This document shows, piece by piece, positions 1-64,000 of a DNA stretch of 64,000 nucleotides (positions within the stretch are counted from its first letter, which is position 1; every line of letters begins with the position of its first letter). The DNA is taken from positions 309,933 to 373,932 of the forward strand of contig NGFI01000004.1 in NCBI GenBank assembly GCA_002215645.1. Reading direction: 5' to 3'. Both the position numbers and the translations under genes were made by a program. A model generated the notes under the pieces. The model did not search any database. It worked only from the letters and a program-made list of their open reading frames with translations, and was not told where the DNA came from. Source of the stretch: Gemmatimonadetes bacterium 2013_60CM_65_52. GTDB taxonomy: Bacteria > Gemmatimonadota > Gemmatimonadetes > Gemmatimonadales > Gemmatimonadaceae.

Positions 1-243
1 GGACGCCGCACGATACAGCAGCCGCGCCCCACCGGCGAGAATCGGGACCGTGAGCATCTCCGCGCCCGCGCTGCTCGCCATCGAGCGATCCGCCACGAGG
101 ACCAGCGGAGGATGAATCGCCGCGAGGTCGGCCGCCTCCGCGAACGACGTCGTTACCGCCGGCCGATGTCCGAGCCGCGCGAGCGACTGGGCGAGGCCCT
201 CCAGAAGGGCCAGATCGGTTCCCACCAGCATCACATTCGTCAT
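1..243 (-). CDS. Receiver-like domain protein, 3' end outside window
   Basis: The first 81 codons of a minus-strand gene are visible, starting at ATG (243..241) and running off the left edge. The product begins MTNVMLVGTDLALLEGLAQS and has the alternating beta/alpha pattern of a response-regulator receiver: a first strand (NVMLVG), a helix, a third strand ending LVLVAD with Asp48 at the phospho-acceptor position, and a fourth strand near TVPILAGG. The acidic pair normally found after the first strand is reduced to one Asp, so it may be an atypical or degenerate receiver. It starts 21 bases after the yggT stop on the same strand and is probably co-transcribed. Output domain and function cannot be judged from this fragment. 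Confidence 0.5.
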   Translation of the reverse strand, partial: MTNVMLVGTDLALLEGLAQSLARLGHRPAVTTSFAEAADLAAIHPPLVLVADRSMASSAGAEMLTVPILAGGARLLYRAAS

Positions 244-264
244 TCTGCGCGCTGCTCCATCTCG

Positions 265-867
265 TCAGACTCCCGGAAACAATACTCGCGTGACCAGCCC
301 TTCCACCAATTGAAGCGCGAAGTATGCCACGATCGGCGTGATGTCGATCACACCAATCGTGGGAATCACCCGCCGCAGGGGGCGGAGCATCCACTCCGTG
401 GCGCCAAAGGACCAGCGCATCCACACGCTGCCGGCCGCGCGCGGGAACCAGCTCCCGATGACGCGGACCAGCAGTGCAAAGCTGAAGAAACCGAAGGTCC
501 AGTGGACCGCCAGCGCGAGCAGTCCCTCCGCGCCCAGCGTCGTTGCCATGAAGACTTCACGCACCAGGCCGAAGAGGACGTCCACGATCGCGAGCGCCAG
601 CGCCGCGATCACGACGTAGGCGACGACCGCCCACCAGGGGGTGGCGGACGGATGGCCCCCCGCGCGCAGCACCTGACGCTCGATGCCGTCGAGCCGCGGG
701 TCCACCTGGGCGCGCATGAAGCGCGCGACACCGCTGAACGGGTTGATGCGCCGCGTTCGCACCGCCCAATCGGCCGCGGCAAGGACGACCATCGCGACGC
801 CGCCAGCCAACAGCACGGAACGAAGCACTGCGGTGAAAGCCGAGAGAGCGGACAGTGCGTCGGGCAT
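265..867 (-). CDS. YggT family membrane protein
   Basis: A 200-residue membrane protein with hydrophobic segments near residues 13-35, 75-105, 115-140 and at the C terminus. The C-terminal half carries the YggT signature: a segment like GSWFPRAAG, then TEWMLRPLRRVIPTIGVIDITPIVAY, which in this family is the conserved proline- and arginine-rich loop before the last helix. YggT proteins are small inner-membrane proteins of uncertain role, sometimes linked to osmotic tolerance or cell-division factors. Most are about 100 or 180-200 residues, so the length fits. The next gene on the same strand is the receiver-like fragment; the EVE gene diverges 82 bases upstream. Confidence 0.85.
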   Translation of the reverse strand: MPDALSALSAFTAVLRSVLLAGGVAMVVLAAADWAVRTRRINPFSGVARFMRAQVDPRLDGIERQVLRAGGHPSATPWWAVVAYVVIAALALAIVDVLFGLVREVFMATTLGAEGLLALAVHWTFGFFSFALLVRVIGSWFPRAAGSVWMRWSFGATEWMLRPLRRVIPTIGVIDITPIVAYFALQLVEGLVTRVLFPGV

Positions 868-919
868 GAGGCAATACTGATGGCCGTTCGGCTCCGCTAC
901 AAGTGCGTTATGACACCCT

Positions 920-927
920 TACATTTG
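920..927 (+). promoter_or_regulatory. Possible -10 element before the EVE gene
   Basis: TACATTTG at 920-927 matches the TAnnTTTG motif used by Bacteroidetes-type primary sigma factors and ends 22 bases before the ATG at 950. Ribosome-binding sequences GGGAGG (927-932) and AGGGGA (941-946) follow. No convincing upstream TTG or TTGACA box is present, so this is a weak call. Confidence 0.35.
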
Positions 928-949
928 GGAGGACCAGAACAGGGGATCA

Positions 950-1438
950 ATGCCGAACGCCGACGGTGACCGCCGCCACTGGCTCGTCAAGTCCGAGCCG
1001 GATGCCTTCTCGTTTGACGACCTCATGGCCAGTCCGCGACGCACGTCGCACTGGGACGGCGTACGGAACTTTCAGGCGCGCAACACGCTGCGCGACGGGA
1101 TGAAGAAGGGCGATCTCGTCTTCTTCTACCACTCGAGCGCCGATCCAACAGCCATCGTCGGCGTAGCCGAGGTGGTGCGTGAGGGATACCCTGACCACAC
1201 CGCGTTCGACAAGTCCGACTCCCATTACGATCCGAAGAGCAAGCCGGACGCGCCGACCTGGTTCATGGTGGACCTCAAGGGCGTCGAGAAGCTCAAGCGT
1301 CCCGTGACGCTTGCGGAGCTCCGCACGGTCAAGGGACTCGAGAGGATGGTGCTGCTTCAGAAGGGCAGCCGGCTGAGCGTCCAGCCCGTGTCGCCCAAGG
1401 AGTGGGACATCATCTACGCACTCGGCATGCGCGGCTAG
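950..1438 (+). CDS. EVE domain-containing protein
   Basis: A 162-residue protein that is essentially one EVE domain (PUA-like fold), the family of human THYN1. Visible family hallmarks are the opening HWLVKSEPDAFSFDDL, then W-D-G-V-R-N-F-Q-A-R-N (about residues 35-45), G-D-L-V-F-F-Y-H-S (about 54-62) and the late WFMVDLK strand. EVE proteins have an aromatic pocket proposed to bind modified bases in DNA or RNA; the bacterial cellular role is poorly known. The start has AGGGGA three bases upstream of the ATG. It stands alone between divergent yggT and citrate synthase, so context does not narrow its function. Confidence 0.9.
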   Translation: MPNADGDRRHWLVKSEPDAFSFDDLMASPRRTSHWDGVRNFQARNTLRDGMKKGDLVFFYHSSADPTAIVGVAEVVREGYPDHTAFDKSDSHYDPKSKPDAPTWFMVDLKGVEKLKRPVTLAELRTVKGLERMVLLQKGSRLSVQPVSPKEWDIIYALGMRG

Positions 1439-1559
1439 GCTCTCGAGCGGCGCCGGCGCCATGACATAACGTCGTCCCGCGCGCATGCGCAGTTTGTTTC
1501 TTCGAGATACATTTCAGCGCCGGTTGGTTTTGGGGGTTGGGTTCTTTATGGAGAGGGAA

Positions 1560-2933
1560 ATGAGCAAGACGGAGTCGAAGGGGACGGGTGCCGGCGATGG
1601 GGCGCTCGAGATCAAGGACACGCGCACCGGGTCGACGTACTCGGTTCCCATCATGCCACCGGCCACGGAGGGCGACACCGCCATCCGCGCCATGGACCTG
1701 CGGCCCATCAAGGTCGAGGCTGGTGAATTCGGGTTGATGACGTACGACCCGGCCTTCATGAACACCGCCTCATGCAAGAGCGCCATCACTTTCATCGATG
1801 GCGACAAGGGAATCCTCCGCTATCGCGGTTATCCCATCGAGCAACTCGCCGAGAAGGCCAGCTTTCTCGAGGTGGCGTGGCTGCTGCGCAACGGCGAGCT
1901 GCCGACGCAGGCGCAGTACGACGACTGGACGCACCAGATCACGTTCCACACGTACGTCCACGAGAACATCAAGACCTTTCTCTCCGGTTTTCGCTACGAC
2001 GCGCATCCGATGTCCATGCTCACGAGCACGGTCGCGGCGCTGTCGAGCTTCTATCCCAACGCCAAGAACATTCAGGATCCGGAGGAGCGCCACATCAGCA
2101 TCGTGCGGTTGCTCGCCAAGCTGCCGACGCTCGCGGCGTTCTGTTTCCGTCATGTGAAGGGCCTTCCGATCATCTATCCGGACAACGACCTGAGCTACGT
2201 CGAGAACTTTCTCTCGATGGTGGCGCGGATGTCCGAGCCGAAGTACGAGTCGAACCCCGTGTTCACCAAGGCGCTGGAGGTGTTGTTCATTCTTCACGCC
2301 GATCACGAGCAGAACTGTTCCACCAACGCCGTGCGCGCCGTCGGCAGCTCGCACGTCGACCCCTTCTCGGCCGTTGCGGCCGGGATTGCCGCGCTCTATG
2401 GCCCGTTGCATGGCGGCGCCAACGAGGCCGTGCTGCACATGATCAAGGAGATCGGTGACGTGAAGAACGTCGCCGGCTTCATCGAGGGCGTGAAGGGCGG
2501 GAAGGGTAACCGTCTCATGGGCTTCGGTCACCGCGTCTACAAGAGCTACGATCCGCGCGCGCGCATCGTGAAGAAGCTCGCCGACGACGTATTCAAGGTG
2601 GTCGGCGTGGACAAGGATCTCGAGATCGCGCTGGAGCTCGAGCGCATCGCGTTGTCCGACGACTATTTCGTCTCGCGAAAGCTCTACCCCAACGTGGACT
2701 TCTACACGGGGCTGATCTATCGGTCGATGGCGTTCCCCACGGATTTCTTTACCGTGCTGTTCGCCGTGGCGCGTACGGCGGGGTGGCTCGCGCAGTGGGA
2801 GGAGATGCTGAACGACAAGGAGCAGAAGATCGCCCGCCCGCGGCAGATCTATACCGGATACGGCGAACGGGCCTATTCGACGTCGCTGGATTATTCAGTC
2901 GCGACGGCCAGGAAGGACGCGGTTCGGAAATAG
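1560..2933 (+). CDS. gltA: Citrate synthase
   Basis: Condenses oxaloacetate and acetyl-CoA to citrate in the TCA cycle. The 457-residue product has the type II citrate synthase layout, with an N-terminal region typical of the hexameric family (DPAFMNTASCKSAITFIDGD, then RYRGYPIEQLAE). The active-site segments LHGGANEAVLHMIKEIG and MGFGHRVYKSYDPRA supply the catalytic histidines, and the C terminus holds NVDFYTGLIY with the catalytic Asp. I chose the ATG at 1560 because GAGAGGG lies directly upstream; in-frame upstream codons (for example 1548) would add residues not typical of the family. Its last 39 bases overlap the end of the convergent mutY-like gene. Confidence 0.95.
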   Translation: MSKTESKGTGAGDGALEIKDTRTGSTYSVPIMPPATEGDTAIRAMDLRPIKVEAGEFGLMTYDPAFMNTASCKSAITFIDGDKGILRYRGYPIEQLAEKASFLEVAWLLRNGELPTQAQYDDWTHQITFHTYVHENIKTFLSGFRYDAHPMSMLTSTVAALSSFYPNAKNIQDPEERHISIVRLLAKLPTLAAFCFRHVKGLPIIYPDNDLSYVENFLSMVARMSEPKYESNPVFTKALEVLFILHADHEQNCSTNAVRAVGSSHVDPFSAVAAGIAALYGPLHGGANEAVLHMIKEIGDVKNVAGFIEGVKGGKGNRLMGFGHRVYKSYDPRARIVKKLADDVFKVVGVDKDLEIALELERIALSDDYFVSRKLYPNVDFYTGLIYRSMAFPTDFFTVLFAVARTAGWLAQWEEMLNDKEQKIARPRQIYTGYGERAYSTSLDYSVATARKDAVRK

Positions 2934-3659
2934 GCCTGACGGTGCGCTCCGTGCCGCGCTCATGGTTTTGCGCGACGCACAGAGTGCTCGCACCGGACAC
3001 GCGTGGCAGTGCGCGATCCGCGCCGTGCAGATGAGCGCTCCCAGTTCCATGATCGCCTGATTGTGCGTCCACGTGGCCGCGCCCGTGCGGGGAAGGATCG
3101 CGCGCGCGATCGCCCAGATCTCCTTCTGTCCTCGCGTTGACTTGGCGTTCACGTGCGGCGCGAAGACGCGCCGAACGACTCGCGCGACATTCGTATCCAC
3201 GAGCGCCTCTCTCCGCTCGTACGCGAAGGAGCTCACCGCGCCGGCGGTGTATGCGCCCACGCCGGGCAGCGCGCGCAATGCCGCGGTATCGGCTGGCAGC
3301 GCGGCGTCGTCATCACGCCCACCGTCGGTCACGACTCGCGCCAATGCGCGGAGGTTCCGCGCACGAGCATAGTAACCGAGCCCCTCCCACGCCTCCATGA
3401 CGCGTTTCGGGCGTGCGCGTGCGACATCACCCAGCGTCGGGAACGTCTCGAGAAACTCCGCATACTTCGGTACGACGCGCGACACCTGCGTCTGCTGCAG
3501 CATCAGCTCGGATACGAGCACCTGATAGGGATCGCGCGTTCGACGCCATGGAAGATCCCGTCCATTGGCCCTGAACCAGCGGCGAATGGCACTGCTGAAT
3601 TTGGCGTACTGTCTCCGTCGGGCTGGGGACGCCGCGATCGCGTACTTCCCCTCGCTCAC
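2895..3659 (-). CDS. mutY: MutY-like adenine DNA glycosylase, short form
   Basis: HhH-GPD base-excision glycosylase of 254 residues. It shows LPWR, the catalytic helix SELMLQQTQVSRVVPKY with its Glu, W-E-G-L-G-Y-Y-A-R-A-R, the helix-hairpin-helix loop LPGVGAYTAGAV, the catalytic Asp in VDTNVARVVRRVF, and a C-x6-C-x2-C-x5-C 4Fe-4S cluster near the C terminus. MutY removes adenine opposite 8-oxoguanine. The usual C-terminal NUDIX-like domain that recognises 8-oxoG is absent, leaving only about 20 residues after the cluster; some actinobacterial MutY proteins are similarly short. GTG at 3659 is preferred because it overlaps the TGA of the upstream transporter gene (GTGA). A related mismatch glycosylase cannot be fully excluded. 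Confidence 0.8.
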   Translation of the reverse strand: MSEGKYAIAASPARRRQYAKFSSAIRRWFRANGRDLPWRRTRDPYQVLVSELMLQQTQVSRVVPKYAEFLETFPTLGDVARARPKRVMEAWEGLGYYARARNLRALARVVTDGGRDDDAALPADTAALRALPGVGAYTAGAVSSFAYERREALVDTNVARVVRRVFAPHVNAKSTRGQKEIWAIARAILPRTGAATWTHNQAIMELGALICTARIAHCHACPVRALCASRKTMSAARSAPSGLFPNRVLPGRRD

Positions 3660-4309
3660 TGAGGCGTCCAACTCGGCGCAGCGGTGAACAGCCCATCCAC
3701 GAATCCGATGCGATGGGCGAGAAACAGGCCGAACGCAATGCTCGCGAGTCCCGACGCGACGCGCAGCCGGTGATTCAGTCCCGCAAATCGATGCGTTGCG
3801 ACCACCGACGGCGCCGCGATGGACACGGTGATCAGCATCATCCCCGCGATGGTGCCGACACCAAACACGGCCAGATAGCACGCGGCCCACAGCGGACTCG
3901 GAATGAGCGCCACCTGCGGAAGCGTCGCCACCGCGGCCGAACCGGCGAGCCCGTGGACGAATCCCACCGTCAGCGGGCGCGCGGTGCTGTCCACCACGCG
4001 GCGTTCACTCCCGGCCAGTGTCAGGAGACCGAGGACGACGAGCATCACCGCCACCGCGAACTCGAGCGACAGCCCGAGCCGCGCGGGAATCGCGGAGAGC
4101 TGCACCTTGAGCACGATGATCGCGCCGCCGACGAGCAGGATGGTGGCAGTGTGCCCGATGCCCCAGAGCGCGCCAGTGCGAGCAGCGCGCACGACCGACT
4201 GTTGCTGCGACACGATCGTCGTCACCGCGACGACGTGATCGGGATCGGTGGCGTGCCGCATGCCCAGCAGGAAGCCGAGTATCACGACGCTCAGCAGCGC
4301 GGCTGTCAT
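3656..4309 (-). CDS. Nickel/cobalt-type transporter (NicO/UreH-like)
   Basis: A 217-residue inner-membrane protein with about six hydrophobic segments. Near the N terminus it carries L-G-M-R-H-A-T-D-P-D-H-V-V-A-V, the histidine/aspartate motif (HxxDPDH) in the first helix of nickel/cobalt permeases and related HupE/UreJ/UreH-like proteins; the second conserved region W-G-I-G-H-T-A-T follows around residue 50. The expected role is transition-metal uptake or efflux. ATG at 4309 lies one base after the crcB stop, and its own stop overlaps the mutY-like GTG start, so crcB, this gene and mutY look like one transcription unit. No urease or hydrogenase genes are nearby, so the metal is unassigned. 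Confidence 0.75.
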   Translation of the reverse strand: MTAALLSVVILGFLLGMRHATDPDHVVAVTTIVSQQQSVVRAARTGALWGIGHTATILLVGGAIIVLKVQLSAIPARLGLSLEFAVAVMLVVLGLLTLAGSERRVVDSTARPLTVGFVHGLAGSAAVATLPQVALIPSPLWAACYLAVFGVGTIAGMMLITVSIAAPSVVATHRFAGLNHRLRVASGLASIAFGLFLAHRIGFVDGLFTAAPSWTPQ

Positions 4310-4310
4310 G

Positions 4311-4724
4311 TCAGGCGCTCCCGCCAACGGCCGCGCGTGCGAGCGCGAACCCCGCGAACGTCGCGGCAAATGCGACCGCAAGGCTGGCGGCGACGTTCAG
4401 TGCCGCCAGCCCGGCACCGCCACTCTCGAGGAGCGCTACCGTATCGGCGCTGAAGGTCGAGAACGTCGTGTAGCCGCCGCACAGTCCGACCACCAGCAAA
4501 TACTGAATCGCGTTCGCCCGGTCCGGCTGGCGCGCCATGAACACGATGAGCACACCGATGAGCAGGGACCCGCTCGCGTTCACGAGCAGCGTCCCCACGG
4601 GAAACGGCTTCGCACCGGCGTGCGGCATCCAGCGCCCTAGGCGCTCCTGGAGCCACAGCCCGATCACGAGGCGCGCGAGTCCGCCCACGGCACTGCCGAC
4701 GGCGACATAGACGTAATTCAGCAT
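4311..4724 (-). CDS. crcB: Fluoride ion channel CrcB/Fluc
   Basis: A 137-residue four-helix membrane protein of the Fluc fluoride exporter family, which forms dual-topology dimers that let F- leave the cell. Family signatures are clear: G-G-L-A-R-L-V-I-G at the end of helix 1, T-L-L-V-N-A-S-G-S-L-L-I-G with the conserved Asn in helix 2, and G-L-C-G-G-Y-T-T-F-S-T-F-S in helix 3, containing the Phe residues that line the pore. The chosen ATG at 4724 begins directly at helix 1. No fluoride riboswitch was recognised in the 46 bases between it and the divergent dehydratase gene. Confidence 0.92.
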   Translation of the reverse strand: MLNYVYVAVGSAVGGLARLVIGLWLQERLGRWMPHAGAKPFPVGTLLVNASGSLLIGVLIVFMARQPDRANAIQYLLVVGLCGGYTTFSTFSADTVALLESGGAGLAALNVAASLAVAFAATFAGFALARAAVGGSA

Positions 4725-4770
4725 CGGTGGTCTTTGCGCATTCGTGCGACGCAATCTAACCTCAGCGACG

Positions 4771-5742
4771 ATGACTTCGCCGATCACACTGTCCGACGTG
4801 GAACGAGCTCGGGAGCGCCTCGCACCCTGGCTCGCGCCGACGCCGGTGCGCACGTATCCCACCCTGGATCAGATCGTCCCGGGCGTCCGCCTTCTCGTGA
4901 AGCACGAGAACATGCAACCGACGGGCTCGTTCAAGGTCCGCAACGGCCTGTCCACGGTCACCGCGCTCGGCGACGCAGAGCGCCAACGCGGCGTCGTCGG
5001 CGCGACCACCGGCAACCACGGACTGGGACTCGCCTACGCAGGCCGCCAGCTGGGCGTCCCCGTGACGATCTGCGTGCCGCGCAACAACAACCCGGAGAAG
5101 AATTCGGCGCTCCGCGCCTGGGGCGCCACGGTGGTCGAGGAAGGGAAGGACTACGATGAGGCCGTTGCCGTCGCATCCCGGCTCGCGGCGGAGCGCGAGG
5201 TTACGCTCGCGCACTCGACCAACAACGTGAACGTCCTGAGCGGCGCCGGAACGATGACGCTCGAGCTCCTGGAGCAGACGCAGGATCTCGACGTGCTGCT
5301 CATTGCCGTGGGCGGCGGTTCGCAGGCGGTCGGCGCCATGACAGTCGCACGTTCGCTCAAGCCCACGCTTCAGATCGTCGGCATTCAGGCTGCCGGCGCA
5401 CCGACGTTGCACGACGCCTGGCATGCGCGCGAACCACGCAAGGGGACACGCGCCGACACATTCGCCGAAGGCGTGGCGACGCGGTCCACCTACGAGCTGA
5501 CTTTCCCCGCGCTGCTCGAAGGCCTCGCGGATTTCGTCACCGTCGCCGACGCCGAAATCGCCGAGGCCGTGCGTATCATTCTCGCGACGACGCATCATCT
5601 CGTGGAAGGCGCTGGCGCCATGGGCGTCGCGGCGGCGATCAAGCTGCGCGATCAGCTCGAGGGCAAGTCCGTTGGCGTCATCTTCTGCGGCGCGAACATG
5701 GACACAGGTGTGCTCCGCCGCATCCTGAATCGCGAGCTGTAG
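4771..5742 (+). CDS. Threonine/serine dehydratase, PLP-dependent
   Basis: Fold-type II PLP enzyme of 323 residues. Lys55 within T-G-S-F-K-V-R-N is the Schiff-base lysine, TTGNHGLGLAYAGRQLGVP is the substrate-loop helix, and G-G-G-S-Q-A-V-G is the glycine-rich loop holding the PLP phosphate. There is no C-terminal ACT-like regulatory domain, so it resembles catabolic threonine/serine dehydratases (also EutB-type enzymes from ectoine degradation) rather than biosynthetic IlvA. Expected reaction: L-threonine to 2-oxobutanoate plus ammonia, or L-serine to pyruvate. The start codon follows a short AT-richer stretch divergent from crcB. The gene ends one base before the stop of the convergent VWA gene. 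Confidence 0.88.
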   Translation: MTSPITLSDVERARERLAPWLAPTPVRTYPTLDQIVPGVRLLVKHENMQPTGSFKVRNGLSTVTALGDAERQRGVVGATTGNHGLGLAYAGRQLGVPVTICVPRNNNPEKNSALRAWGATVVEEGKDYDEAVAVASRLAAEREVTLAHSTNNVNVLSGAGTMTLELLEQTQDLDVLLIAVGGGSQAVGAMTVARSLKPTLQIVGIQAAGAPTLHDAWHAREPRKGTRADTFAEGVATRSTYELTFPALLEGLADFVTVADAEIAEAVRIILATTHHLVEGAGAMGVAAAIKLRDQLEGKSVGVIFCGANMDTGVLRRILNREL

Positions 5743-5743
5743 G

Positions 5744-7021
<1,278 letters not shown>

Positions 7022-7038
7022 GCGGTCTCCCTCCCGTG

Positions 7039-7067
7039 AGATAACCCCGGGCGCACGCTCGAGGCAA
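7039..7067 (-). promoter_or_regulatory. Promoter of the VWA gene
   Basis: On the minus strand TTGCCT (7067..7062) and TTATCT (7044..7039) are separated by exactly 17 bases, a standard sigma-70-like arrangement. Transcription would begin near 7032, giving a leader of about 10 bases that contains the ribosome-binding site. Confidence 0.5.
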
Positions 7068-7092
7068 TGGGACCCGAAAGCGCGGCTGTCCG

Positions 7093-7098
7093 TATATT
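7093..7098 (+). promoter_or_regulatory. TATATT box 6 bases before the MFS start
   Basis: TATATT ends six bases before the GTG at 7105. As a -10 element it would place the transcription start at or next to the start codon, giving a leaderless message. No -35 box is visible. Confidence 0.4.
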
Positions 7099-7104
7099 GG
7101 TCAC

Positions 7105-8331
7105 GTGCCCGAAGCGAGATCGCTCAATCCATTCCGCGTCTTTCAAAAGCATCGGAATTTCCGGCTGTTTCTCATCGGCCAGACGCTCTCGCTCGTCGGC
7201 ACGTGGATGCAGACGATGGCGCTCGGATGGCTTGCGCTCGAGCTCACCAACAGTGCGTTTCTGGTCGGCCTCGTGGCGACGGCGTCATCGGTGCCGATCC
7301 TCATCTTCACGATGCCGGCCGGCACCATCGTCGATCGTTCGGACAAGCTGAGGCTCGTGCGTTTCGCGCAGTTCGCGTTTCTGTGCGATGCATCATTGCT
7401 GTGGTGGCTCACGTACACGGACCGCATCACGATCGTGTCGTTGCTGGCTCTCGCATTCGTGAGCGGGCTCGTCGCGTCGATCGAGATTCCTGCGCGCCAG
7501 TCCATGTTCATCGACCTCGTGGGCCGCGAGGATCTGCCGGACGCGATTGCGCTCAACTCGAGCGGCTTCAACCTCGCGCGCGTTGTGGGACCCGGCATCG
7601 CCGCCGCGGTCATCGCACAGCTCGGAATCGCGTGGTGCTTCTTTCTCAACGCCGCGAGCTTCGTCACCGTGCTGATCGGGCTGTTCATGATCCGCCTGCC
7701 GGAATGGGTGCCGCGTCCCGTGACGCTCACGCCATGGCAGGGGGTGCGGCAGGCCGCGCACTACCTGCGCGATACGCCGAAAGTTCGCGCGCTGATGACG
7801 ATGGTGACCGTCTATTCCATCCTCGGCGTACCCGTCCTGGCGCTCATGCCGGTCGTCGCGCGCCAGATGTTCGGGCTCGGCGCGGGCGGATACGGCCTGC
7901 TGATGTCGTGCGTAGGCATCGGAGGGCTGGCAGGTGCACTCTCCCTGGCAGCGCTTGGGTACAGGACATCGCGTGTGCGACTGCTGGTCAGTGCGTCCAT
8001 GGCGTGGCCGGTGTTGCTGCTGGCGTTCTCATTCACCACGCGGCCCGCACTCGGCTATGCGCTGCTGCTCGGTGTGGGCTTCACGATGATCATGAATGGC
8101 GCGATCTCGAACGGTTTGCTTCAGACGAACGTTCCGGATGCCATGCGCGGGCGCATGATGGCCGCCTACGGCCTCGTCGTCGTGGGACTGTCGCAGGTGG
8201 TCGGTGCATTCGTGGCGGGCTTTGTCGCGAACGTCGTCGGCATCGCGCCCGCCATTGGAGGGTCAGCCGCGCTCATGATGCTGTACGGCCTCTTCGCATT
8301 TTTCCGGCGCCACGACCTTCTCGCGCTCTAA
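7105..8331 (+). CDS. MFS transporter, EntS/MFS_3-like
   Basis: A 408-residue major facilitator with about 12 transmembrane segments. The N-terminal FRLFLIGQTLSLVGTWMQTMALGWL, the inter-helix loop PAGTIVDRSDKLRLV (motif A-like, D-R near helix 2/3), and PARQSMFIDLVGREDLPDAIALNS are typical of the EntS-like exporter subfamily, whose members export enterobactin or drugs. The substrate here is unknown and no siderophore genes are near. The start is GTG; TATATT precedes it by six bases and no Shine-Dalgarno is evident. It diverges from the VWA gene. Confidence 0.88.
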   Translation: MPEARSLNPFRVFQKHRNFRLFLIGQTLSLVGTWMQTMALGWLALELTNSAFLVGLVATASSVPILIFTMPAGTIVDRSDKLRLVRFAQFAFLCDASLLWWLTYTDRITIVSLLALAFVSGLVASIEIPARQSMFIDLVGREDLPDAIALNSSGFNLARVVGPGIAAAVIAQLGIAWCFFLNAASFVTVLIGLFMIRLPEWVPRPVTLTPWQGVRQAAHYLRDTPKVRALMTMVTVYSILGVPVLALMPVVARQMFGLGAGGYGLLMSCVGIGGLAGALSLAALGYRTSRVRLLVSASMAWPVLLLAFSFTTRPALGYALLLGVGFTMIMNGAISNGLLQTNVPDAMRGRMMAAYGLVVVGLSQVVGAFVAGFVANVVGIAPAIGGSAALMMLYGLFAFFRRHDLLAL

Positions 8332-8364
8332 ACGGCGTAACAGCAGTACTGAGAGGGAACTACA

Positions 8365-8443
8365 GTATCCGGTATCCGGCATCCGGTACAGGCGGTATTC
8401 GGTAAGGGGCGGTCTTCGTCTGGGGGGTTTTTCTACCGGATAC
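8365..8443. repeat. GTATCCG heptad repeat with inverted copy
   Basis: In the 165-base space between the convergent MFS and kinase-like genes, GTATCCG occurs twice in tandem at 8365-8378, followed by GCATCCG (8379-8385) and looser relatives up to about 8405. An inverted copy, TACCGGATAC at 8434-8443, is an exact reverse complement of 8365-8374, so a hairpin is possible. A further relative (TACAGGATAC) lies at 8465-8474. No gene is seen in this space. Confidence 0.6.
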
Positions 8444-8496
8444 GCTCGTTTACCGAGTGCAGGGTACAGGATACTGGCCTTCACTACTGCGGTTCA

Positions 8497-9120
8497 TCAG
8501 AGTAGTCGAGTATGCGTTACGCGCACGATCAGCTCGGCGGCGCCGTCGATGCCAAGCCACGCGGTATCCAGGCACAAGTGATAGTTGCCGACGTCGCGCC
8601 AGTCGCGCGACCAGTAACGCTTGACGTACTCCGCTCGCCCGGCGTTCATGTCGATCACCTTCCGGCGCGCCTCCTCCCGCGAGAGCGAATCGCTCGTCAT
8701 CGTGCGGGCGACCAGGGCGTCGAGCGGAGCGTAGCAGAAGACGTGCAGGGCATCGCTTCGCATTGCCAGGAGGCATTGCGCACCGCGGCCGACGATGACC
8801 GCCGGCCCCGCACTCACCGCCTCCTCCATCACCCGCTTCGTCACGTCGACGATGCGCTCCTCGCTCGGCAGAATGCCTTCGCCGCTCACGTCGGGGAGGA
8901 ACTGCGTCGCCGTCAGCGAAATGGTCGACGCGACGCGTTCGGCCAATGACGGCGCGCGCTCGTCGCGCGCGGACACCGCTTCCACCGTGGTACCCAGGCG
9001 CGCGGCGACCTCGTCCACCATCGCGTTGTCATAGAGCTGCCATCCAAGAGCGTCCGCCACTTTCTCGGCGACGCGCGATCCTCCCGCCCCGAACTGGCGG
9101 GACACCGTGATGATCGGCAT
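8497..9120 (-). CDS. Cytidylate kinase-like family protein
   Basis: A 207-residue P-loop protein. The opening MPIITVSRQFGAGGSRVA resembles the cytidylate-kinase-like family: an ISR-(E/Q)-(F/Y)-G-SGG variant replaces the classical Walker A. The segment LGWQLYDNAMVDEVAARLG and the lid-like Arg-rich region SLSREEARRKVIDMNAGRAEYVKRYW follow. These proteins resemble Cmk but their substrate is unproven. The ATG at 9120 overlaps the TGA of the acetyltransferase gene (ATGA), indicating translational coupling. This looks like the last gene of an operon with the acetyltransferase and the AAA+ ATPase. Confidence 0.8.
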   Translation of the reverse strand: MPIITVSRQFGAGGSRVAEKVADALGWQLYDNAMVDEVAARLGTTVEAVSARDERAPSLAERVASTISLTATQFLPDVSGEGILPSEERIVDVTKRVMEEAVSAGPAVIVGRGAQCLLAMRSDALHVFCYAPLDALVARTMTSDSLSREEARRKVIDMNAGRAEYVKRYWSRDWRDVGNYHLCLDTAWLGIDGAAELIVRVTHTRLL

Positions 9121-9656
9121 CAGTCCGTTCCCGGCAGGCGACGCGAGCGGACCTGCTCCACCACGTCGAACCCCAGGGCGCCCCACGCGCCCTCCGCGGC
9201 CCCGCTGCCCGCCACGTTGTGCAGCCGCATCTCGTCCAGCCCGCGCGCGCGGCCCCAGGCATCCGCCTCGCGAAGCAATGCCCGCAACACGCCGCGACGA
9301 CGATGCGCCGGACGCACGTACGCCGAGGAGACGTAGACGTAGCGCGAGGGCTCGAGCAGCGGTGAGCCGATGGACTCCACGCATCGCAGAATCCCGACGA
9401 TCTCCTCGCCGGACTCCGCGAGAAACATCACTTCCGCGTCGGAGAGAAGTTGCGCGCCGAAGAGCTCAGCAGCGCGCTCGCGCGCATCGGCGCGGAGCCG
9501 CCCGTAAATCGGATGTTCCGTGTGCTCGCGCAGCAGCTCGAGGCGCAGCTTGACCACGGTGCCGAGATCGCGCGGCATTGCTCGCCGCACGCGGACGTCC
9601 GGCGCCGCCGGATGCTGCGACGCGCTGGATGACGCCGCGTGAGGCGCGAGTCCCAT
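9120..9656 (-). CDS. GNAT family N-acetyltransferase
   Basis: A 178-residue GNAT acetyltransferase. After a short low-complexity N terminus (residues 1-20) the fold starts at VRVRRAMPRDLGTVVKLR. The acetyl-CoA loop is in motif A, V-S-S-A-Y-V-R-P-A-H-R-R-R-G-V-L-R-A-L-L (about residues 110-130), and motif B is LHNVAGSGAAEGAWGALGF. The substrate cannot be predicted. The start at 9656 lies six bases after the ATPase stop; an internal Met at MPRDLG (residue 27) is an alternative. The 3' end overlaps the kinase-like gene by 4 bases. Confidence 0.82.
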   Translation of the reverse strand: MGLAPHAASSSASQHPAAPDVRVRRAMPRDLGTVVKLRLELLREHTEHPIYGRLRADARERAAELFGAQLLSDAEVMFLAESGEEIVGILRCVESIGSPLLEPSRYVYVSSAYVRPAHRRRGVLRALLREADAWGRARGLDEMRLHNVAGSGAAEGAWGALGFDVVEQVRSRRLPGTD

Positions 9657-9662
9657 GTCGCG

Positions 9663-11141
9663 TCAGGCCGACAGCCCGCCGCCAAAAAAGTCCTCGTTCT
9701 GCCGCCGACGGCGACGCTCCGGCTCCGCACGGCCATACAGGCCGCCATCGGAGCGCGAGATCTTCTTCCGCGCCACCAGCGCCTCGAGCACCAACTCGCA
9801 CGCCGCCACGGCAAGGGCGGGATCGTCCGCGGACGCGAGTCCCACATGCTGCACGAGATCGATGAGCCCCGGCACGACGCCAAACGCCGCCGCCATCGCG
9901 TCCGCGCTGCCGTCCTCACTCACCTGGAGCGCGCCACCCTCATCGAACCAGATGACGATGTCGTCCGTGTTCACACCGCCGGCTCGCTCCTCGAACGTCG
10001 CATCCGCCGCGCGCCGGATCAGCTCGCGCGCGATCGTGTGGCCGCCGACCAGCTCACCTTCATATTCCAGCTCGATCTTTCCGGTGATCGCGGGTTGCGC
10101 GGCGTACACGTCCGAGATGCGGGGCACGATCTCCGCGTCGCCCGTCGTCATCGCGCGCCGCTCGGCGTTCGAGACGACGTTTTCCATCACGCTGATGGGC
10201 AACCGCTGCGAGACGCCGGACCTGCGGTCGATCCGCTTGTCCGTCCGTGCCTCGAACGCGATCCGCTCGACCACCTCCGCGATGAAGTCTGGCACACGCA
10301 CGGGCCTGGCGTCGCGCGCGGTCCACGATTCCTGGCGCGTGATCGTCATGCCGAGCTCCACCGTCTCGGGATAGTGCGTGATGATCTCGCTGCCGATGCG
10401 ATCCTTGAGCGGCGTGATGATCTTGCCGCGCGCCGTGTAGTCCTCCGGATTCGCCGTGAAGCAGAGCTGCACGTCGAGCGGAAGGCGCACGGGGTAGCCC
10501 TTGATCTGCACGTCCCCCTCCTGCATCACGTTGAAGAGACCCACCTGCACCTTGCCCGCGAGGTCCGGGAGCTCGTTCAGCGCGAAGATGCCGCGGTTGG
10601 CGCGCGGCAGCATGCCGTAGTGGATCGTGAGCTCGTCGGACAGCACGTGGCCGCCGCGCGCGGCGCGAATCGGATCGAGGTCTCCGATCATGTCAGCAAT
10701 GGTCACGTCCGGCGTCGCAAGCTTTTCGACGTACCGGCTGTCACGATCCACCCACGCCACCGGCGTGTCGTCGCCCGCCTGCGCAATGAGTGTGCGCGAG
10801 TATCTCGATATGGGAGCGAACGGGTTGTCGTTCACCTCGCTGCCGGCGACGATGGGCATCGCGGCGTCCAGCAGCGTCACGAGCGCGCGCAGGATGCGCG
10901 ACTTCGCCTGCCCCCGAAGCCCGAGCAGGATGAAGTTGTGCCGCGAGAGCAGGGCGTTCACGATCTGCGGCATGACCGTTTCCTCGTACCCGATCACGCC
11001 CTCGAACAGCACGCCTCCGTCGCTCAGGCGCCGAAGGAGATTCTGCCGCATTTCGTCCTTCACGGATCGCCGCGCGTGGTCCGCGGCACCGAACGGCGAC
11101 CGCTTCAGTGCGCCGAGTGTTTCGGGGAGCGACGACAACAT
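9663..11141 (-). CDS. MoxR/Mg-chelatase-like AAA+ ATPase
   Basis: A 492-residue AAA+ ATPase of the MoxR/magnesium-chelatase I clade. Walker A is G-L-R-G-Q-A-K-S (residues 74-81). The Walker B region reads I-F-A-L-N-E (185-190), with Asn in place of the usual first acidic residue. Helix-2 insert features typical of the clade are present (NVMQEGDVQIKGYPVRLPLD, then FTANPEDYT), followed by the arginine-containing lid region. About 120 residues beyond the ATPase core are of unknown fold. Such ATPases act with VWA partners in metal insertion or complex remodelling; a VWA gene lies 2.6 kb downstream. It follows the molybdopterin oxidoreductase gene by 63 bases on the same strand. Confidence 0.82.
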   Translation of the reverse strand: MLSSLPETLGALKRSPFGAADHARRSVKDEMRQNLLRRLSDGGVLFEGVIGYEETVMPQIVNALLSRHNFILLGLRGQAKSRILRALVTLLDAAMPIVAGSEVNDNPFAPISRYSRTLIAQAGDDTPVAWVDRDSRYVEKLATPDVTIADMIGDLDPIRAARGGHVLSDELTIHYGMLPRANRGIFALNELPDLAGKVQVGLFNVMQEGDVQIKGYPVRLPLDVQLCFTANPEDYTARGKIITPLKDRIGSEIITHYPETVELGMTITRQESWTARDARPVRVPDFIAEVVERIAFEARTDKRIDRRSGVSQRLPISVMENVVSNAERRAMTTGDAEIVPRISDVYAAQPAITGKIELEYEGELVGGHTIARELIRRAADATFEERAGGVNTDDIVIWFDEGGALQVSEDGSADAMAAAFGVVPGLIDLVQHVGLASADDPALAVAACELVLEALVARKKISRSDGGLYGRAEPERRRRRQNEDFFGGGLSA

Positions 11142-11204
11142 GCCTCCGGTGTTCTCTTCAATCGTGAATCAGCAAGCGAGACTCGAGCGACGCAAGGCCC
11201 GTCG

Positions 11205-13310
11205 CTATGCCATCTCGACTTCGACCTGGTTGTCGTAAAATACCGGGCCGTGACCCAGATCGGTCTCGCGCTGCGACGTCGTTTGATTGGCGTTGGCGCC
11301 GTCGCCGGCGAGCTTGCCCCACCAGATGGATGGCGCCCAGATCACGCCCTCGCGGAGCGATGGCTCCACACGCGCCCGCGCGAGAAACGCGCCGCGATCG
11401 TTCCGCACCGTCACCATCGCTCCCGCCGCGATCGCACGACGCTCGGCGTCCGCGGGATGCAGCAGCACCTCGGGCTCCCGCGCCTGCCGTCGCAGCGAGG
11501 TGACGTTGACGAACGTCGTGTTCAGGAACGTGTGCGCGGGCGACGAGATCAGCGTCAGCGGATACCGCGCCACGAGATCGGGATCGCGCTCCGGCGACTC
11601 GTACGGCGGAATGTAGGTCGGCAGTGGATCGAGCCCCATCTCCTCCAACCGCGCCGAGCGGAATTCGCACTTGCCACTCGGCGTCGTGAATTCTCCGTTC
11701 GCATACGGCAGATACGGCGTCGGCACGTTGAGACGCATCCAGCCGCGTTCCAGCAGCCCGTCGAAGGTGACGCCTTGCAGCTTCGACGCCTGTGTGTCGA
11801 GCGCCTGTCGGATCAGCGTCACGTCATCATCGCGCATGGCGGGTTGCGCCATCCCCATCCGCGCCGCGATGAGACGAAAGATCTCGCTGTTCGGCTTTGC
11901 TTCGCCGATGGGTGTGATGGACGGCTGGTTGAGCGTGACGTAGTGATGCCCGTAAGCGAAGTGGACGTCCCAGTGCTCGAGCTGCGTGGTGGCGGGCAGC
12001 ACGATGTCCGCCCAATCCGCGGTATCGGTCTGGAAATGCTCCAGCACCACGGTGAAGAGATCCTCGCGCGCGAGACCGCGCAGCACCGCGTTCCTGTCCG
12101 GCGCGACGGCGGCGGGGTTGCTGTTGTACACCACGAGGGCCTTCACCGGCGGGCCGCCCACGCCGGCGTCGTCCATGGTGAGCGCTTCGCCGAGCCGGAT
12201 CATGTTGATCGTCCGGACGTCCGGTCCGAGGTCGGGGCGCTCGAGCGCGCGCTTGTTGAACTGGAAGTTCGCCGACGTGGAGAGCTGCACGCCGCCACCT
12301 GCACGGCGCCAATGCCCCGTGACGGCGGGCAGACACGCGATGGTGCGCACCGCCATGCCTCCGCCGGCATGCCGTTGCAAGCCGTAGTTGACGCGAATGA
12401 ACGCGGCCTTCGCGCGGCCGTACCGCTCGCCGAGCGATTCGACGTCGTGACGCGAGAGTCCGGTGACGGCCGCCGTGCGCTCAGGCGTCCACTCGGCGGC
12501 GCGCGCGCGAAGGTCCTCGTGGCCGAGTGTGTATTGCTCGAGGTAGTCGCGATCCTCGAGGCCGCGCGCGAAGACCACGTGCATCAGCCCAAGCGCGAGC
12601 GCCGCGTCGGTGCCCGGACGAATCGGAAGCCATTCGTCGCACTGCAAGGCGGTTCGCGTGCGGAGCGGGTCGATGCAGATGATCGGCGCGCCGCGCTCTC
12701 GCGCCTTGAGAATGAACGGCCACAGGTGCGGATTCGCGGTGAGCGTGTTCGTGCCCCAGAGCAGGATGAGATCACTCTCGGGGACGCCTTCGCTGTCCGC
12801 GCCGATGTTGGCGCCCACGGTCATGCGCATGCCGACGGTGCCGGCCATGGAGCAGATCGTGCGATCGAGCTTCGATGCGCCGAGCAGATGGAAGAAGCGA
12901 TGGTCCATCGAGGAGCCCTGCACGAGCCCCATGGTTCCCGCGTAGGAGTACGGCAGAATGGCCTGCGGTCCGTGCGGCGAGCTCGCGATGTCGCCGAGGC
13001 GCGACGCGATTTCGTCGAGCGCATCGTCCCACGAGATGGGCGCGAACGTTCCGCTTCCCTTCGGGCCGACGCGTCGCAGTGGTTGCGTGAGCCGGTCGGG
13101 GTGATACGTGCGCTCGATGTACCGATTCACCTTCGCGCAAAGGAAGCCGTTGGTGAATGGATGGTCGGGATCACCGGCGACGCGGACGGCACGTCCGTCC
13201 TCTACGGTGACGAGCATGGCACACGTGTCGGGGCAGTCGTGGGGACATGCGCCACGCACGGTGCCTGACATGGCGAGCGGAGCGTCTGGAGCGATCGCCG
13301 GTATGCTCAT
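11205..13310 (-). CDS. Molybdopterin-dependent oxidoreductase
   Basis: A 701-residue DMSO-reductase superfamily enzyme. The N terminus binds a 4Fe-4S cluster: Cys22, Cys26, Cys30 and Cys58 (CPHDCPDTC, then NGFLCAK with the electron-relay Lys60). Molybdopterin-guanine-dinucleotide regions follow (WGTNTLTANPHLWPF, IICIDPLRTRTA, DEWLPIRPGTDAAL), and the C-terminal molydop-binding barrel begins around PLTLISSPAHTFLN. No twin-arginine signal is visible, so it is probably cytoplasmic. No electron-transfer subunits are encoded beside it, so the substrate is unassigned; it belongs to the BisC/thiosulfate-reductase-like 'anaerobic dehydrogenase' group. Start ATG at 13310; 13271 is an in-frame alternative. 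The MoxR-like ATPase follows downstream. Confidence 0.88.
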   Translation of the reverse strand: MSIPAIAPDAPLAMSGTVRGACPHDCPDTCAMLVTVEDGRAVRVAGDPDHPFTNGFLCAKVNRYIERTYHPDRLTQPLRRVGPKGSGTFAPISWDDALDEIASRLGDIASSPHGPQAILPYSYAGTMGLVQGSSMDHRFFHLLGASKLDRTICSMAGTVGMRMTVGANIGADSEGVPESDLILLWGTNTLTANPHLWPFILKARERGAPIICIDPLRTRTALQCDEWLPIRPGTDAALALGLMHVVFARGLEDRDYLEQYTLGHEDLRARAAEWTPERTAAVTGLSRHDVESLGERYGRAKAAFIRVNYGLQRHAGGGMAVRTIACLPAVTGHWRRAGGGVQLSTSANFQFNKRALERPDLGPDVRTINMIRLGEALTMDDAGVGGPPVKALVVYNSNPAAVAPDRNAVLRGLAREDLFTVVLEHFQTDTADWADIVLPATTQLEHWDVHFAYGHHYVTLNQPSITPIGEAKPNSEIFRLIAARMGMAQPAMRDDDVTLIRQALDTQASKLQGVTFDGLLERGWMRLNVPTPYLPYANGEFTTPSGKCEFRSARLEEMGLDPLPTYIPPYESPERDPDLVARYPLTLISSPAHTFLNTTFVNVTSLRRQAREPEVLLHPADAERRAIAAGAMVTVRNDRGAFLARARVEPSLREGVIWAPSIWWGKLAGDGANANQTTSQRETDLGHGPVFYDNQVEVEMA

Positions 13311-13396
13311 GGTGCGAATCGGGGACAGTGCCAAGCTAGCGATGGGCGGCAGCGCGAACCATGCACGTGCGGTCGCGCGGCGGCGGTACAGCGTGT

Positions 13397-13436
13397 AAGA
13401 TATTGCTCGTGAAAGGTTTATGCAGCATGCATAAAC
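13397..13436 (-). promoter_or_regulatory. Palindromic operator and possible -10 upstream of the molybdoenzyme
   Basis: The space between the divergent molybdoenzyme and lipoprotein genes contains a perfect inverted repeat: GTTTATGCA at 13416-13424 and TGCATAAAC at 13428-13436, separated by three bases. On the minus strand a TATCTT (13402..13397) lies 13 bases closer to the molybdoenzyme, so the palindrome would overlap the -35 region of that promoter. This is a likely transcription-factor site; the factor is unknown and no regulator gene is adjacent. Confidence 0.5.
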
Positions 13437-13531
13437 ATTTGCTTCACGTTGTCGACGCCCCGACTTCGCCGCTCGTGCGAGAATCCTTTCGCATTCACGG
13501 ACGAACACGTTGGGGCGCAGAGACTTGGGAC

Positions 13532-13583
13532 GTTTCACGCCGCTCTTGACAGCGGCACCTGACATTCTAAGTTTCACGCCGCT
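13532..13583. repeat. 13-bp direct repeat flanking the lipoprotein promoter
   Basis: GTTTCACGCCGCT occurs at 13532-13544 and again at 13571-13583, 39 bases apart. The first copy is directly upstream of the TTGACA box and the second overlaps the -10/start region, so the pair brackets the promoter. It could be an operator pair or a duplication remnant. Confidence 0.5.
13546..13573 (+). promoter_or_regulatory. Promoter of the small lipoprotein gene
   Basis: TTGACA (13546-13551) and TAAGTT (13568-13573) are separated by 16 bases. The extended TAAGTTTC also resembles the TAnnTTTG motif. Transcription would start near 13580, leaving a leader of about 70 bases before the ATG at 13651. Confidence 0.5.
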
Positions 13584-13650
13584 GAAGCCGGGCACCGAGA
13601 ACGTGCGCGGACCAACGCGTTTTTCACACAGACCCATTCAGGAGAAATAC

Positions 13651-13905
13651 ATGAAGCGCCTGGCCCTTGTCGCAGTCGTGCTCGTCGCCGCCTGCAGCTC
13701 TAAGGAAACCCCGAAGGCAGATACCGCCGCGCCAGCAATGGCTCCGGCGCCTGCTCCCGCGCCGACAGTCGCGGACACCGGCATGAAGAAGGATTCCGCC
13801 ATGGCTGGTATGAAGATGGATACCGCCAAGGCGAAGCTCGACACCGCCGCCAAGAAAGTTGAAGAGGCGAAGGACAAGGTGAAGGCAGCGGCCAAGAAGC
13901 CGTAA
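13651..13905 (+). CDS. Small Lys/Ala-rich lipoprotein
   Basis: An 84-residue protein with a clear lipoprotein signal: MKRLALVAVVLVAAC, with Cys15 in a V-A-A-C lipobox. The mature part is low complexity: an Ala/Pro stretch (APAMAPAPAPAP), two Met-rich Asp/Lys segments (GMKKDSAM, GMKMDTAK), then an amphipathic Lys/Ala/Glu helix. No enzymatic motif is present. It may be a periplasmic spacer or a peptidoglycan- or membrane-associated lipoprotein. AGGAGA sits five bases before the ATG. It has its own promoter and a strong terminator, so it is monocistronic and possibly abundantly expressed. I do not recognise a named family. Confidence 0.8.
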   Translation: MKRLALVAVVLVAACSSKETPKADTAAPAMAPAPAPAPTVADTGMKKDSAMAGMKMDTAKAKLDTAAKKVEEAKDKVKAAAKKP

Positions 13906-13928
13906 GCTTCACTACGAGCACGACACGG

Positions 13929-13958
13929 CGGGGCGGCGCTTCGGCGTCGCCCCGTTTT
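13929..13958 (+). terminator. Intrinsic terminator with UUCG tetraloop
   Basis: An 11-bp GC-rich stem (CGGGGCGGCGC paired with GCGTCGCCCCG, one G-U pair) closes on a TTCG loop in the stable C(UUCG)G context and is followed by TTTT. It lies 23 bases after the lipoprotein stop and 5 bases before the end of the convergent SDR gene. Confidence 0.9.
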
Positions 13959-13963
13959 GTCGT

Positions 13964-14968
13964 TCAGTGGTGCCGCGCCCACCACGCGAACGCGTCGGGC
14001 ACGCCGACTTCCGGCTGCACGGGCGGATCCCAGCCGAGCTCCGCGCGCGCGCGCTCCGACGTGAATGGATTGTCGCGCGTGAGAAAATCGAGCGACGAGA
14101 GCGACACTGCGTTGAAGCGATGTCCGACGATGACCGGCGCGATGACGTTGAACACGCCGAGCATGCTTCGCGCGACGGCATACGGAATCGTCGGCAGGCG
14201 AATCTGCCGTCCCAGTCCATCGCCGGCGAGGCGGAAGAACTCTGCGACGGTGACGTCGTAGTCGTTGGCCAGATTGTAGGCGCGGCCGCCCGCGATGTCC
14301 GTGCGCGCCGCGCGCACGATACCATCGGCGACGTTCTCCGCATGCACCACGGACAGCACGGACCGGCCGCCACCCACCACCGGCATGACACCATATCGCA
14401 GCAGCCGCGCAATACGCGGAACGAGCTGCCGGTCGTGACGGCCATAGATCACCACGGGCCGCACGGCGGTGGCCCACACGCGGCCCTCTCGATGCGCGGC
14501 GAACACGAGCTCCTCCGACTCACGCTTGGAGCGCGCATAGTTGGCGCGCTCTGGCAGCGGAGCGAACGGGGTGTCCTCATCCGTCTTCGCACCATCGGCG
14601 CGGTAGCGCGTGCCGCTGCCATAAACGGCAACGCTGCTCACGTGAACGAGCCGCGCCTTCGCCGCCGAGGCCGCGACGATGGCGTTGTGCGTGCCGTCCA
14701 CGTTCGGGCGACGGTAGGCCTCCCAGCCGCCATCCACCGTCACCGCCGCCGCGGCATGGACCACCAGCTCACAGCCACGTGCGGCGCGCGCGAGACCGGT
14801 GGGCTCGAGCACGTCACCGGTCGCCAGTTCCACTCCCACCCGGCTCAGCGCACCTGCTCGCGCGGCATCCCGAACCAGTGCGCGCACGTGCCACCCGTCA
14901 CGCTGCAGCCGATGCACGACGTACGTCCCCACCTGACCGGTGGCGCCCGTGACGAGCGCGTTCGGCAC
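13964..14968 (-). CDS. NAD-dependent epimerase/dehydratase (extended SDR)
   Basis: A 334-residue extended short-chain dehydrogenase. The Rossmann motif is T-G-A-T-G-Q-V-G at residues 7-14, the catalytic Ser/Tyr/Lys set is in VSSVAVYGSG and YARSK (YxxxK), and the RPVVIYG strand precedes the substrate domain. The family covers nucleotide-sugar epimerases, 3-beta-HSD-like and hopanoid-associated enzymes; the substrate cannot be chosen from sequence alone. The GTG start at 14968 follows the ygfZ TGA with no gap, so it is the last gene of the long minus-strand run that includes ygfZ and the glycolate oxidase genes. Confidence 0.85.
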   Translation of the reverse strand: MPNALVTGATGQVGTYVVHRLQRDGWHVRALVRDAARAGALSRVGVELATGDVLEPTGLARAARGCELVVHAAAAVTVDGGWEAYRRPNVDGTHNAIVAASAAKARLVHVSSVAVYGSGTRYRADGAKTDEDTPFAPLPERANYARSKRESEELVFAAHREGRVWATAVRPVVIYGRHDRQLVPRIARLLRYGVMPVVGGGRSVLSVVHAENVADGIVRAARTDIAGGRAYNLANDYDVTVAEFFRLAGDGLGRQIRLPTIPYAVARSMLGVFNVIAPVIVGHRFNAVSLSSLDFLTRDNPFTSERARAELGWDPPVQPEVGVPDAFAWWARHH

Positions 14969-16018
14969 TCAGAGCTCGATGAAGGGCAGCGCCGAGACCT
15001 CGACACGCTGCTCGATCACGCCGTCGTCATCGGGCGGAGACCAGCGAGCCGTCAGTGAGGCGCCGAGTTCCACCTCGCGCCGAATCATTGCCAGCGCGAT
15101 GCCCCCGAGCCGCGGCGAGCGCACGGCGCTGCGGACGTCACCGACCTGGAGCCCGGCGCCATCGTGCAGCGTCGCTCCGGTGCGAGGCGCGTCGAAGACC
15201 TCGTCCACCGTGCGAATGCCGCGAAGGTGCTTGTTCACGTGCCCGCGAAAATGCACGCGCGCCACCGTCTCCTGTCCAACGTAGCACCCCTTCGTATACG
15301 AGATGGCATGCAGCTCGTCGAAGTTGGCTTCCTGGGGAATCGTCGTGTCGTCCATGTCGAGGCCCCATTCCGGCCGCCCGGACTCCACACGCGCAATCTC
15401 CCACGCCTCGAGACCCGCCGGCACCGCGCCAGCCGCGGCCGCGCGCTCCCACAACAGCGGAAATACCGGCGACGGCATGAGCAGCTCGAATCCCTCGAGG
15501 GCGAGATCCGCCGACCTGACGAGCACGCACCGCTGGCCCTCGAGCTCCACGGTGACGTGCGCGTATGGCGCGAGCAATGTGAGCGCCGACGCCGGCACGT
15601 CGGTGAGCGCGGCGGCGACGTGCCGCGCATTGCGCCCGAAGATGGCGAGGTTCCGCAGCGCCGCGGTTTCATCTGTGTGCGTCGCGATGCGCGGATTGAC
15701 AAATTTCTTCACCATTGCCGCCCATGCCGCGGCGGCGCGCGGCGGCGCGTCGGTGAGCACGCCGGATTCCTCGACGAACACGCGAATGTCGGCGACGATC
15801 TTTCCCTTGGCCGTCAGCGCCGCCGCATAGCAGCCTTGTCCGGGCACAAGTCCGGAGACGTCGTTGGTGACAAGGCCGGAGACCATCTCCGCGGCACGGT
15901 CGCCGTGAAGGCGCAGGCGTCCCCGATGACTCCGATCGAACACCACGGCGCCCGCCTGCAACGCCTCGTACTCGGCGGCAACGCTTCCGTAGGCGAGTAC
16001 GACGCTTGCGTCAACCAT
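14969..16018 (-). CDS. ygfZ: YgfZ/GcvT-like folate-binding protein
   Basis: A 349-residue member of the YgfZ family. The diagnostic K-G-C-Y-V-G-Q-E-T-V-A-R motif (KGCxxGQE) is present around residues 240-251, and the N terminus has the GcvT-like FDRSHRGRLRLHGDRA segment. In E. coli YgfZ helps maintain certain Fe-S enzymes in a folate-dependent way. That fits its position 33 bases after glcF, which encodes an Fe-S protein, and ahead of the SDR gene. The family is usually about 300-350 residues, so it looks complete. Confidence 0.88.
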   Translation of the reverse strand: MVDASVVLAYGSVAAEYEALQAGAVVFDRSHRGRLRLHGDRAAEMVSGLVTNDVSGLVPGQGCYAAALTAKGKIVADIRVFVEESGVLTDAPPRAAAAWAAMVKKFVNPRIATHTDETAALRNLAIFGRNARHVAAALTDVPASALTLLAPYAHVTVELEGQRCVLVRSADLALEGFELLMPSPVFPLLWERAAAAGAVPAGLEAWEIARVESGRPEWGLDMDDTTIPQEANFDELHAISYTKGCYVGQETVARVHFRGHVNKHLRGIRTVDEVFDAPRTGATLHDGAGLQVGDVRSAVRSPRLGGIALAMIRREVELGASLTARWSPPDDDGVIEQRVEVSALPFIEL

Positions 16019-16051
16019 GACGCGTAAGTAACTGAGGCTCTCTCGGCGGCG

Positions 16052-17338
16052 CTACGGGAGCGCTGCCCGGCTGTACGAGGCGTCGAGCAGATCGACCGGA
16101 TGTGCGACGCGCGCGCGGCTCCCGGTGCGAAGCAGTCCGGCGCCGATCTGCATGAGACATCCGGGGTTCCCCGTAGCGACGATGGACGCCCCGCTGCGCG
16201 CAATGTTCTCGAGCTTCACATCGAGTACGCGCGCGCTCGTTTCCGGCTCGATCAGATTGTAGATGCCCGCGCTGCCGCAGCAGTGCTCGCTTCCCTCGAG
16301 CGGCAGCAGCTCGAGTCCGGTGACGGCGCCGAGCACGCGCAACGGTGGCTCGCTGAGGCGCTGCGCATGCAGAAGGTGGCACGGTGCATCGTAGGCGACC
16401 GCGAGCGGCAGCGGTGCGCCCGGCTGCGGTCCAGCGGCGGCGAGGAGCTCCGTCACGTCACGCACACGCGACGCGACCTGTTTTGCGCGCTCGTGCCATT
16501 CAGGATCGTCTGCGAGCAGCTCGCCGTACTCCTTCATCATCGCGCCACATCCCGAGGCGTTGACTGCAACGAGCTCAGCTCCGGCGCGCTCGAATGCGGC
16601 GACGTTTGCGCGGGCCAGCACGCGCGCGGTGTCGAGGTCGCCGGCATGGGCGTGTAGCGCGCCACAGCATCGCTGTCCGGGTGCCGGCTGCGTGCGATAT
16701 CCGTTCGCCTCGAGGGTGCGTGCCGTCGCGCGATTGGTGTCCGCGAACAATCCCTCCATCACGCATCCCGTGAGCAGGGCAACAGAACCACGCGTTCCAT
16801 CCGACGACGCGATGTAGTCCGCGCGCTGGACTGGCGAGCGAGTCGCCTCCAGCATGGCCATTGCAAACCCGACGCGCCCCGGAATGCGCGAGAGCAGTGC
16901 CGACACGCGAAGCGCGCGCGTCACGCGGCCTCCCATCATCGCGAGCCACAGCAGCGGACGCCGCGCGAAGACGAAGAGGATGAAGCGCGCAATCCACGGA
17001 TTGGGCGACACGCGCGCAAGCGTCGCACGCGTGCCTTCCAACAATTGCCCGTATGGCACACCGGACGGACATGCGGTCTCGCACGCTCGGCAGCCAAGAC
17101 ACCGGTCGATGTGTGTGCGCACATCCGCGTCGGTTGGTGGCAGCGTCCCCTCGACGAGTGCGCGCATGAGCACGATGCGGCCGCGCGGGCTGTCGTTCTC
17201 GTCCTCGAGCGTGAGGTACGTCGGGCACGCCTGGAGACAGAAGCCGCAATGCACGCACGCGTCGATGCCCGCGCTCACAGCGGCGAGCGGCGTGCCCGGC
17301 AGCGCGCATGCGGCAGCGGCGCGAGTGACTCCGCTCAT
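16052..17338 (-). CDS. glcF: Glycolate oxidase iron-sulfur subunit
   Basis: A 428-residue protein with two N-terminal 4Fe-4S motifs (C-V-H-C-G-F-C-L-Q-A-C-P and C-L-G-C-R-A-C-E-T-A-C-P-S) and two C-terminal CCG domains (QRCCGALHAHAG and EHCCGSAGIYN). This matches GlcF, which passes electrons from the GlcD/GlcE flavoproteins to the respiratory quinone pool. The ATG at 17338 overlaps the glcE TGA (ATGA). A longer in-frame upstream extension exists, but it overlaps glcE coding sequence and lacks family similarity. Confidence 0.92.
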   Translation of the reverse strand: MSGVTRAAAACALPGTPLAAVSAGIDACVHCGFCLQACPTYLTLEDENDSPRGRIVLMRALVEGTLPPTDADVRTHIDRCLGCRACETACPSGVPYGQLLEGTRATLARVSPNPWIARFILFVFARRPLLWLAMMGGRVTRALRVSALLSRIPGRVGFAMAMLEATRSPVQRADYIASSDGTRGSVALLTGCVMEGLFADTNRATARTLEANGYRTQPAPGQRCCGALHAHAGDLDTARVLARANVAAFERAGAELVAVNASGCGAMMKEYGELLADDPEWHERAKQVASRVRDVTELLAAAGPQPGAPLPLAVAYDAPCHLLHAQRLSEPPLRVLGAVTGLELLPLEGSEHCCGSAGIYNLIEPETSARVLDVKLENIARSGASIVATGNPGCLMQIGAGLLRTGSRARVAHPVDLLDASYSRAALP

Positions 17339-18471
17339 GCGCCGAGCACGCCCGAATTCAGGATGTGCGCGGGATCGAATGCCGTGCGGACACGAGCCTC
17401 GAGGTCCCGCGTACTCCGCGCTGACGGGAGTGCGGGCCACAGGTGCGCGGGCATGCGCTCACCGACGATCGACACACCATCCGCGAGCCGGAGGAGTGCC
17501 GTGCGCAACATGTCGATGTCGGCGCCCTCCGTGGGCGCCACGCAACGCACCACGCCGCGCGCGCACGTCGCATGGGCGTAACCGCCGGTGACCGCGATGA
17601 GCTCCAGCGCGCGCTGCCAGAGAGATTCCGCGTGCGAGGGCAGGGCACTCACGCGCACCGCAAGCGCCGCCGCCGACTCTGCGCGCGCAAGCCGATCCCA
17701 CACGCTGGAAGGCACCTCATGTGCGACGCCAAGCGTCCCGACCGCATCGCTTGCGGCACGCACGAATGTTTCGTTGCCACCCAGTCGAATGAGCGCCACC
17801 GTGCCATTGCCGACGGCGAGCGCCGCGGCGAGCGAAGGAGACAACAGCTCCGCGGCGAGGGGAGTGAGTTCCGATTCCCGAAGCCAGCGCCAAAGGGTTT
17901 CGGCGGGCTCCGCGTCCAGCGCGACAGCGAGCGTACGATCCACCTCGGGGCGCGCGCGCAACCGCACCGTCACCTCGGTGATGGGGCCGAGCGTTCCCCA
18001 TGCACCGGTGACGAGCCGCACGAGATCGAAGCCCGCAACGTTCTTCACGACCTGGCCGCCCCCGCGCACGACGTCCCCCGAACCGGTGACGAACTCGCAG
18101 CCGAGCAGATGGTCGCGTGGTGTCCCGAAGGCGGAGGCCAACGGACCGCACGACCCCGTGGCGACCGTGGCGCCGATCGTTCCGTCCGCGGATCCGAGTG
18201 GGTCAAGCGCGAGCCATTGCCCGTGCTCGCGTGTGGCAGCGGCGATGTCGGCCAGACTGGTTCCGGCGCGAGCCGACAGTACGAGGTCACCGGGCTCGTA
18301 ACGTGTAATGCCTGTGAGCGAGCTGACATCGAGTCGCGTCGCGTCTGCGCAGGGATGACCCGCGTCGAGCCACGTTCCGGCTCCGACAATGCGCAGCGGC
18401 TCGTTGCGCGCTCGCGCCGCGCGTATCGTGTCGGCGATGTGTTCGACGCCTTCGTGAGTGACCGACGTCAT
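17335..18471 (-). CDS. glcE: Glycolate oxidase FAD-binding subunit
   Basis: A 378-residue FAD-binding PCMH-type protein. It shows RIVGAGTWLDAG, LVLSARAGTSLADIAAA, then DPLGSADGTIGATVATGSCGP and GGGQVVKNVAGFDLVRLVTGAWGTLG, the last being characteristic of GlcE. It assembles with GlcD and GlcF to oxidise glycolate to glyoxylate at the inner membrane. The ATG at 18471 overlaps the glcD TGA, and its own TGA overlaps the glcF ATG, so the three subunits are translationally coupled and probably made in fixed ratio. Confidence 0.9.
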   Translation of the reverse strand: MTSVTHEGVEHIADTIRAARARNEPLRIVGAGTWLDAGHPCADATRLDVSSLTGITRYEPGDLVLSARAGTSLADIAAATREHGQWLALDPLGSADGTIGATVATGSCGPLASAFGTPRDHLLGCEFVTGSGDVVRGGGQVVKNVAGFDLVRLVTGAWGTLGPITEVTVRLRARPEVDRTLAVALDAEPAETLWRWLRESELTPLAAELLSPSLAAALAVGNGTVALIRLGGNETFVRAASDAVGTLGVAHEVPSSVWDRLARAESAAALAVRVSALPSHAESLWQRALELIAVTGGYAHATCARGVVRCVAPTEGADIDMLRTALLRLADGVSIVGERMPAHLWPALPSARSTRDLEARVRTAFDPAHILNSGVLGA

Positions 18472-19895
18472 CGAACGGCTGCGGCTCTCACCGAGGGCGC
18501 GGCGCGCCACTCGGAGCAGCTGTGTATGGGAATGACCTTGCCGGGATTGCTGCGCCGGTCGGGATCGAAGACGGCGCGTAGCGCGCACATCGCCTCGAGC
18601 GTCGGCGCAGTGAACAGCCGATCCATGTACTGCAGCTTGTCGAGCCCGATGCCGTGCTCCCCGGTAATGCTTCCGCCGGCGTCGATGCAGGCTTGCATCA
18701 TCTCCGTCATGGCGACGTGGACGCGCGCCGCCTCGTCCGGATCGTCGGCGTTGTAGCCGATGTTCGGGTGCAGGTTCCCATCACCCGCATGGAACACGTT
18801 GCACACGTTGACGCGGTGCTCCGTCGCGATGCGCTGAATCGTGGCCAGCACGGCGGGAAGCTTCGTGCGCGGCACGACCGCATCCTGCACGACGAGGTGC
18901 GGAGAGATGCGTCCCATCGCCCCGAAAGCTTTCTTGCGCCCCTGCCAAAGCCGCGCGCGATCTGCGGGATCGGAAGCGACACGCACGTCACGCGCTCCGG
19001 CGCTACGGCAGAATTGGATTACGCGTGCGACGTCGTCCTCGAGTCCGGCCGCTGGGCCATCGAGCTCGATCAGGAGAATCGCGGCGGCATCGGTGGGATA
19101 GCCGGCGGCATAGATGGACGCCTCGACCGCCTGGATGGTATTGGCGTCCATCATCTCGAGCGCGGCGGCAACGATGCCCGACGCGATGATGGCCGACACG
19201 GCCTGGGCCGCCGCATCCACCGACGAGAAGTCGGCAAGCAGCGTACGAATCGCGGCAGGATCGCGTGTCAGCCGCACGGTGGCGTCGAGCACGACACCGA
19301 AGCAGCCCTCGGATCCGATGAACGCGCCGAGGAGATCGTAGCCCTCCTGTTCGCCGTTCGGTGAGCCGAGCGTCACGACGGTGCCGTCGGGCAGGATGAC
19401 GGTGAGCGCGAGCACGTGATTCAGCGTCACTCCGTACTTGAGGCAGTGCGGGCCACCGGCATTCTCCGCGACGTTGCCTCCGATGGTGCACGCCGTCTGG
19501 CTCGACGGGTCCGGAGCGTAGTGCAACCCGAAACGTCGCGTCTCCGCCGTGAGCCGCGAATTCACCACGCCTGGCTCGACCACCGCACGCGCATTGTCGC
19601 GATCGATCGAGATGATGCGCTTCAACCGGTGCAGGCCGAGCAGAACGACATCGTCCGCCAGCGCGCCACCCGACAGGCCCGTGCCCGCGCCGCGCGCCAC
19701 ATATGGCGTCCCGGTGTCGGCGAGCACGCGAACGACGGCGACGGTCTCGTCGCGCGTGCCGGGAAAGACAGCGAGCGAGGGGCGCTTCTGATAACCCGGG
19801 AGGCCGTCCGCCTCGTACGAGCGCAGCTCGCCGGTGCGTGTGAGGATCCGATCGTCGCCGACGATGGCGGCAAGCCGTGAGCGAAGTGCGCTCAT
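18468..19895 (-). CDS. glcD: Glycolate oxidase catalytic flavoprotein subunit
   Basis: A 475-residue FAD-linked oxidase. The FAD-binding region has the loop G-A-G-T-G-L-S-G-G-A, then PDPSSQTACTIGGNVAENAGGPHCLKYG and FIGSEGCFGVV. The C-terminal oxidase domain carries NVFHAGDGNLHPN and TGEHGIGLDKLQYM with the conserved active-site histidines. E. coli GlcD is 499 residues, so the length fits; D-lactate dehydrogenase is the main alternative, but the adjoining glcE and glcF favour glycolate. The ATG at 19895 overlaps the stop of the upstream lipid-kinase-like gene (ATGA). Confidence 0.93.
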   Translation of the reverse strand: MSALRSRLAAIVGDDRILTRTGELRSYEADGLPGYQKRPSLAVFPGTRDETVAVVRVLADTGTPYVARGAGTGLSGGALADDVVLLGLHRLKRIISIDRDNARAVVEPGVVNSRLTAETRRFGLHYAPDPSSQTACTIGGNVAENAGGPHCLKYGVTLNHVLALTVILPDGTVVTLGSPNGEQEGYDLLGAFIGSEGCFGVVLDATVRLTRDPAAIRTLLADFSSVDAAAQAVSAIIASGIVAAALEMMDANTIQAVEASIYAAGYPTDAAAILLIELDGPAAGLEDDVARVIQFCRSAGARDVRVASDPADRARLWQGRKKAFGAMGRISPHLVVQDAVVPRTKLPAVLATIQRIATEHRVNVCNVFHAGDGNLHPNIGYNADDPDEAARVHVAMTEMMQACIDAGGSITGEHGIGLDKLQYMDRLFTAPTLEAMCALRAVFDPDRRSNPGKVIPIHSCSEWRAAPSVRAAAVR

Positions 19896-20776
19896 GTCGG
19901 ACACACCACGCGGAGCGCATCTCGCCGGAGCGAGTACTCCAGCGTTGGATCCGCCATCACGATTTCCCCATCGATCGTGATGGGTGCCGCGTGGCTCCGC
20001 GTGATGGTACAACGATCCACGATGAAGGTCTCCACGACCGGGCTGCGGGCAGTGCTCTTTCCGCCGCGCGCGACGGCGGAAAGCGCGAGCGCAAACAGGC
20101 GCGCGCGCGAGCGGCCGCGCACCGCGATGACATGCAGCCCACGGCGCCCGTTCGGCGTCCGCTGCCCCAATGCCGGAAGCTGCAACTCGCGTTCGCCGAT
20201 GCCGATGAAGACGAGCGGCGTGCGGACGACGAGAGTTCGGCTGTCCACTTCGAGCTCGACCGCCATGAGACGCAACGCGAACAGGACGCGGAGTGCTGCC
20301 AGCGCGGACGCGATCCGGTAACCGAAGCGCGGCTCGAGAAGCTCTCTGACGCGCACGAAGCGTACGTACGCGCCCACGCTGCTCGTATTGAGAAACACCG
20401 TGCCGTTCACCATGCCGACGTCCACGCCGCGGCACAACGTGCCAACCGCCGTGATGAGCGCGTCGGCCGGTACGGTGCTGATGCCGAGGTTCCTCGCGAA
20501 ATGGTTGAGGGTTCCGCCAGGGAGAATTGCGAGCTCGACGTCCGTCGACAGCAAGGTGTGCGCGGCCGCCGCGATGGTGCCGTCGCCGCCGGCCACGAGC
20601 ACACGCTTGGCACCCTCGGCCACGACCTCGTCGAGCGCGTCGTTGAGCGCATCGGGCGCGACTTCGCGCACGTCGAAGGAATCGTTCGCGCCCAGGGCCT
20701 CCCGCGCGGCGGCGGCATTGCCCGATGCGGAGTTGATGAGCGCCGGAATGCGGCGCGCCGGCCGGGTGGCGGTCAC
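19892..20776 (-). CDS. Diacylglycerol kinase-like protein (GGDGT)
   Basis: A 294-residue DAGK catalytic-domain protein (YegS/BmrU-like). It has PALINSASGNA at the N terminus, the nucleotide loop V-A-G-G-D-G-T-I-A-A-A (GGDGT) and L-P-G-G-T-L-N-H-F-A-R-N-L-G, all diagnostic. It is expected to phosphorylate diacylglycerol or a related lipid. I chose the GTG at 20776 because it overlaps the TGA of the upstream gene (GTGA), as at the next junctions; ATG at 20821 would add 15 proline-rich residues. It is coupled to the polysaccharide-synthesis fusion upstream and glcD downstream. A second paralogue lies at 42660-43580. Confidence 0.82.
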   Translation of the reverse strand: MTATRPARRIPALINSASGNAAAAREALGANDSFDVREVAPDALNDALDEVVAEGAKRVLVAGGDGTIAAAAHTLLSTDVELAILPGGTLNHFARNLGISTVPADALITAVGTLCRGVDVGMVNGTVFLNTSSVGAYVRFVRVRELLEPRFGYRIASALAALRVLFALRLMAVELEVDSRTLVVRTPLVFIGIGERELQLPALGQRTPNGRRGLHVIAVRGRSRARLFALALSAVARGGKSTARSPVVETFIVDRCTITRSHAAPITIDGEIVMADPTLEYSLRRDALRVVCPT

Positions 20777-23700
20777 GTCAGGCTGCGCTGGGTGAGGCGG
20801 CGGCGGATGCCGGCCAGCCATTGTACGAACCCTCGCGTGTCCTGTGCCGACGGCAATTCGACGGTGGCCTTACGATCCAGCTTGCCCCAACCCACGAGCC
20901 GGCCGCTGAGCGCCGCGGCAAAGGACTTCACCACGACCCAGTACATCACCTGACGATACGCGAACCGCTGTAGGAAGATCAGCCACGTGAGCGACTTTTC
21001 CTCGTCCGGCTCCATGAGGAACGCCATTGCGGCCGCCAGCCAATCCACCATGAGAAAGACCGCGTAATACGCGAACACCTTCTCGAGGTCCACCAGCGCG
21101 TACGTCAACTGGTCGCCTACGCGATGGCTGGCGGCGTTGATCCACACGGAAATGATGCTGTACACGAAGAGCAGATCCGCCAGCGGAGAGATGGCGGGAA
21201 GCAGGAGCTGAAAGAGAAACACGTTCGGCAGCGCCACCCATCCCAGCGATCCGTACCTGGGGCGGAAGAACGCGTCGCGGTGCTTCCAGGTGCACTGCAG
21301 CGTGCCGAATGACCAGCGAAAGCGTTGCTTGGCGAGACCGCGCAGCGTATCCGGTGCCTCCGTGTACGCCACCGCCCCGTCCGCATACGCAACCGAATAT
21401 CCGGCTCGCCGCATCTCGAGCGTCAGATCCTGGTCCTCGGCCAGAGTATCCTCCCTGAATCCGCCGACCTCGATCACCGCAGAGCGGCGCCACGCGCCCA
21501 CGGCGCCCGGCACCACGGTGATGCAGTCGAGCAGCGAGAATGCACGCCGGTCGAGGTTCTGGCTCGTCACGTACTCGAGCGCCTGCCACCGCGTGACGAT
21601 GTTGATGCGGTTGCCGACCTTTGCATTGCCGGCCACGGCGGCCACTCGAGGGTTCTCGAGTGGCTGGACCAGCTCCGCCACGGTGTCGTCGTCGAACACC
21701 GTGTCCGCGTCGAGGCCGATGACCACGTCGTATCGAGCGCGCGCGATGCCGAAGTTGAGGGCGCTCGCCTTGCCGCCGTTCTCCTTGCACAACACGGCCA
21801 CCTGGGGATGCGAGCCGTATGCCTCCTCACAGATGGCTGCCGTGTCGTCGGACGAGCCGTCGTCGACGACGACGATTTCCAGCGCGCCGGCGTAGCGCTG
21901 GTTCAGCAGCGACGCGATCGTCTGCACGATCACCTTCTCTTCATTGAACGCGGGCACGATCACGCTGACACCGGGTGTGTACGTCACCGGCACCCCGCGG
22001 TCCTGATGCTGCTTCCAGCGCTGTATGAGTGCCAGAATGCCGATGACGAACAGCCGCGCGATGCCCAGAATCACCGCGACGGTAAAAACCCAGAAGATCG
22101 AGATGTCTGCCAGGCCAAGCAGCAGCCAGCCGGCCTGCCGCAGCAGACGAGTTGCTCCGCTGGCCGGTGGCAGCGCGGGCATCGCGTCGAGCCGTGTAAT
22201 GCCGGCCAGCTCACTCACCAGCACGAGCGTGTCCCCTCGCGCGCGCAGTGAGTCGATCAACGCACCGAGGGCCGCAACGGTGTTGCGTCGATTGCCGCCC
22301 GCGTCGTGCAGCAGCACGATGTTGCGCGCCGAATCCTGCGCGAGCGTGTTCAGCTCGTTGGGCAGTTGGCGGCGCTTCAGCACCAGGTGGATGATCGAGT
22401 CGGGCGGCAGCTCCTTCCAATCCTCGCCGTCCACGTGCAAGCCGATGGTCCAGTAGTTCGACCGCGACGCGATGCCCACCGGTGCCAGCTCGGCGTCCGT
22501 CGTCGGCTCGGCGTCCCCGAAATACGGAGGCCGAAAGAATGCCACCCGTCGGTTCAGCACCGCCTCGATGAGCGACGCGGTGGAGTTGATCTCGAGGTTG
22601 GCGCGCGTGTCGCTGGCCAGCGCGAGATTGGGATGCGTGTACGTATGGTTCCCGATCTCGTGCCCTTCCTCGTACATGCGCTGGAGCAGCCGCTGGTGCG
22701 TGTCCACGTTCTGCCCGACGACGAAGAACGTCGCCTTCACGCCGCGCGACCGCAGCGTATCGAGGATGTCGGGCGTCCACCGCGGGTCGGGACCGTCGTC
22801 GAACGTGAGCGCGACACGATGCCGGTTACGCTCCTGGCCGCCCGTGCGCGCCAGGACGTATGGAATCGGCACCTTCACGAGGGTCTCGTTCACGATGTAG
22901 CCGGACTTCGTGTCCACCTGCACGTTGCGCCGTCCGTCACTCGGGAAGTAGGTGATCTGAAGGATCTCCCCGGTGCCGTCGAACTCCGCGTCGTAGCTCG
23001 GCCGCATGGCCTTGAGGCTGTCCGGCTTGAAAAGCTGTCCTTCCGCGGTGAGGGCGTTCCAGAGCGAGGGATCCTCTCCGCCGAGGTGCCAGATGGCGTG
23101 CCCCGCGACACCGAGTGACTTGCCGACCAGCATCTCGTTGTACGCGGTGGTGGCATCGAGGAACCACAGCACGTGATCCGTCGAGTCCGCCGTGGTCCAC
23201 CGCATGTACGGGTTCATCGACACCGGATCGAACTGCGGGCGCGGCTGCGCCGGCCCGCGCGCGGCGCGCATGACTTCCTGGAAGTCGAAGTTTTCCGCCC
23301 GATGATTGGCGACCGCCTCCGCGTCGTTCCAGTCGTAGCCGTACGCGCCGATCATGAGAATCAGCTTCGACGGATCGACGAGCGACGCGAAGCGGCGCGC
23401 CTGCATCACGTAGAAGCGCTGGCTCGCGACGGGGCCGGGATCGCCGGTGGCGTAATGCTCGTCGAACAGCATCGGAAACAGCTTGTCGTTCGTCGCGGCC
23501 GCGGCGCTGATGTACGCGTCGTCGTCGCCGGCGGCGAGCGTCTGCGTCGCCAGCTTTCCGATGCCGTGCATGGCATCGTGTACTTCTCGCGCGAACGTGA
23601 GCACGGCAGGGCGCAGGGCTGTGTCCGAGAAGTTCTCGAGATCCAGCGTGGTGCCGGCCAGGCCGTACTGCAGTACCGCTCCACGAAGCTGCCGGATCGC

Positions 23701-24372
23701 ATTGGCGCGCGCCGTCGGATTGTTGAGAAAGCGGCGAAGCACCTCCTCGTCGAATCGGCCCGTCGTGGAATCCATGCCCGGATTCACCACGAAGTTGCTG
23801 ACCATGAGGAAGAGCGAGGGGCGCGTTTCCACCGGCTTGCTGTTGAACAGGTCCACGACCTGCGGCTTGACCCGCAGCAAGAGCGAATCGGCGTCGCGGG
23901 GAATGAACCCCCATTCGCCGATGACCCAATCGAGCTTCTCGTAGTTGCGCCGGAGCGACGCGAAGGAGTTGTCCGCCCAGTTCACGTAGAATCCGGCAAC
24001 GATGGATTCGCTGCGCGGCGGCCGGTTGCCCGTGCCCACGTTCACCATGGGCACGGTCTCGGGACGCCGGGACGATGGCGTTCCGTACTGCTTCATCGCT
24101 TCGGCCAGCTTGCGGCGGTACGCCAGCCGGAGCCGGTCCACTTTCGTGAACGCACCGGGTCGGCCCGTCGTCGCGCGCGCGATGGGCTCGTTGTTGGACG
24201 TGGCGAGCGGCAGCTCGGGGGGAATCGGCGGCGTCAGGAACAGCGTGCCGACGAGCACGACCGCCAGCGTCGTCGTGACGATGCCGACCGCGAGCGCGGC
24301 GCGCCTGATGTGGCGCCAGCGCCGTCCGGTGAGATCGATGAATACGGGGGTCTGGCGACTGCTGTCGTGCAT
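20773..24372 (-). CDS. GH18-like / NodB deacetylase / GT2 synthase fusion
   Basis: A 1199-residue protein with three enzymatic modules. Residues 23-46 are a membrane anchor. Residues about 122-460 look like a GH18-type glycosidase domain with TTLDLE (241-246) at the catalytic strand. Residues about 515-725 are a NodB polysaccharide deacetylase with TFDDGPDP (523-530), HEIGNHTYTH (571-580) and RPPYFGD (614-620). Transmembrane segments at about 748-784 lead to a GT2 processive synthase: DDGS (837), DAD (888-890), AEDQD (978-982), QRFRW (1016-1020). More membrane helices lie at about 1045-1155. This combines in one chain what PgaB (deacetylase plus glycosidase-like) and PgaC (synthase) do for poly-N-acetylglucosamine. 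It probably makes and trims an exported amino-sugar polymer. A hybrid kinase gene is 59 bases upstream. Confidence 0.88.
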   Translation of the reverse strand: MHDSSRQTPVFIDLTGRRWRHIRRAALAVGIVTTTLAVVLVGTLFLTPPIPPELPLATSNNEPIARATTGRPGAFTKVDRLRLAYRRKLAEAMKQYGTPSSRRPETVPMVNVGTGNRPPRSESIVAGFYVNWADNSFASLRRNYEKLDWVIGEWGFIPRDADSLLLRVKPQVVDLFNSKPVETRPSLFLMVSNFVVNPGMDSTTGRFDEEVLRRFLNNPTARANAIRQLRGAVLQYGLAGTTLDLENFSDTALRPAVLTFAREVHDAMHGIGKLATQTLAAGDDDAYISAAAATNDKLFPMLFDEHYATGDPGPVASQRFYVMQARRFASLVDPSKLILMIGAYGYDWNDAEAVANHRAENFDFQEVMRAARGPAQPRPQFDPVSMNPYMRWTTADSTDHVLWFLDATTAYNEMLVGKSLGVAGHAIWHLGGEDPSLWNALTAEGQLFKPDSLKAMRPSYDAEFDGTGEILQITYFPSDGRRNVQVDTKSGYIVNETLVKVPIPYVLARTGGQERNRHRVALTFDDGPDPRWTPDILDTLRSRGVKATFFVVGQNVDTHQRLLQRMYEEGHEIGNHTYTHPNLALASDTRANLEINSTASLIEAVLNRRVAFFRPPYFGDAEPTTDAELAPVGIASRSNYWTIGLHVDGEDWKELPPDSIIHLVLKRRQLPNELNTLAQDSARNIVLLHDAGGNRRNTVAALGALIDSLRARGDTLVLVSELAGITRLDAMPALPPASGATRLLRQAGWLLLGLADISIFWVFTVAVILGIARLFVIGILALIQRWKQHQDRGVPVTYTPGVSVIVPAFNEEKVIVQTIASLLNQRYAGALEIVVVDDGSSDDTAAICEEAYGSHPQVAVLCKENGGKASALNFGIARARYDVVIGLDADTVFDDDTVAELVQPLENPRVAAVAGNAKVGNRINIVTRWQALEYVTSQNLDRRAFSLLDCITVVPGAVGAWRRSAVIEVGGFREDTLAEDQDLTLEMRRAGYSVAYADGAVAYTEAPDTLRGLAKQRFRWSFGTLQCTWKHRDAFFRPRYGSLGWVALPNVFLFQLLLPAISPLADLLFVYSIISVWINAASHRVGDQLTYALVDLEKVFAYYAVFLMVDWLAAAMAFLMEPDEEKSLTWLIFLQRFAYRQVMYWVVVKSFAAALSGRLVGWGKLDRKATVELPSAQDTRGFVQWLAGIRRRLTQRSLT

Positions 24373-24431
24373 TCAGGGCGCGGCGTGGGAACGGCCGGCG
24401 CGCACGCAGGCGCCTACAGGGCCGTTGCTTC

Positions 24432-27400
24432 TTAAGGTACTACCCGCCCTCCGGCCGCGCCCTCGGTGACGGTCGCGATGATGTCGTCGAGCATTCGCAA
24501 CTCGAACGGCTTCTGGAGGATGGGGCAGGACGTCCGTTGCACGAAGTTCGCCGCTTCCGCGGACGCGACGTCGCCCGTGCTGAAAACGAACCGGCGGAGC
24601 AGGGCGGGTTGCGACACCGCGAGCTCATCGTGCAGCTCGATGCCCGAAAAGCCGGGCATGCGCAGGTCGGAAATCACGATGCCGATGCGATCCGCCATCT
24701 CGTCCAGCCGCTTCAGCCCCGACGCTCCATCCGCCGCCTCCTCCACCTGCCAACCGCGACGCGTGAAATACCGGCGAAGCGCCGACCGAATGGTCGGCTC
24801 GTCGTCGATGATGAGCGCCACCGTGCGCTCCGCGTCACCCGCCCGCGAAGAGTCAGACGGTGCCGAGGCCGAAACTGCGCCTGGCGCTGCCTTCGCCGCC
24901 GCCGAAGCGGGTGCCTCCGGAACGCTGTCCGAATCCATAGACGGGAATTGTACCGTAAAACGGGAGCCGGGTCCATCGTCACGTGAATCAACGGCAATTC
25001 GCCCTCCAAATTGCTCGACGATACCCAGCGTTACGGACAGCCCGAGCCCCGTTCCCTCACCGATGGGCTTGGTTGTAAAGAATGGATCGAAGATGCGAGG
25101 CAGGATTTCCGGCGGAATGCCGGAGCCGGAATCTTCCACCACCAGCCGGCACGACGAGCCCGCTCGCGAGGTGTGCACCCAGATGCGTCCGCCCGGTCCG
25201 CACGCCTGCGCCGCATTGCTCACGAGGTTCGTCACGATCTGCTCCACGCCCGCCCGGTCGGCAAGCACGAACGACGGGTCGGGGTCGATCCGAAGAAAAA
25301 GCGTGACTCCCGTGGTATCGAGCGTGGGACGAAGAGCACGCGCCGTGGCGGCCACCACGCTGCCGAGCGACATGGGCTCCGCGTGCGCGGTGCGCTGCCG
25401 TACGAACGACAACAGATCGCGCACGATCGAACGGGAGCGCCGCGCCTGATCCCGAATGATGCCGAGCGCCTCGAAGTCGGCGGGCGGGCGCTCATCCGCC
25501 AGCAGGTCTTCGGCGAAATGCAGAATCGAGGACAGAGGATTGTTCAGCTCGTGCGCGACGCCGGAGATCAACTGTCCAACGGCGGCGAGCCGCTCGTTGC
25601 GCCGCAGCGCATGCTCCGCGGCGCGCAGCGACGTGACGTCCTCCGCGTAGCCCTCCCACATCCAGACGTCGCCGAAGTCGTCGCGGTAGGCGCGCGCGCT
25701 CAAACGAACCGTGACGAGGGACGCGTCGGCGCGCTGCCATTCCACCTCGAAGCCGCGTACGACGTCCTCTTCTTCCAGGTGTCGCACCAGCGCCGCGCGC
25801 GCTCCGGCGTCACGATACAGCTCGCCGCGTTCCGCCGCGTGCCCGAGCGCCATTGCCTCCGGGTGGCCGAGGAGCGCGATCATCGCCTGATTCCACGAGA
25901 TCAGATGTCCGCCTCTCGTCTCGCGGAAGATCGCGGCGGGCGCGTTTTCCACGAACGAGCGAAAGCTCGCCTCGGAGGTTCGCAGCAAGGCCGCATCACG
26001 TGCGCTCGAGAGCGCGATGCTCGCCACCTGTACGGCGGCGATGGCAAGCTCCTCTTCCTGGACCGTGCGCTCACGCGGCTCTCCGAGGTACCAGACGTAG
26101 CCGCCGATGACGCGGTCGTCCGCCGCGCGAAGCGGCATTGCCCAGCCCGCGCGAACGCCGTGCGCAACGGCCAGATCGCGGAGATCTCGCCAGTGAGGGT
26201 CGTTGGCGATGTCGGTCCAGGAGACGACGTCGTTGCGGTAAATGGCGGCGCCCACCGACGGCTCGCGGGATCCAATGGCAATCTCGCGTGTCGCCTCCAC
26301 CAGCTCGGCCGGGAGTGAAGGCGCGGCCACCAGCCGCGCCACCTGTCGCTCGTCGTCCATCTCGTACACGGCGCAGCGTATGTCGGGCAGCTCCCCCTCC
26401 ACCACACGCGCGAGGTCGCCGATCGTTTCGGCGGCGGGCGCACCGCTGGCGATGAGCTCCAGCACCTGACGCTGCCCCTGGAGAAAACGCTCGGCGCGCG
26501 CCTGATCCGACATGTCGCGCAGCCCCATGACGAACAGCGGTTCGCCGTCGGTCAGGGTGCGTCCAACGCGCGCATCCACCGGGACGGACATCCCATCGAA
26601 CGTCAGTGCGATGCAGCGCTCCGTGCTGGCCTGGGCGGCGGAATCCGTTTCCGGCCCGTCGAGGCTCGCAAACGTGCGCATGAGCCGCGCGTGGAACTCG
26701 TCAGCGAACAGCTCGAGCACCGGCACGCCCACGAGCCGCTCGCGGGAATGTCCCAACATCCGCTCGACGGCCGCATTCACCATCGTGATCTCGTAGCGCT
26801 CGTTGAGCGAGATGATGCCGTCGGTGGACGCATCCACGACGATCGCGAGCAGGCGCATCGCGTCGCGCGTCTCGGTGAGCCGCACGACGCGCCTGGTGCG
26901 ATTCAGCGCCACTGCGCCCAGCCCGACGATCACGACAAACGCGACGAGGAAGCCACCCTCGATCAGGATCTCGTTGCGGAGCGGGACGATTGCATCGGAG
27001 CGCCGGATGCTGCGGACGATGCCCCAGCCGAGGCGACGATTGTAGCCCGTCGCCGCGAAGAGCGGTTCGCCTCCTTTCTGGGCGGGGAAGACGCCGAACG
27101 TGTCCACGCCGGCGTACGCCAGAGCGACCGGCGTGCCTGCCGTCAGGCGACGATACGGCTCGACGCACACGCCCGGATTCTCGTCGGGGCAGACCGAGAC
27201 CACTGCGACGCCGTCAGATGCGGGCGCAACGAAGCGGCTGAGCGCCGCGTTGGCGCGGCCCGTCGCCCACGGTGTGAACGCACGCACGGCGTCGACGCGA
27301 AGGAGAACCGCCGCCGGGGCACCAGGGCCGCGTGCCACACTTCGGTCCAGGCGTACTGGAGACGCAATAGAGATCCGTGCGGCATGGCGTCCGAGCACGG

Positions 27401-27839
27401 TGACGCGCGACAACGTCGTGTGCTGTCTGGTGACTGCCGCGCGCGCGGCGTCACGCTCCGTCCCGGTCACGCTGTCGCCGTGCGTGGATGACAGGACGCG
27501 GCCGCTCGCATCGACGATGAAGAGGTCCAGATACTTTCCGTGCCGGTCGAGCGATGCGAGTGGATCGAATCGCGACTCGGTCGGGAAACCGTGCTCGAGT
27601 GACGCGTGCATCGCGGCCGTGGATGCGAGCACCTCGGCGTCGATCACGCGCTCGCCGAACCAGTCGTCCAGCGTCGTGCGCGTCGTCTGCTCGCCGCCCA
27701 CGAGCACCTTGCGCCAGGTGTTTATCGTGATGCTCTGAAGCTCGCGCAGGCGCAGCACACCGCCGATGACGAGGGCGATAGCGAGCAGAACAATAAGCGT
27801 AGAGTGATTTGGCGCACGAAGTCGCCGGCGGTTCGACAT
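24432..27839 (-). CDS. Membrane hybrid sensor histidine kinase
   Basis: A 1135-residue sensor kinase. A periplasmic sensor (about 31-293) lies between membrane helices at 13-30 and 294-312. Inside the cell are a PAS domain (about 325-445), a GAF domain (455-620), a second PAS (about 621-740), the HisKA domain with phospho-acceptor His763 in SGVAHELNNPL, an ATPase domain (DSGSGIPP, GEGTGLGLS), and a C-terminal receiver with Asp1058 (ISDLRMPG). No output domain is attached, so signal must pass to a separate regulator or phosphotransfer protein. It precedes the polysaccharide fusion gene on the same strand, suggesting that it controls extracellular polymer production; this is inference. Start ATG at 27839 (MSNRRRL) places the first helix correctly. 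Confidence 0.92.
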   Translation of the reverse strand: MSNRRRLRAPNHSTLIVLLAIALVIGGVLRLRELQSITINTWRKVLVGGEQTTRTTLDDWFGERVIDAEVLASTAAMHASLEHGFPTESRFDPLASLDRHGKYLDLFIVDASGRVLSSTHGDSVTGTERDAARAAVTRQHTTLSRVTVLGRHAARISIASPVRLDRSVARGPGAPAAVLLRVDAVRAFTPWATGRANAALSRFVAPASDGVAVVSVCPDENPGVCVEPYRRLTAGTPVALAYAGVDTFGVFPAQKGGEPLFAATGYNRRLGWGIVRSIRRSDAIVPLRNEILIEGGFLVAFVVIVGLGAVALNRTRRVVRLTETRDAMRLLAIVVDASTDGIISLNERYEITMVNAAVERMLGHSRERLVGVPVLELFADEFHARLMRTFASLDGPETDSAAQASTERCIALTFDGMSVPVDARVGRTLTDGEPLFVMGLRDMSDQARAERFLQGQRQVLELIASGAPAAETIGDLARVVEGELPDIRCAVYEMDDERQVARLVAAPSLPAELVEATREIAIGSREPSVGAAIYRNDVVSWTDIANDPHWRDLRDLAVAHGVRAGWAMPLRAADDRVIGGYVWYLGEPRERTVQEEELAIAAVQVASIALSSARDAALLRTSEASFRSFVENAPAAIFRETRGGHLISWNQAMIALLGHPEAMALGHAAERGELYRDAGARAALVRHLEEEDVVRGFEVEWQRADASLVTVRLSARAYRDDFGDVWMWEGYAEDVTSLRAAEHALRRNERLAAVGQLISGVAHELNNPLSSILHFAEDLLADERPPADFEALGIIRDQARRSRSIVRDLLSFVRQRTAHAEPMSLGSVVAATARALRPTLDTTGVTLFLRIDPDPSFVLADRAGVEQIVTNLVSNAAQACGPGGRIWVHTSRAGSSCRLVVEDSGSGIPPEILPRIFDPFFTTKPIGEGTGLGLSVTLGIVEQFGGRIAVDSRDDGPGSRFTVQFPSMDSDSVPEAPASAAAKAAPGAVSASAPSDSSRAGDAERTVALIIDDEPTIRSALRRYFTRRGWQVEEAADGASGLKRLDEMADRIGIVISDLRMPGFSGIELHDELAVSQPALLRRFVFSTGDVASAEAANFVQRTSCPILQKPFELRMLDDIIATVTEGAAGGRVVP

Positions 27840-27878
27840 ACCGCTAGCGTCGGCAGAAATCGCGCGATTCTTGAGAAG

Positions 27879-27918
27879 AAAAAACGAGCGAGGGCGGAGA
27901 CTCGCTCCGCCCTCGCTC
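27879..27918 (-). terminator. Intrinsic terminator after the sigma factor gene
   Basis: Read on the minus strand, a 14-bp perfect stem (arms 27905-27918 and 27886-27899, 5-base loop) is followed by a run of six T. It lies about 30 bases after the sigma factor stop and separates it from the kinase gene. Confidence 0.88.
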
Positions 27919-27948
27919 CACAGCCGCGCGCGCCTGCCGGTCAGTACG

Positions 27949-28842
27949 TCAAGCCGCCTGCCAGAATCCTGCGAGCGCGCGGCCGTCCGGCGACTCGCGG
28001 AGCTTTTCGAACGCGCGCTCACGAATCTGCCGGATGCGCTCACGCGTGACGCCCATCAACGCACCGATCTTCTCGAGCGTCATCGGCTCGCCGCTCTCGT
28101 CGAGACCGTAGTAGAGGAACAGAATCTTGCGCTCACGCGGCGTGAGATACTTGCGGAACACGCGGTCGATGAATTCCCGCATGAGCTTATAGTCGGTCGT
28201 CTCCTCGATCTCCGTTCCGTCCACGCCGGCGAAACGCTCGCCCAGTGTGGAGGCCTCACGGTCGGAGCGGTCGATCGGGGCATCGAGCGAGACCTCGGTC
28301 GAGCTCATCTGCTTGGCGGCTCGAACCTGCTCCGGTGTTTCCTCGAGCAGCCGGGAGATCTCGTTTTCGGTTGGGTCGCGCTTCAGGACCTGTGCGAGGA
28401 TCGTCTCGGCGCGCGCGAGCCGGATGAGCTGCGAATTCTGATTGAGCGGGATGCGAACGCTGCGTGTCTGCTCGGCGAGGGCCTTGAGCACCGCCTGCCG
28501 CACCCACCAGACGGCGTACGAGATGAACTTCACGCCCTGATCCGGATCGAACTTTCGAACCGCCTTGAGAAGCCCTTCGTTGCCGATGGCGACCAGCTCA
28601 CTGAGGTCGAGCCCGTGCCCCTGATACTTCTTCACGTACGAGATGACGAATCGCAGATTCGCCGTCACGAGCCGCTCAGCGGCGGCTTCGTCGCCCTTCT
28701 GGGCGAGCCGCGCGAGGCGGCGCTCTTCGGCCGCGTCACTGATGAGCGGCAGTTTTTGTATGTCCTGGAGGTACTGGTCGAACGCGGTGGAAGGAGACGA
28801 GCGGAAATAACCCTTGGACCTGGTCTCGGTCGCTTGCTCCAT
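27949..28842 (-). CDS. rpoD: RNA polymerase primary-type sigma-70 factor
   Basis: A 297-residue sigma factor with region 1.2 (FDQYLQDIQKLPLISDAAEE), region 2 (NLRFVISYVKKYQGHGLDLSELVAIGNEGLLKAVRKFDPDQGVKFISYAVWWVRQAV), region 3 and region 4 (LTPRERKILFLYYGLDESGEPMTLEKIG, then VTRERIRQIRERAFEKLR). It lacks region 1.1, as do the short primary sigma factors of Bacteroidetes, which it resembles. It is probably the housekeeping factor, or a close group 2 paralogue. Start ATG at 28842 follows GGGGCG; the longer upstream extension has no family similarity. It has its own promoter (28926-28954) and terminator and is monocistronic. Confidence 0.88.
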   Translation of the reverse strand: MEQATETRSKGYFRSSPSTAFDQYLQDIQKLPLISDAAEERRLARLAQKGDEAAAERLVTANLRFVISYVKKYQGHGLDLSELVAIGNEGLLKAVRKFDPDQGVKFISYAVWWVRQAVLKALAEQTRSVRIPLNQNSQLIRLARAETILAQVLKRDPTENEISRLLEETPEQVRAAKQMSSTEVSLDAPIDRSDREASTLGERFAGVDGTEIEETTDYKLMREFIDRVFRKYLTPRERKILFLYYGLDESGEPMTLEKIGALMGVTRERIRQIRERAFEKLRESPDGRALAGFWQAA

Positions 28843-28925
28843 ACACGCCCCTTGCCTATGCCGGAAGGTATTCAGGCTCGCGGGCGCCGAAGCACCCCTC
28901 GCCCGCATGTGTCAGCAGGACGGCC

Positions 28926-28954
28926 AGGATAATGTCGGGGGAAAAACCCGTCAA
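28926..28954 (-). promoter_or_regulatory. Promoter of the sigma factor gene
   Basis: Minus strand: TTGACG (28954..28949), 17 bases, TATCCT (28931..28926). The transcription start is expected near 28919, giving a leader of about 75 bases. The rest of the roughly 290-base gap between this gene and the small membrane protein holds no gene I can support. Confidence 0.6.
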
Positions 28955-29134
28955 CAGTGAGATTGCCAGAATGACGCCTCGCTCAGAATTGTGATGCGCT
29001 AACTGCTGTATTGACAGGTGTTTGACGGTTACTTCGGCGAGCGCCAACACCAAAAGCTCCGATGCCCGCGCAAATCAGGGGTGCCGGAGGGCTGGATGTT
29101 GTGTCAAACAATTGTCCTACAAGAGCTTAGCCGC

Positions 29135-29314
29135 TCACGTCTGCGGCGGATCCTTCATTTTCGTCCGGCTGGTGGCCGTCAGAATACCGATACCGAGCAG
29201 AACAATGACACCCACGATGATCCAGTTCGTCGGCACGTTGAGGAGGAACGCGGCGATGGTGACACCGACGATCAGGACGATGAAGCCGAGGAGATACGTG
29301 GAGAACGAGGACAT
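29135..29314 (-). CDS. Small two-helix membrane protein
   Basis: A 59-residue protein beginning MSSFSTYLLGFIVLIVGVTI. Two hydrophobic helices (about 7-25 and 31-48) are joined by a short loop (NVPTN), and the C terminus is a charged tail (SRTKMKDPPQT). AGGAG lies eight bases before the ATG, which supports translation. The hairpin topology is like that of many small stress or membrane-modulating proteins, but I do not recognise the family. It sits alone between aroB and the sigma factor gene. Confidence 0.65.
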   Translation of the reverse strand: MSSFSTYLLGFIVLIVGVTIAAFLLNVPTNWIIVGVIVLLGIGILTATSRTKMKDPPQT

Positions 29315-29401
29315 GGGGTGCTCCTGGCGTGGTGTGACGTCGTCGGTCCGAAGCCGTGACTAGCCTCGGCAAGGAAAGCGCCAGACGCGATCAGTCCGCG
29401 T

Positions 29402-30499
29402 CTATGCGAGAATGGCGCGAACCGTTTCCTCATCGACCGGCACGGACCAACGTCCGCCCTGCTCGGTCATTTCACCGATGCGTGTCGGGAGGGCGTATTC
29501 CACCGCGCCCGCGCGCGCTTTCTTGTCGCGCCGAGTGGAGGCGACGATCGCGTCGACGTCCATGTGCGCGGGGCGCGACGTCGGCAATTTCGCGCGAATG
29601 AGCGTGTCCTCGATGCGCTCGGCGACACCGGCCTCCGCAATGCCGAGTCGCTCGGCAAGTCGTGCCTCGAGCACCATGCCAATGGCGACGCACTCACCGT
29701 GCAGCAGCGAGAAGCCACTCACGTGCTCGATGGCGTGACCGAGTGTGTGGCCGAAGTTGAGGATTCGTCGCCGGCCGCGCTCCAGTGGATCGGCGCGCGC
29801 GACGTCGGCCTTGATCTCGACGCTGCGCGCGACGAGCGGAAGCGTGGCCCCGGACTCGGCGCGCTGGAGCGCGTCGAGCTGCGATTCGATCGTGGTGAGG
29901 TAGTCCGCGTCCGCGATGACGCCGTGCTTGATGGCCTCCGCGAGCCCTGCGCGCCGATGCGCCGGCGGAAGCGTCGAGAGAACGTCCACGTCGGCGACGA
30001 CCGCCGCGGGCGCGTGGAAGGCGCCGACGAGATTCTTGCCCGCCTGCGTATCGACGCCGGTCTTTCCGCCAACGGATGCATCGATCATCGCGAGGAGCGT
30101 GGTGGGTACCTGCACGACCGGAACGCCGCGCATGTACGTCGCCGCCACGAAACCGGCGAGATCGCCCACGACACCGCCGCCGAGTGCAACCACCGTCGTG
30201 TCACGGGTGCCGCCGGCGTCGAGGAGCTCGTCGGTGAGGCGGCTCCAGCTCTCGCGCGTCTTGAAGGACTCTCCGCCGGGGATCACGTGCAGCGACGTCC
30301 GGCCGAAGCGGGCCAGCGCCGCGACGAGCGGCTCGGCATATCGGGCCGAGATGTTCGCGTCGGTAATGACGGCGTAGTGATGCGCGGGCGCCGTTTCCGC
30401 GATGAGCGGAGCGAGGTCGTCACGCAGCCCTGCGCCCACGTGCACCGTGTAACCGCCCGCGTCGATGGCGACGCCCGAGCGCCCGGGATTCACGCGCAT
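29402..30499 (-). CDS. aroB: 3-dehydroquinate synthase
   Basis: Second step of the shikimate pathway: DAHP to 3-dehydroquinate, NAD- and metal-dependent. The 365-residue product shows IPGGESFKTRESW, the NAD-binding G-G-G-V-V-G-D-L-A-G-F-V-A-A-T-Y-M-R-G-V, PTTLLAMIDASVGGKTGVD, and the metal ligands in LAEAIKHGVI (Glu/Lys region) and NFGHTLGHAIE (His). The length is typical. It starts one base after the cobalamin adenosyltransferase stop, so the two are probably co-transcribed. Confidence 0.96.
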   Translation of the reverse strand: MRVNPGRSGVAIDAGGYTVHVGAGLRDDLAPLIAETAPAHHYAVITDANISARYAEPLVAALARFGRTSLHVIPGGESFKTRESWSRLTDELLDAGGTRDTTVVALGGGVVGDLAGFVAATYMRGVPVVQVPTTLLAMIDASVGGKTGVDTQAGKNLVGAFHAPAAVVADVDVLSTLPPAHRRAGLAEAIKHGVIADADYLTTIESQLDALQRAESGATLPLVARSVEIKADVARADPLERGRRRILNFGHTLGHAIEHVSGFSLLHGECVAIGMVLEARLAERLGIAEAGVAERIEDTLIRAKLPTSRPAHMDVDAIVASTRRDKKARAGAVEYALPTRIGEMTEQGGRWSVPVDEETVRAILA

Positions 30500-30500
30500 G

Positions 30501-31046
30501 TTACCAGGTCACTTCTCCGGCGCCGGCGCGCTGGTTGGCGACGCGGGCGAGCGTGAAGAGCACGTCGGAGAGGCGGTTGAGGTAGATGACGACGAGCGCC
30601 GGAAGGTCGACGTCGCGCTGAAGGCGCACGACGTGCCGTTCGGCGCGGCGGCACACCGTGCGCGCGACATGGAGCGCGGCGGCCTTTGGCGAGCCGCCGG
30701 GAATGATGAACGCCCTGAGTGGGGTGAGCTCCGTGTCGCCTTCGTCGATGGCGCGCTCGAGCTCCGCGATGCGCGTCTCGTCGATGCGCGCCTTCTCCAG
30801 GTGGTGCGCCATCTTCTCGCGATCCGGTGTGGCGAGGAGCGCGCCGATGGCGAAGAGATCGCGCTGCACGGCGACGAGGACTTCGTCGATTCTGGGCATC
30901 ACCTCGATGCCGCGCGCGAGTCCGAGGACGGCGTTGAGCTCGTCGACGTCGCCATATGCTTCCACGCGCAGATCGTCCTTGGGCACGCGGCCTCCCCCGA
31001 ACAGCGCCGTCTGCCCCGAGTCCCCGGTGCGCGTATAGATCTTCAT
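30501..31046 (-). CDS. Cob(I)alamin adenosyltransferase, PduO type
   Basis: A 181-residue protein that transfers adenosyl from ATP to cob(I)alamin. It has the N-terminal K-I-Y-T-R-T-G-D-S-G-Q-T-A-L-F-G-G nucleotide motif, DDLRVEAYGDVDELNAVLG, and the C-terminal R-R-A-E-R-H-V-V-R-L and Y-L-N-R-L-S-D-V-L-F-T-L-A-R segments that mark the PduO family. The start ATG at 31046 has no Shine-Dalgarno, but TATATT lies nine bases upstream. It diverges from the ferredoxin reductase gene 80 bases away. No other cobalamin genes are in the window. Confidence 0.93.
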   Translation of the reverse strand: MKIYTRTGDSGQTALFGGGRVPKDDLRVEAYGDVDELNAVLGLARGIEVMPRIDEVLVAVQRDLFAIGALLATPDREKMAHHLEKARIDETRIAELERAIDEGDTELTPLRAFIIPGGSPKAAALHVARTVCRRAERHVVRLQRDVDLPALVVIYLNRLSDVLFTLARVANQRAGAGEVTW

Positions 31047-31055
31047 GGCGGGAAG

Positions 31056-31061
31056 AATATA
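31056..31061 (-). promoter_or_regulatory. TATATT box 9 bases before the adenosyltransferase start
   Basis: The minus-strand TATATT is separated by nine bases from the ATG at 31046. If it is a -10 element, the transcript would be leaderless or carry only two or three extra bases. No -35 box is visible. Confidence 0.4.
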
Positions 31062-31126
31062 GGCGGCGGCCTCTAGGCGCGCCGCCGCGCGTAGCGTCCG
31101 CCATGCGAACCGGCGAACTTTCCACG

Positions 31127-32149
31127 ATGGAACATCCAGCCAAGGACATCACGATCATCGGCGGCGGGCCGGCGGGGCTGTTCGCGCTGTTCTACGCGGG
31201 CATGCGCGGCGCGTCGGCGCAGATCGTCGACGCGTTGCCGGAGCCCGGCGGCCAGCTCGCGGCTCTCTATCCGGAGAAATACGTCTTCGACGTCGCGGGC
31301 TATCCAAAGGTCCTCGCGCGCGACCTCGTGCGTGCGCTTGCCGAGCAGGCAGCGCAGTTCGGCGAGCCGATTCACCTTGCACAACGGGTGACGGGACTCG
31401 AGCGGCACGACGGACAATTCGTGCTGCACACGGAGCGCGGCGACTATCCGACCAGGGCCATCGTCATTGCCGCGGGCATCGGCGCGTTCTCACCGCGGCG
31501 TCTGCCGCAGGCGTGCGCGGAGCCGTGGTATGGCAAGGGGATCTACGACGTCGTCACGGACCCGAAGGAGTTTGCGGGGCAGCGCGTCGTCATCATTGGA
31601 GGCGGCGATTCCGCATTCGACTGGGCGACGCAGCTTGCGGGCGTGGCGACGCATGTCTCGCTCGTGCATCGCAGCGACCGCTTCCGCGCTCACGGCGCGA
31701 CGGTAACGCAGTTCGAGGGCGACGTGCGCGACGGCCGTGCGTCGATGTACACCTTCCACGAGTTGGCAGACGTCCACTGCCGCACGGCGGGTGAGCGGTT
31801 CTCGCATCTCTCGCTGCGCAACGTGAAGGCGAAGACGATCGCGGAGGTGGAAGCGGACGTTGTGCTGCCGATGCTCGGCTTCGTGAGCGACATCGGTCCG
31901 TTGGCAGACTGGGGGCTCACCCTCGAGAAGGATGAGATCGTCGTCAACCAGTTGATGGAGACGGGCCGCGAGGGCGTGTGGGCGGCCGGCGACGTCACGA
32001 CGTATCCCGGGAAGCTCAAGCTCATCGCGTGTGGCTTCGGCGAAGCGGCGACCGCCGTGAACCAGGCGGTGCACTGGATCTACCCCGAGAAGAAGATTGC
32101 GCCGGGCCACTCGTCCAACATGGCGCTGTTCGGCCAGAAGGACGACTGA
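31127..32149 (+). CDS. Ferredoxin--NADP+ reductase, thioredoxin-reductase-like
   Basis: A 340-residue FAD/NAD(P)H oxidoreductase. It has the N-terminal FAD motif I-I-G-G-G-P-A-G-L-F-A, then EPGGQLAALYPEKYVFDVAGYP, a NADPH motif V-I-I-G-G-G-D-S-A-F-D-W and a C-terminal W-A-A-G-D-V-T-T-Y-P-G-K. There is no redox CxxC, which separates it from thioredoxin reductase and matches the YumC-type ferredoxin/flavodoxin reductases. It is expected to pass electrons between NADPH and ferredoxin. Start ATG at 31127 is preferred; an in-frame ATG at 31103 would add eight residues. Confidence 0.9.
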   Translation: MEHPAKDITIIGGGPAGLFALFYAGMRGASAQIVDALPEPGGQLAALYPEKYVFDVAGYPKVLARDLVRALAEQAAQFGEPIHLAQRVTGLERHDGQFVLHTERGDYPTRAIVIAAGIGAFSPRRLPQACAEPWYGKGIYDVVTDPKEFAGQRVVIIGGGDSAFDWATQLAGVATHVSLVHRSDRFRAHGATVTQFEGDVRDGRASMYTFHELADVHCRTAGERFSHLSLRNVKAKTIAEVEADVVLPMLGFVSDIGPLADWGLTLEKDEIVVNQLMETGREGVWAAGDVTTYPGKLKLIACGFGEAATAVNQAVHWIYPEKKIAPGHSSNMALFGQKDD

Positions 32150-32159
32150 TCCGCGGCGC

Positions 32160-32555
32160 CTATTTGCTCTTGACGAGGATGACGCCGCCCATGGCGGCGG
32201 TGGTACCGAATCGCTGCGCCGCGTCAGTCGGGCTGAGGTAGCGGATCTCCTCGATGGACGCGGGGCGCAGACGATTGAGATTGTCCACGCTGACGAGCGG
32301 ACCGCCATCGATGGAGACGTGCACGCTGCCGGCCTGCGGGTTCGCGCTGCTCATCGTACCGCGCGTCATGAGAAAGCGGGGTCGCAACCGCTGCACGGCC
32401 TGGAGCGCGTCCCCCGCGGCAATCTGTGGGTCCGCCAGCTCCGCGGCCGTGATGACGTCGGCGCTTCTCGTCGGCGCTTCGCCCGGCGCGGGATTGGCGC
32501 TGCATGCGGCCAGCGCAACGAGAATTGCCGCTGGACCGAACAGTTGACGTCGCAT
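32160..32555 (-). CDS. Stand-alone TonB-plug-like lipoprotein
   Basis: A 131-residue lipoprotein with signal MRRQLFGPAAILVALAAC and lipobox Cys18. The mature part resembles the plug domain of TonB-dependent receptors: DVITAAELADPQIAAGDALQAVQRLRPRFL, VHVSIDGGPLVSVDNLNRL, then IEEIRYLSPTDAAQRFGTTAAMGGVILV, which matches the typical plug ending IERIEVLKGPDAAARYG-GGVI. No beta-barrel follows. An AGGA ribosome site is seven bases before the ATG. Stand-alone plug lipoproteins recur in Gemmatimonadota-like genomes; the function is unknown. Confidence 0.75.
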   Translation of the reverse strand: MRRQLFGPAAILVALAACSANPAPGEAPTRSADVITAAELADPQIAAGDALQAVQRLRPRFLMTRGTMSSANPQAGSVHVSIDGGPLVSVDNLNRLRPASIEEIRYLSPTDAAQRFGTTAAMGGVILVKSK

Positions 32556-32612
32556 TGGAGTCCTGGCTGGTGACACCTCGAATGTACGGGCGCGAGGTAC
32601 ACGCGCCAGCGG

Positions 32613-32933
32613 CTATTCGGCGGCTCTGAAGCCGTGCGGATGGCGCAGCCGCAGCTTCTCCTCGTTCGCGCGCGCCACCTCGGACAACGGAAGTCCGAGC
32701 GTGCGCGCGGCAATGGCCACACACCACAGCGCGTCACCGAGCTCGCGCGCGAGGGCGTCGCGGTCGAGCGCGCGTCCCTGCATCACGTGCTTGCGCACGT
32801 GGCCCAATGCTTCACCTGCCTCCTCCGCCAGGCCCGCCACCGCGTCGAGCAGGCGCTCCGCCTCGGTGAGGGCCGGATTGATGGTTCGCGCAGCAGCGTC
32901 CTGATACGCATCGAGGGCGTTGGACTCACTCAT
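32613..32933 (-). CDS. MazG-like nucleotide pyrophosphohydrolase
   Basis: A 106-residue all-alpha NTP pyrophosphohydrolase domain. The metal-binding set is visible as L-A-E-E-A-G-E-A (ExxE type) and L-A-R-E-L-G-D-A-L-W (ExxD type). These enzymes hydrolyse NTPs or dNTPs to monophosphates and PPi, in house-cleaning or stress roles. The single-domain length is typical of the short MazG-like class. The ATG at 32933 overlaps the stop of the ABC permease gene (ATGA), placing it unusually at the end of a transport operon. Confidence 0.85.
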   Translation of the reverse strand: MSESNALDAYQDAAARTINPALTEAERLLDAVAGLAEEAGEALGHVRKHVMQGRALDRDALARELGDALWCVAIAARTLGLPLSEVARANEEKLRLRHPHGFRAAE

Positions 32934-33850
32934 CCGTAGCTCACGCGCGGATCGGCCTTCGCATAGGCGACGTCCGTAAGAAGGTTCACGAGCACGAACA
33001 CGGCGCTCAGGAAGAGGACGGAGCCTTGAATCGCCGGCAGGTCGCGGCGCGCGATGGCGTTCACCACGTAGCGTCCAATGCCCGGCCAGGAGAAGATGGT
33101 CTCGGTAAGTATGCTGCCGGTGAGATACGAGCCGAAGTCGAGGCCGAGCACCGTGATGATGGGAATGAGTGCGTTTCTGAGCGCGTGTCGTCCAACGACG
33201 ATACTCTCGCGCAATCCCTTGGCGCGCGCCGTCCGCACGTAGTCCGCGCTCAGTGAGTCCAACATGGCGGAGCGAGTCATCCGCGCGAGAAAGGCGATGC
33301 TGCGCATGCCGAGCGCCAATGCCGGGAGCGCGAGATAGCGCAGTCCGCCGAATCCGGACGGCGGGAGCCAGTGCAGGGTTACGGCAAACAGCAGAATGAG
33401 CAGCAGGCCAACCCAGTAGACGGGAAAGCTGATGCCCAGATACGCCACGCCGAGTCCGAAGCGGTCAATGATGCCGCCGGGCACGCGTGCACTCAGCACG
33501 CCGAGCGTCACGCCAAGCACTGTGGCGAGCAGCATGGCGGCGCCGGCGAGTTGAAGCGTCTTGGGAAAGCGCTCGACGATGTCCTTCCGAATCGGCCGGT
33601 TCGTGATGTACGAGCGGCCGAGGTCGCCCTTGGCGATGGCTGCGACGTAGTGCCCGAACTGCACGGGAAGCGGATCGTTCAGGCGGAGCTCCTGCCGCAG
33701 TCGCGCGATGGTTGCGGAATCGGCGCGCTCGCCGACCATGGCCTGCACCGGGTCGCCAGGCGCGACGTACAGCAGCAGAAACGCGACGATCAACACGCCG
33801 AACAGCGTGGGAACGGCGAGCAGCAGCCGGCGGAGGACGAAGGCACTCAT
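32930..33850 (-). CDS. Peptide ABC transporter permease, DppB/OppB type
   Basis: A 306-residue inner-membrane permease. The N terminus, MSAFVLRRLLLAVPTLFGVLIVAFLLLYVAPGDP, is the DppB/OppB signature. Six helices follow, and the cytoplasmic EAA loop that contacts the ATPase is A-D-Y-V-R-T-A-R-A-K-G-L. It would form a heterodimer with a DppC-type permease and use DppD/DppF ATPases, none of which is in the window. It begins one base after the binding-protein stop and is coupled to mazG. Confidence 0.92.
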   Translation of the reverse strand: MSAFVLRRLLLAVPTLFGVLIVAFLLLYVAPGDPVQAMVGERADSATIARLRQELRLNDPLPVQFGHYVAAIAKGDLGRSYITNRPIRKDIVERFPKTLQLAGAAMLLATVLGVTLGVLSARVPGGIIDRFGLGVAYLGISFPVYWVGLLLILLFAVTLHWLPPSGFGGLRYLALPALALGMRSIAFLARMTRSAMLDSLSADYVRTARAKGLRESIVVGRHALRNALIPIITVLGLDFGSYLTGSILTETIFSWPGIGRYVVNAIARRDLPAIQGSVLFLSAVFVLVNLLTDVAYAKADPRVSYG

Positions 33851-33851
33851 G

Positions 33852-35411
33852 TCAGTGTGTCGCGACGCTCTTCGTCACCGTGATCCATGACTGCCCGTTG
33901 AAGATTGTGGGAGGCACGAACCCGTGCAGCCACGGCTGAATGGCATTGAGCTCACTGTAGAAATACAGGAATACCATGGGAGCACTCTCGAAGGCCAGCT
34001 CGTCGGCCTGTCGATAGAGCGCTACGCGTCGCGTCTCGTCCTGTTCTCGTCGCGCCAGCGTGACGAGCGAGTCGTAGCGCGCGTCGCCGAAGTACGAGAC
34101 GTTGCCCCCCACTCCCTTGTTCGCGCCATGGAGAAGCGGATAGAGGAAGTTCTCGGCATCGGGATAGTCGGCGTACCAATCCTTGACGAAGAGATCCGTC
34201 TGTCCCTTGCGCGCCGCTTCGCGGGCGGCGGCGCTCTCACGTTGAATGATCTTTGCGCGAATGCCCGAGAGCTGGAAGTATCCCTGAAGCGTCTCCGCGA
34301 TGCGCACGTAGATGGGATTGGTGGAGGTCCAGAGCTCGACGTCGATTCCGTTGGGGTAGCCGGCTTCACGCAGGAGCTGCCTCGCGCGCAGAGTGTCGAA
34401 TTGGTAGCCCTTGCGCGTGGGATCGGAGCCGGGAAGTGATGGCGGAATCACGCCCGCCGCGAGCTCGCCCCGCCCCGAGATGAGGTTCCGGACAAGCACG
34501 GCCCGATCGATCGAGTGGTTGATCGCCTGTCGCACGCGGACGTCGCGGAGCGGGCCACGCATGGTGTTGATCGCCACGTACACCAACTCCAGCGACGGCG
34601 TGGTCACGAGCAGCTTCCGACGCTCGACGTCCTCCTCCCAACTGCGGATCTCGCTCTGCGGGACTTGCAGCACGTCCACGTTGCCGCTCTCGAACTCCGC
34701 GACGGCAGTGCTGGGCTCGGCGATGATGCGCGCCTCGAGGGAGTCCGAGCGTGGGCGCCCATCCCAGTACTTCGGGTTCGCGGCGAAGAGGAGATAGTCG
34801 TCGTGCTTCCACTCCACGAGCTTCCACGGTCCGGTGCCGACCGGATTCTCACCGAAGTTCGCGGGGATGCTGTCCGGCGCAATCGAGGCCACCGGCATCG
34901 CGAGCAGCTTTGGAAAGATCGCGAACGGCTCCTTGAGCGTGACGACCACCGTCGAGTCATTGGGCGCGGCGAGCCCATCGATGCTCTTGGCGGTGCCGGC
35001 CGCGAACTCCTTTGCGCCTCGAATGGGATACAGGGGCCATCCGCGCCCGCCCTTGACCTTGGGGTCGAGGACGCGCTTCCAGCTCGTGAGCACCTGTCGT
35101 GCGACGAACGGCCTGCCGTCGGTGAACGCGACGCCGCGTCGCAAATGGAAGGTGTAGACGCTCCCGTCCGGTGAGACATCCCAACTCGTTGCGAGCGAGG
35201 GAATGACGCGTGCGTCCGGCGTGAATCGCGTCAGGCCATCGAACAGGTACGCGACGGCGCGCCCCGTCGGCACGTCGGTGGACAACGCCGGATCCAGCGA
35301 GCGCGGATCGTAGTTGTCCCGCGAATCGATGAGGGTGCGCCGACTGCTTCCTCCTCCGCCTCCGCAGGCGACCAGCAGAAGTGCGGACAGCAGTCCGGTG
35401 CGACGACGCAT
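33852..35411 (-). CDS. Peptide/oligopeptide ABC transporter substrate-binding lipoprotein
   Basis: A 519-residue SBP family 5 protein. The signal MRRRTGLLSALLLVAC ends at lipobox Cys16 and is followed by a Gly/Ser linker. The fold markers ALSTDVPTGRAVAYLFDGLTRF, TFHLRRGVAFTDGRPFVARQV, GTGPWKLVEWKHDDYLLFAANPKYW and VYVAINTMRGPLRDVRVRQAINHSIDR are typical. It should deliver short peptides (or another ligand) to the DppB-type permease encoded next. The chosen ATG at 35411 gives a normal signal peptide; the longer frame upstream covers the promoter. A TTGACG-17-TAAGTT promoter lies at 35455-35483. Confidence 0.92.
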   Translation of the reverse strand: MRRRTGLLSALLLVACGGGGGSSRRTLIDSRDNYDPRSLDPALSTDVPTGRAVAYLFDGLTRFTPDARVIPSLATSWDVSPDGSVYTFHLRRGVAFTDGRPFVARQVLTSWKRVLDPKVKGGRGWPLYPIRGAKEFAAGTAKSIDGLAAPNDSTVVVTLKEPFAIFPKLLAMPVASIAPDSIPANFGENPVGTGPWKLVEWKHDDYLLFAANPKYWDGRPRSDSLEARIIAEPSTAVAEFESGNVDVLQVPQSEIRSWEEDVERRKLLVTTPSLELVYVAINTMRGPLRDVRVRQAINHSIDRAVLVRNLISGRGELAAGVIPPSLPGSDPTRKGYQFDTLRARQLLREAGYPNGIDVELWTSTNPIYVRIAETLQGYFQLSGIRAKIIQRESAAAREAARKGQTDLFVKDWYADYPDAENFLYPLLHGANKGVGGNVSYFGDARYDSLVTLARREQDETRRVALYRQADELAFESAPMVFLYFYSELNAIQPWLHGFVPPTIFNGQSWITVTKSVATH

Positions 35412-35454
35412 GACGTTCTGGCGTAAGCAGTTGACAGCATGGCAAAGGCGCGAG

Positions 35455-35483
35455 AACTTACCCGCGTCACGGAGCAGCGTCAA
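35455..35483 (-). promoter_or_regulatory. Promoter of the peptide-binding protein gene
   Basis: Minus strand: TTGACG (35483..35478), 17 bases, TAAGTT (35460..35455). The -10 hexamer is identical to that of the lipoprotein promoter at 13546-13573. The leader would be about 37 bases. Confidence 0.55.
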
Positions 35484-35491
35484 ACAAGAAA

Positions 35492-35523
35492 CGCGCCCGC
35501 CGGATGCTTGCCGCGCGGGCGCG
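35492..35523. repeat. GC-rich inverted repeat in a divergent intergenic region
   Basis: CGCGCCCGC (35492-35500) and GCGGGCGCG (35515-35523) form a 9-bp stem with a 14-base loop. It lies upstream of the peptide-binding protein promoter and inside the possible leader of the plus-strand TamA operon, so it could be a leader hairpin or a protein site. Confidence 0.4.
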
Positions 35524-35574
35524 ACGTGTCTCAGGCTGCAAGTTGCGTCCCGCCCGTTCACTTCCCGCAGTGTC

Positions 35575-35799
35575 ATGGCCTTGCCGACCGATCGCCAGCC
35601 ACGTCATACCGCACGGCTCGAGGGCTACGTCTATCGGCGGTCGCTGGCGAAGCGCGAGCTGCTTCCCGCCATCGGCGTAGGCGTGGCGGCGGGGCTCGCG
35701 GCGTTCTACGTGACGCGGCTCTTTCTGGAGCGCACGCCGCTGTTGCCGGAGGAGCGCCGACTCGGGAAGCACCACGCAAGCGGACGCGCCGGCGGATGA
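35575..35799 (+). CDS. Small membrane protein ahead of tamA
   Basis: A 74-residue protein. A positively charged N terminus (RYVYRRSLAKRE-like region, residues 15-30) precedes one transmembrane helix (about 31-50, LPAIGVGVAAGLAAFYVTRL), followed by a short charged tail. No known family is recognised. Its TGA overlaps the ATG of the Omp85 gene (ATGA at 35796-35799), so it is translationally coupled to TamA and could be an inner-membrane accessory of that assembly system. The start at 35575 is the first ATG that gives this topology. Confidence 0.65.
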   Translation: MALPTDRQPRHTARLEGYVYRRSLAKRELLPAIGVGVAAGLAAFYVTRLFLERTPLLPEERRLGKHHASGRAGG

Positions 35800-38084
35800 T
35801 GCGTAGGCGCGGGGCTGCGTGGCGACGTGTCGCCGTGTGCGCCGCTCTGCTGATCAGCATCACCGGAGTCGCTCAGGCGCAGGGAACGGAGTGCGAAGCG
35901 GGTGAGCCGGAGGTGCGGGCGCTCGAGTTCCGCGGCAACACCGTGTTCCGCGCCAGCGATCTCGCGCTGCGCATCGTCACGTCGTCGTCGGAGTTCCTGC
36001 GCCGGAACCTCCGCATCGTGGGTGCGAAGCATTGTCTCGACCACGCCGAGTTGCGGCTCGACGTGGGGCGGCTTCGCATCTTCTATCGGCGCCACGGCTA
36101 TTTCTCGACGCGCGTGGACACCGCGGTGACGCCGCTGTACGACGGTTACGGCGGCGTCCGCGTGGCGTTCCAGATCCACGAGGGCGAGCCGGTCATCGTG
36201 GACTCTCTGCGCGTCGGCGGACTGGACAGCGCCATCGCGGCTATCGCGGACACGAGCAGCCTGGCTCTGCGCCCAGGGATCACATTCGACATGACGCGGC
36301 TGCAGGCGGCAATCGATTCCATCAAGTCGCGCCTGCGGGACAACGGCTATCCGCGCGGCGACGTCGCCGCGAGCTTCAGCGCGGATACCGCCTCACATCG
36401 CGCGAAGGTCACGCTCGACATCCTTTCCGGCACCCGGTCGCGCATCGGCACCATTCGCGTGCTCGATGCGCCCCTGCCGGGTGCTCCGCGCCGGCTACGG
36501 GACAGCACCATCCTTCGGCTGCTTGGGGTCAGCTCCGGGGATCTCTATCAGGAGCGTGAGCTCATCAGAGGGCAGCGCGCGCTCTATCAGACGGACCTGT
36601 TTCGGCACGTGGAGGTGACGCTCGTCGCCGACAGCGCGTATGTCCGCGGCGACTCGCTCGTGGCGCTCCAGGTGAGCGTGGCCGAGAACTACGTGCGAGC
36701 CGTGGAGACGGAAGGGGGGTGGGCGGTGCTGGACTGCTTCAAGGCGCGCGCCCAACTGGTGGACAAGAACTTCCTCGGTGAGGCGCGGCGACTCGAGCTT
36801 TCCGCGCAACTCTCGAAGATCGGATGGGGCGAGCCGACGCGATTCGCGCGCGGCGCGCTCTGCGCGCCAGCCATCAAGGCCGACACGTTCAGCGCGTCGC
36901 TCAACTACTTCGTCGGCGCTACACTGAAGGTTCCATCCTTCCTGGGCCTGCGCTCGCCCGCGCTGTCGGTGTACAGCGAGCGACGCGGTGAGTATCAGGC
37001 ATACCTCCGCTCCACGCTGGTGGGCGGCGAGGCGTCCGTCACGTACGAGCCGTCGCTCGACGTCCCGCTTCGACTCGCGTACTCGCTGGAGTATGGCCGC
37101 ACCGAAGCGCAGCCCGCGCTTCTCTGCGCTGTCTTCAATCGATGCGATGCGCAGTCGCGCTCGCTCATCACCGACAAGAATCGTCCCTTGGCGGTCGCGA
37201 GCGCGCACGCCGAACGGCTCCGCGTGGACAATCCCTTCAACCCGCGACGCGGCACGGCGCTGCGGCTGGACCTGCGCACCGCGGCGAAGGAGATCGGCTC
37301 GGACCGGGACATCCAGTTCCTCAAGGCGCTGTCGGACGCATCGGTGTACCGGGCGCTCAGCGGCTCGGTCACGTTCGCCGCGCGCGCGCGCTTCGGCACG
37401 GTGCTGGGCCGTACGCTCTCCTTCAGCGATGCGGTGGGATTCATCCCGCCGCAGGAACGCCTGTACGCGGGGGGCGCGACGAGCGTGCGTGGGTATCCGC
37501 AGAACGAGCTTGGCGATCTCATCTACATCGCCGAGGACGAGCCGCTCACGCGGGGCACGGGCGATACCGTCTTCAAGGAGGCTTCTTCGGACCGGGTGCG
37601 CCGGGTCGTCCCTGTGGGCGGCAACTCGTTGATCGTGGCGAACTTCGAGCTGCGGGTGCGGAGCGCCTTGTTTCCCGATCTCGTGCAGTACACACTTTTC
37701 GCGGACGCCGGCGACGTCTGGGATCGCGGCCGCACCGTGACGGCGCGAGACCACAAGGCGTCCGCCCTATGGCTGAATGGCCTCAAGTGGACGCCGGGAA
37801 TCGGTGTCCGAATCTTCACGCCGGTGGGGCCCTTTCAAGCGAACGTGGGGTACAATCCCTTCGCGCGTCCGCTTGGAGCCATCTACTTCGATCAGGCGCC
37901 GAACGCCGTGGGATTCGCGCCGCTCTACTGCGTCAGCCCAGGCAACAGCATCCCCAGCATTCGCGGACCGAACGGGTACGAGCAGGTATCCGGCAGCGAG
38001 TGTCCCGCCACGTTTGCGCCGGGCCAGTCGAAGACGTTTCTGAGCCGCCTTACCTTTACGTTCTCCATCGGACCGGACTTCTGA
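35796..38084 (+). CDS. tamA: TamA/BamA-family Omp85 outer-membrane protein
   Basis: A 762-residue outer-membrane assembly protein. It has a signal peptide (residues 1-27, ending GVAQA), POTRA repeats from about residue 35 (VRALEFRGNTVFRASDLALRI; YRRHGYFSTRVDTAV; GEPVIVDSLRVGG; RLRDNGYPRGDVAASF), and a C-terminal 16-strand barrel region from about residue 370. The barrel has the Omp85 features G-G-A-T-S-V-R-G-Y-P (the VRGY motif of strand loop 6), TPGIGVRIFTPVGPFQANVGYNP, and a terminal aromatic strand ending FTFSIGPDF. Adjacent TamB (16 bases downstream) identifies it as TamA-like rather than BamA. The pair inserts outer-membrane proteins or moves lipid between membranes. Confidence 0.88.
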   Translation: MMRRRGAAWRRVAVCAALLISITGVAQAQGTECEAGEPEVRALEFRGNTVFRASDLALRIVTSSSEFLRRNLRIVGAKHCLDHAELRLDVGRLRIFYRRHGYFSTRVDTAVTPLYDGYGGVRVAFQIHEGEPVIVDSLRVGGLDSAIAAIADTSSLALRPGITFDMTRLQAAIDSIKSRLRDNGYPRGDVAASFSADTASHRAKVTLDILSGTRSRIGTIRVLDAPLPGAPRRLRDSTILRLLGVSSGDLYQERELIRGQRALYQTDLFRHVEVTLVADSAYVRGDSLVALQVSVAENYVRAVETEGGWAVLDCFKARAQLVDKNFLGEARRLELSAQLSKIGWGEPTRFARGALCAPAIKADTFSASLNYFVGATLKVPSFLGLRSPALSVYSERRGEYQAYLRSTLVGGEASVTYEPSLDVPLRLAYSLEYGRTEAQPALLCAVFNRCDAQSRSLITDKNRPLAVASAHAERLRVDNPFNPRRGTALRLDLRTAAKEIGSDRDIQFLKALSDASVYRALSGSVTFAARARFGTVLGRTLSFSDAVGFIPPQERLYAGGATSVRGYPQNELGDLIYIAEDEPLTRGTGDTVFKEASSDRVRRVVPVGGNSLIVANFELRVRSALFPDLVQYTLFADAGDVWDRGRTVTARDHKASALWLNGLKWTPGIGVRIFTPVGPFQANVGYNPFARPLGAIYFDQAPNAVGFAPLYCVSPGNSIPSIRGPNGYEQVSGSECPATFAPGQSKTFLSRLTFTFSIGPDF

Positions 38085-38100
38085 TCCGCCGCGCCCACGT

Positions 38101-41100
38101 ATGACACGCCGCAACTTCATCGCCATCGTCAGCCTCTGCGTGGTCGTCGCGCTCGGGCTGATCGTCGGCGGGCTCGGCGTGTTCACGACCCAGTCCGAGT
38201 ATGGGCAGGACGCGCTGCGCCATGCGATCGAGCGTCGCATGCGGTCCTCTCTCAACGGATCGGTGTACGTCGGGCGGATTCGCGGCAACTTCCTTACCGG
38301 CGTCACGATCGATTCGCTCGAGATGCGGGATGACGAGGACTCGCTCGTCGTCGCCACGGGGCGGATATCGCTGGAGTACGATCCGCGCGACCTCGCGGAC
38401 CGGCGGTTGTACTTCCGCAGGGTGACCCTGGAGCATCCGTCCGTCGTGCTGCGCCAGCATGAGAACTGGAAGTGGAACTATCGGAAGCTGTTTCGGCTTG
38501 GCGGCGGACCACAGACGAAGGGACCCAACCGGGGCTTCGGCGATTTCGTGACGCTCGATTCCGTGCACGTGGTCGGAGGCGGAAACCTGCGCCTCACGAT
38601 CCCGTGGCACGCGGACGATTCACTCCACGGCGTTCGCCGCGATTCGGCGATTCGCGCGAACGTCGCGCGCAAGGACCACGAGATACGAAAGACCAGAGAG
38701 GGAATCACACAGACGTATCGGTGGACGGGCGCATATGCGTACCTGCCGCACGTGCTTCTCGCGCACCCGGACACGGCCGGACAGTTGGTGCTCATCGACA
38801 CGCTGCACGTGGCCGAAAGCACGCCGCCGTTTCGCTGGCGCAACGTGCAGGGTGAAGCGCGCATCAAGGGCGACACCGCGTGGATGCGCGCAACGCACTG
38901 GGATCTGCCGGGCTCCACGGGAACCGCTACGGGAAAGATCGTGTGGGGCAGCGATCTTCCCGTGCGCTACGCCGTTCGTGTAATCGGTGACAGCGTGTCC
39001 ATGGCGGACATCGCATGGGTTTACCCCACCTTGCCGGTCACGGGGAGCGGCAAGATGGTGCTCGACATCAGGAACGAGCGAAATCTCAACCTGCTCGATT
39101 ACGCCATCCATTCGATGGACGTCCGCTCGACGAAGTCCAGACTTCGCGGGTCGATGACGTTCGAGATCGGGGGGCCCGTGCTCTCGGTGCACGACGTGAA
39201 GCTCGAGGCGGATCCTGTCGACTTCGATCTGCTGCGCACGCTGAACGGCAAGCCGTTTCCCGCCGACTGGCAAGGCAAGCTCACCGGCACGGTGACGGCG
39301 CGCGGAGGACCGCTGACGCATTTCAAGGTGGACGCGTCCAACCTCGTCTTCCGCGACGCGCACGTGCGCGATGCGGTGTCGCACGTTCAGGGACATGGGG
39401 AGCTCGACATCCTGTTCCCGGCCTTTACCGCGTTCCACGACTTTTCGGTGAACACCGACCGGTTGGACATCAGGACGCTCGCAGCCATCTATCCGTCCTT
39501 TCCACGCATGAAGGGGATCGTGACGGGAACCGCCGTGCTCGACTCCTCGTGGCTGGACGTGCGCGTCTCGAATGCCAACCTGACGCACACCGACGGGCCG
39601 TTCGAGCCCTCGCACGCCACAGGCGGCGGACGCATCACGTACGGCATTCCTTTCATGACGTACGACCTCACGCTCCAGGCGTCGCCGCTCTCGTTGACGA
39701 CGCTCGCACAGTCGTACCCGAAGCTGCCCCTCCGTGGCACGCTGTCGGGACCGATGCGCGTTCGTGGCACGGCGGACAACCTCGATGTGACGGCCGATCT
39801 GGTGGGCGGGCCTGGCCACGTCGTGTACACGGGCAAGGTCGACGCGGATTCCGCCGGCGGATATGGCGCCAGAGGAAGCGGTAGCTTCGACGCATTGAAT
39901 GCGGCAATCCTGTTTGGGCAAGCCACGCCGCCGACGCGGCTCGCCGGAAGCTACGACGTCGACCTCCTCGGCAATGAACTGGCTGATCTGGCCGGATCGG
40001 CGTTTGCGCGTCTCGACCGCTCGGAGGCCGACGGCCTCCGCATTGCGCGAGGTGCCGCGGGAATTCGCTTCGAGCGCGGCGTGCTGGTCGTGGACACGGC
40101 ACGCGTGGACGGACCCGCCGGTGTGCTTCAGGCTCGCGGGTCGTTGGGGCTCACGCGCGCCGCGACGAATGACTCGCTCGCCTATGCTCTCGAGGTGGAT
40201 TCGCTGGGCGGTCTGCGCCGGTATCTCTCGCGCGCATCGGACTCGTCGTTGAAAGCGGTTGCTGCGGATTCGCTCGCCGGATTGCTTGCCATCCGTGGTA
40301 CTGCTCGCGGTACGCTCGATTCGCTCGAGCTGCGCGGAGCGATTCGCGGCAGCGGGATCCGCGTGCGTTCCGATCGTGCCGTGACGCTTGCCGGACGCAT
40401 GGACCTGCGCAGCATTCGTGGCGCGTTGTCCGGTGACGTGGCGCTGCGAGCCGATACAGTGCTGTTAGCGGGGCTGCGCATGGACACCGTCACCATGGCC
40501 GCGCGTGTGCTCGACGCGGGACATGCCCGCTTCTCGACGAGTGCGGTTGGCGACAACGGCGCGAGGCTTCGCGCAGGCGGTGAGTGGAGCGGTGCGGCCG
40601 ACACCACTGCGATCCTGATCGACACGCTCGATCTCGTCGCGGGACCGTCGCATTGGTCGCTTCGCCGGCCATCCCGATTCGTGTCGTCGCCGGCGAGCAT
40701 GTCCCTCGATACGCTTCTCTTTACAAATGCGGGCGGCGCAAGCGTGAGCGGATTCCTCCGTGCCGCGAGCGGCGCCGTCGCAACGGGCCGGCTGCGAGCC
40801 GACTCCGTCTCGATGGCGGACGTCGGACAGATCATGCAGCTCACCACTCCAATCGCCGGGAAACTGTCGCTCGACCTGAACCTCGCCGGCACGCGCGAGG
40901 CGCCGGTGATTCGGATGACGTCGAGCACGAGAGCGTTCCGCTACGCCGGACTTCAGGCGGACGAGGTTGCGATGCGGGGAGATTACGACGCGAGCCGGCT
41001 CGCTCTCTCGGGCGAAGTCCGGCGTGGCGCCCGATCCATACTCGATGCGACACTCAGCTACCCCGTGGCGCTCACGCTCTTTTCCGCGAAGGCGACGGGG

Positions 41101-42696
41101 GACTCGCTGCGCGGACGGATTCGCGCGGACAGCGTCGACCTCGCGCTCGTGGAGGCGTTGTCTCCCAAGGTGCGCAACTCGCGTGGCCGGCTTGCGCTCG
41201 ATCTGGCGCTCAGCGGGGAGCCGGGTCACCCGCACGTGGGTGGTCGAGTGACGGTGGCCGGAGGCGACATCGAGGTCCCCGACATGGGCATCCGTCTCGC
41301 GAGCATGGACGGTTTGATCACGGTCGACGCCGCACGTGACTCACTCAACATCGATCGGCTGACGTGGACCAGCCCGGCCAGTGGCGGAAGCGGCTCGCTG
41401 AACGGATCGGTGGTATTCCGCGATCTCACTCAGCCGTCGCTCGATCTGCGGTTCGACGCTCGCGGAATGCGGGCGGTGGACAAGCGTGGCGTCGCCCGGT
41501 TGGACATCTCGACCGGCGCGGGCGGACTCGCGCTGCGCGGGACGCCGGAGGCTGCGTCGCTCTCCGGTGCGCTCAACGTGGACCGCGGTACCATCTACAT
41601 CCCCGAGCTCGTCAGGAAGCAGATCGTCGATCTCACGGCCGACGAGTTCGCGCAACTCTTCGACACGACCGACGTGCGCAACCGCTCCATCATGCCGCAG
41701 CCGCCGAGTGTGCTGATGGAGCACCTCCAGGTGAACGGCGTGACGGTGCAGTTGGGCGAGGACGTGTGGCTCAGGTCTCGCGAGGCCAGCATCAAACTGG
41801 GCGGATCGCTCACGGTGGCGCGTGTGCGCGACGACCGAGCCACCACGCGCTCGACGCTGGCACGCGGCGCGCGGGCCGACGCGGCGCGATACAACCTGGC
41901 GTTGAGTGGAACGCTGAGCGCGGATCGCGGCACGTACACCCTCGACCTCACGGCCGTGCAGCGCGAGTTCCAGGTGCAGAGCGGACGCATCACCTTCTTC
42001 GGCACGCCCGATTTCAATCCGGAAATCGACGTCAGCGCCCTCTACAACGTGAAGCAGGCGAACCGTGCCGACATCGGCATCCGCGCCCGGATCCACGGCA
42101 ACTTCTATCCGCAGCCGACGCTGGAGCTCTCGAGCACGGACGTCTCGTTGTCGCCGACGGATCTCGTGAGCTACCTGGTGACTGGACTGCCGAGCTTCGA
42201 GCGTAGCGCGGACATTGGCGCTTCACAGCGTGCGATCGAGTTCTTCATCCCGACCGTCGGTGCCTCCGTGAGCCGCGCGTTGCGCGATCAGCTCGGCGGT
42301 GTGGTGGATCTCTTCCAGATCCAGTCCGGCGCCGTGAACGATCCGGGCAACGTCGGCACGAGCAGCCAGTTCCGCAGCATTCTGTCGAGCACGCGTCTGG
42401 GCGGTGAGAAGCAGATCAGCGACAAGCTGTTCTTCAGCTTCAGCACGGGGCTCTGCCAACTCGGCGGCACGAGCGTGGCGGAAGATCCGTCGCGTCAGGG
42501 TTTCTCGGGATTCGTCAGCGCGATCGAGGGCAAGCTCGAGTACCGATTCCCGACGGTCGCGCCTGATCGGTTGTCGCTTCGCGCGGGCCGCGAGCCCGCT
42601 GCTGCGGCACTCCGCTGCAGCGCCAATCAAGTGCGCGGCTTCGTTGCGACGCCGGAACAGTGGGGCCTGTCGCTCTTCCGCTCCTGGTCGTTCTGA
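38101..42696 (+). CDS. tamB: Translocation and assembly module protein TamB
   Basis: A 1531-residue AsmA/TamB-like protein. One N-terminal membrane helix (about residues 8-28) anchors it, and most of the chain is repetitive beta-strand sequence (periplasmic beta-taco). The C-terminal DUF490/TamB domain is recognisable from YNLALSGTLSADRGTYTLDLTAVQREF, through ITFFGTPDFNPEIDVSALYNVKQANRADIGIRARI, to PTLELSSTDVSLSPTDLVSYLVTGLPSF. It spans the periplasm and works with the TamA-like protein just upstream. TamB is about 1250 residues in E. coli, so this is a long version. The stop lies inside the following lipid-kinase frame if that gene starts at 42660. Confidence 0.9.
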   Translation: MTRRNFIAIVSLCVVVALGLIVGGLGVFTTQSEYGQDALRHAIERRMRSSLNGSVYVGRIRGNFLTGVTIDSLEMRDDEDSLVVATGRISLEYDPRDLADRRLYFRRVTLEHPSVVLRQHENWKWNYRKLFRLGGGPQTKGPNRGFGDFVTLDSVHVVGGGNLRLTIPWHADDSLHGVRRDSAIRANVARKDHEIRKTREGITQTYRWTGAYAYLPHVLLAHPDTAGQLVLIDTLHVAESTPPFRWRNVQGEARIKGDTAWMRATHWDLPGSTGTATGKIVWGSDLPVRYAVRVIGDSVSMADIAWVYPTLPVTGSGKMVLDIRNERNLNLLDYAIHSMDVRSTKSRLRGSMTFEIGGPVLSVHDVKLEADPVDFDLLRTLNGKPFPADWQGKLTGTVTARGGPLTHFKVDASNLVFRDAHVRDAVSHVQGHGELDILFPAFTAFHDFSVNTDRLDIRTLAAIYPSFPRMKGIVTGTAVLDSSWLDVRVSNANLTHTDGPFEPSHATGGGRITYGIPFMTYDLTLQASPLSLTTLAQSYPKLPLRGTLSGPMRVRGTADNLDVTADLVGGPGHVVYTGKVDADSAGGYGARGSGSFDALNAAILFGQATPPTRLAGSYDVDLLGNELADLAGSAFARLDRSEADGLRIARGAAGIRFERGVLVVDTARVDGPAGVLQARGSLGLTRAATNDSLAYALEVDSLGGLRRYLSRASDSSLKAVAADSLAGLLAIRGTARGTLDSLELRGAIRGSGIRVRSDRAVTLAGRMDLRSIRGALSGDVALRADTVLLAGLRMDTVTMAARVLDAGHARFSTSAVGDNGARLRAGGEWSGAADTTAILIDTLDLVAGPSHWSLRRPSRFVSSPASMSLDTLLFTNAGGASVSGFLRAASGAVATGRLRADSVSMADVGQIMQLTTPIAGKLSLDLNLAGTREAPVIRMTSSTRAFRYAGLQADEVAMRGDYDASRLALSGEVRRGARSILDATLSYPVALTLFSAKATGDSLRGRIRADSVDLALVEALSPKVRNSRGRLALDLALSGEPGHPHVGGRVTVAGGDIEVPDMGIRLASMDGLITVDAARDSLNIDRLTWTSPASGGSGSLNGSVVFRDLTQPSLDLRFDARGMRAVDKRGVARLDISTGAGGLALRGTPEAASLSGALNVDRGTIYIPELVRKQIVDLTADEFAQLFDTTDVRNRSIMPQPPSVLMEHLQVNGVTVQLGEDVWLRSREASIKLGGSLTVARVRDDRATTRSTLARGARADAARYNLALSGTLSADRGTYTLDLTAVQREFQVQSGRITFFGTPDFNPEIDVSALYNVKQANRADIGIRARIHGNFYPQPTLELSSTDVSLSPTDLVSYLVTGLPSFERSADIGASQRAIEFFIPTVGASVSRALRDQLGGVVDLFQIQSGAVNDPGNVGTSSQFRSILSSTRLGGEKQISDKLFFSFSTGLCQLGGTSVAEDPSRQGFSGFVSAIEGKLEYRFPTVAPDRLSLRAGREPAAAALRCSANQVRGFVATPEQWGLSLFRSWSF

Positions 42697-43580
42697 AGCG
42701 CGCGCTCATCATCGCCAATCCCGCGTCGCGTCGCGGCGAGCGCCTTGTGGACGAAGCGCGTTTCGCCGTCGAGAAGTGCGGCGCCACGTGCGACGTGCTG
42801 CTGACGGAGCATCCGGGGCACGCGCGCCAGCTCACCACCTCGCACGCGCAGAACTACGACGTCGTCTTTGCCCTCGGCGGCGACGGGACCGCGATGGAGG
42901 TGGTCGGCGCGCTGGCGAATACGACGACGCCGATCGGCGTGCTCCCCGGAGGCACGGGCAACCTGCTGGCACGGGCGCTCGGCATTCCCCTCGCCGTTCG
43001 TGAGGCGGTGCCGGTGCTCATGTCCGGCACGACGCGCGTGATCGACCTCGGGATGGTGAAGGGTCATCATTTCGCCGTCGCGGCGGGTGTCGGCATCGAC
43101 GCGACCATGGTGGCCGAGACGCCACCGTGGATGAAGCGGCGCCTTGGCGTGCTCGCGTACACCCTCATCGCGGCGAAGGCAGCCTTCACCGCGGTGCTGT
43201 TCCGGCGCTTCTTCGTCGCCCGCGTCGAGGTTGGCGGAGAGGTGATCGAGCGGCCGGCGGCGGCCGTCCTCTTTGCCAATTTCGGCGCCATTCTGGAGGA
43301 CCGGATCTCGTTCGGTCCCGACATCACGGTGGACGACGGCCTTCTGGATTTGTGTCTCGTGTCACCGCGCCACCTGCTCGACGCATTTCGTATCATTTGG
43401 AGGATAACATGCCGAGACTTCAGACCAGATCCAGCGTTACTATATAGGAAGGGGACGCGTTTCCGGCTGGAGACCGTGCCCGTCCTTCCCCTCCAGGCCG
43501 ATGGCGAGTTGCTCGGTGTCACACCCGCCGAGATCACCGTCGAACCGCTCGCGGTTCATCTGCTCGTCCCGCGCTCCTGA
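42660..43580 (+). CDS. Diacylglycerol/lipid kinase-like protein
   Basis: A DAGK catalytic-domain protein of up to 306 residues, paralogous to the one at 19892-20776. It shows RALIIANPASRRGERLVDEA, the loop A-L-G-G-D-G-T-A-M-E-V-V (GGDGT), L-P-G-G-T-G-N-L-L-A-R-A-L-G-I-P and a C-terminal LPLQADGELLG (the DGE signature). The start is uncertain: GTG at 42660 overlaps tamB by 37 bases, while a non-standard CTG at 42693 would give a 4-base overlap and start at the conserved domain. It probably recycles diacylglycerol or phosphorylates sphingoid-type lipids. Its coupling to TamB suggests a link with envelope lipid homeostasis. Confidence 0.85.
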   Translation: MGPVALPLLVVLKRALIIANPASRRGERLVDEARFAVEKCGATCDVLLTEHPGHARQLTTSHAQNYDVVFALGGDGTAMEVVGALANTTTPIGVLPGGTGNLLARALGIPLAVREAVPVLMSGTTRVIDLGMVKGHHFAVAAGVGIDATMVAETPPWMKRRLGVLAYTLIAAKAAFTAVLFRRFFVARVEVGGEVIERPAAAVLFANFGAILEDRISFGPDITVDDGLLDLCLVSPRHLLDAFRIIWRITCRDFRPDPALLYRKGTRFRLETVPVLPLQADGELLGVTPAEITVEPLAVHLLVPRS

Positions 43581-43610
43581 CGCGGAGACACTCTTTCCGG
43601 TTTGCATGTG

Positions 43611-46600
43611 ATGGCGAACGACAGGCACGCGAACGCCGCATCGGCGCCCCGGTCCGGGAAGACGTATGATGCACGGAACGAGATTCTCGCCGATTCCGTT
43701 CTCCGGAAGGTGCAGCAGGAGCGCGACCATCTGCTCCTGCTGCACGAGGCGCTCGCGGACGTCGAGCGCGCGACGACGCTCGAGGACCGCCTCCAGATCT
43801 TCGTTGCGGCGATCCGCCGCATCGGCTTCGGGCGTGTGACCATCACGCTGCGCGACGACGACCTGAACGCGACGCGGATCGTCACGGCCGGACTCACACC
43901 CGCGGAGGACGCGCGGCTCCGCGAGAACCCGATTCCAGGGCACGTGTGGGCGCGGCGGCTGACGATGATCGACCGGTTCCGCGTGAGCAACTCCTTTTAC
44001 CTCGACGGGGCTGATGCCTGGGTGAAGGAGGAGTTCGGCGGCGGTCTGCAGAGTCAGCTCGAGCCCGTTGCGGACTCCGATTGGTTGCCCGCGGACATGC
44101 TGCTCGTGCCGTTGCATTCCGCCAAGGGCGCCGTGGTGGCCACGCTCGTCCTCGACGATCCATCGGACCGTGCACGTCCGACGCTCATGCGCGTGCACAC
44201 CGTGGAGCTGTTCGCGCAACAGGTGGCGTCGATGCTGGAGCACGCCGCGCTCATCGAGGTGGCTGACCGTCGCGCGCGGCGCCTTCAGCACGTGCACCAG
44301 GTTGGCCTGCTGCTCGCCCAATCGCTGGACGAGCCCACAATTCTGCGCAGCCTCGCCGAGCAGATCGAGCGAATCCTGCCCGTGGCGACGGTGGGAGTGC
44401 TGCCTCCTGAGGACGCCGACGCCACGTGGCCCAGCGTGCTGCGCCGCGGCGGGAAGGAGCAGGACGAATTCGTCGTGCCGCAACACCTGCGCTCTCTCGC
44501 GTCGGTGGCCGCGCGCACTCAGCGTGCGGCCCGTGTCGGTGCCGCGCTGGCCGTGCCGTCGATGCTCGGCACCGCAACCGTCGGCGTGGTCGTCGTGGAG
44601 GCAAAGCCTGGCGAGCACGTTTCCGAGCCCGACGCGGAGCTGCTCGCCACCATCGCAATGCAGGCTGCCGCGGCCATCAGCAACGCGCGGCTGTACGCGG
44701 CCAGTCAGCGTCAGCGGCGACAGATGGAGGCGCTCGCGGAGATCGCGCGCGCGGTCGGCGAATCGCTGCGGATCGACCGGGTAATGCAGCTCATCCTGCG
44801 TCATGCGTGTGCGTTGCTGCGCACGGACGGCGCGACCATCGCACTGCTGCGTGGCGACGTGCTGGAGGTCACCGCCGGCGTGGGCGCCGGCCGGAGCCTC
44901 GTCGGTGCGCAGTTGACTCTCGGAACGAGCCTCGCCGGCCGGGCAGTGCGCTCGTCCATCAGCATCATCGAAGACGACGTGCGCGCGGACGCCGACGCGT
45001 TCGGAGGCAGCGTGTCCGCGGGCGACGTGCGCAACGCCGTCGTGGTGCCAATGTTCAGCGCGGACGGTCCAATCGGTGCGCTGTCGGTGTTTAACCGCGT
45101 GACGCCCTTTACCGACGACGACGCTGGCATTCTCCAGCGGCTCGCGGACCAGGTTGCCTTCGCGGTGGTGCACGCGCGGCTGTTCGAGGAGGTCGGCGAG
45201 GCGACGCGGGAGTGGGCGGTGGCATTCGACTCCATCGGTAGCGGCATGGTGCTGCTCGATCGGGACGGAATCATCCGTCGCACGAATGCCCGCGCACGTG
45301 CCTTGATGCAGGTGGAGCGGGAAGACGAATTGGTCGGCCGCCCATTCCACACGGCGTTGTTCGGGGACGAGGCTCCGTGCGAGAACTGTGTGCATCTCGC
45401 CGCGATGCGCGATGGGGCGGTTACTCGCGGGACGCACGACGACCGCGAGCGCGGACGCCTGTTCGACATCACTGCCGCGCCACACCCACTGGGAGGCGCC
45501 GTCGTCACGTTCGACGACGTGACCGAGCACCATTCATTGGCGGAGCGCTATCGCCGTGTCGTCGAGACGACGCGCGATGCCATCGTCATCACCGACGAAT
45601 ATCGCCGCATCTCTTTCGCGAATCCCGCGGCACACGACCTTCTCGGTCACGGCGCGGATCTCATTGGCCTGCCCACGGATGCCGTCGTGCCCGAGGAGTA
45701 TCGCGCATCGGTGCGACAGCACGAGGATTTGGGCTTCAGCGGCGAGCCGCAAAGCTACGAAGGCATGGTGCTGCGCGCCGACGGCGAGCGCCGTCTCGCG
45801 TCCATCCGTACCGCGCCATTGCGCGAGCTGGGTCAGGTGACCGGCGTCGTTGCGACGCTACGCGACATCACGGACGAGCGCCGCGCGCGCGATGCCGTGG
45901 CGCACTCGGAGACGCGGTATCGCAATCTCTTTCATTCCGCGAGCGACGCGATCTACACGCTCGACGTCTACGGTGCGTTCACGTCCGCCAACCAGTCGAC
46001 CAGCGAGCTCACCGGCCGCGCACACGAAGCGCTCGTCGGCCACGACTTCGGCCCAATGGTGGACGCGGAGGATGCCGCGCACGTGCTCGAGCACTTCCGG
46101 AGCGCGCTGCGCGGGCAGGCCGTTCGATACGAGTGTCGCGTGGTTCGCCCGGACGGCGACCGCCGCACCATTTCCGTCACGAACACGCCCATCAAGCGCG
46201 ACGACAAGATCATCGGCGTGCTCGGCGTGGCGCGCGACGTCACCGAGGCGCGGGCGCGCGCAGCGGCGCTCGCGCGCTCCGAAGCGCGATACACGCGGCT
46301 GGTCGAATCAGCCACGGACGCCATTTTCACCATCGACCAGACGGGGCGGTTTACCGCCGCCAACCGTGCGCTCTGCCAAGCGGTAGGCCGCCGCCGCGAA
46401 AAGTTGCTTGGCACGCTGCTCACCGATCTCGTAGACCCGCGCGATCTCGCCGCCGCCAACCGAATATTGCGCGAGGCCGGCGCGGGGCAGCGCTCCCGCG
46501 GCGCGCTGCGGTATCTCGGTCTCGACGGCAGCGTGAGACAGGGGTCCATCATCATGTCCCCCGTACTCGAGGACGATCTCGTCGTCGGCACGCTGGGCAT

Positions 46601-47744
46601 TCTGCGCGACGTCACCGACGAGCAGCGAATCGCGGAGCAATTGCTGCAACAGGAGAAGCTGGTGGCCGTCGGACAACTGGTCAGCGGCGTGGCGCACGAG
46701 CTGAACAATCCACTCGCGGCGGTGATGGCCTTCGCGCAGCTCCTGCTGGCGTCTCCTGACGGAGTGTCGCCCGAATCGCGGCAATCCGTGGACACCATTC
46801 ACCGTGAAGCCAAACGCGCCGCGAAGATCGTGTCCAATCTGCTCACGTTCGCGCGGCAGCAGCCGGCGGAGCGGAGAGAGGCGAGCCTGAACGAGATCGT
46901 GAGCGACACACTGGAGCTGCGCCGCTACGCGCTGCGATCGGCCGAGATCGAGGTCACGCTGAGCCTCGACGAATCCCTGCCGAACACGTGGGCGGATCCG
47001 TATCAGCTTCAACAGGTCGTGCTGAACCTAGTCACGAACGCGGAGCAGGCGCTTGCGGAGCGCACCGGCGCGCGGCACATCCGGATCCATACGTTTCGCG
47101 ATGGGTCGCGGCTCATGCTCAGCATCTCGGACAACGGACCCGGTATTCCGCGCGATCAACTGGACCGGATCTTCAATCCGTTCTTTACGACGAAGCCGGT
47201 CGGGCAGGGGACGGGCCTCGGCCTCTCGATTTCCGACGGCATCATCCGCGAGCATGGCGGCCGCATCCGCGTGGAATCCGCGCATGGCTTCGGCGCGGTA
47301 TTCATCGTCGAGCTGCCGCATGTCGTGCCGCCCCCGGCGGCTGGCGCCCCCGACGAGCGGGAGAGCGGCGAGCATTCGACCGCCCGGCATATGCTCGTGG
47401 TGGACGACGAGCCCGCGATGCGCGCGGCCGTCTCGGGCTTCCTCCAGTCCCTCGGTCACCGCGTCCACGTGGCCGCCGGCGGGGCCAGTGCCCGCGCGCT
47501 CATGCAGGAAAACACTTATGATGTAATCCTGCTCGACCTGCGCATGCCCGACGTCGGCGGTGAGGCGTTGTACCGCGAGCTGTGCGAGCGCGACCCGCGT
47601 CATGCGTCCCGCATCGTCTTCGTGACCGGGGATCTGCAGAGCGAGCTGGCGCAGCGCTTTCTCAACGAGGCCGGACGGCCCGTCATCGGCAAACCTTTTC
47701 AGCTCGACCACCTTGCGGACGTCGTGGCCCGCGTGACGAACTGA
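43611..47744 (+). CDS. Soluble hybrid histidine kinase with GAF and PAS arrays
   Basis: A 1377-residue kinase without membrane helices. Three GAF-like domains occupy about residues 25-215, 225-390 and 395-545 (for example DRVMQLILRHACALLRTDGATIALLRGD). Four PAS domains follow (about 545-650, 655-780, 785-905, 905-1020). HisKA has His1029 in SGVAHELNNPLAAV, the ATPase domain has DNGPGIPRDQ and GQGTGLGLS, and a C-terminal receiver has Asp1309 (ILLDLRMPD). The first PAS contains a C590-E-N-C593 pair. The stop overlaps the next gene's start (TGATG), so kinase and regulator are coupled and almost certainly cognate. Start ATG at 43611; TTG and GTG codons lie just upstream in frame. Confidence 0.92.
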   Translation: MANDRHANAASAPRSGKTYDARNEILADSVLRKVQQERDHLLLLHEALADVERATTLEDRLQIFVAAIRRIGFGRVTITLRDDDLNATRIVTAGLTPAEDARLRENPIPGHVWARRLTMIDRFRVSNSFYLDGADAWVKEEFGGGLQSQLEPVADSDWLPADMLLVPLHSAKGAVVATLVLDDPSDRARPTLMRVHTVELFAQQVASMLEHAALIEVADRRARRLQHVHQVGLLLAQSLDEPTILRSLAEQIERILPVATVGVLPPEDADATWPSVLRRGGKEQDEFVVPQHLRSLASVAARTQRAARVGAALAVPSMLGTATVGVVVVEAKPGEHVSEPDAELLATIAMQAAAAISNARLYAASQRQRRQMEALAEIARAVGESLRIDRVMQLILRHACALLRTDGATIALLRGDVLEVTAGVGAGRSLVGAQLTLGTSLAGRAVRSSISIIEDDVRADADAFGGSVSAGDVRNAVVVPMFSADGPIGALSVFNRVTPFTDDDAGILQRLADQVAFAVVHARLFEEVGEATREWAVAFDSIGSGMVLLDRDGIIRRTNARARALMQVEREDELVGRPFHTALFGDEAPCENCVHLAAMRDGAVTRGTHDDRERGRLFDITAAPHPLGGAVVTFDDVTEHHSLAERYRRVVETTRDAIVITDEYRRISFANPAAHDLLGHGADLIGLPTDAVVPEEYRASVRQHEDLGFSGEPQSYEGMVLRADGERRLASIRTAPLRELGQVTGVVATLRDITDERRARDAVAHSETRYRNLFHSASDAIYTLDVYGAFTSANQSTSELTGRAHEALVGHDFGPMVDAEDAAHVLEHFRSALRGQAVRYECRVVRPDGDRRTISVTNTPIKRDDKIIGVLGVARDVTEARARAAALARSEARYTRLVESATDAIFTIDQTGRFTAANRALCQAVGRRREKLLGTLLTDLVDPRDLAAANRILREAGAGQRSRGALRYLGLDGSVRQGSIIMSPVLEDDLVVGTLGILRDVTDEQRIAEQLLQQEKLVAVGQLVSGVAHELNNPLAAVMAFAQLLLASPDGVSPESRQSVDTIHREAKRAAKIVSNLLTFARQQPAERREASLNEIVSDTLELRRYALRSAEIEVTLSLDESLPNTWADPYQLQQVVLNLVTNAEQALAERTGARHIRIHTFRDGSRLMLSISDNGPGIPRDQLDRIFNPFFTTKPVGQGTGLGLSISDGIIREHGGRIRVESAHGFGAVFIVELPHVVPPPAAGAPDERESGEHSTARHMLVVDDEPAMRAAVSGFLQSLGHRVHVAAGGASARALMQENTYDVILLDLRMPDVGGEALYRELCERDPRHASRIVFVTGDLQSELAQRFLNEAGRPVIGKPFQLDHLADVVARVTN

Positions 47745-49117
47745 TGGCGAAGATTCTGATCGTCGACGACGAGGCGGACATCCGCGCGGCGTTCGCTCGC
47801 TACTTCGAGCGTGCCGGTCATGAGGTATTGCAGGCGGCTACGGGCGAGGAGGGCGTCGCGCTGGCACGCGCGGAGAATCCCCCGGTGATCCTGCTGGACC
47901 TGTTCCTGCCCGACATCTCGGGGCTCGAGGTCCTCGAGCGGACGCGCGAGCAAGCGCCAGTCGTCATCATGATCACCGCGCACGGGGACGTCCCCGCCGC
48001 GGTGCAGGCAATGCAGGGCGGCGCCGAAGGCTTCCTCACGAAACCGGTCGAGCTGGGTCATCTTGGTGCTGTCGTCGACCGCGCGTTGGAGAAAGCGCAG
48101 CTCCGTGCCTTGCGGAGGGAGCACACGGCCCGCAACGCGAGAGCGGCAGCCGAAATGCTCCTCGGCTCCTCCGCACCCATGCGCGAGCTCGCCGAGCAGA
48201 TCGACGTGCTGGCGCGCAGCGAGCAGACGGTGGCGCTCCTCGTGGGAGAGACGGGGGTCGGCAAGTCGCGGGTCGCGCGCGCCATCCATGCGCTCAGCAG
48301 CCGCGCGGCGCGGCCATTCCAGGAGGTCGAGTGCAGCATGCGGCCGGCCGATGCCCTGGAGCGCGAGCTCTTCGGCAGCGAAAGTATCGACGATCAGCCG
48401 CCCGTGGCTGGTCTGCTGGAGGCTGCCGACGGCGGCACGCTGTATCTCGACGAGATCGCGGACCTGCCGGCCGGGCTTCAGACGCGGCTGTTGCGCGTGC
48501 TCGAGAAGCACCGAATGACGAGAGGAGGCGGGTCGCGAGAGATTGCCGTGGACGTCCGCGTCATCGCATCGTCCATCCGTGATCTCGCCACCGAAGTGAC
48601 GGAACAGCGCTTTCGCGAGGACCTCTATTACCGGCTCGGGGCGATGCCGTTGCATTTGCCGCCGCTCCGCGCCCGAGCGCCGGGGGACCTGCGCGAGACC
48701 GCCGTAGCACTGGTATCGGAGCTGAGACGCGGACTCCCCGACGCGCCGACAGAGCTCAGTCGCGCGGCACTCGACGCCATCGGACGCTATCCATGGCCGG
48801 GAAACATCCGCGAGCTTCGCACGGCGTTGGAGCGCGCCCTGCTGCATGCGCGTGGTGAGCCGGCCATCGGCCTCGAGCACCTTCCATTGGAAGTCCTCGA
48901 GGCTGGTGACGGCGAAGGACGCCCGCACGTCTCTCGGACGCTGGCGGACGTGGAGCGCACGCACATCGAGCGCACGCTCCGTGCGCATGGAGCGAACCGC
49001 ACGCGTGCCGCACGGGAGCTTGGCATCTCGCGTGCGACGCTGATCAAGAAGATCCGGGAATTCGGACTCGGCGACCGGCCGGCGCCGGGTGCTCACAACG
49101 GCGCCCAGGAGCGGTAA
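47744..49117 (+). CDS. NtrC-family response regulator lacking GAFTGA
   Basis: A 457-residue regulator: receiver with Asp52 (LLDLFLPD), AAA+ domain and Fis-type HTH. Walker A is G-E-T-G-V-G-K-S (168-175), Walker B is TLYLDE (232-237), the R-finger region is F-R-E-D-L-Y-Y-R-L (290-298), W-P-G-N-I-R-E-L is at 351-358, and the HTH is at about 400-440 (NRTRAARELGISRATLIKKI). Between ELFG (208-211) and the Walker B strand, where sigma-54 activators carry GAFTGA, this protein has SESIDDQPPVAGLLEAADG, three residues shorter and without any such loop. It probably cannot engage sigma-54 in the usual way and may act with sigma-70, as TyrR- or HupR-like regulators do. Its ATG overlaps the kinase stop. 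Confidence 0.93.
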   Translation: MAKILIVDDEADIRAAFARYFERAGHEVLQAATGEEGVALARAENPPVILLDLFLPDISGLEVLERTREQAPVVIMITAHGDVPAAVQAMQGGAEGFLTKPVELGHLGAVVDRALEKAQLRALRREHTARNARAAAEMLLGSSAPMRELAEQIDVLARSEQTVALLVGETGVGKSRVARAIHALSSRAARPFQEVECSMRPADALERELFGSESIDDQPPVAGLLEAADGGTLYLDEIADLPAGLQTRLLRVLEKHRMTRGGGSREIAVDVRVIASSIRDLATEVTEQRFREDLYYRLGAMPLHLPPLRARAPGDLRETAVALVSELRRGLPDAPTELSRAALDAIGRYPWPGNIRELRTALERALLHARGEPAIGLEHLPLEVLEAGDGEGRPHVSRTLADVERTHIERTLRAHGANRTRAARELGISRATLIKKIREFGLGDRPAPGAHNGAQER

Positions 49118-49293
49118 TGACGACACTGAACGAGCGGGACGCGATGATCTGCCGCGCATGTGGCAACGAGGAGCGTGCGTCCGAAGGGTATCCCTGCGTC
49201 AAATGCGGCACTTTCATCTGCGTCATCTGTAATCTCCGCGGCGTGGTGACATGCCGCGCATGTGCGAAGGACGAAGTCCCCGCCTCCAAGTGA
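49117..49293 (+). CDS. 58-residue zinc-ribbon-like protein with four CxxC pairs
   Basis: The ATG overlaps the TAA of the regulator gene (TAATG at 49115-49119). The product has four evenly spaced CxxC knuckles: I-C-R-A-C-G (C12, C15), P-C-V-K-C-G (C27, C30), F-I-C-V-I-C (C35, C38) and V-T-C-R-A-C (C46, C49). This would bind two zinc ions (or an Fe-S cluster) in a double-ribbon or B-box-like arrangement. No family is recognised. Third place in a kinase-regulator operon, with overlapping start and stop, suggests a partner that modulates the regulator or kinase, but this is inference. Confidence 0.7.
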   Translation: MTTLNERDAMICRACGNEERASEGYPCVKCGTFICVICNLRGVVTCRACAKDEVPASK

Positions 49294-49318
49294 CCGAAGT
49301 AGCTCGAGCGGGTTGCTG

Positions 49319-50269
49319 GTGATCTCGTTTGCAGACTGCGGCCTCGCGATCGGGCATGCCACCGACGCCGAGGGCGCGACGGGCTGCACGGTCATTCGTG
49401 GCGCGGAGGACGCTTTCGCGTGTGGGGTTCATGTGCCGGGCCGCGCGACCGGCACGCGTGAGCTGACGTTGCTCGAGCCCACCCAGTTGGTCGACCGGGT
49501 CGATGCCATTCTGCTGGCGGGCGGCTCGGCGTACGGTCTCGACGCCGCGGCCGGCGTGATGAAATGGATGGAGGAGCACGGCCGCGGCTTTCCCGTGGGA
49601 GGCGGTGTCGTCCCCATCGTGCCCGGGGCCGTGATCTTCGACCTCGTACCGCTCGGCAGATTTGACGCACGACCGACCGCGGCGATGGCATACGATGCGT
49701 GTGAGCACGCCACCGCCACGCCCGCGCAGGGATCGATCGGCGCGGGCACGGGTGCGACCGTCGGCAAGATCGTTGGCGCCGACCGATGCTCAAAGGGCGG
49801 CCTCGGTCTCGCGGCTGCCGACCGCGACGGCCTCGTGGTACGAGCTCTGGCCGTCGTGAACGCCCTCGGCGACGTACGCAACGCGCGAGGAGACATCATC
49901 GCCGGAGCGCACGACGCCGACGGCTCGTGGCTGGACAGCGAGGTGTTCATCGCGAGAGGCCGTCGTGATGCGGCGAGCTTCGCCGACGTCGCCGCGCGCA
50001 ACACCACGCTGTGCGTCGTCGCAACCAACGCGGCACTCGACCGCGCGCAGCTCGCGGCACTGGCCCGTGCCTCAACCGCCGCGCTGTATCGGCGCATCAC
50101 GCCCGTTGGCACGCTGTACGACGGCGATGTCGTCTTCGCCACGGCGCCGCGCTCGGGCGGTGTTCGTATTGACTCTTCGCAATTGGAGGTGCTCGCGGTC
50201 ATGGCCCTCGAACAGGCGATCGAGAGAGCAGTGGCCACCTCTACTCCCGGAGAAGTGCGTCAGACATGA
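49319..50269 (+). CDS. P1 family peptidase (DmpA/BapA-like)
   Basis: An Ntn-hydrolase-fold peptidase of about 316 residues. Family markers are G-L-A-I-G-H-A-T-D-A-E-G-A-T-G-C-T-V-I at the N terminus, V-D-A-I-L-L-A-G-G-S-A-Y-G-L-D-A-A-A-G-V-M, and the self-cleavage region around GSIGAGTGATVGKI, followed by ATNAALDRAQLAALARAS. Relatives cleave N-terminal beta- or D-amino acid amides or small peptides. The start is uncertain: GTG 49319 begins near the conserved domain, while GTG 49262 or TTG 49313 would lengthen it and the first overlaps the zinc-ribbon gene. The stop overlaps the NlpC/P60 ATG (ATGA). Confidence 0.87.
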   Translation: MISFADCGLAIGHATDAEGATGCTVIRGAEDAFACGVHVPGRATGTRELTLLEPTQLVDRVDAILLAGGSAYGLDAAAGVMKWMEEHGRGFPVGGGVVPIVPGAVIFDLVPLGRFDARPTAAMAYDACEHATATPAQGSIGAGTGATVGKIVGADRCSKGGLGLAAADRDGLVVRALAVVNALGDVRNARGDIIAGAHDADGSWLDSEVFIARGRRDAASFADVAARNTTLCVVATNAALDRAQLAALARASTAALYRRITPVGTLYDGDVVFATAPRSGGVRIDSSQLEVLAVMALEQAIERAVATSTPGEVRQT

Positions 50270-51051
50270 GCACGGACACGTCCCGCGCCGTCGTATGCGT
50301 TCCCGTAGCGCCATTACACGATGAGCCCCGCGTCGCCAGCGCCCAGATCTCCCAACTGCTCGCTGGTCGGGCGGTCGACGTCATCGAGTCCCGCGAGGAG
50401 TGGCATCTCGTTCGCGGACCCGACGAGTACGAAGGCTGGATGCATCGCGGATATCTCGCGCCGAGGCCCGACGAGAGTCTGCGCCGCAGCACTGAAGCCA
50501 ATCGCGTGTCGCTCGGCTGCGTCACCACGAATCGCGCCGGCAGTCGCCGGGCCATGCCCCTCGGCGCATACCTCACCGCCGACGAGCGCGTGAGAAGCGG
50601 CGACGCCATCGATGCCGGACAACGCGAGGAAATGTTTCCCGCGCACGCGGGGGCGATCACCCGCAGCGCGCAGCTTTTCTTCGAGGGGACGAGCTATCTC
50701 TGGGGTGGCGTGACGCCATGGGGCGCCGACTGCTCCGGGCTCGTGCAAAGCGTGTTCTGGCTGCACGGCGTTCAGCTCAAGCGCGATGCATGGCTCCAGT
50801 CACAGCAGGGCATCGCGGGCGACGCTGATCCCATCGCCGCCGCAGCGGGCGATCTCCTCTTCTTCTCCGATCGGCCCGACGGCTACGTCACTCACGTTGC
50901 CATCTCTCTCGGCGGCGGGTGCATCGTTCACCTTGCCCTCGGTCGAGGCGGCTACGCGGTGGAGCGCCTCGAGGACACTCGAGATCCGTACGTCCGTACG
51001 CTGCGCGAGCGATTCGTCACCGCTCGTCGCATTCTGCCGTCGTCGGACTAA
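50266..51051 (+). CDS. NlpC/P60 (C40) peptidase with SH3-like domain
   Basis: A 261-residue cysteine peptidase without an export signal. The N-terminal part (about residues 8-70) is SH3-like (VAPLHDEPRVASAQISQLLAG, WHLVRGPDEYEGWMHRGYL). The C-terminal NlpC/P60 domain has the catalytic Cys in W-G-A-D-C-S-G-L-V-Q and the His in Y-V-T-H-V-A-I-S-L. The layout resembles YkfC-type gamma-D-glutamyl-diaminopimelate endopeptidases that recycle cell-wall peptides in the cytoplasm. Coupling to the P1 peptidase by ATGA overlap suggests a small peptide-salvage pair. Confidence 0.88.
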   Translation: MSTDTSRAVVCVPVAPLHDEPRVASAQISQLLAGRAVDVIESREEWHLVRGPDEYEGWMHRGYLAPRPDESLRRSTEANRVSLGCVTTNRAGSRRAMPLGAYLTADERVRSGDAIDAGQREEMFPAHAGAITRSAQLFFEGTSYLWGGVTPWGADCSGLVQSVFWLHGVQLKRDAWLQSQQGIAGDADPIAAAAGDLLFFSDRPDGYVTHVAISLGGGCIVHLALGRGGYAVERLEDTRDPYVRTLRERFVTARRILPSSD

Positions 51052-51054
51052 GAG

Positions 51055-51483
51055 TCAGCTCATCCAGGTCGGCGCGCGCGGTTGCGGGGCAGCGCTCACC
51101 GGGCGCACTTGCACCGGCACCTCGGCGTGCGTTTCGCCATCGAGCCCCACGCGCATCGTGTAACGGCCGGCGACGTCGAGCGGCAGATCCAGCTGCGCGA
51201 TGAGAGGGAAGTCCATTTCGGTCACGGCGGTGGGAGGCGTGGCGACGCCGAGCTCTCCGTCGCTGCTCCAGAGCTCCGAGCCGCTCGGGCTGACCCACTG
51301 CAACGAAACACGATGTGGACCGGCATCCGAAGGCGAACCCTTGAGGTGCACCACCAGCGTTGCGCGCGGGTGCAGCGCGGGCAGCGACGCCACCTGAAGC
51401 GCATCGAATACGCCGAGGATGTTCAACTTGCCCTCTTGCGAGAGATTGGCTGCGTCGGCGAAAACCGCGAATGAGACGTGCAT
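51055..51483 (-). CDS. Conserved hypothetical protein, DUF6941-like
   Basis: A 142-residue protein predicted to be a beta-sandwich. It opens VSFAVFADAANLSQEGKLNILGVFDALQV, a pattern seen in the DUF6941 family of uncharacterised bacterial proteins (FAE-x-G-K-LNILGVFD), followed by VVHLKGSPSDAGPHRVSLQWVSPSG and YTMRVGLDGETHAEVPVQV. No catalytic residues are evident; function is unknown. It is convergent with the NlpC/P60 gene (3-base gap). A TACTAT element sits five bases before the ATG, another start-proximal AT-rich box. Confidence 0.65.
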   Translation of the reverse strand: MHVSFAVFADAANLSQEGKLNILGVFDALQVASLPALHPRATLVVHLKGSPSDAGPHRVSLQWVSPSGSELWSSDGELGVATPPTAVTEMDFPLIAQLDLPLDVAGRYTMRVGLDGETHAEVPVQVRPVSAAPQPRAPTWMS

Positions 51484-51608
51484 GGCGAATAGTACATCGC
51501 GCGCCCGTGTTTGAAACAGGATGACGCACGCCTAGCTTTTGTGCACCGGCGGCGCGATGCGCGGCACCGGACTCACTCCGCTATCCGTTTTTCCCCGCTT
51601 CTCACCGC

Positions 51609-52556
51609 ATGGCGTCGTCTCTCTATGTAACGGCGGATCATCCGGCCCAGCCGGTTCCGTCCGGCCTCTCCGTCACCGACCTGCTGCTGCTCTGTATGTC
51701 CCTCATCTGGGGACTGAACTTCATCGTGGTGAAGTTCGCGACAGGGATTCTGCCTCCGCTGGCGTTCAACAGCACGCGCATCCTCATCGCGCTCGCGGTG
51801 CTGTGGACCATCATCGGTGTGCGCGGTACGCCGCTCCCTCCGCGCCGCCACGTCATCGCGTTGGTCGCGCTCGGCATGCTGGGCAACGGCCTCTATCAGA
51901 TCCTCTGGGTCGAGGGCATGGCGCGCACGCGCGCCAGCGACGCCGCGCTCCTCGTGGCCGCGGCGCCGGCGTTCATCGAGATCATCGGATGGTTGCGCGG
52001 TCACGAGCGTATCGGCGGCCGCGGCATGCTTGGCATCGCCCTTTCGATTGCCGGCATCGGCCTCGTCGTCTCCGGTGGACGCGGAGCGTCGCGGCACGAC
52101 GCCACGCTGCTCGGAAACGCCCTCATCCTCGCCTCGGCGCTCTGTTGGTCCGTGTATTCGGTCTATCTGAAGCCATACACGGTGCACGTGGACGGTCTCA
52201 CCATCTCGGCGGTGACGATGACCGGTGGCATCTCCGCCATGCTCGTCGTCGCGGCGCCTTCGCTGATGAAGACGGATTGGAGCACCATCAGCACCGTAGG
52301 CTGGGGCGCCATTGCGTACAGCAGCATCATGGCGCTCGTCATCGCGTATCTGTTCTGGTATCGCGGCATTCGCGTCCTCGGCCCCACGCGCGCCGCGATG
52401 TACTCGAACCTGCAACCCTTGTTCGCCATCGCGGCGGCGTGGGCATTTCTGTCGGAGACGCCGCGCGCGCCGCAGCTTGCCGGCGGCGCGTGCATCGTGG
52501 GTGGATTGCTGCTCACACGTCTTCCGGGGCGCGACGCCGTCGTAGCCGTCGAATGA
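51609..52556 (+). CDS. EamA/DMT-superfamily transporter
   Basis: A 315-residue membrane protein with ten predicted helices and two EamA repeats (about residues 25-155 and 170-305). It shows SLIWGLNFIVVKFATGILPPLAFNSTRIL at the start of the first repeat and ALCWSVYSVYLKPYTVHVDGLTISAVTM at the start of the second. It is probably a metabolite or drug exporter; the substrate is unknown. The stop overlaps the HAD-hydrolase ATG (ATGA), making it the first gene of a five-gene cluster ending with acpS. Confidence 0.9.
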   Translation: MASSLYVTADHPAQPVPSGLSVTDLLLLCMSLIWGLNFIVVKFATGILPPLAFNSTRILIALAVLWTIIGVRGTPLPPRRHVIALVALGMLGNGLYQILWVEGMARTRASDAALLVAAAPAFIEIIGWLRGHERIGGRGMLGIALSIAGIGLVVSGGRGASRHDATLLGNALILASALCWSVYSVYLKPYTVHVDGLTISAVTMTGGISAMLVVAAPSLMKTDWSTISTVGWGAIAYSSIMALVIAYLFWYRGIRVLGPTRAAMYSNLQPLFAIAAAWAFLSETPRAPQLAGGACIVGGLLLTRLPGRDAVVAVE

Positions 52557-53245
52557 AAGTCGTTCTGTTCGACATCGACGGGACGCTGCTGTGGACCGCA
52601 GGCGCCGCTTTGCGCGCCGTGCATCGCGCCATTCGCGAGACATACGGAACGGCTCCGGCAGAGGGGGTTCGCTTCGACGGAAAGACCGACCCGCAGATCG
52701 TGCGGGAGCTCACGAGACCCGTAGGAATTGCCGAGGACGTCATCGAGCAACGCCTTGATGACGCCATCGCGCGGTACGTGACGCTGCTTCAGGACGAGCT
52801 CGCGGGCGTGGACCTCAAAGGGCACACGTATCCGGGCGTCGCCGCGCTGCTGGATGCGCTCGACGATCGCGACGACGTCGTACTGGGCCTCCTTACGGGC
52901 AACGTGCGCGAGGGCGCAATGGCGAAGCTTGCCGCAGTTGGGATCGCGCACCATCGCTTTCGCGTAGGGGCTTTTGGCTCGGATCACGCCTCGCGCCCGG
53001 AGCTGCCGGCCATCGCACGGACTCGGGCGGAGGCGATGCTCGGACATCCCGTGGAGGGAAGGGACTTCATCGTCATCGGCGACACGCCAGCCGACATGGG
53101 CTGCGGCCGCGGCATCGGCGCGCGGGCCATCGGAGTTGCGACGGGGCGGTATTCGGTGGATGATCTTCGCGCGTGCAATCCCGCCGCAGTGTTCGCGGAC
53201 CTCTCGGACACGCCGGCGGTCATGCGCGCCATTCTGGAGGAGTGA
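52553..53245 (+). CDS. HAD-superfamily hydrolase
   Basis: A 230-residue HAD phosphatase. Motif I is F-D-I-D-G-T-L-L near the N terminus, motif II is L-L-T-G-N-V, and motif IV is I-V-I-G-D-T-P-A-D-M (DxxxD-type). A helical cap (about residues 15-90) places it in subfamily I (phosphoglycolate-phosphatase/beta-PGM-like). The exact substrate is unclear. A link to the glycolate oxidase elsewhere in the window is possible only if it acts on phosphoglycolate, which I cannot show. The start codon overlaps the transporter stop by 4 bases, and a one-base gap leads to the CYTH gene. Confidence 0.9.
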   Translation: MKVVLFDIDGTLLWTAGAALRAVHRAIRETYGTAPAEGVRFDGKTDPQIVRELTRPVGIAEDVIEQRLDDAIARYVTLLQDELAGVDLKGHTYPGVAALLDALDDRDDVVLGLLTGNVREGAMAKLAAVGIAHHRFRVGAFGSDHASRPELPAIARTRAEAMLGHPVEGRDFIVIGDTPADMGCGRGIGARAIGVATGRYSVDDLRACNPAAVFADLSDTPAVMRAILEE

Positions 53246-53246
53246 C

Positions 53247-53840
53247 GTGCTCGAGGTCGAGCTGAAGAGCGTCGTCGACGACACGGCAGTCCGCCGCGCG
53301 GCCATCGAGCGCGCGGGCGGTGTTCTCGTCTTCGAGGGACGTCTCGAGGACCGCCGGTACGACTTCGACGACCGCTCGCTCACGATGCGCGATCACGTGC
53401 TGCGCGTCCGCATCTACCGAGACGAGCACTCCGCGCGCGCGCAGTTGGACTGGAAGGGCCCGACCCGCCGGGCCGAGGGCTACAAGCTCCGTGAAGAGAT
53501 CGAAGCGCGGGTCAGCGACGCCGACGCGCTCGTTGCCATTCTCGAGCGGCTCGGCTTTCGCGTCACCATCGAGATCGATCGCGACATCGCGCAATACGAG
53601 CTCCATGGTGCCATGGTGCGATTCGAACACTATCCGCGCATGGATGACCTGGTGGAAGTGGAAGGCACGCCGGAGCAGATCGAGCGAGCCATCGCAGCGC
53701 TCGGCCTGCCTCGCGAGGGCTTTTCGACCGACCGCCTGCCGGACTTTGCGCTTCGGTACAGGGAGCGTACCGGTGTCCCTGCCGCGCTTTCCTTTCTCGT
53801 CCTTGCCGGCGACGCCGCGTACGACGACTCGAATGCCTGA
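53247..53840 (+). CDS. CYTH-domain protein (class IV adenylate cyclase/thiTPase-like)
   Basis: A 197-residue CYTH protein. The N-terminal L-E-V-E-L-K matches the ExExK signature. The tunnel-fold strands carry LRVRIYRDEHSARAQLDWKG, YKLREEIEARV and VRFEHYPRMDDLVEVEGTPEQIERAI, supplying the usual Arg/Lys/Glu residues that bind a triphosphate and metal. Members include CyaB adenylate cyclases and inorganic or thiamine triphosphatases; sequence alone does not decide. The GTG start at 53247 is one base after the HAD stop. Its 3' end overlaps the next small gene. Confidence 0.88.
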   Translation: MLEVELKSVVDDTAVRRAAIERAGGVLVFEGRLEDRRYDFDDRSLTMRDHVLRVRIYRDEHSARAQLDWKGPTRRAEGYKLREEIEARVSDADALVAILERLGFRVTIEIDRDIAQYELHGAMVRFEHYPRMDDLVEVEGTPEQIERAIAALGLPREGFSTDRLPDFALRYRERTGVPAALSFLVLAGDAAYDDSNA

Positions 53841-54306
53841 GGCTCGGCGACTTCCGGAGCTGGCGCGCTCGCTGCGGACGCTCGGTAGATCGGGTGACTC
53901 ATGCAGCGAGGACGCTCACACGGCGATCTTCACGCCGCTCCTGGCGGCGAGAGCACGCGCCGAGGAATTACCGGCGGAGCGAATGCATGAGGCGTTCGTC
54001 GGCCACGTGCTTCTCGCACGCATCGAGGAGCGAGTGGCCGAACTCGCATCGCGCGGCATCGCAGTTCCCGCGCGCGGCCGCGCCATGTCGGCGCGCGCTC
54101 ACGAGAGCATCGAACCCGTGCGTCGCCAACTTCTGGCGCTGGACGACGCAAGCACCACCGACCTGGTAGCAGAGGAAGCCTGGTCCACATGGGTCGCGCA
54201 GTTGCGCGACGTATTCATTGCCGCGGACCAGAGTTGCCGCGCGCTCGCCGTGGTATTGGCGGACCGGCCACAGGGCGCGCCCCGTGTCGGGCGTCGACTC
54301 GCGTGA
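53830..54306 (+). CDS. Hypothetical alpha-helical protein between CYTH and acpS
   Basis: A 158-residue protein starting MPEARRLPELARSLRTLG. It is predicted mostly helical (LLAARARAEELPAERMHEAFVGHVLLARIEERVAELASRG; ESIEPVRRQLLALDD; WSTWVAQLRDVFIAADQSCRALAVVLADR), with no signal peptide, no membrane segment and one or two cysteines. I recognise no family. Both ends overlap neighbours: the ATG lies 11 bases inside the CYTH gene, and its TGA overlaps the acpS GTG (GTGA). The tight coupling argues that it is translated. Confidence 0.65.
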   Translation, partial: RMPEARRLPELARSLRTLGRSGDSCSEDAHTAIFTPLLAARARAEELPAERMHEAFVGHVLLARIEERVAELASRGIAVPARGRAMSARAHESIEPVRRQLLALDDASTTDLVAEEAWSTWVAQLRDVFIAADQSCRALAVVLADRPQGAPRVGRRLA

Positions 54307-54686
54307 TCGTCGGCATCGGCATCGATCTCGTGGAGGTAGAGCGGATGCGCCGTCTGCTCGATGCGAAGGGTGATCGCGCCCTGGAACGGATGTTTACAAT
54401 CGGCGAGCGCGAGTATGCCTGCACTCATCCGGAACCGGTGAGACAGCTCGCCGCACGTGTGGCCGCGAAAGAGGCGGCCTTCAAGGCGCTGTCGGGAAAC
54501 GATCTCGCCCGCGGCATCGGGTGGCGAGAGCTCGAGGTGGTGTCTCGACACGCGCAGGCCCCGTTGCTCGTCCTGCATGGAAGGGCGCAGGAGCGAGTGG
54601 CCGAATTGGCGGTGACTCGCGTTCACCTGTCCCTCACGCACACCGAGCACATGGCCGCAGCCTACGTCATCGCGGAGCGGCTTTGA
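54303..54686 (+). CDS. acpS: Holo-[acyl-carrier-protein] synthase
   Basis: A 127-residue phosphopantetheinyl transferase that moves 4'-phosphopantetheine from CoA to ACP. Motifs are G-I-G-I-D-L-V-E-V-E-R-M with the metal-binding Asp near the N terminus, the second motif A-A-R-V-A-A-K-E-A-A-F-K-A-L (F-A-x-K-E-A), and the late L-S-L-T-H-T-E-H-M-A-A-A-Y-V. The length matches trimeric AcpS. The start is GTG within GTGA. It is the last gene of the EamA-HAD-CYTH-unknown cluster. Confidence 0.94.
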   Translation: MIVGIGIDLVEVERMRRLLDAKGDRALERMFTIGEREYACTHPEPVRQLAARVAAKEAAFKALSGNDLARGIGWRELEVVSRHAQAPLLVLHGRAQERVAELAVTRVHLSLTHTEHMAAAYVIAERL

Positions 54687-54697
54687 GAGCCGCGGGG

Positions 54698-54731
54698 TTG
54701 TGGCAAGGCCGCTCGAATCCCGATATATTTG
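54698..54731 (+). promoter_or_regulatory. Promoter of the cytochrome c/FTR1 gene
   Basis: TATATTTG at 54724-54731 fits the Bacteroidetes-type TAnnTTTG motif exactly, with a TTG at 54698-54700, 23 bases upstream. The box ends seven bases (TATATT nine bases) before the ATG at 54739, so the transcript would be nearly leaderless. Confidence 0.45.
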
Positions 54732-54738
54732 CTCGGCA

Positions 54739-56931
54739 ATGACGCTCTCCAGGATCCGCAAACAGATTGCGCTGCTCGGCGCCTGTTGTCTTGCCGTTTC
54801 CGCCGCCCGCGCCCAGGAACACCCGGCGCGCCGAGTGGCCAACATCGTCAGCGTTGCCGTGGAGGAGTATGGCAAGGCGGTGGACGCGCAAGGCAAGCTC
54901 ATCAGTGCGCAGGAATATCAGGAAACCAATGATTTTCTGACCGATGCTCGACGCGCCGCCGAACGATTGTCCGGCGACAACGCGGCGGCGGCGCGCGCGC
55001 TGCTGGATTCGGTTGCTGCTGCCGTGCGCGAAAAGCGGCCCCCAGCGGTGCTCGACTCGCTCGAGAAGCGGTTTGCCGCGGTGCTCGGCAAGGAGGCGCA
55101 GCTCGAGCTTCCCGCGCAGCCGCTCGACTTGGCGGAAGGACGCACCATCTACGAGCGCAGTTGCGCAAGCTGTCATGGCATGCAGGGCTTGGGAGACGGA
55201 CCCGCTGGTCGCGCGCTGACGCCACCGCCTCCCGCCATCGGGTCGGCCTCTCCGATGCACGGCGTTTCGCCGGCGCTGATGTACCGCGTGGTTTCCGTCG
55301 GTGTCGCAGGCACGCCGATGGCCGGTTTCGGTGCGTCGCTCACACCGATTCAGCGCTGGAACGTAGTCACGTACGTGACGTCGCTTCGGGCGACGCATGC
55401 GCAGCGGCTCGAGGGTGAGGGCTTGTTCACTCAACGATGCACGGGATGTCATGGCATCGTCGGCGCCGGTGACGGTCCGCTCGCGCGCTCGCTCACCAAG
55501 CTGCCGCCGGAGATCGGAGGCGTGGCGTTTCAGGTAGAGCGCAGCGACGAGCAGCTTTCAGCGGTGGTGCGCGACGGTGTTCCGGGCTCCGCGATGCCGC
55601 CATCGAAGGATCTGTCCGATGCGCAGGTGGCGAGCATGGTTGCGTATCTGCGCACGCTTCCGATGAAGGATCGCAACGCGCAGGCGCTCGCAACCACGGG
55701 TGACAGCGCGAGCGTCACGACGGCTCGGCGCACGGTCCTCTCGCTGCTCGAGCAGGCACTGGGCCAGGTGCGGAGCGGCCACCAGGGCGATGCCCTCGAC
55801 AAGGCGTTCGACGCGTACATCGCCTTCGAGCCGCTGGAGACGACGGCGCGCGCCAAGAATCCCGGCCTCGTGTCGACGATGGAGCGCCTGTTCGCCGAGT
55901 TCAAGACGGCGGTGCGAGGCAATGACCTCAGGCAGGCGGAACACGTGCGCGATGCGATCGAGGCCACGATGCCCGAGATCGTCGCGCTGACCGCGCCCGC
56001 CGGCAGTGGCGTCGAAGCGTTCTGGCAATCGTTCCTCATCATTCTCCGCGAAGGCTTCGAGGCCATCCTGGTCGTGGGAGCCATCGTCGCGATTCTGATC
56101 AAGACGGGACATCGCGAGCGACTGCGCAGCATCTGGCTCGGCGTCGCCTATGCGCTCGCGGCGAGCGCTGCGACTGCGGTCGTCCTCAAGACGGTGCTCG
56201 CGGCCATGCCGGCGAGCCGCGAGATCATCGAGGGGACGACGCTGCTCGTCGCGGTTGCGGTGCTCTTCTCCGTGAGCTACTGGCTCATCTCGAAGGTCGA
56301 GGCGGCCAAGTGGCAGCAGTTCATCAAGGAGAAGGTGAGTGCAGCGCTCGAGCAGGGCGGTGGCAGCGCTCTCACGTTCGTAGCGTTCCTCGCCGTGTAT
56401 CGCGAGGGCGCTGAGACGGCGCTCTTTTACCAGGCGCTCTTCAACGAGGGGCCGAACGTCGCCCTGCCGCTCTCGCTCGGCATCCTGGCGGGATTCGCGG
56501 TGTTGGCGGTGGTCTTCGTCGGGATCTACCGCTTCGGCGTGCGCATTCGCATGCGGCTGTTCTTCGGCGTCACGAGCGTGCTGCTCTACTACATGGCGTT
56601 CGTGTTCACCGGAAAGGGCGTCCGCGAGCTTCAGGAGGGCAATGCGATTCCGCTGTCGGCAATTCCTGGCTTCCCGAGCGTGGAGTGGCTCGGCCTCTTT
56701 CCGACGTGGCAGGGGATTGCGGCGCAGTTCGCTCTGCTGGTGCTGTTTGCTTTCGCGGTGCTGAAGACCTTCTGGCCTCGGCGCGCCGTCGCGCTACCGA
56801 TGGTGATCCCGCCCACGCCTCCGGCGCGCGTGAGCGCGGAGCTGGCGGAAATCCGTGCGGAAAACGAAGTGCTGAAGCGTCGGCTGGCCGCGCTCGAGGA
56901 AGCCGTAGGAAAGGAAACAGCCGGCGGCTAA
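54739..56931 (+). CDS. Di-heme cytochrome c / FTR1 iron permease fusion
   Basis: A 730-residue membrane protein. A signal peptide (1-25, ending SAARA) leads to a helical periplasmic region and two c-type heme domains with CASCH (142-146) and CTGCH (234-238); Met194 (GTPMAG) and Met286 (GSAMPPS) are likely axial ligands. A second helical region (about 325-420) precedes an FTR1 permease with seven or so helices carrying both iron-transport motifs, REGFE (437-441) and REGAE (555-559). The C terminus is a short leucine-zipper coil (AELAEIRAENEVLKRRL). FTR1 moves ferric iron after ferrous oxidation; the fused cytochrome could supply that redox step. It ends 14 bases before convergent tsaD. Confidence 0.92.
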   Translation: MTLSRIRKQIALLGACCLAVSAARAQEHPARRVANIVSVAVEEYGKAVDAQGKLISAQEYQETNDFLTDARRAAERLSGDNAAAARALLDSVAAAVREKRPPAVLDSLEKRFAAVLGKEAQLELPAQPLDLAEGRTIYERSCASCHGMQGLGDGPAGRALTPPPPAIGSASPMHGVSPALMYRVVSVGVAGTPMAGFGASLTPIQRWNVVTYVTSLRATHAQRLEGEGLFTQRCTGCHGIVGAGDGPLARSLTKLPPEIGGVAFQVERSDEQLSAVVRDGVPGSAMPPSKDLSDAQVASMVAYLRTLPMKDRNAQALATTGDSASVTTARRTVLSLLEQALGQVRSGHQGDALDKAFDAYIAFEPLETTARAKNPGLVSTMERLFAEFKTAVRGNDLRQAEHVRDAIEATMPEIVALTAPAGSGVEAFWQSFLIILREGFEAILVVGAIVAILIKTGHRERLRSIWLGVAYALAASAATAVVLKTVLAAMPASREIIEGTTLLVAVAVLFSVSYWLISKVEAAKWQQFIKEKVSAALEQGGGSALTFVAFLAVYREGAETALFYQALFNEGPNVALPLSLGILAGFAVLAVVFVGIYRFGVRIRMRLFFGVTSVLLYYMAFVFTGKGVRELQEGNAIPLSAIPGFPSVEWLGLFPTWQGIAAQFALLVLFAFAVLKTFWPRRAVALPMVIPPTPPARVSAELAEIRAENEVLKRRLAALEEAVGKETAGG

Positions 56932-56945
56932 GCGCCGGCGCCGCG

Positions 56946-57983
56946 TCAGGTGGTGACCAGCCCGGGAATAGGGTGTGAGGCGAACGCGTTGAGGTCGAGT
57001 GGCGCGCGGTCTCCCCGCTCCAGGTGAAAGAGTCCAGCGCGCGCGATCATCGCGGCATTATCCGTGGCCAGACGCGCGCTGGGCGCATACACCGTCGCGC
57101 CAGCGCGGCCCATGCGCGTCTGCATTGCGGCGACCAGCGTCCTGTTTCCTGCAACTCCGCCGCCGAGCACGATGCGCGTGCGGCCGAATTCCTTCGCCGC
57201 GCGCCACGTCTTCTCCACGAGCGTCTCGATGAGCGCATCATGGAAGCCGCGCGCGATATCGGCGAAATCGTCCGGCGTGGCAGCGCGAACGGCGTGAAGG
57301 ACCGCCGTCTTCAATCCGCTGAATGAGACGTCGTAGTAATCATCGTCGCCGGGCTGCTGATTGCGGCGAAGCATCGGTCTCGCGAATCGAAATCGATCGG
57401 GATTTCCTGAACGCGCGAGCGACTCCACGTGTGGGCCACCGGGATACGGCAGCCCCAGCAGCTTGGCCACCTTGTCGAATGCTTCGCCCGCCGCGTCGTC
57501 CCGCGTGCGGCCGAGCAGCCGATAGCGTCCCCATGCTTCGACGTCCAGGAGCAGCGTGTGTCCGCCAGACACCAGCAGGCCGGTAAAGGGCGGAACAGCG
57601 TCCGAGTGCTCGAGCGCCGTCGCAAAGAGATGTCCCTCCATGTGATGCACGCCGACAGCCGGAATCCCGCGCCCGAACGCGAGCGACTTGGCAAAGCTCA
57701 CACCCACGAGCAGCGCGCCGACGAGGCCCGGTGTATTGGTCACTGCTACGGCGTCGATGTCCGCCAGCGTTGCGCCGGCGTCGTCGAGCGCGCGTTGCAC
57801 CACTGGCACGATGGCCGTGAGATGCTGGCGCGACGCAATCTCGGGCACGACACCGCCGAATACGCGGTGAACGTCCTGCGAAAGAATCACGAGCGACTCC
57901 GTGCGCACGTCGTCGCCGGAACCGGAGAGCACGGCGGCGGACGTCTCGTCGCACGATGTCTCGATGCCGAGGATTCGTGTCAC
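56946..57983 (-). CDS. tsaD: tRNA N6-adenosine threonylcarbamoyltransferase
   Basis: A 345-residue Kae1/TsaD protein needed for t6A37 formation in ANN-decoding tRNAs. It has I-L-G-I-E-T-S-C-D-E-T-S, V-V-P-E-I-A-S-R-Q-H, the metal-binding G-V-H-H-M-E-G-H (HxxxH), L-L-V-S-G-G-H-T-L-L and G-G-G-V-A-G-N-R-T-L. Length and motifs are complete. The start is GTG at 57983, directly next to the CACAGAG repeat block. It is the last gene of the minus-strand housekeeping run. Confidence 0.96.
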   Translation of the reverse strand: MTRILGIETSCDETSAAVLSGSGDDVRTESLVILSQDVHRVFGGVVPEIASRQHLTAIVPVVQRALDDAGATLADIDAVAVTNTPGLVGALLVGVSFAKSLAFGRGIPAVGVHHMEGHLFATALEHSDAVPPFTGLLVSGGHTLLLDVEAWGRYRLLGRTRDDAAGEAFDKVAKLLGLPYPGGPHVESLARSGNPDRFRFARPMLRRNQQPGDDDYYDVSFSGLKTAVLHAVRAATPDDFADIARGFHDALIETLVEKTWRAAKEFGRTRIVLGGGVAGNRTLVAAMQTRMGRAGATVYAPSARLATDNAAMIARAGLFHLERGDRAPLDLNAFASHPIPGLVTT

Positions 57984-57991
57984 AGCCGATC

Positions 57992-58153
57992 AACCACAGA
58001 GAGACGCGGCAAGTTAACCACAGAGAGCACAGAGGGCACAGAGAACATCGCACGACGCATGGCTGTCGCACCGCAGTTCATTCAAAAGCTCTTCTGTTTT
58101 CGTTCTTCTCTTCCGCATTTCAAAACTCTGTGTTCTCTGTGTTCTCTGTGGTT
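57992..58153. repeat. CACAGAG 9-bp-period repeat with large inverted copy
   Basis: A left arm at 58016-58047 is built from the 9-base unit CACAGAGAG/CACAGAGGG/CACAGAGAA after AACCA. A right arm at 58126-58153 is its imperfect reverse complement (three mismatches over 28 bases). The arms could pair as a long hairpin around a 78-base AT-richer centre. A partial extra copy (AACCACAGAGAGA) lies at 57992-58004. The same AACCACAGAG-type element is scattered in many environmental bacterial genomes. It fills the 195-base gap between tsaD and the YbbR-like remnant. Confidence 0.75.
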
Positions 58154-58178
58154 CATTCGAGCCTTTCCCGCTCTTCTG

Positions 58179-58322
58179 CTATTGCGGAACCTCCGTGCGG
58201 GCGCAGGTCGTGCACGCGGACCTCGCTCGACGTGTCTCGAGACGGACGCTCACGATGACCCACAGCACGATCGCCAGGGCCAGCGCCGTCACCTTGAGGC
58301 CGATCCTGTCGGTCAACGCCAC
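58179..58322 (-). CDS. Short YbbR-N-terminus-like membrane protein, possibly a remnant
   Basis: A 47-residue product from GTG at 58322, two bases after the tlpA-like stop. It has one transmembrane helix, with D-R-I-G-L-K-V-T-A-L-A-L-A-I-V-L-W-V-I-V-S, closely like the opening of YbbR/CdaR proteins (N-x-GLK-LLALALAxxLWxxVS). The normal periplasmic YbbR repeats do not follow; after about 24 unrelated residues (including C-T-T-C) it stops, 25 bases before the CACAGAG repeat. It may be a gene truncated by the repeat, or a genuine mini-protein. Confidence 0.45.
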   Translation of the reverse strand: MALTDRIGLKVTALALAIVLWVIVSVRLETRRARSACTTCARTEVPQ

Positions 58323-58324
58323 AG

Positions 58325-58882
58325 TCAGCGCGACGCGGTGGAGTCGCCGAGCAGCTCGCGGACCAGCGCGCGGTTCTCCGGAGAGCTCCAATCCGCGGCG
58401 CCGATGAACTTCTTGCGAATGGTGCCCTCGCGCCCGATCACGAACGTCTCCGGATAACCGGTGATCTGATAGCTCGCCGCCACGGATTTATCCGGATCGT
58501 GCAGTATCTCGAACGTGAGTCCGAGCTCCTTTGCGAAGTCCCGTACGGCCTGCTTCGCGGACGCCGGATCGACACTGATGGCGACGACCTGGAGCCCGGC
58601 CGGTCCGAACTCGCGATACAGCCGTTCGATGCTCGGCATCTCCACGCGACATGGCTCGCACCACGTGGCCCATACGTTCACGAGAAGAACGCGTCCCTTG
58701 TACTCGGCCAGCGTCTTCGTTCGCGGCGTGGCGTCGACAGTGACCGCTCTGAAATCAGGCGCCGCGGAACCGACCGAGACAGGGAACAGTTCGTCCCCGA
58801 GAAAGTGTGTGGCCGCCGCGAGCGTGAGGCCGAGAAACGCGACGATGGCCGCGACGATGAGCCACTGCTGGCGTGCGGTCAT
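58325..58882 (-). CDS. TlpA-type membrane-anchored thioredoxin
   Basis: A 185-residue thiol-disulfide protein. An N-terminal membrane anchor (about residues 7-25) is followed by a periplasmic thioredoxin domain of the TlpA/ResA class, with the active site W-C75-E-P-C78, the preceding strand GRVLLVNVWATWCEPC, the AISVDP strand, and the cis-Pro loop I-T-G-Y-P-E-T-F-V-I. It probably reduces disulfides, for example in apocytochromes c; the window does encode a di-heme cytochrome c. It starts nine bases after the rpe stop. Confidence 0.9.
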   Translation of the reverse strand: MTARQQWLIVAAIVAFLGLTLAAATHFLGDELFPVSVGSAAPDFRAVTVDATPRTKTLAEYKGRVLLVNVWATWCEPCRVEMPSIERLYREFGPAGLQVVAISVDPASAKQAVRDFAKELGLTFEILHDPDKSVAASYQITGYPETFVIGREGTIRKKFIGAADWSSPENRALVRELLGDSTASR

Positions 58883-58891
58883 CCGGAAGCC

Positions 58892-59560
58892 TCACACCCG
58901 CCGGGCGCACTGTGCCCGCAACGCACCGACCTCGGCGCGCGGATCCGGTGCGGAGAAGATGGCGTTGCCGGCCACGAACGTATCGGCGCCCGCCTCCCAA
59001 CATTCAGCGATGGTGTCGCGGTTGATACCTCCGTCCACCTCGAGCGCCGCCGCGCTGCGTGCGCCGTCGAGCATGCGTCGCGCGCGCGAGATTCGGGCGA
59101 TCGACTGGGAAATGAAGCTCTGTCCGCCGAAGCCAGGGTTCACGGACATCACAAGCAGCAGATCGAGGCATTCGAGTACGTCTTCGACGACGTTGAGCGG
59201 CGTCGAAGGATTGAGCGCTACTCCGGCGAGGCATCCGAGCTCGCGAATGCGCGTGAGCTGCCGCTGAAGGTGCGGAGACACTTCTGCGTGAATGGTGAGT
59301 CCGCTCGCTCCTGCCGCCGCGAAGTCGTCGAAGTAGCGTTCCGGTTCGACCACCATGAGATGCACGTCGAGCGGCAACGAGGTGCGCCGGCGGAGCGTTT
59401 CGATGACCTTGGCGCCGAAGGTGAGGTTCGGCACGAAGCGGCCGTCCATCACGTCCACGTGGATCGAGTCGGCCCCCGCCGCCTCCAGCATGGCGACTTC
59501 CTCCGCCAGCCGGCCGAAGTCCGCGCTCAGAATGGATGGCGCAATGCGAATGCGCGTCAC
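58892..59560 (-). CDS. rpe: Ribulose-phosphate 3-epimerase
   Basis: A 222-residue TIM-barrel enzyme interconverting ribulose-5-P and xylulose-5-P in the pentose phosphate pathway. It has I-A-P-S-I-L-S-A-D-F at the N terminus, H-V-D-V-M-D-G-R-F-V-P-N-L-T-F-G (metal His/Asp), D-V-H-L-M-V, M-S-V-N-P-G-F-G-G-Q and E-V-D-G-G-I, all as in the family. The start is GTG at 59560, overlapping the PASTA gene TGA (GTGA). The length is typical. Confidence 0.95.
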   Translation of the reverse strand: MTRIRIAPSILSADFGRLAEEVAMLEAAGADSIHVDVMDGRFVPNLTFGAKVIETLRRRTSLPLDVHLMVVEPERYFDDFAAAGASGLTIHAEVSPHLQRQLTRIRELGCLAGVALNPSTPLNVVEDVLECLDLLLVMSVNPGFGGQSFISQSIARISRARRMLDGARSAAALEVDGGINRDTIAECWEAGADTFVAGNAIFSAPDPRAEVGALRAQCARRV

Positions 59561-60291
59561 GGCGATGCGTCTCCCGCCACTCGCAGCGTGACCGAGCCTC
59601 GGGGCACGAGCGTCGCCCCTGCAACGGGAGTCTGGCCGACCACCGTTCCCTTCGGGGCCGTCGCCATCGGATCGTAGGCCACCTGCACGTCCCGCACTCC
59701 GAGTTGTGTCAACGTCTGCCTCGCGCTCTCGACGTCGCGGTCCATGAGGTTTGGCATCTGAATGGCCGCGGTTCCGCCACTCAACACGATATTCACGGTG
59801 CTCGGCACACCCACCTGCGTTCCTGCTGGCGGTCGCGTGGCGATGACGGAGCCGCGCGGAGCATTGCTCGGTGACTCGGTGGCGTCGCCGACGTCGAAGC
59901 CGGCGCGCTCGAGCATCGCCTGCGCCTCGGTCTTCGTCAGCCCGGTGACGGTCGGTACGGCGACGATGCGCTGGCCTCCGCTCACCACGAGGGTCACCGG
60001 ATTGCCGACGCCCTCGCGCGCGCCGGGTGGAGGCGACTGCTCGAGCACCGTCAGCTTCGGCGCGGTGCTGTTGTAGCGCATCTCGCCCTGTTCTCCCTTG
60101 AAGCCGGCTTGCGCGAGCCGCTGCACCGCCTCGTCGTACATGAGTCCCGTGACGTTGGGAACTTTTACGTCGCGCGGAACGACGCCGGCGGGAAACACCG
60201 CGAACGCGACGACGAGATAGGCGAGCGAGAAACCGCCGACGAGCGCCGTGAGATAGACCAGTGATCCTCTGACGCGAGTCCGCCAGGTCAT
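59557..60291 (-). CDS. Membrane-anchored protein with three PASTA domains
   Basis: A 244-residue protein. A membrane helix at about residues 10-33 is followed by three extracytoplasmic PASTA repeats (about 42-107, 111-173, 176-240). Each starts with a pattern such as VPNVTGLMYDEAVQRL, VPTVTGLTKTEAQAML or MPNLMDRDVESARQTL. PASTA domains bind muropeptides or beta-lactam-like ligands; here no kinase or transpeptidase domain is attached, so it is a stand-alone wall sensor or scaffold. The ATG overlaps the rsmB stop (ATGA), and its own stop overlaps the rpe start. Confidence 0.9.
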   Translation of the reverse strand: MTWRTRVRGSLVYLTALVGGFSLAYLVVAFAVFPAGVVPRDVKVPNVTGLMYDEAVQRLAQAGFKGEQGEMRYNSTAPKLTVLEQSPPPGAREGVGNPVTLVVSGGQRIVAVPTVTGLTKTEAQAMLERAGFDVGDATESPSNAPRGSVIATRPPAGTQVGVPSTVNIVLSGGTAAIQMPNLMDRDVESARQTLTQLGVRDVQVAYDPMATAPKGTVVGQTPVAGATLVPRGSVTLRVAGDASP

Positions 60292-61655
60292 GCGGCGGTC
60301 TCGAGCCGCGAGCGGCGGAGGCGTGCCGCAAACGCGCCGTCGGTAGCGTGACGGTGCGGCAGCACCCGCAGGAGTCCACCGTCGAGCACGTCCGCGGGCA
60401 CCACTCCATGCGGCGGCGGCTCCAGCGTCCAGCCAGCATGATCGGTCAGGAACCGCTCGATCTGCTCGTCATTCTCTTCCGTCTCGAGCGAGCAGGTGCT
60501 GTAGATGAGAAGTCCCCCCGGGCGCACGACACTTGCCGCCTCGCGGAGGATCGACCGCTGGAGCGCCGGCAGCACGGAGAGGTCGCTCACCTTCAGGCGC
60601 CAGCGCGCATCGGGATGTCGACGAAACGTCCCGGTGCCAGTGCAGGGGACGTCGATCAGCACGGCATCCATGTCGCGCAGCGGTGGGGCCGTTGCATCGG
60701 CGACGACGGCGTACACGTTGGTGGCGTCGAGACGACGCACGTTCTCTCGAACGCGCTTGATGCGCTCCTGGGAGAGATCGCTCGCTATCACCGTGCCCGC
60801 GGAACGCGCCAGCTCGAGGGCCTTGCCCCCCGGTGCGGCGCAGAGATCGGCCACGACGCTCCCCGTTGCCACGCAGGCGTACCGCGTCACGAGTGTGGAC
60901 GCTGGATCCTGTAGATGGAAGAATCCCTGTTTGAATGCCCCAAGCTCCGTCAGCGACGTCACGCCACCCTTGAGTACCACGCTGTCCGGGACCAGCGGGA
61001 CTTCCGCGGTCTCCACGCCAGCCGACTCCAGCATCGCCTCGAGCTGCTCGCGCACGATGTGATACGGTCGCGCGACGAGCGGTGCCTCGGTGTTGTTGGC
61101 CGCGAGCAACGCGCGTGTGTCGGCTTCGCCAAACCGTTGAAGCCAGCGTTCCACGATCCATCGCGGATGCGAAAACTCCAGAGCGAGTGCGTCCACGATG
61201 TTCGGCGGCGTGGCGACCGCCAGTGCATCGCGTTCGCGATCGACGCGGCGAAGCACCGCATTCGCGAGCTTGCTCGCGCCGATCCCGTGGCGGCGCTTCA
61301 CGAGCTCCACCGTCTGCGCAATGGCCGCGTACGCGGGCACGCTGCCCATGAACAGCAGTTGATGCGTGCCCAGCCGCAGGAGATCGGAGACGTCGGCATC
61401 GAGACGCGAGGGGCCGCCGCGCACTCGGTCGGCCAGCACCGCATCGATCCAGCTCCGGTGACGGAGCATGCCATACACCAGCTCACGGGTCCAGCGGCGA
61501 TCGCGCGCTTCGAGCGCGGCCGTTCTGCGGTCGAAGCTGCCGTCGAGCAGCGCACCGGCGCGAAGGTCCGCACAGATCGCCGCAGCGGCGATCCGCGCGT
61601 CAGTGACCCCTGCGTGCTGGGTCGAGGTGACCGGGCGTCCTTCCGTCGTCGCCAT
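60288..61655 (-). CDS. rsmB: 16S rRNA (cytosine-967-C5)-methyltransferase
   Basis: A 455-residue RsmB: an N-terminal NusB-like RNA-binding domain (about residues 20-150), then a SAM-dependent methyltransferase with D-L-C-A-A-P-G-G-K-A-L-E (motif I), the P-C-T-G-T-G-T-F-R-R-H-P-D-A-R-W motif with the release Cys, and Y-S-T-C-S-L-E-T-E-E-N with the nucleophile Cys. It modifies C967 of 16S rRNA. The chosen ATG (61655) lies 56 bases inside the 3' end of the thiE-like gene; a longer start at 61700 is also in frame. Confidence 0.92.
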   Translation of the reverse strand: MATTEGRPVTSTQHAGVTDARIAAAAICADLRAGALLDGSFDRRTAALEARDRRWTRELVYGMLRHRSWIDAVLADRVRGGPSRLDADVSDLLRLGTHQLLFMGSVPAYAAIAQTVELVKRRHGIGASKLANAVLRRVDRERDALAVATPPNIVDALALEFSHPRWIVERWLQRFGEADTRALLAANNTEAPLVARPYHIVREQLEAMLESAGVETAEVPLVPDSVVLKGGVTSLTELGAFKQGFFHLQDPASTLVTRYACVATGSVVADLCAAPGGKALELARSAGTVIASDLSQERIKRVRENVRRLDATNVYAVVADATAPPLRDMDAVLIDVPCTGTGTFRRHPDARWRLKVSDLSVLPALQRSILREAASVVRPGGLLIYSTCSLETEENDEQIERFLTDHAGWTLEPPPHGVVPADVLDGGLLRVLPHRHATDGAFAARLRRSRLETAA

Positions 61656-62304
61656 AGGCGGAAAGATAGTCGTTCGCGGCCTCCTCGGCATTCGGCGCAT
61701 CCCAGATTCCGCGAATGACCGCTACGCCGTATGCACCGGCTTCGAGGAGCGACGGCGCGTGCTCCACACGCACGCCGCCGATGGCAATGATGGGAAGCGC
61801 CGTCGCTCGAGCGAGCGATCTCACCCACTCCACGCCGCGCGGAAGCTCCAGACCGTTCGCGAGGGTGGCGAACACATGTCCGGCCACGAGCCAGTCAGCG
61901 CCGGCGGCTTCGGCTGAACGTCCATCGTTGACGTCGTGCACGCTTGCCCCGATCGCGAGGTCGGGGGCAATGCGACGAGCGTCTCCCGCCGCGAGCGAGT
62001 TGCTGGTGAGCTGCGCGGCGCGGGCGCCGGAAAGCAGCGCGATGTCGACGCGGTCGTTCACCACCAGCCACCCTCCCGTAAGACCCTGTGCAGCGGCGAG
62101 GCCCTCGGCCAATGCCTGGAAGCGCGCCCCGTTGAGCCGGTGCGCGCGAAGATGCAGGGCGCCTCGGTTGCCAAGCGCACGCATCACCGCGCATGCGACG
62201 TCGATGAAGTCCGGTCTCGAGACCACTTCATCGTTCGTCACAGCGTGTACGATGGGCACATCGGAGGAGGGTCCGATTCTCCCGACCACGTCGCCGGCAC
62301 TCAT
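61600..62304 (-). CDS. Thiamine phosphate synthase/TenI-like protein
   Basis: A 234-residue TIM-barrel protein of the ThiE/TenI superfamily. The phosphate-binding and core segments are recognisable: LHLRAHRLNGARF (equivalent to the QLR strand), LVVNDRVDIAL, A-G-A-D-W-L-V-A-G-H-V-F-A-T (GADYIGxGPxFxT) and P-I-I-A-I-G-G-V. ThiE joins HMP-PP and thiazole phosphate to make thiamine phosphate; TenI-type relatives isomerise the thiazole. The degenerate first motif leaves both open. ATG at 62304 lies seven bases after the fmt stop. Confidence 0.8.
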   Translation of the reverse strand: MSAGDVVGRIGPSSDVPIVHAVTNDEVVSRPDFIDVACAVMRALGNRGALHLRAHRLNGARFQALAEGLAAAQGLTGGWLVVNDRVDIALLSGARAAQLTSNSLAAGDARRIAPDLAIGASVHDVNDGRSAEAAGADWLVAGHVFATLANGLELPRGVEWVRSLARATALPIIAIGGVRVEHAPSLLEAGAYGVAVIRGIWDAPNAEEAANDYLSAYGDDGRTPGHLDPARRGH

Positions 62305-62311
62305 GCCGACC

Positions 62312-63265
62312 CTACGAAGCGGGCTCTCCAATGGTGTCGAACGTGTCACCCGGAGCGACCGCGCGACCGCGAGCCCACTCCACCGGCGCGAGCCGCTTCC
62401 CGCCGGCCGGCTGCACGGCGGCCACACGCACGGCACCGCCGCCGCATGCGACCAGCAGTCCGACGTCATCCACCGCGAGCACCTCGCCTGCGTGATGCAA
62501 CGTCCCGCGGGGCGCGACACGTGCGCCGAAGAGCTTCACCTCGACGCCTCGCAGCGTGGTCCATGCGCCAGGGCGTGGATCGTATGCGCGAACGTGCCGC
62601 GCCACCTCGTGCGCCGAACGGGTCCAGTCCACCTGTGCGGACGCGCGCGTGATCTTCGGCGCATACGTCGCGCGACTGTGATCCTGTGGCGTGGGCGTCG
62701 CCGCGCCCATCTCGAGCAGTGCCAGCGCCTCGATGAGAGCCAGGGCACCGAGCTCGCTCAGCCGCAGCGAGAGCTCGAGCGCGGTCTCGTCCTCGAGAAT
62801 CGGCGTGCGCATCGAATGAATCACGGGCCCCGCGTCGAGCTCGCGAACCATCTGCATGATGGAGATGCCGGTCTCGCCGAAGCCTTCGTGGATGGCGGTC
62901 TGAATCGGTGCGGCGCCCCGCAGCAACGGAAGCAGCGATGCATGGATGTTCAGCGTGCCCAGTGGTGGCAATGCAATCACGGCGTCCGGAAGCAGATGCC
63001 CGTACGCGACGACGACGCTCAGGTCCGGAGTCAGCGCGGCGATCTGTGCGAGAAAATCCTCACCGCGTGGGCGCTCGGGCTGAAGCACCGGAATACCCTC
63101 CGCGACGGCGACCTCCTTGACTGCCGGAGCCTTTACCGAGGATCGCGTGCGGCCGACGGGCTTGTCGGGCTGCGTGACCACGCCGACGACGTCGAATCCT
63201 TCGCCGATGAGCGCGCGCAGGGGCGCGGTCGCGAACTCCGGGGTGCCCCAGAAGAGTACGCGCAC
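62312..63265 (-). CDS. fmt: Methionyl-tRNA formyltransferase
   Basis: A 317-residue enzyme that formylates initiator Met-tRNA. It has R-V-L-F-W-G-T-P-E-F-A at the N terminus, N-I-H-A-S-L-L-P-L-L-R-G-A-A-P-I-Q with the catalytic Asn/His and tRNA loop, and the C-terminal beta-barrel from about residue 205. The start is GTG at 63265, immediately after the def TAG. The def-fmt pair is a classical gene order for N-terminal formyl-Met handling. Confidence 0.95.
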   Translation of the reverse strand: MRVLFWGTPEFATAPLRALIGEGFDVVGVVTQPDKPVGRTRSSVKAPAVKEVAVAEGIPVLQPERPRGEDFLAQIAALTPDLSVVVAYGHLLPDAVIALPPLGTLNIHASLLPLLRGAAPIQTAIHEGFGETGISIMQMVRELDAGPVIHSMRTPILEDETALELSLRLSELGALALIEALALLEMGAATPTPQDHSRATYAPKITRASAQVDWTRSAHEVARHVRAYDPRPGAWTTLRGVEVKLFGARVAPRGTLHHAGEVLAVDDVGLLVACGGGAVRVAAVQPAGGKRLAPVEWARGRAVAPGDTFDTIGEPAS

Positions 63266-63835
63266 CTACAACTCCTCCTCCGGATGCCCGTGCTCGTCCC
63301 GGTCCTCTGGGGTCTCGAGCGCCACGCGCCGGATGAAGCCGGGATACTCGTCGGCCGAGAGCTTCCACTTGGCCAGCGCGGCCGCGCGCTTGAGGACGCT
63401 CAGGTAGTCGAGAAACAGTTTGCCGTCGAGGTGGTCGATCTCGTGCTGAAGACAGCGCGCGAGCAGTTCCGTTGCCTCGCGCTCGAACGGTTGCCCGTCG
63501 CGTCCAATCGCGTGTACGACCACGGACTTGGGCCGCTCCACGTCCGCATAGATGTCGGGAATCGAGAGGCAGCCTTCCTCGCCCTTGGCCGTCGACGATG
63601 ACGCCTGGACCACTTCGGGATTGATGACCACGAATGGATCGTCACCGAGGTCGATGACGGCGACCCGCTCGCTGCGACCCACCTGCGGCGCGGCCAGACC
63701 GATGCCGCGCGCATGGTACATCGTCTCGAACATGTCGTCGATCAGCCGCCGTACATCGTCCGTGATCGTGGCGACGGGCGTCGTCGCCTGGCGAAGAATG
63801 GGGTCGCCCAGGACCCGGATATCGAGGATGCTCAC
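63266..63835 (-). CDS. def: Peptide deformylase
   Basis: A 189-residue metallo-hydrolase removing formyl groups from new proteins. The three motifs are intact: G-I-G-L-A-A-P-Q-V-G, E-G-C-L-S-I-P (metal Cys) and Q-H-E-I-D-H-L-D-G (two metal His and catalytic Glu). The start is GTG at 63835, seven bases after the yajC stop. It is directly joined to fmt. Confidence 0.96.
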   Translation of the reverse strand: MSILDIRVLGDPILRQATTPVATITDDVRRLIDDMFETMYHARGIGLAAPQVGRSERVAVIDLGDDPFVVINPEVVQASSSTAKGEEGCLSIPDIYADVERPKSVVVHAIGRDGQPFEREATELLARCLQHEIDHLDGKLFLDYLSVLKRAAALAKWKLSADEYPGFIRRVALETPEDRDEHGHPEEEL

Positions 63836-63842
63836 GCGGGGG

Positions 63843-64000
63843 TTATTCGCGCGACGCCGGGCCGGTGCTGACGCCCAGGATCTTCACGATGCGGCCGCGC
63901 TCAACGATCAGGCGCGACTCCGCTGACTTGATGGTGATCTGATCTTCCATCGGCCGCGAGGTGGCTCCCTCTCCCGACGCGACTTCCTTCACATGAACGA
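63843..64000 (-). CDS. yajC: YajC-like translocase accessory protein, 5' end outside window
   Basis: The last 52 codons of a minus-strand gene, entering at the right edge. The visible part contains VHVKEV, a polar linker, then D-Q-I-T-I-K-S-A-E-S-R-L-I-V-E-R-G-R-I-V-K-I, the two short strands and conserved R-G-x-I-x-x-V ending of YajC, the small membrane partner of SecDF. The N-terminal helix is off the window. The gene order yajC-def-fmt fits a housekeeping operon. The fragment is short, so the identification is moderate. Confidence 0.6.
   Translation of the reverse strand, partial: VHVKEVASGEGATSRPMEDQITIKSAESRLIVERGRIVKILGVSTGPASRE

Follow-up and report, generated by a model that had tools for sequence, protein, structure and literature searches.

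The window analysed here, a 64,000-nucleotide stretch of contig NGFI01000004.1 from the 4.2 Mb genome of Gemmatimonadetes bacterium 2013_60CM_65_52, encodes an NtrC-type response regulator that lacks the GAFTGA motif, which raises the question of what such a protein controls and through which form of RNA polymerase. We favour, with a probability of about 0.66, a phosphorylation-regulated DNA-binding regulator that derives from a sigma-54 activator, has lost the L1 loop and would act at sigma-70-type promoters, probably those of envelope genes. Loss of the sigma-54 contact is well supported by sequence comparison; loss of sigma-54 activation, the sigma-70 targets, the role of phosphorylation and the envelope regulon are what we infer from the evidence below. 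The regulator and its relevant elements are:

47744–49117, + strand: NtrC-family response regulator without GAFTGA, REC-AAA+-Fis HTH, 457 aa (translation, Pfam, AlphaFold)
48377–48412, + strand: replaced L1 loop SESIDDQPPVAG, residues 212–223, in the place of HEKGAFTGAxxxxxG (alignments, column entropy)
48554–48583, + strand: sensor I region VRVIASSIRD, with SSI for the usual ATN (alignments)
48938–49063, + strand: Fis-type HTH with the near-invariant recognition helix NRTRAARELGISRATLIKKI (Pfam HTH_8, alignment)

Translation of 47744–49117 gives 457 residues without an internal stop, and Pfam assigns Response_reg (4–110), Sigma54_activat (140–303; 157.9 bits), AAA_lid_14 and HTH_8 (399–440). 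Alignment places D52, Walker A K174, Walker B D236/E237, R291/R297 and sensor II R356, in agreement with an earlier sequence-only reading, which had listed the receiver Asp52, both Walker motifs, the R-finger and the Fis HTH as retained. The combination of REC, Sigma54_activat, Fis HTH and a phosphorylatable Asp assigns the protein to the NtrC family by descent and architecture, and the ATPase features of a sigma-54-dependent bEBP (Walker A, Walker B and R-fingers) are all present. Two departures were absent from that list: the sensor I change and an Asn-to-Glu exchange in FVxVNC, where E196 occupies the Asn position. The AlphaFold model of the full chain has a mean pLDDT of 90 and a pTM of 0.69, so that inter-domain placement is unreliable. 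By fold, the top full-length PDB match is B. abortus NtrX (5m7n/5m7o/5m7p), which is also among the top matches by sequence, and the AAA+ part alone superposes with FleQ, FlrC, ZraR and NtrC1 at about 2 Å. The nearest named relative, from a Gemmatimonadaceae MAG, is 70% identical.

The segment singled out by the sequence-only reading, 48374–48436, corresponds to residues 211–231, GSESIDDQPPVAGLLEAADGG. Residues 208–229 read ELFG-SESIDDQPPVA-GLLEAAD, against ELFG-HEKGAFTGAxxxxx-GxFExAx in sigma-54 activators, several encoded by this genome among them, so the description of a shorter acidic and proline-bearing stretch after ELFG was accurate: the loop is three residues shorter than in the GAFTGA paralogues and retains no GAFTGA remnant. 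A functional sigma-54-dependent bEBP is marked by an L1 loop with GAFTGA or a variant that is tolerated; such a motif is missing both here and throughout the orthologous clade.

That clade was assembled from a search that covered the family (179 genomes) and the phylum (395 genomes). All 61 Gemmatimonadaceae members placed in the tree lack GAFTGA and GAFTDA, which answers the earlier question of whether orthologues share the loss. Across 58 orthologues the distance from ELFG to the next Gly ranges from 9 to 29 residues, and mean column entropy is 2.32 bits in the loop, compared with 1.12 in the AAA+ domain, 0.73 in the HTH, 0.65 in Walker A and 0.14 in the R-finger segment; a loop so variable in length and sequence is not expected to contact a conserved partner. 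Some members carry the remnants GAFSEA (L142), GAFGDG (L120) or GATNEA, as erosion would leave behind. The ATP site has been retained (Walker A Lys in 61/61, Walker B Asp in 56/61 and Glu in 60/61, sensor II Arg in 60/60), as have the first and second R-fingers (60/61 and 57/61) and the phosphorylated receiver Asp (D52; 58/58). Conservation of the R-fingers and Walker B implies that ATP hydrolysis still matters, which counts against a simple DNA-occupancy model that needs none.

Absence of sigma-54 does not account for the loss. The genome encodes one copy of rpoN, another point that the sequence-only reading had proposed to check, and the gene occurs in 162 of the 179 family genomes and in 104 of the 105 of high quality. 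Twelve further strong PF00158 proteins are encoded in the genome, ten with GAFTGA or a close variant, one with GAYTDA and one with GTATSA. In the last of these (L013, G000:C14:12649-13098) the motif is degenerate, RERGTATSATRSQR, Walker B reads IADV and the R-finger segment, FRSDLHLPL, is damaged; the neighbours of L013 in the tree carry GAFTDA.

Sensor I appears to have drifted alongside the loop. In all 44 proteins that bear the loop, the last residue of the ATN motif is Asn or His; of the 82 without the loop, 70 have another residue there, which is Ile in the query. Within the 61-member clade this residue is neither Asn nor His in at least 53. Over five well-supported independent contrasts the sensor I change tracks loop loss 4.1 times on average and the opposite never occurs, which is suggestive of coupling, five contrasts being too few for significance; we accordingly dropped any claim of statistical proof. 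According to a reference cited in PMC2745333, the sensor I Thr of PspF couples ATP hydrolysis to restructuring of the sigma-54 polymerase, and drift beside the equivalent position would fit a lost sigma-54 output. Taken with the clade-wide loop loss, its hypervariable replacement and the persistence of rpoN and GAFTGA regulators in the genome, this parallel drift argues that the sigma-54 contact has been given up.

Trees built without the loop columns locate the event. The query falls inside the 61-row clade with an SH-aLRT of 100 in the quick tree and 100/100 in a careful 74-row tree. The sister group, composed of other families, mostly carries GAFTDA, as does the wider Gemmatimonadota side, and many of its members occupy the same locus, which indicates that the motif decayed inside the present lineage. 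Four sister-family tamB-dgk orthologues (L178, L183, L184 and L185) have the query's gene order and an almost identical recognition helix but keep GAFTDA and the sensor I Asn, and may still be sigma-54 activators. The minimum number of loop-class changes on the quick tree is 11, and the careful tree places two to three further losses in the sister group, where the branch of L200, L203, L204 and L206 also lacks both the receiver Asp and its Walker B counterpart. Through loop-less, GAFTDA and ATPase-damaged orthologues alike, the recognition helix (G)NRTRAARELGISRATLIxKI is nearly unchanged. Published evidence on GAFTDA as a working sigma-54 motif is mixed: a list of variants compatible with function in Desulfovibrio includes both GAFSEA and GAFTDA (PMC4641369), whereas a pull-down with the GAFTDA regulator VfmH did not recover RpoN (PMC10714721).

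These states can be arranged, at slightly less than even odds in our estimate, as a stepwise conversion, from sigma-54 activator to sigma-70-type envelope regulator, of one regulator that was inherited vertically and stayed at its tamA-tamB locus. The series would run from GAFTDA through eroded loops (GAFSEA, GAFGDG, GATNEA) to loop-less forms with drifting sensor I and intact ATPase, such as the query, with loss of the phosphorylated Asp and Walker B Asp as well in a sister branch, the recognition helix staying nearly constant and the ATPase, where kept, serving oligomer control only. As a separate observation, L199, L200, L203, L204 and L206, which lack the loop, receiver Asp and Walker B Asp and retain the recognition helix, are candidate phosphorylation- and ATP-hydrolysis-independent regulators.

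Regulators of this kind have precedents. NtrC of Caulobacter and of Rhodobacter capsulatus and one V. cholerae bEBP lack GAFTGA and act at sigma-70 promoters (PMC10274813); TyrR, DhaR and HupR are likewise GAFTGA-less bEBPs working on sigma-70 promoters, and single GAFTGA changes mostly reduce or abolish activity (PMC3162934). The present regulator has the combination typical of the group that includes TyrR, HupR and Caulobacter NtrC, namely bEBP architecture with GAFTGA lost, and shares with TyrR, HupR, DhaR and VpsR a Sigma54_activat domain devoid of the motif (PMC3162934), VpsR being also a fold match. Like the Caulobacter and Rhodobacter NtrC proteins it is an NtrC-type response regulator whose loop was deleted in one lineage, but it differs from them in lineage, partner and locus, and no nitrogen genes were seen beside it. 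TyrR and DhaR carry other sensory domains, VpsR responds to c-di-GMP, and we know of no TyrR-, HupR-, DhaR- or VpsR-type bEBP at a TAM locus.

The list of relatives proposed earlier (NtrC, TyrR, HupR and PhhR) omitted NtrX, which is both the closest full-length structure and the closest loop-less analogue. Alphaproteobacterial NtrX is also built as REC-AAA+-Fis HTH, has a short variable loop for GAFTGA (for example TEDRSGGPRKV) and has often lost the sensor I Asn, whereas its partner is NtrY rather than a GAF/PAS hybrid kinase, its recognition helix differs and the tamAB linkage belongs to the query. Orthology to NtrX is excluded by context (no ntrY neighbour, a tamA-tamB-dgk block instead) and by the tree: the query belongs to a Gemmatimonadota side of 64 rows (100/99), with NtrX and the GAFTGA-less acidobacterial look-alikes across that branch, so that loop loss in the query lineage was independent of NtrX. 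The acidobacterial NtrX-like regulators L022, L025, L040 and L046 bear Gly/Pro-rich loops (YRHGAGPGGPNQPNEKR and similar) in place of GAFTGA.

The regulator gene closes a block that the sequence-only reading, right about the loop, had overlooked; Pfam and synteny identify it as a TAM (tamA-tamB) locus:

35431–35461, + strand: promoter-like element TTGACA-N17-GAACTTAC facing the tam block, with a mirrored divergent TTGAC on the other strand (conservation in 12 loci)
35796–38084, + strand: tamA-like Omp85/POTRA protein, start inferred from the signal peptide (Pfam Omp85, POTRA; synteny)
38101–42696, + strand: tamB, inner-membrane subunit of the TAM complex (Pfam TamB; synteny)
42660–43580, + strand: YegS/diacylglycerol-kinase-like lipid kinase, dgk (Pfam DAGK_cat, YegS_C; synteny)
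43602–47744, + strand: hybrid histidine kinase, GAF-PAS-HisKA-HATPase-REC, about 1380 aa (Pfam, junction, neighbour tally)

The kinase stop overlaps the regulator start (TGATG), and the hybrid kinase is likely the cognate kinase. Homology mapping shows the order tamA-tamB-dgk-(kinase)-regulator to be kept in the mapped loci of the order, with a divergent peptide-binding protein gene adjoining tamA in many of them. Directly before the regulator stands the hybrid kinase at 41 of 61 loci, the lipid kinase at 17 and tamB at 3, the kinase being absent from 20 loci, and this neighbour state has changed at least 11 times on the tree. With the neighbour changing and the regulator constant, signal input may have been rewired often, output and TAM linkage remaining as they were. 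TamB is described as having a role in outer-membrane lipid homeostasis (PMC8593681, PMC11226057), so that a role in the envelope is the obvious guess for the regulator, and its fixed position at the end of the tamA-tamB-lipid kinase block makes envelope targets probable. An NtrC-family parallel is available in R. sphaeroides, where NtrYX controls the cell envelope and NtrX is a proposed repressor of some targets (PMC7240162).

Upstream of tamA, TTGACA-N17-(G)AAC(T/A)T-like boxes and the mirrored TTGAC are common to 12 loci from two families. The conserved element facing tamA is thus of TTGACA type and not of the -24/-12 type; its conservation suggests a promoter, generic sigma-70 and promoter scans of the locus having made no call there or elsewhere, and a sigma-70-type polymerase seems to transcribe the regulator's block. 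This fits a sigma-70 output of the regulator and does not prove it. Together with the near-invariant recognition helix and the published GAFTGA-less relatives, it is why we favour the sigma-70-type reading. Counting against that reading is GGGACGCAACTTGCA (35537–35551, minus strand), which faces the divergent peptide-binding protein gene and loosely resembles a -24/-12 element; it hardly varies among five genus members and occurs once in the genome, and its -24/-12 score is weak, being matched by 7 to 11 of 200 shuffles in four members and by 46 in the fifth. Also against it, neither inverted repeats nor NtrC/NtrX palindromes pointed to a convincing conserved operator upstream of tamA. One candidate, TGTCGAAAAGGTTGACA, common to two sister-family loci, was rejected: it overlaps the TTGACA box, and nothing in this genome matches it closely.

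Under the favoured reading, a kinase, here the overlapping hybrid kinase, would phosphorylate Asp52, and the receiver would then change how the AAA+ core oligomerises, the ATP site of that core being kept, on this view, for assembly or conformational control. Bound to operator DNA, HTH dimers would activate or repress promoters of a sigma-70-family polymerase, acting by occupancy or contact instead of ATP-driven sigma-54 remodelling, with outer-membrane and phospholipid homeostasis genes, possibly including the regulator's own block, as probable targets.

Among the alternatives, the regulator may be mainly a repressor or anti-activator without an activating role, working by operator occupancy or through mixed oligomers with GAFTGA regulators. 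The DNA-reading helix does persist in loop-less and even ATPase-damaged relatives, several loop-less proteins of the sister clade also lacking D52 and the Walker B Asp, and the repression proposed for NtrX (PMC7240162) offers a precedent; D52 and the ATP site are kept in the clade, however, which a passive repressor would not need, and we consider this explanation unlikely, though worth weighing. Continued activation of sigma-54 promoters through another surface, the variable loop or the L2 loop substituting, seems to us improbable. Strongly constrained ATP-site residues and the presence of rpoN would suit it, as would the GAFSEA (L142) and GAFGDG (L120) remnants, GAFSEA being one of the variants compatible with function in Desulfovibrio (PMC4641369), but neither the sequence nor the length of the loop is conserved within the clade, the query's loop is shorter by three residues, sensor I drifts with the loop, and single motif changes are mostly harmful to activity (PMC3162934).

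The sequence-only reading had offered sigma-70 regulation or a non-transcriptional AAA+ function; the former is favoured here, short of demonstration, and the latter is disfavoured by the conserved HTH. An ATPase with, for instance, a chaperone or remodelling task at the TAM complex would agree with the fixed tamA-tamB linkage and the intact AAA+ core, but the HTH is intact with a near-invariant recognition helix, and neither Pfam nor the AlphaFold model shows a membrane or substrate-binding addition, leaving this very improbable. A sequencing error is ruled out by the loss in 61 orthologues of different genomes, and an assembly error or decaying pseudogene has a negligible chance, given that shared loss, the intact frame and the conserved ATP-site and HTH motifs.

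GAFTGA-less sigma-70 bEBPs such as TyrR, HupR and Caulobacter NtrC were already known; in our view, the novelty here lies in the independent origin, the gradation of states seen at a single locus, and the constant association with TAM. The domain name Sigma54_activat invites annotation as a sigma-54 activator, by which at least 61 proteins of this clade would be mislabelled. One gene at a constant locus, present with and without the sigma-54 loop while its recognition helix hardly varies, offers a direct test bed for what becomes of a bEBP ATPase after loss of sigma-54 contact, and the regulator is a candidate controller of the TAM outer-membrane machinery in a phylum, Gemmatimonadota, where envelope regulation has, to our knowledge, been little studied.

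At the opposite end of the block, a small open frame (35575–35799, 74 aa) with one likely transmembrane stretch, GYVYRRSLAKRELLPAIGVGVAAGLAAFYVTRLFLERTPLLPEERR, overlaps the tamA start, and its core is apparently conserved in the genus.
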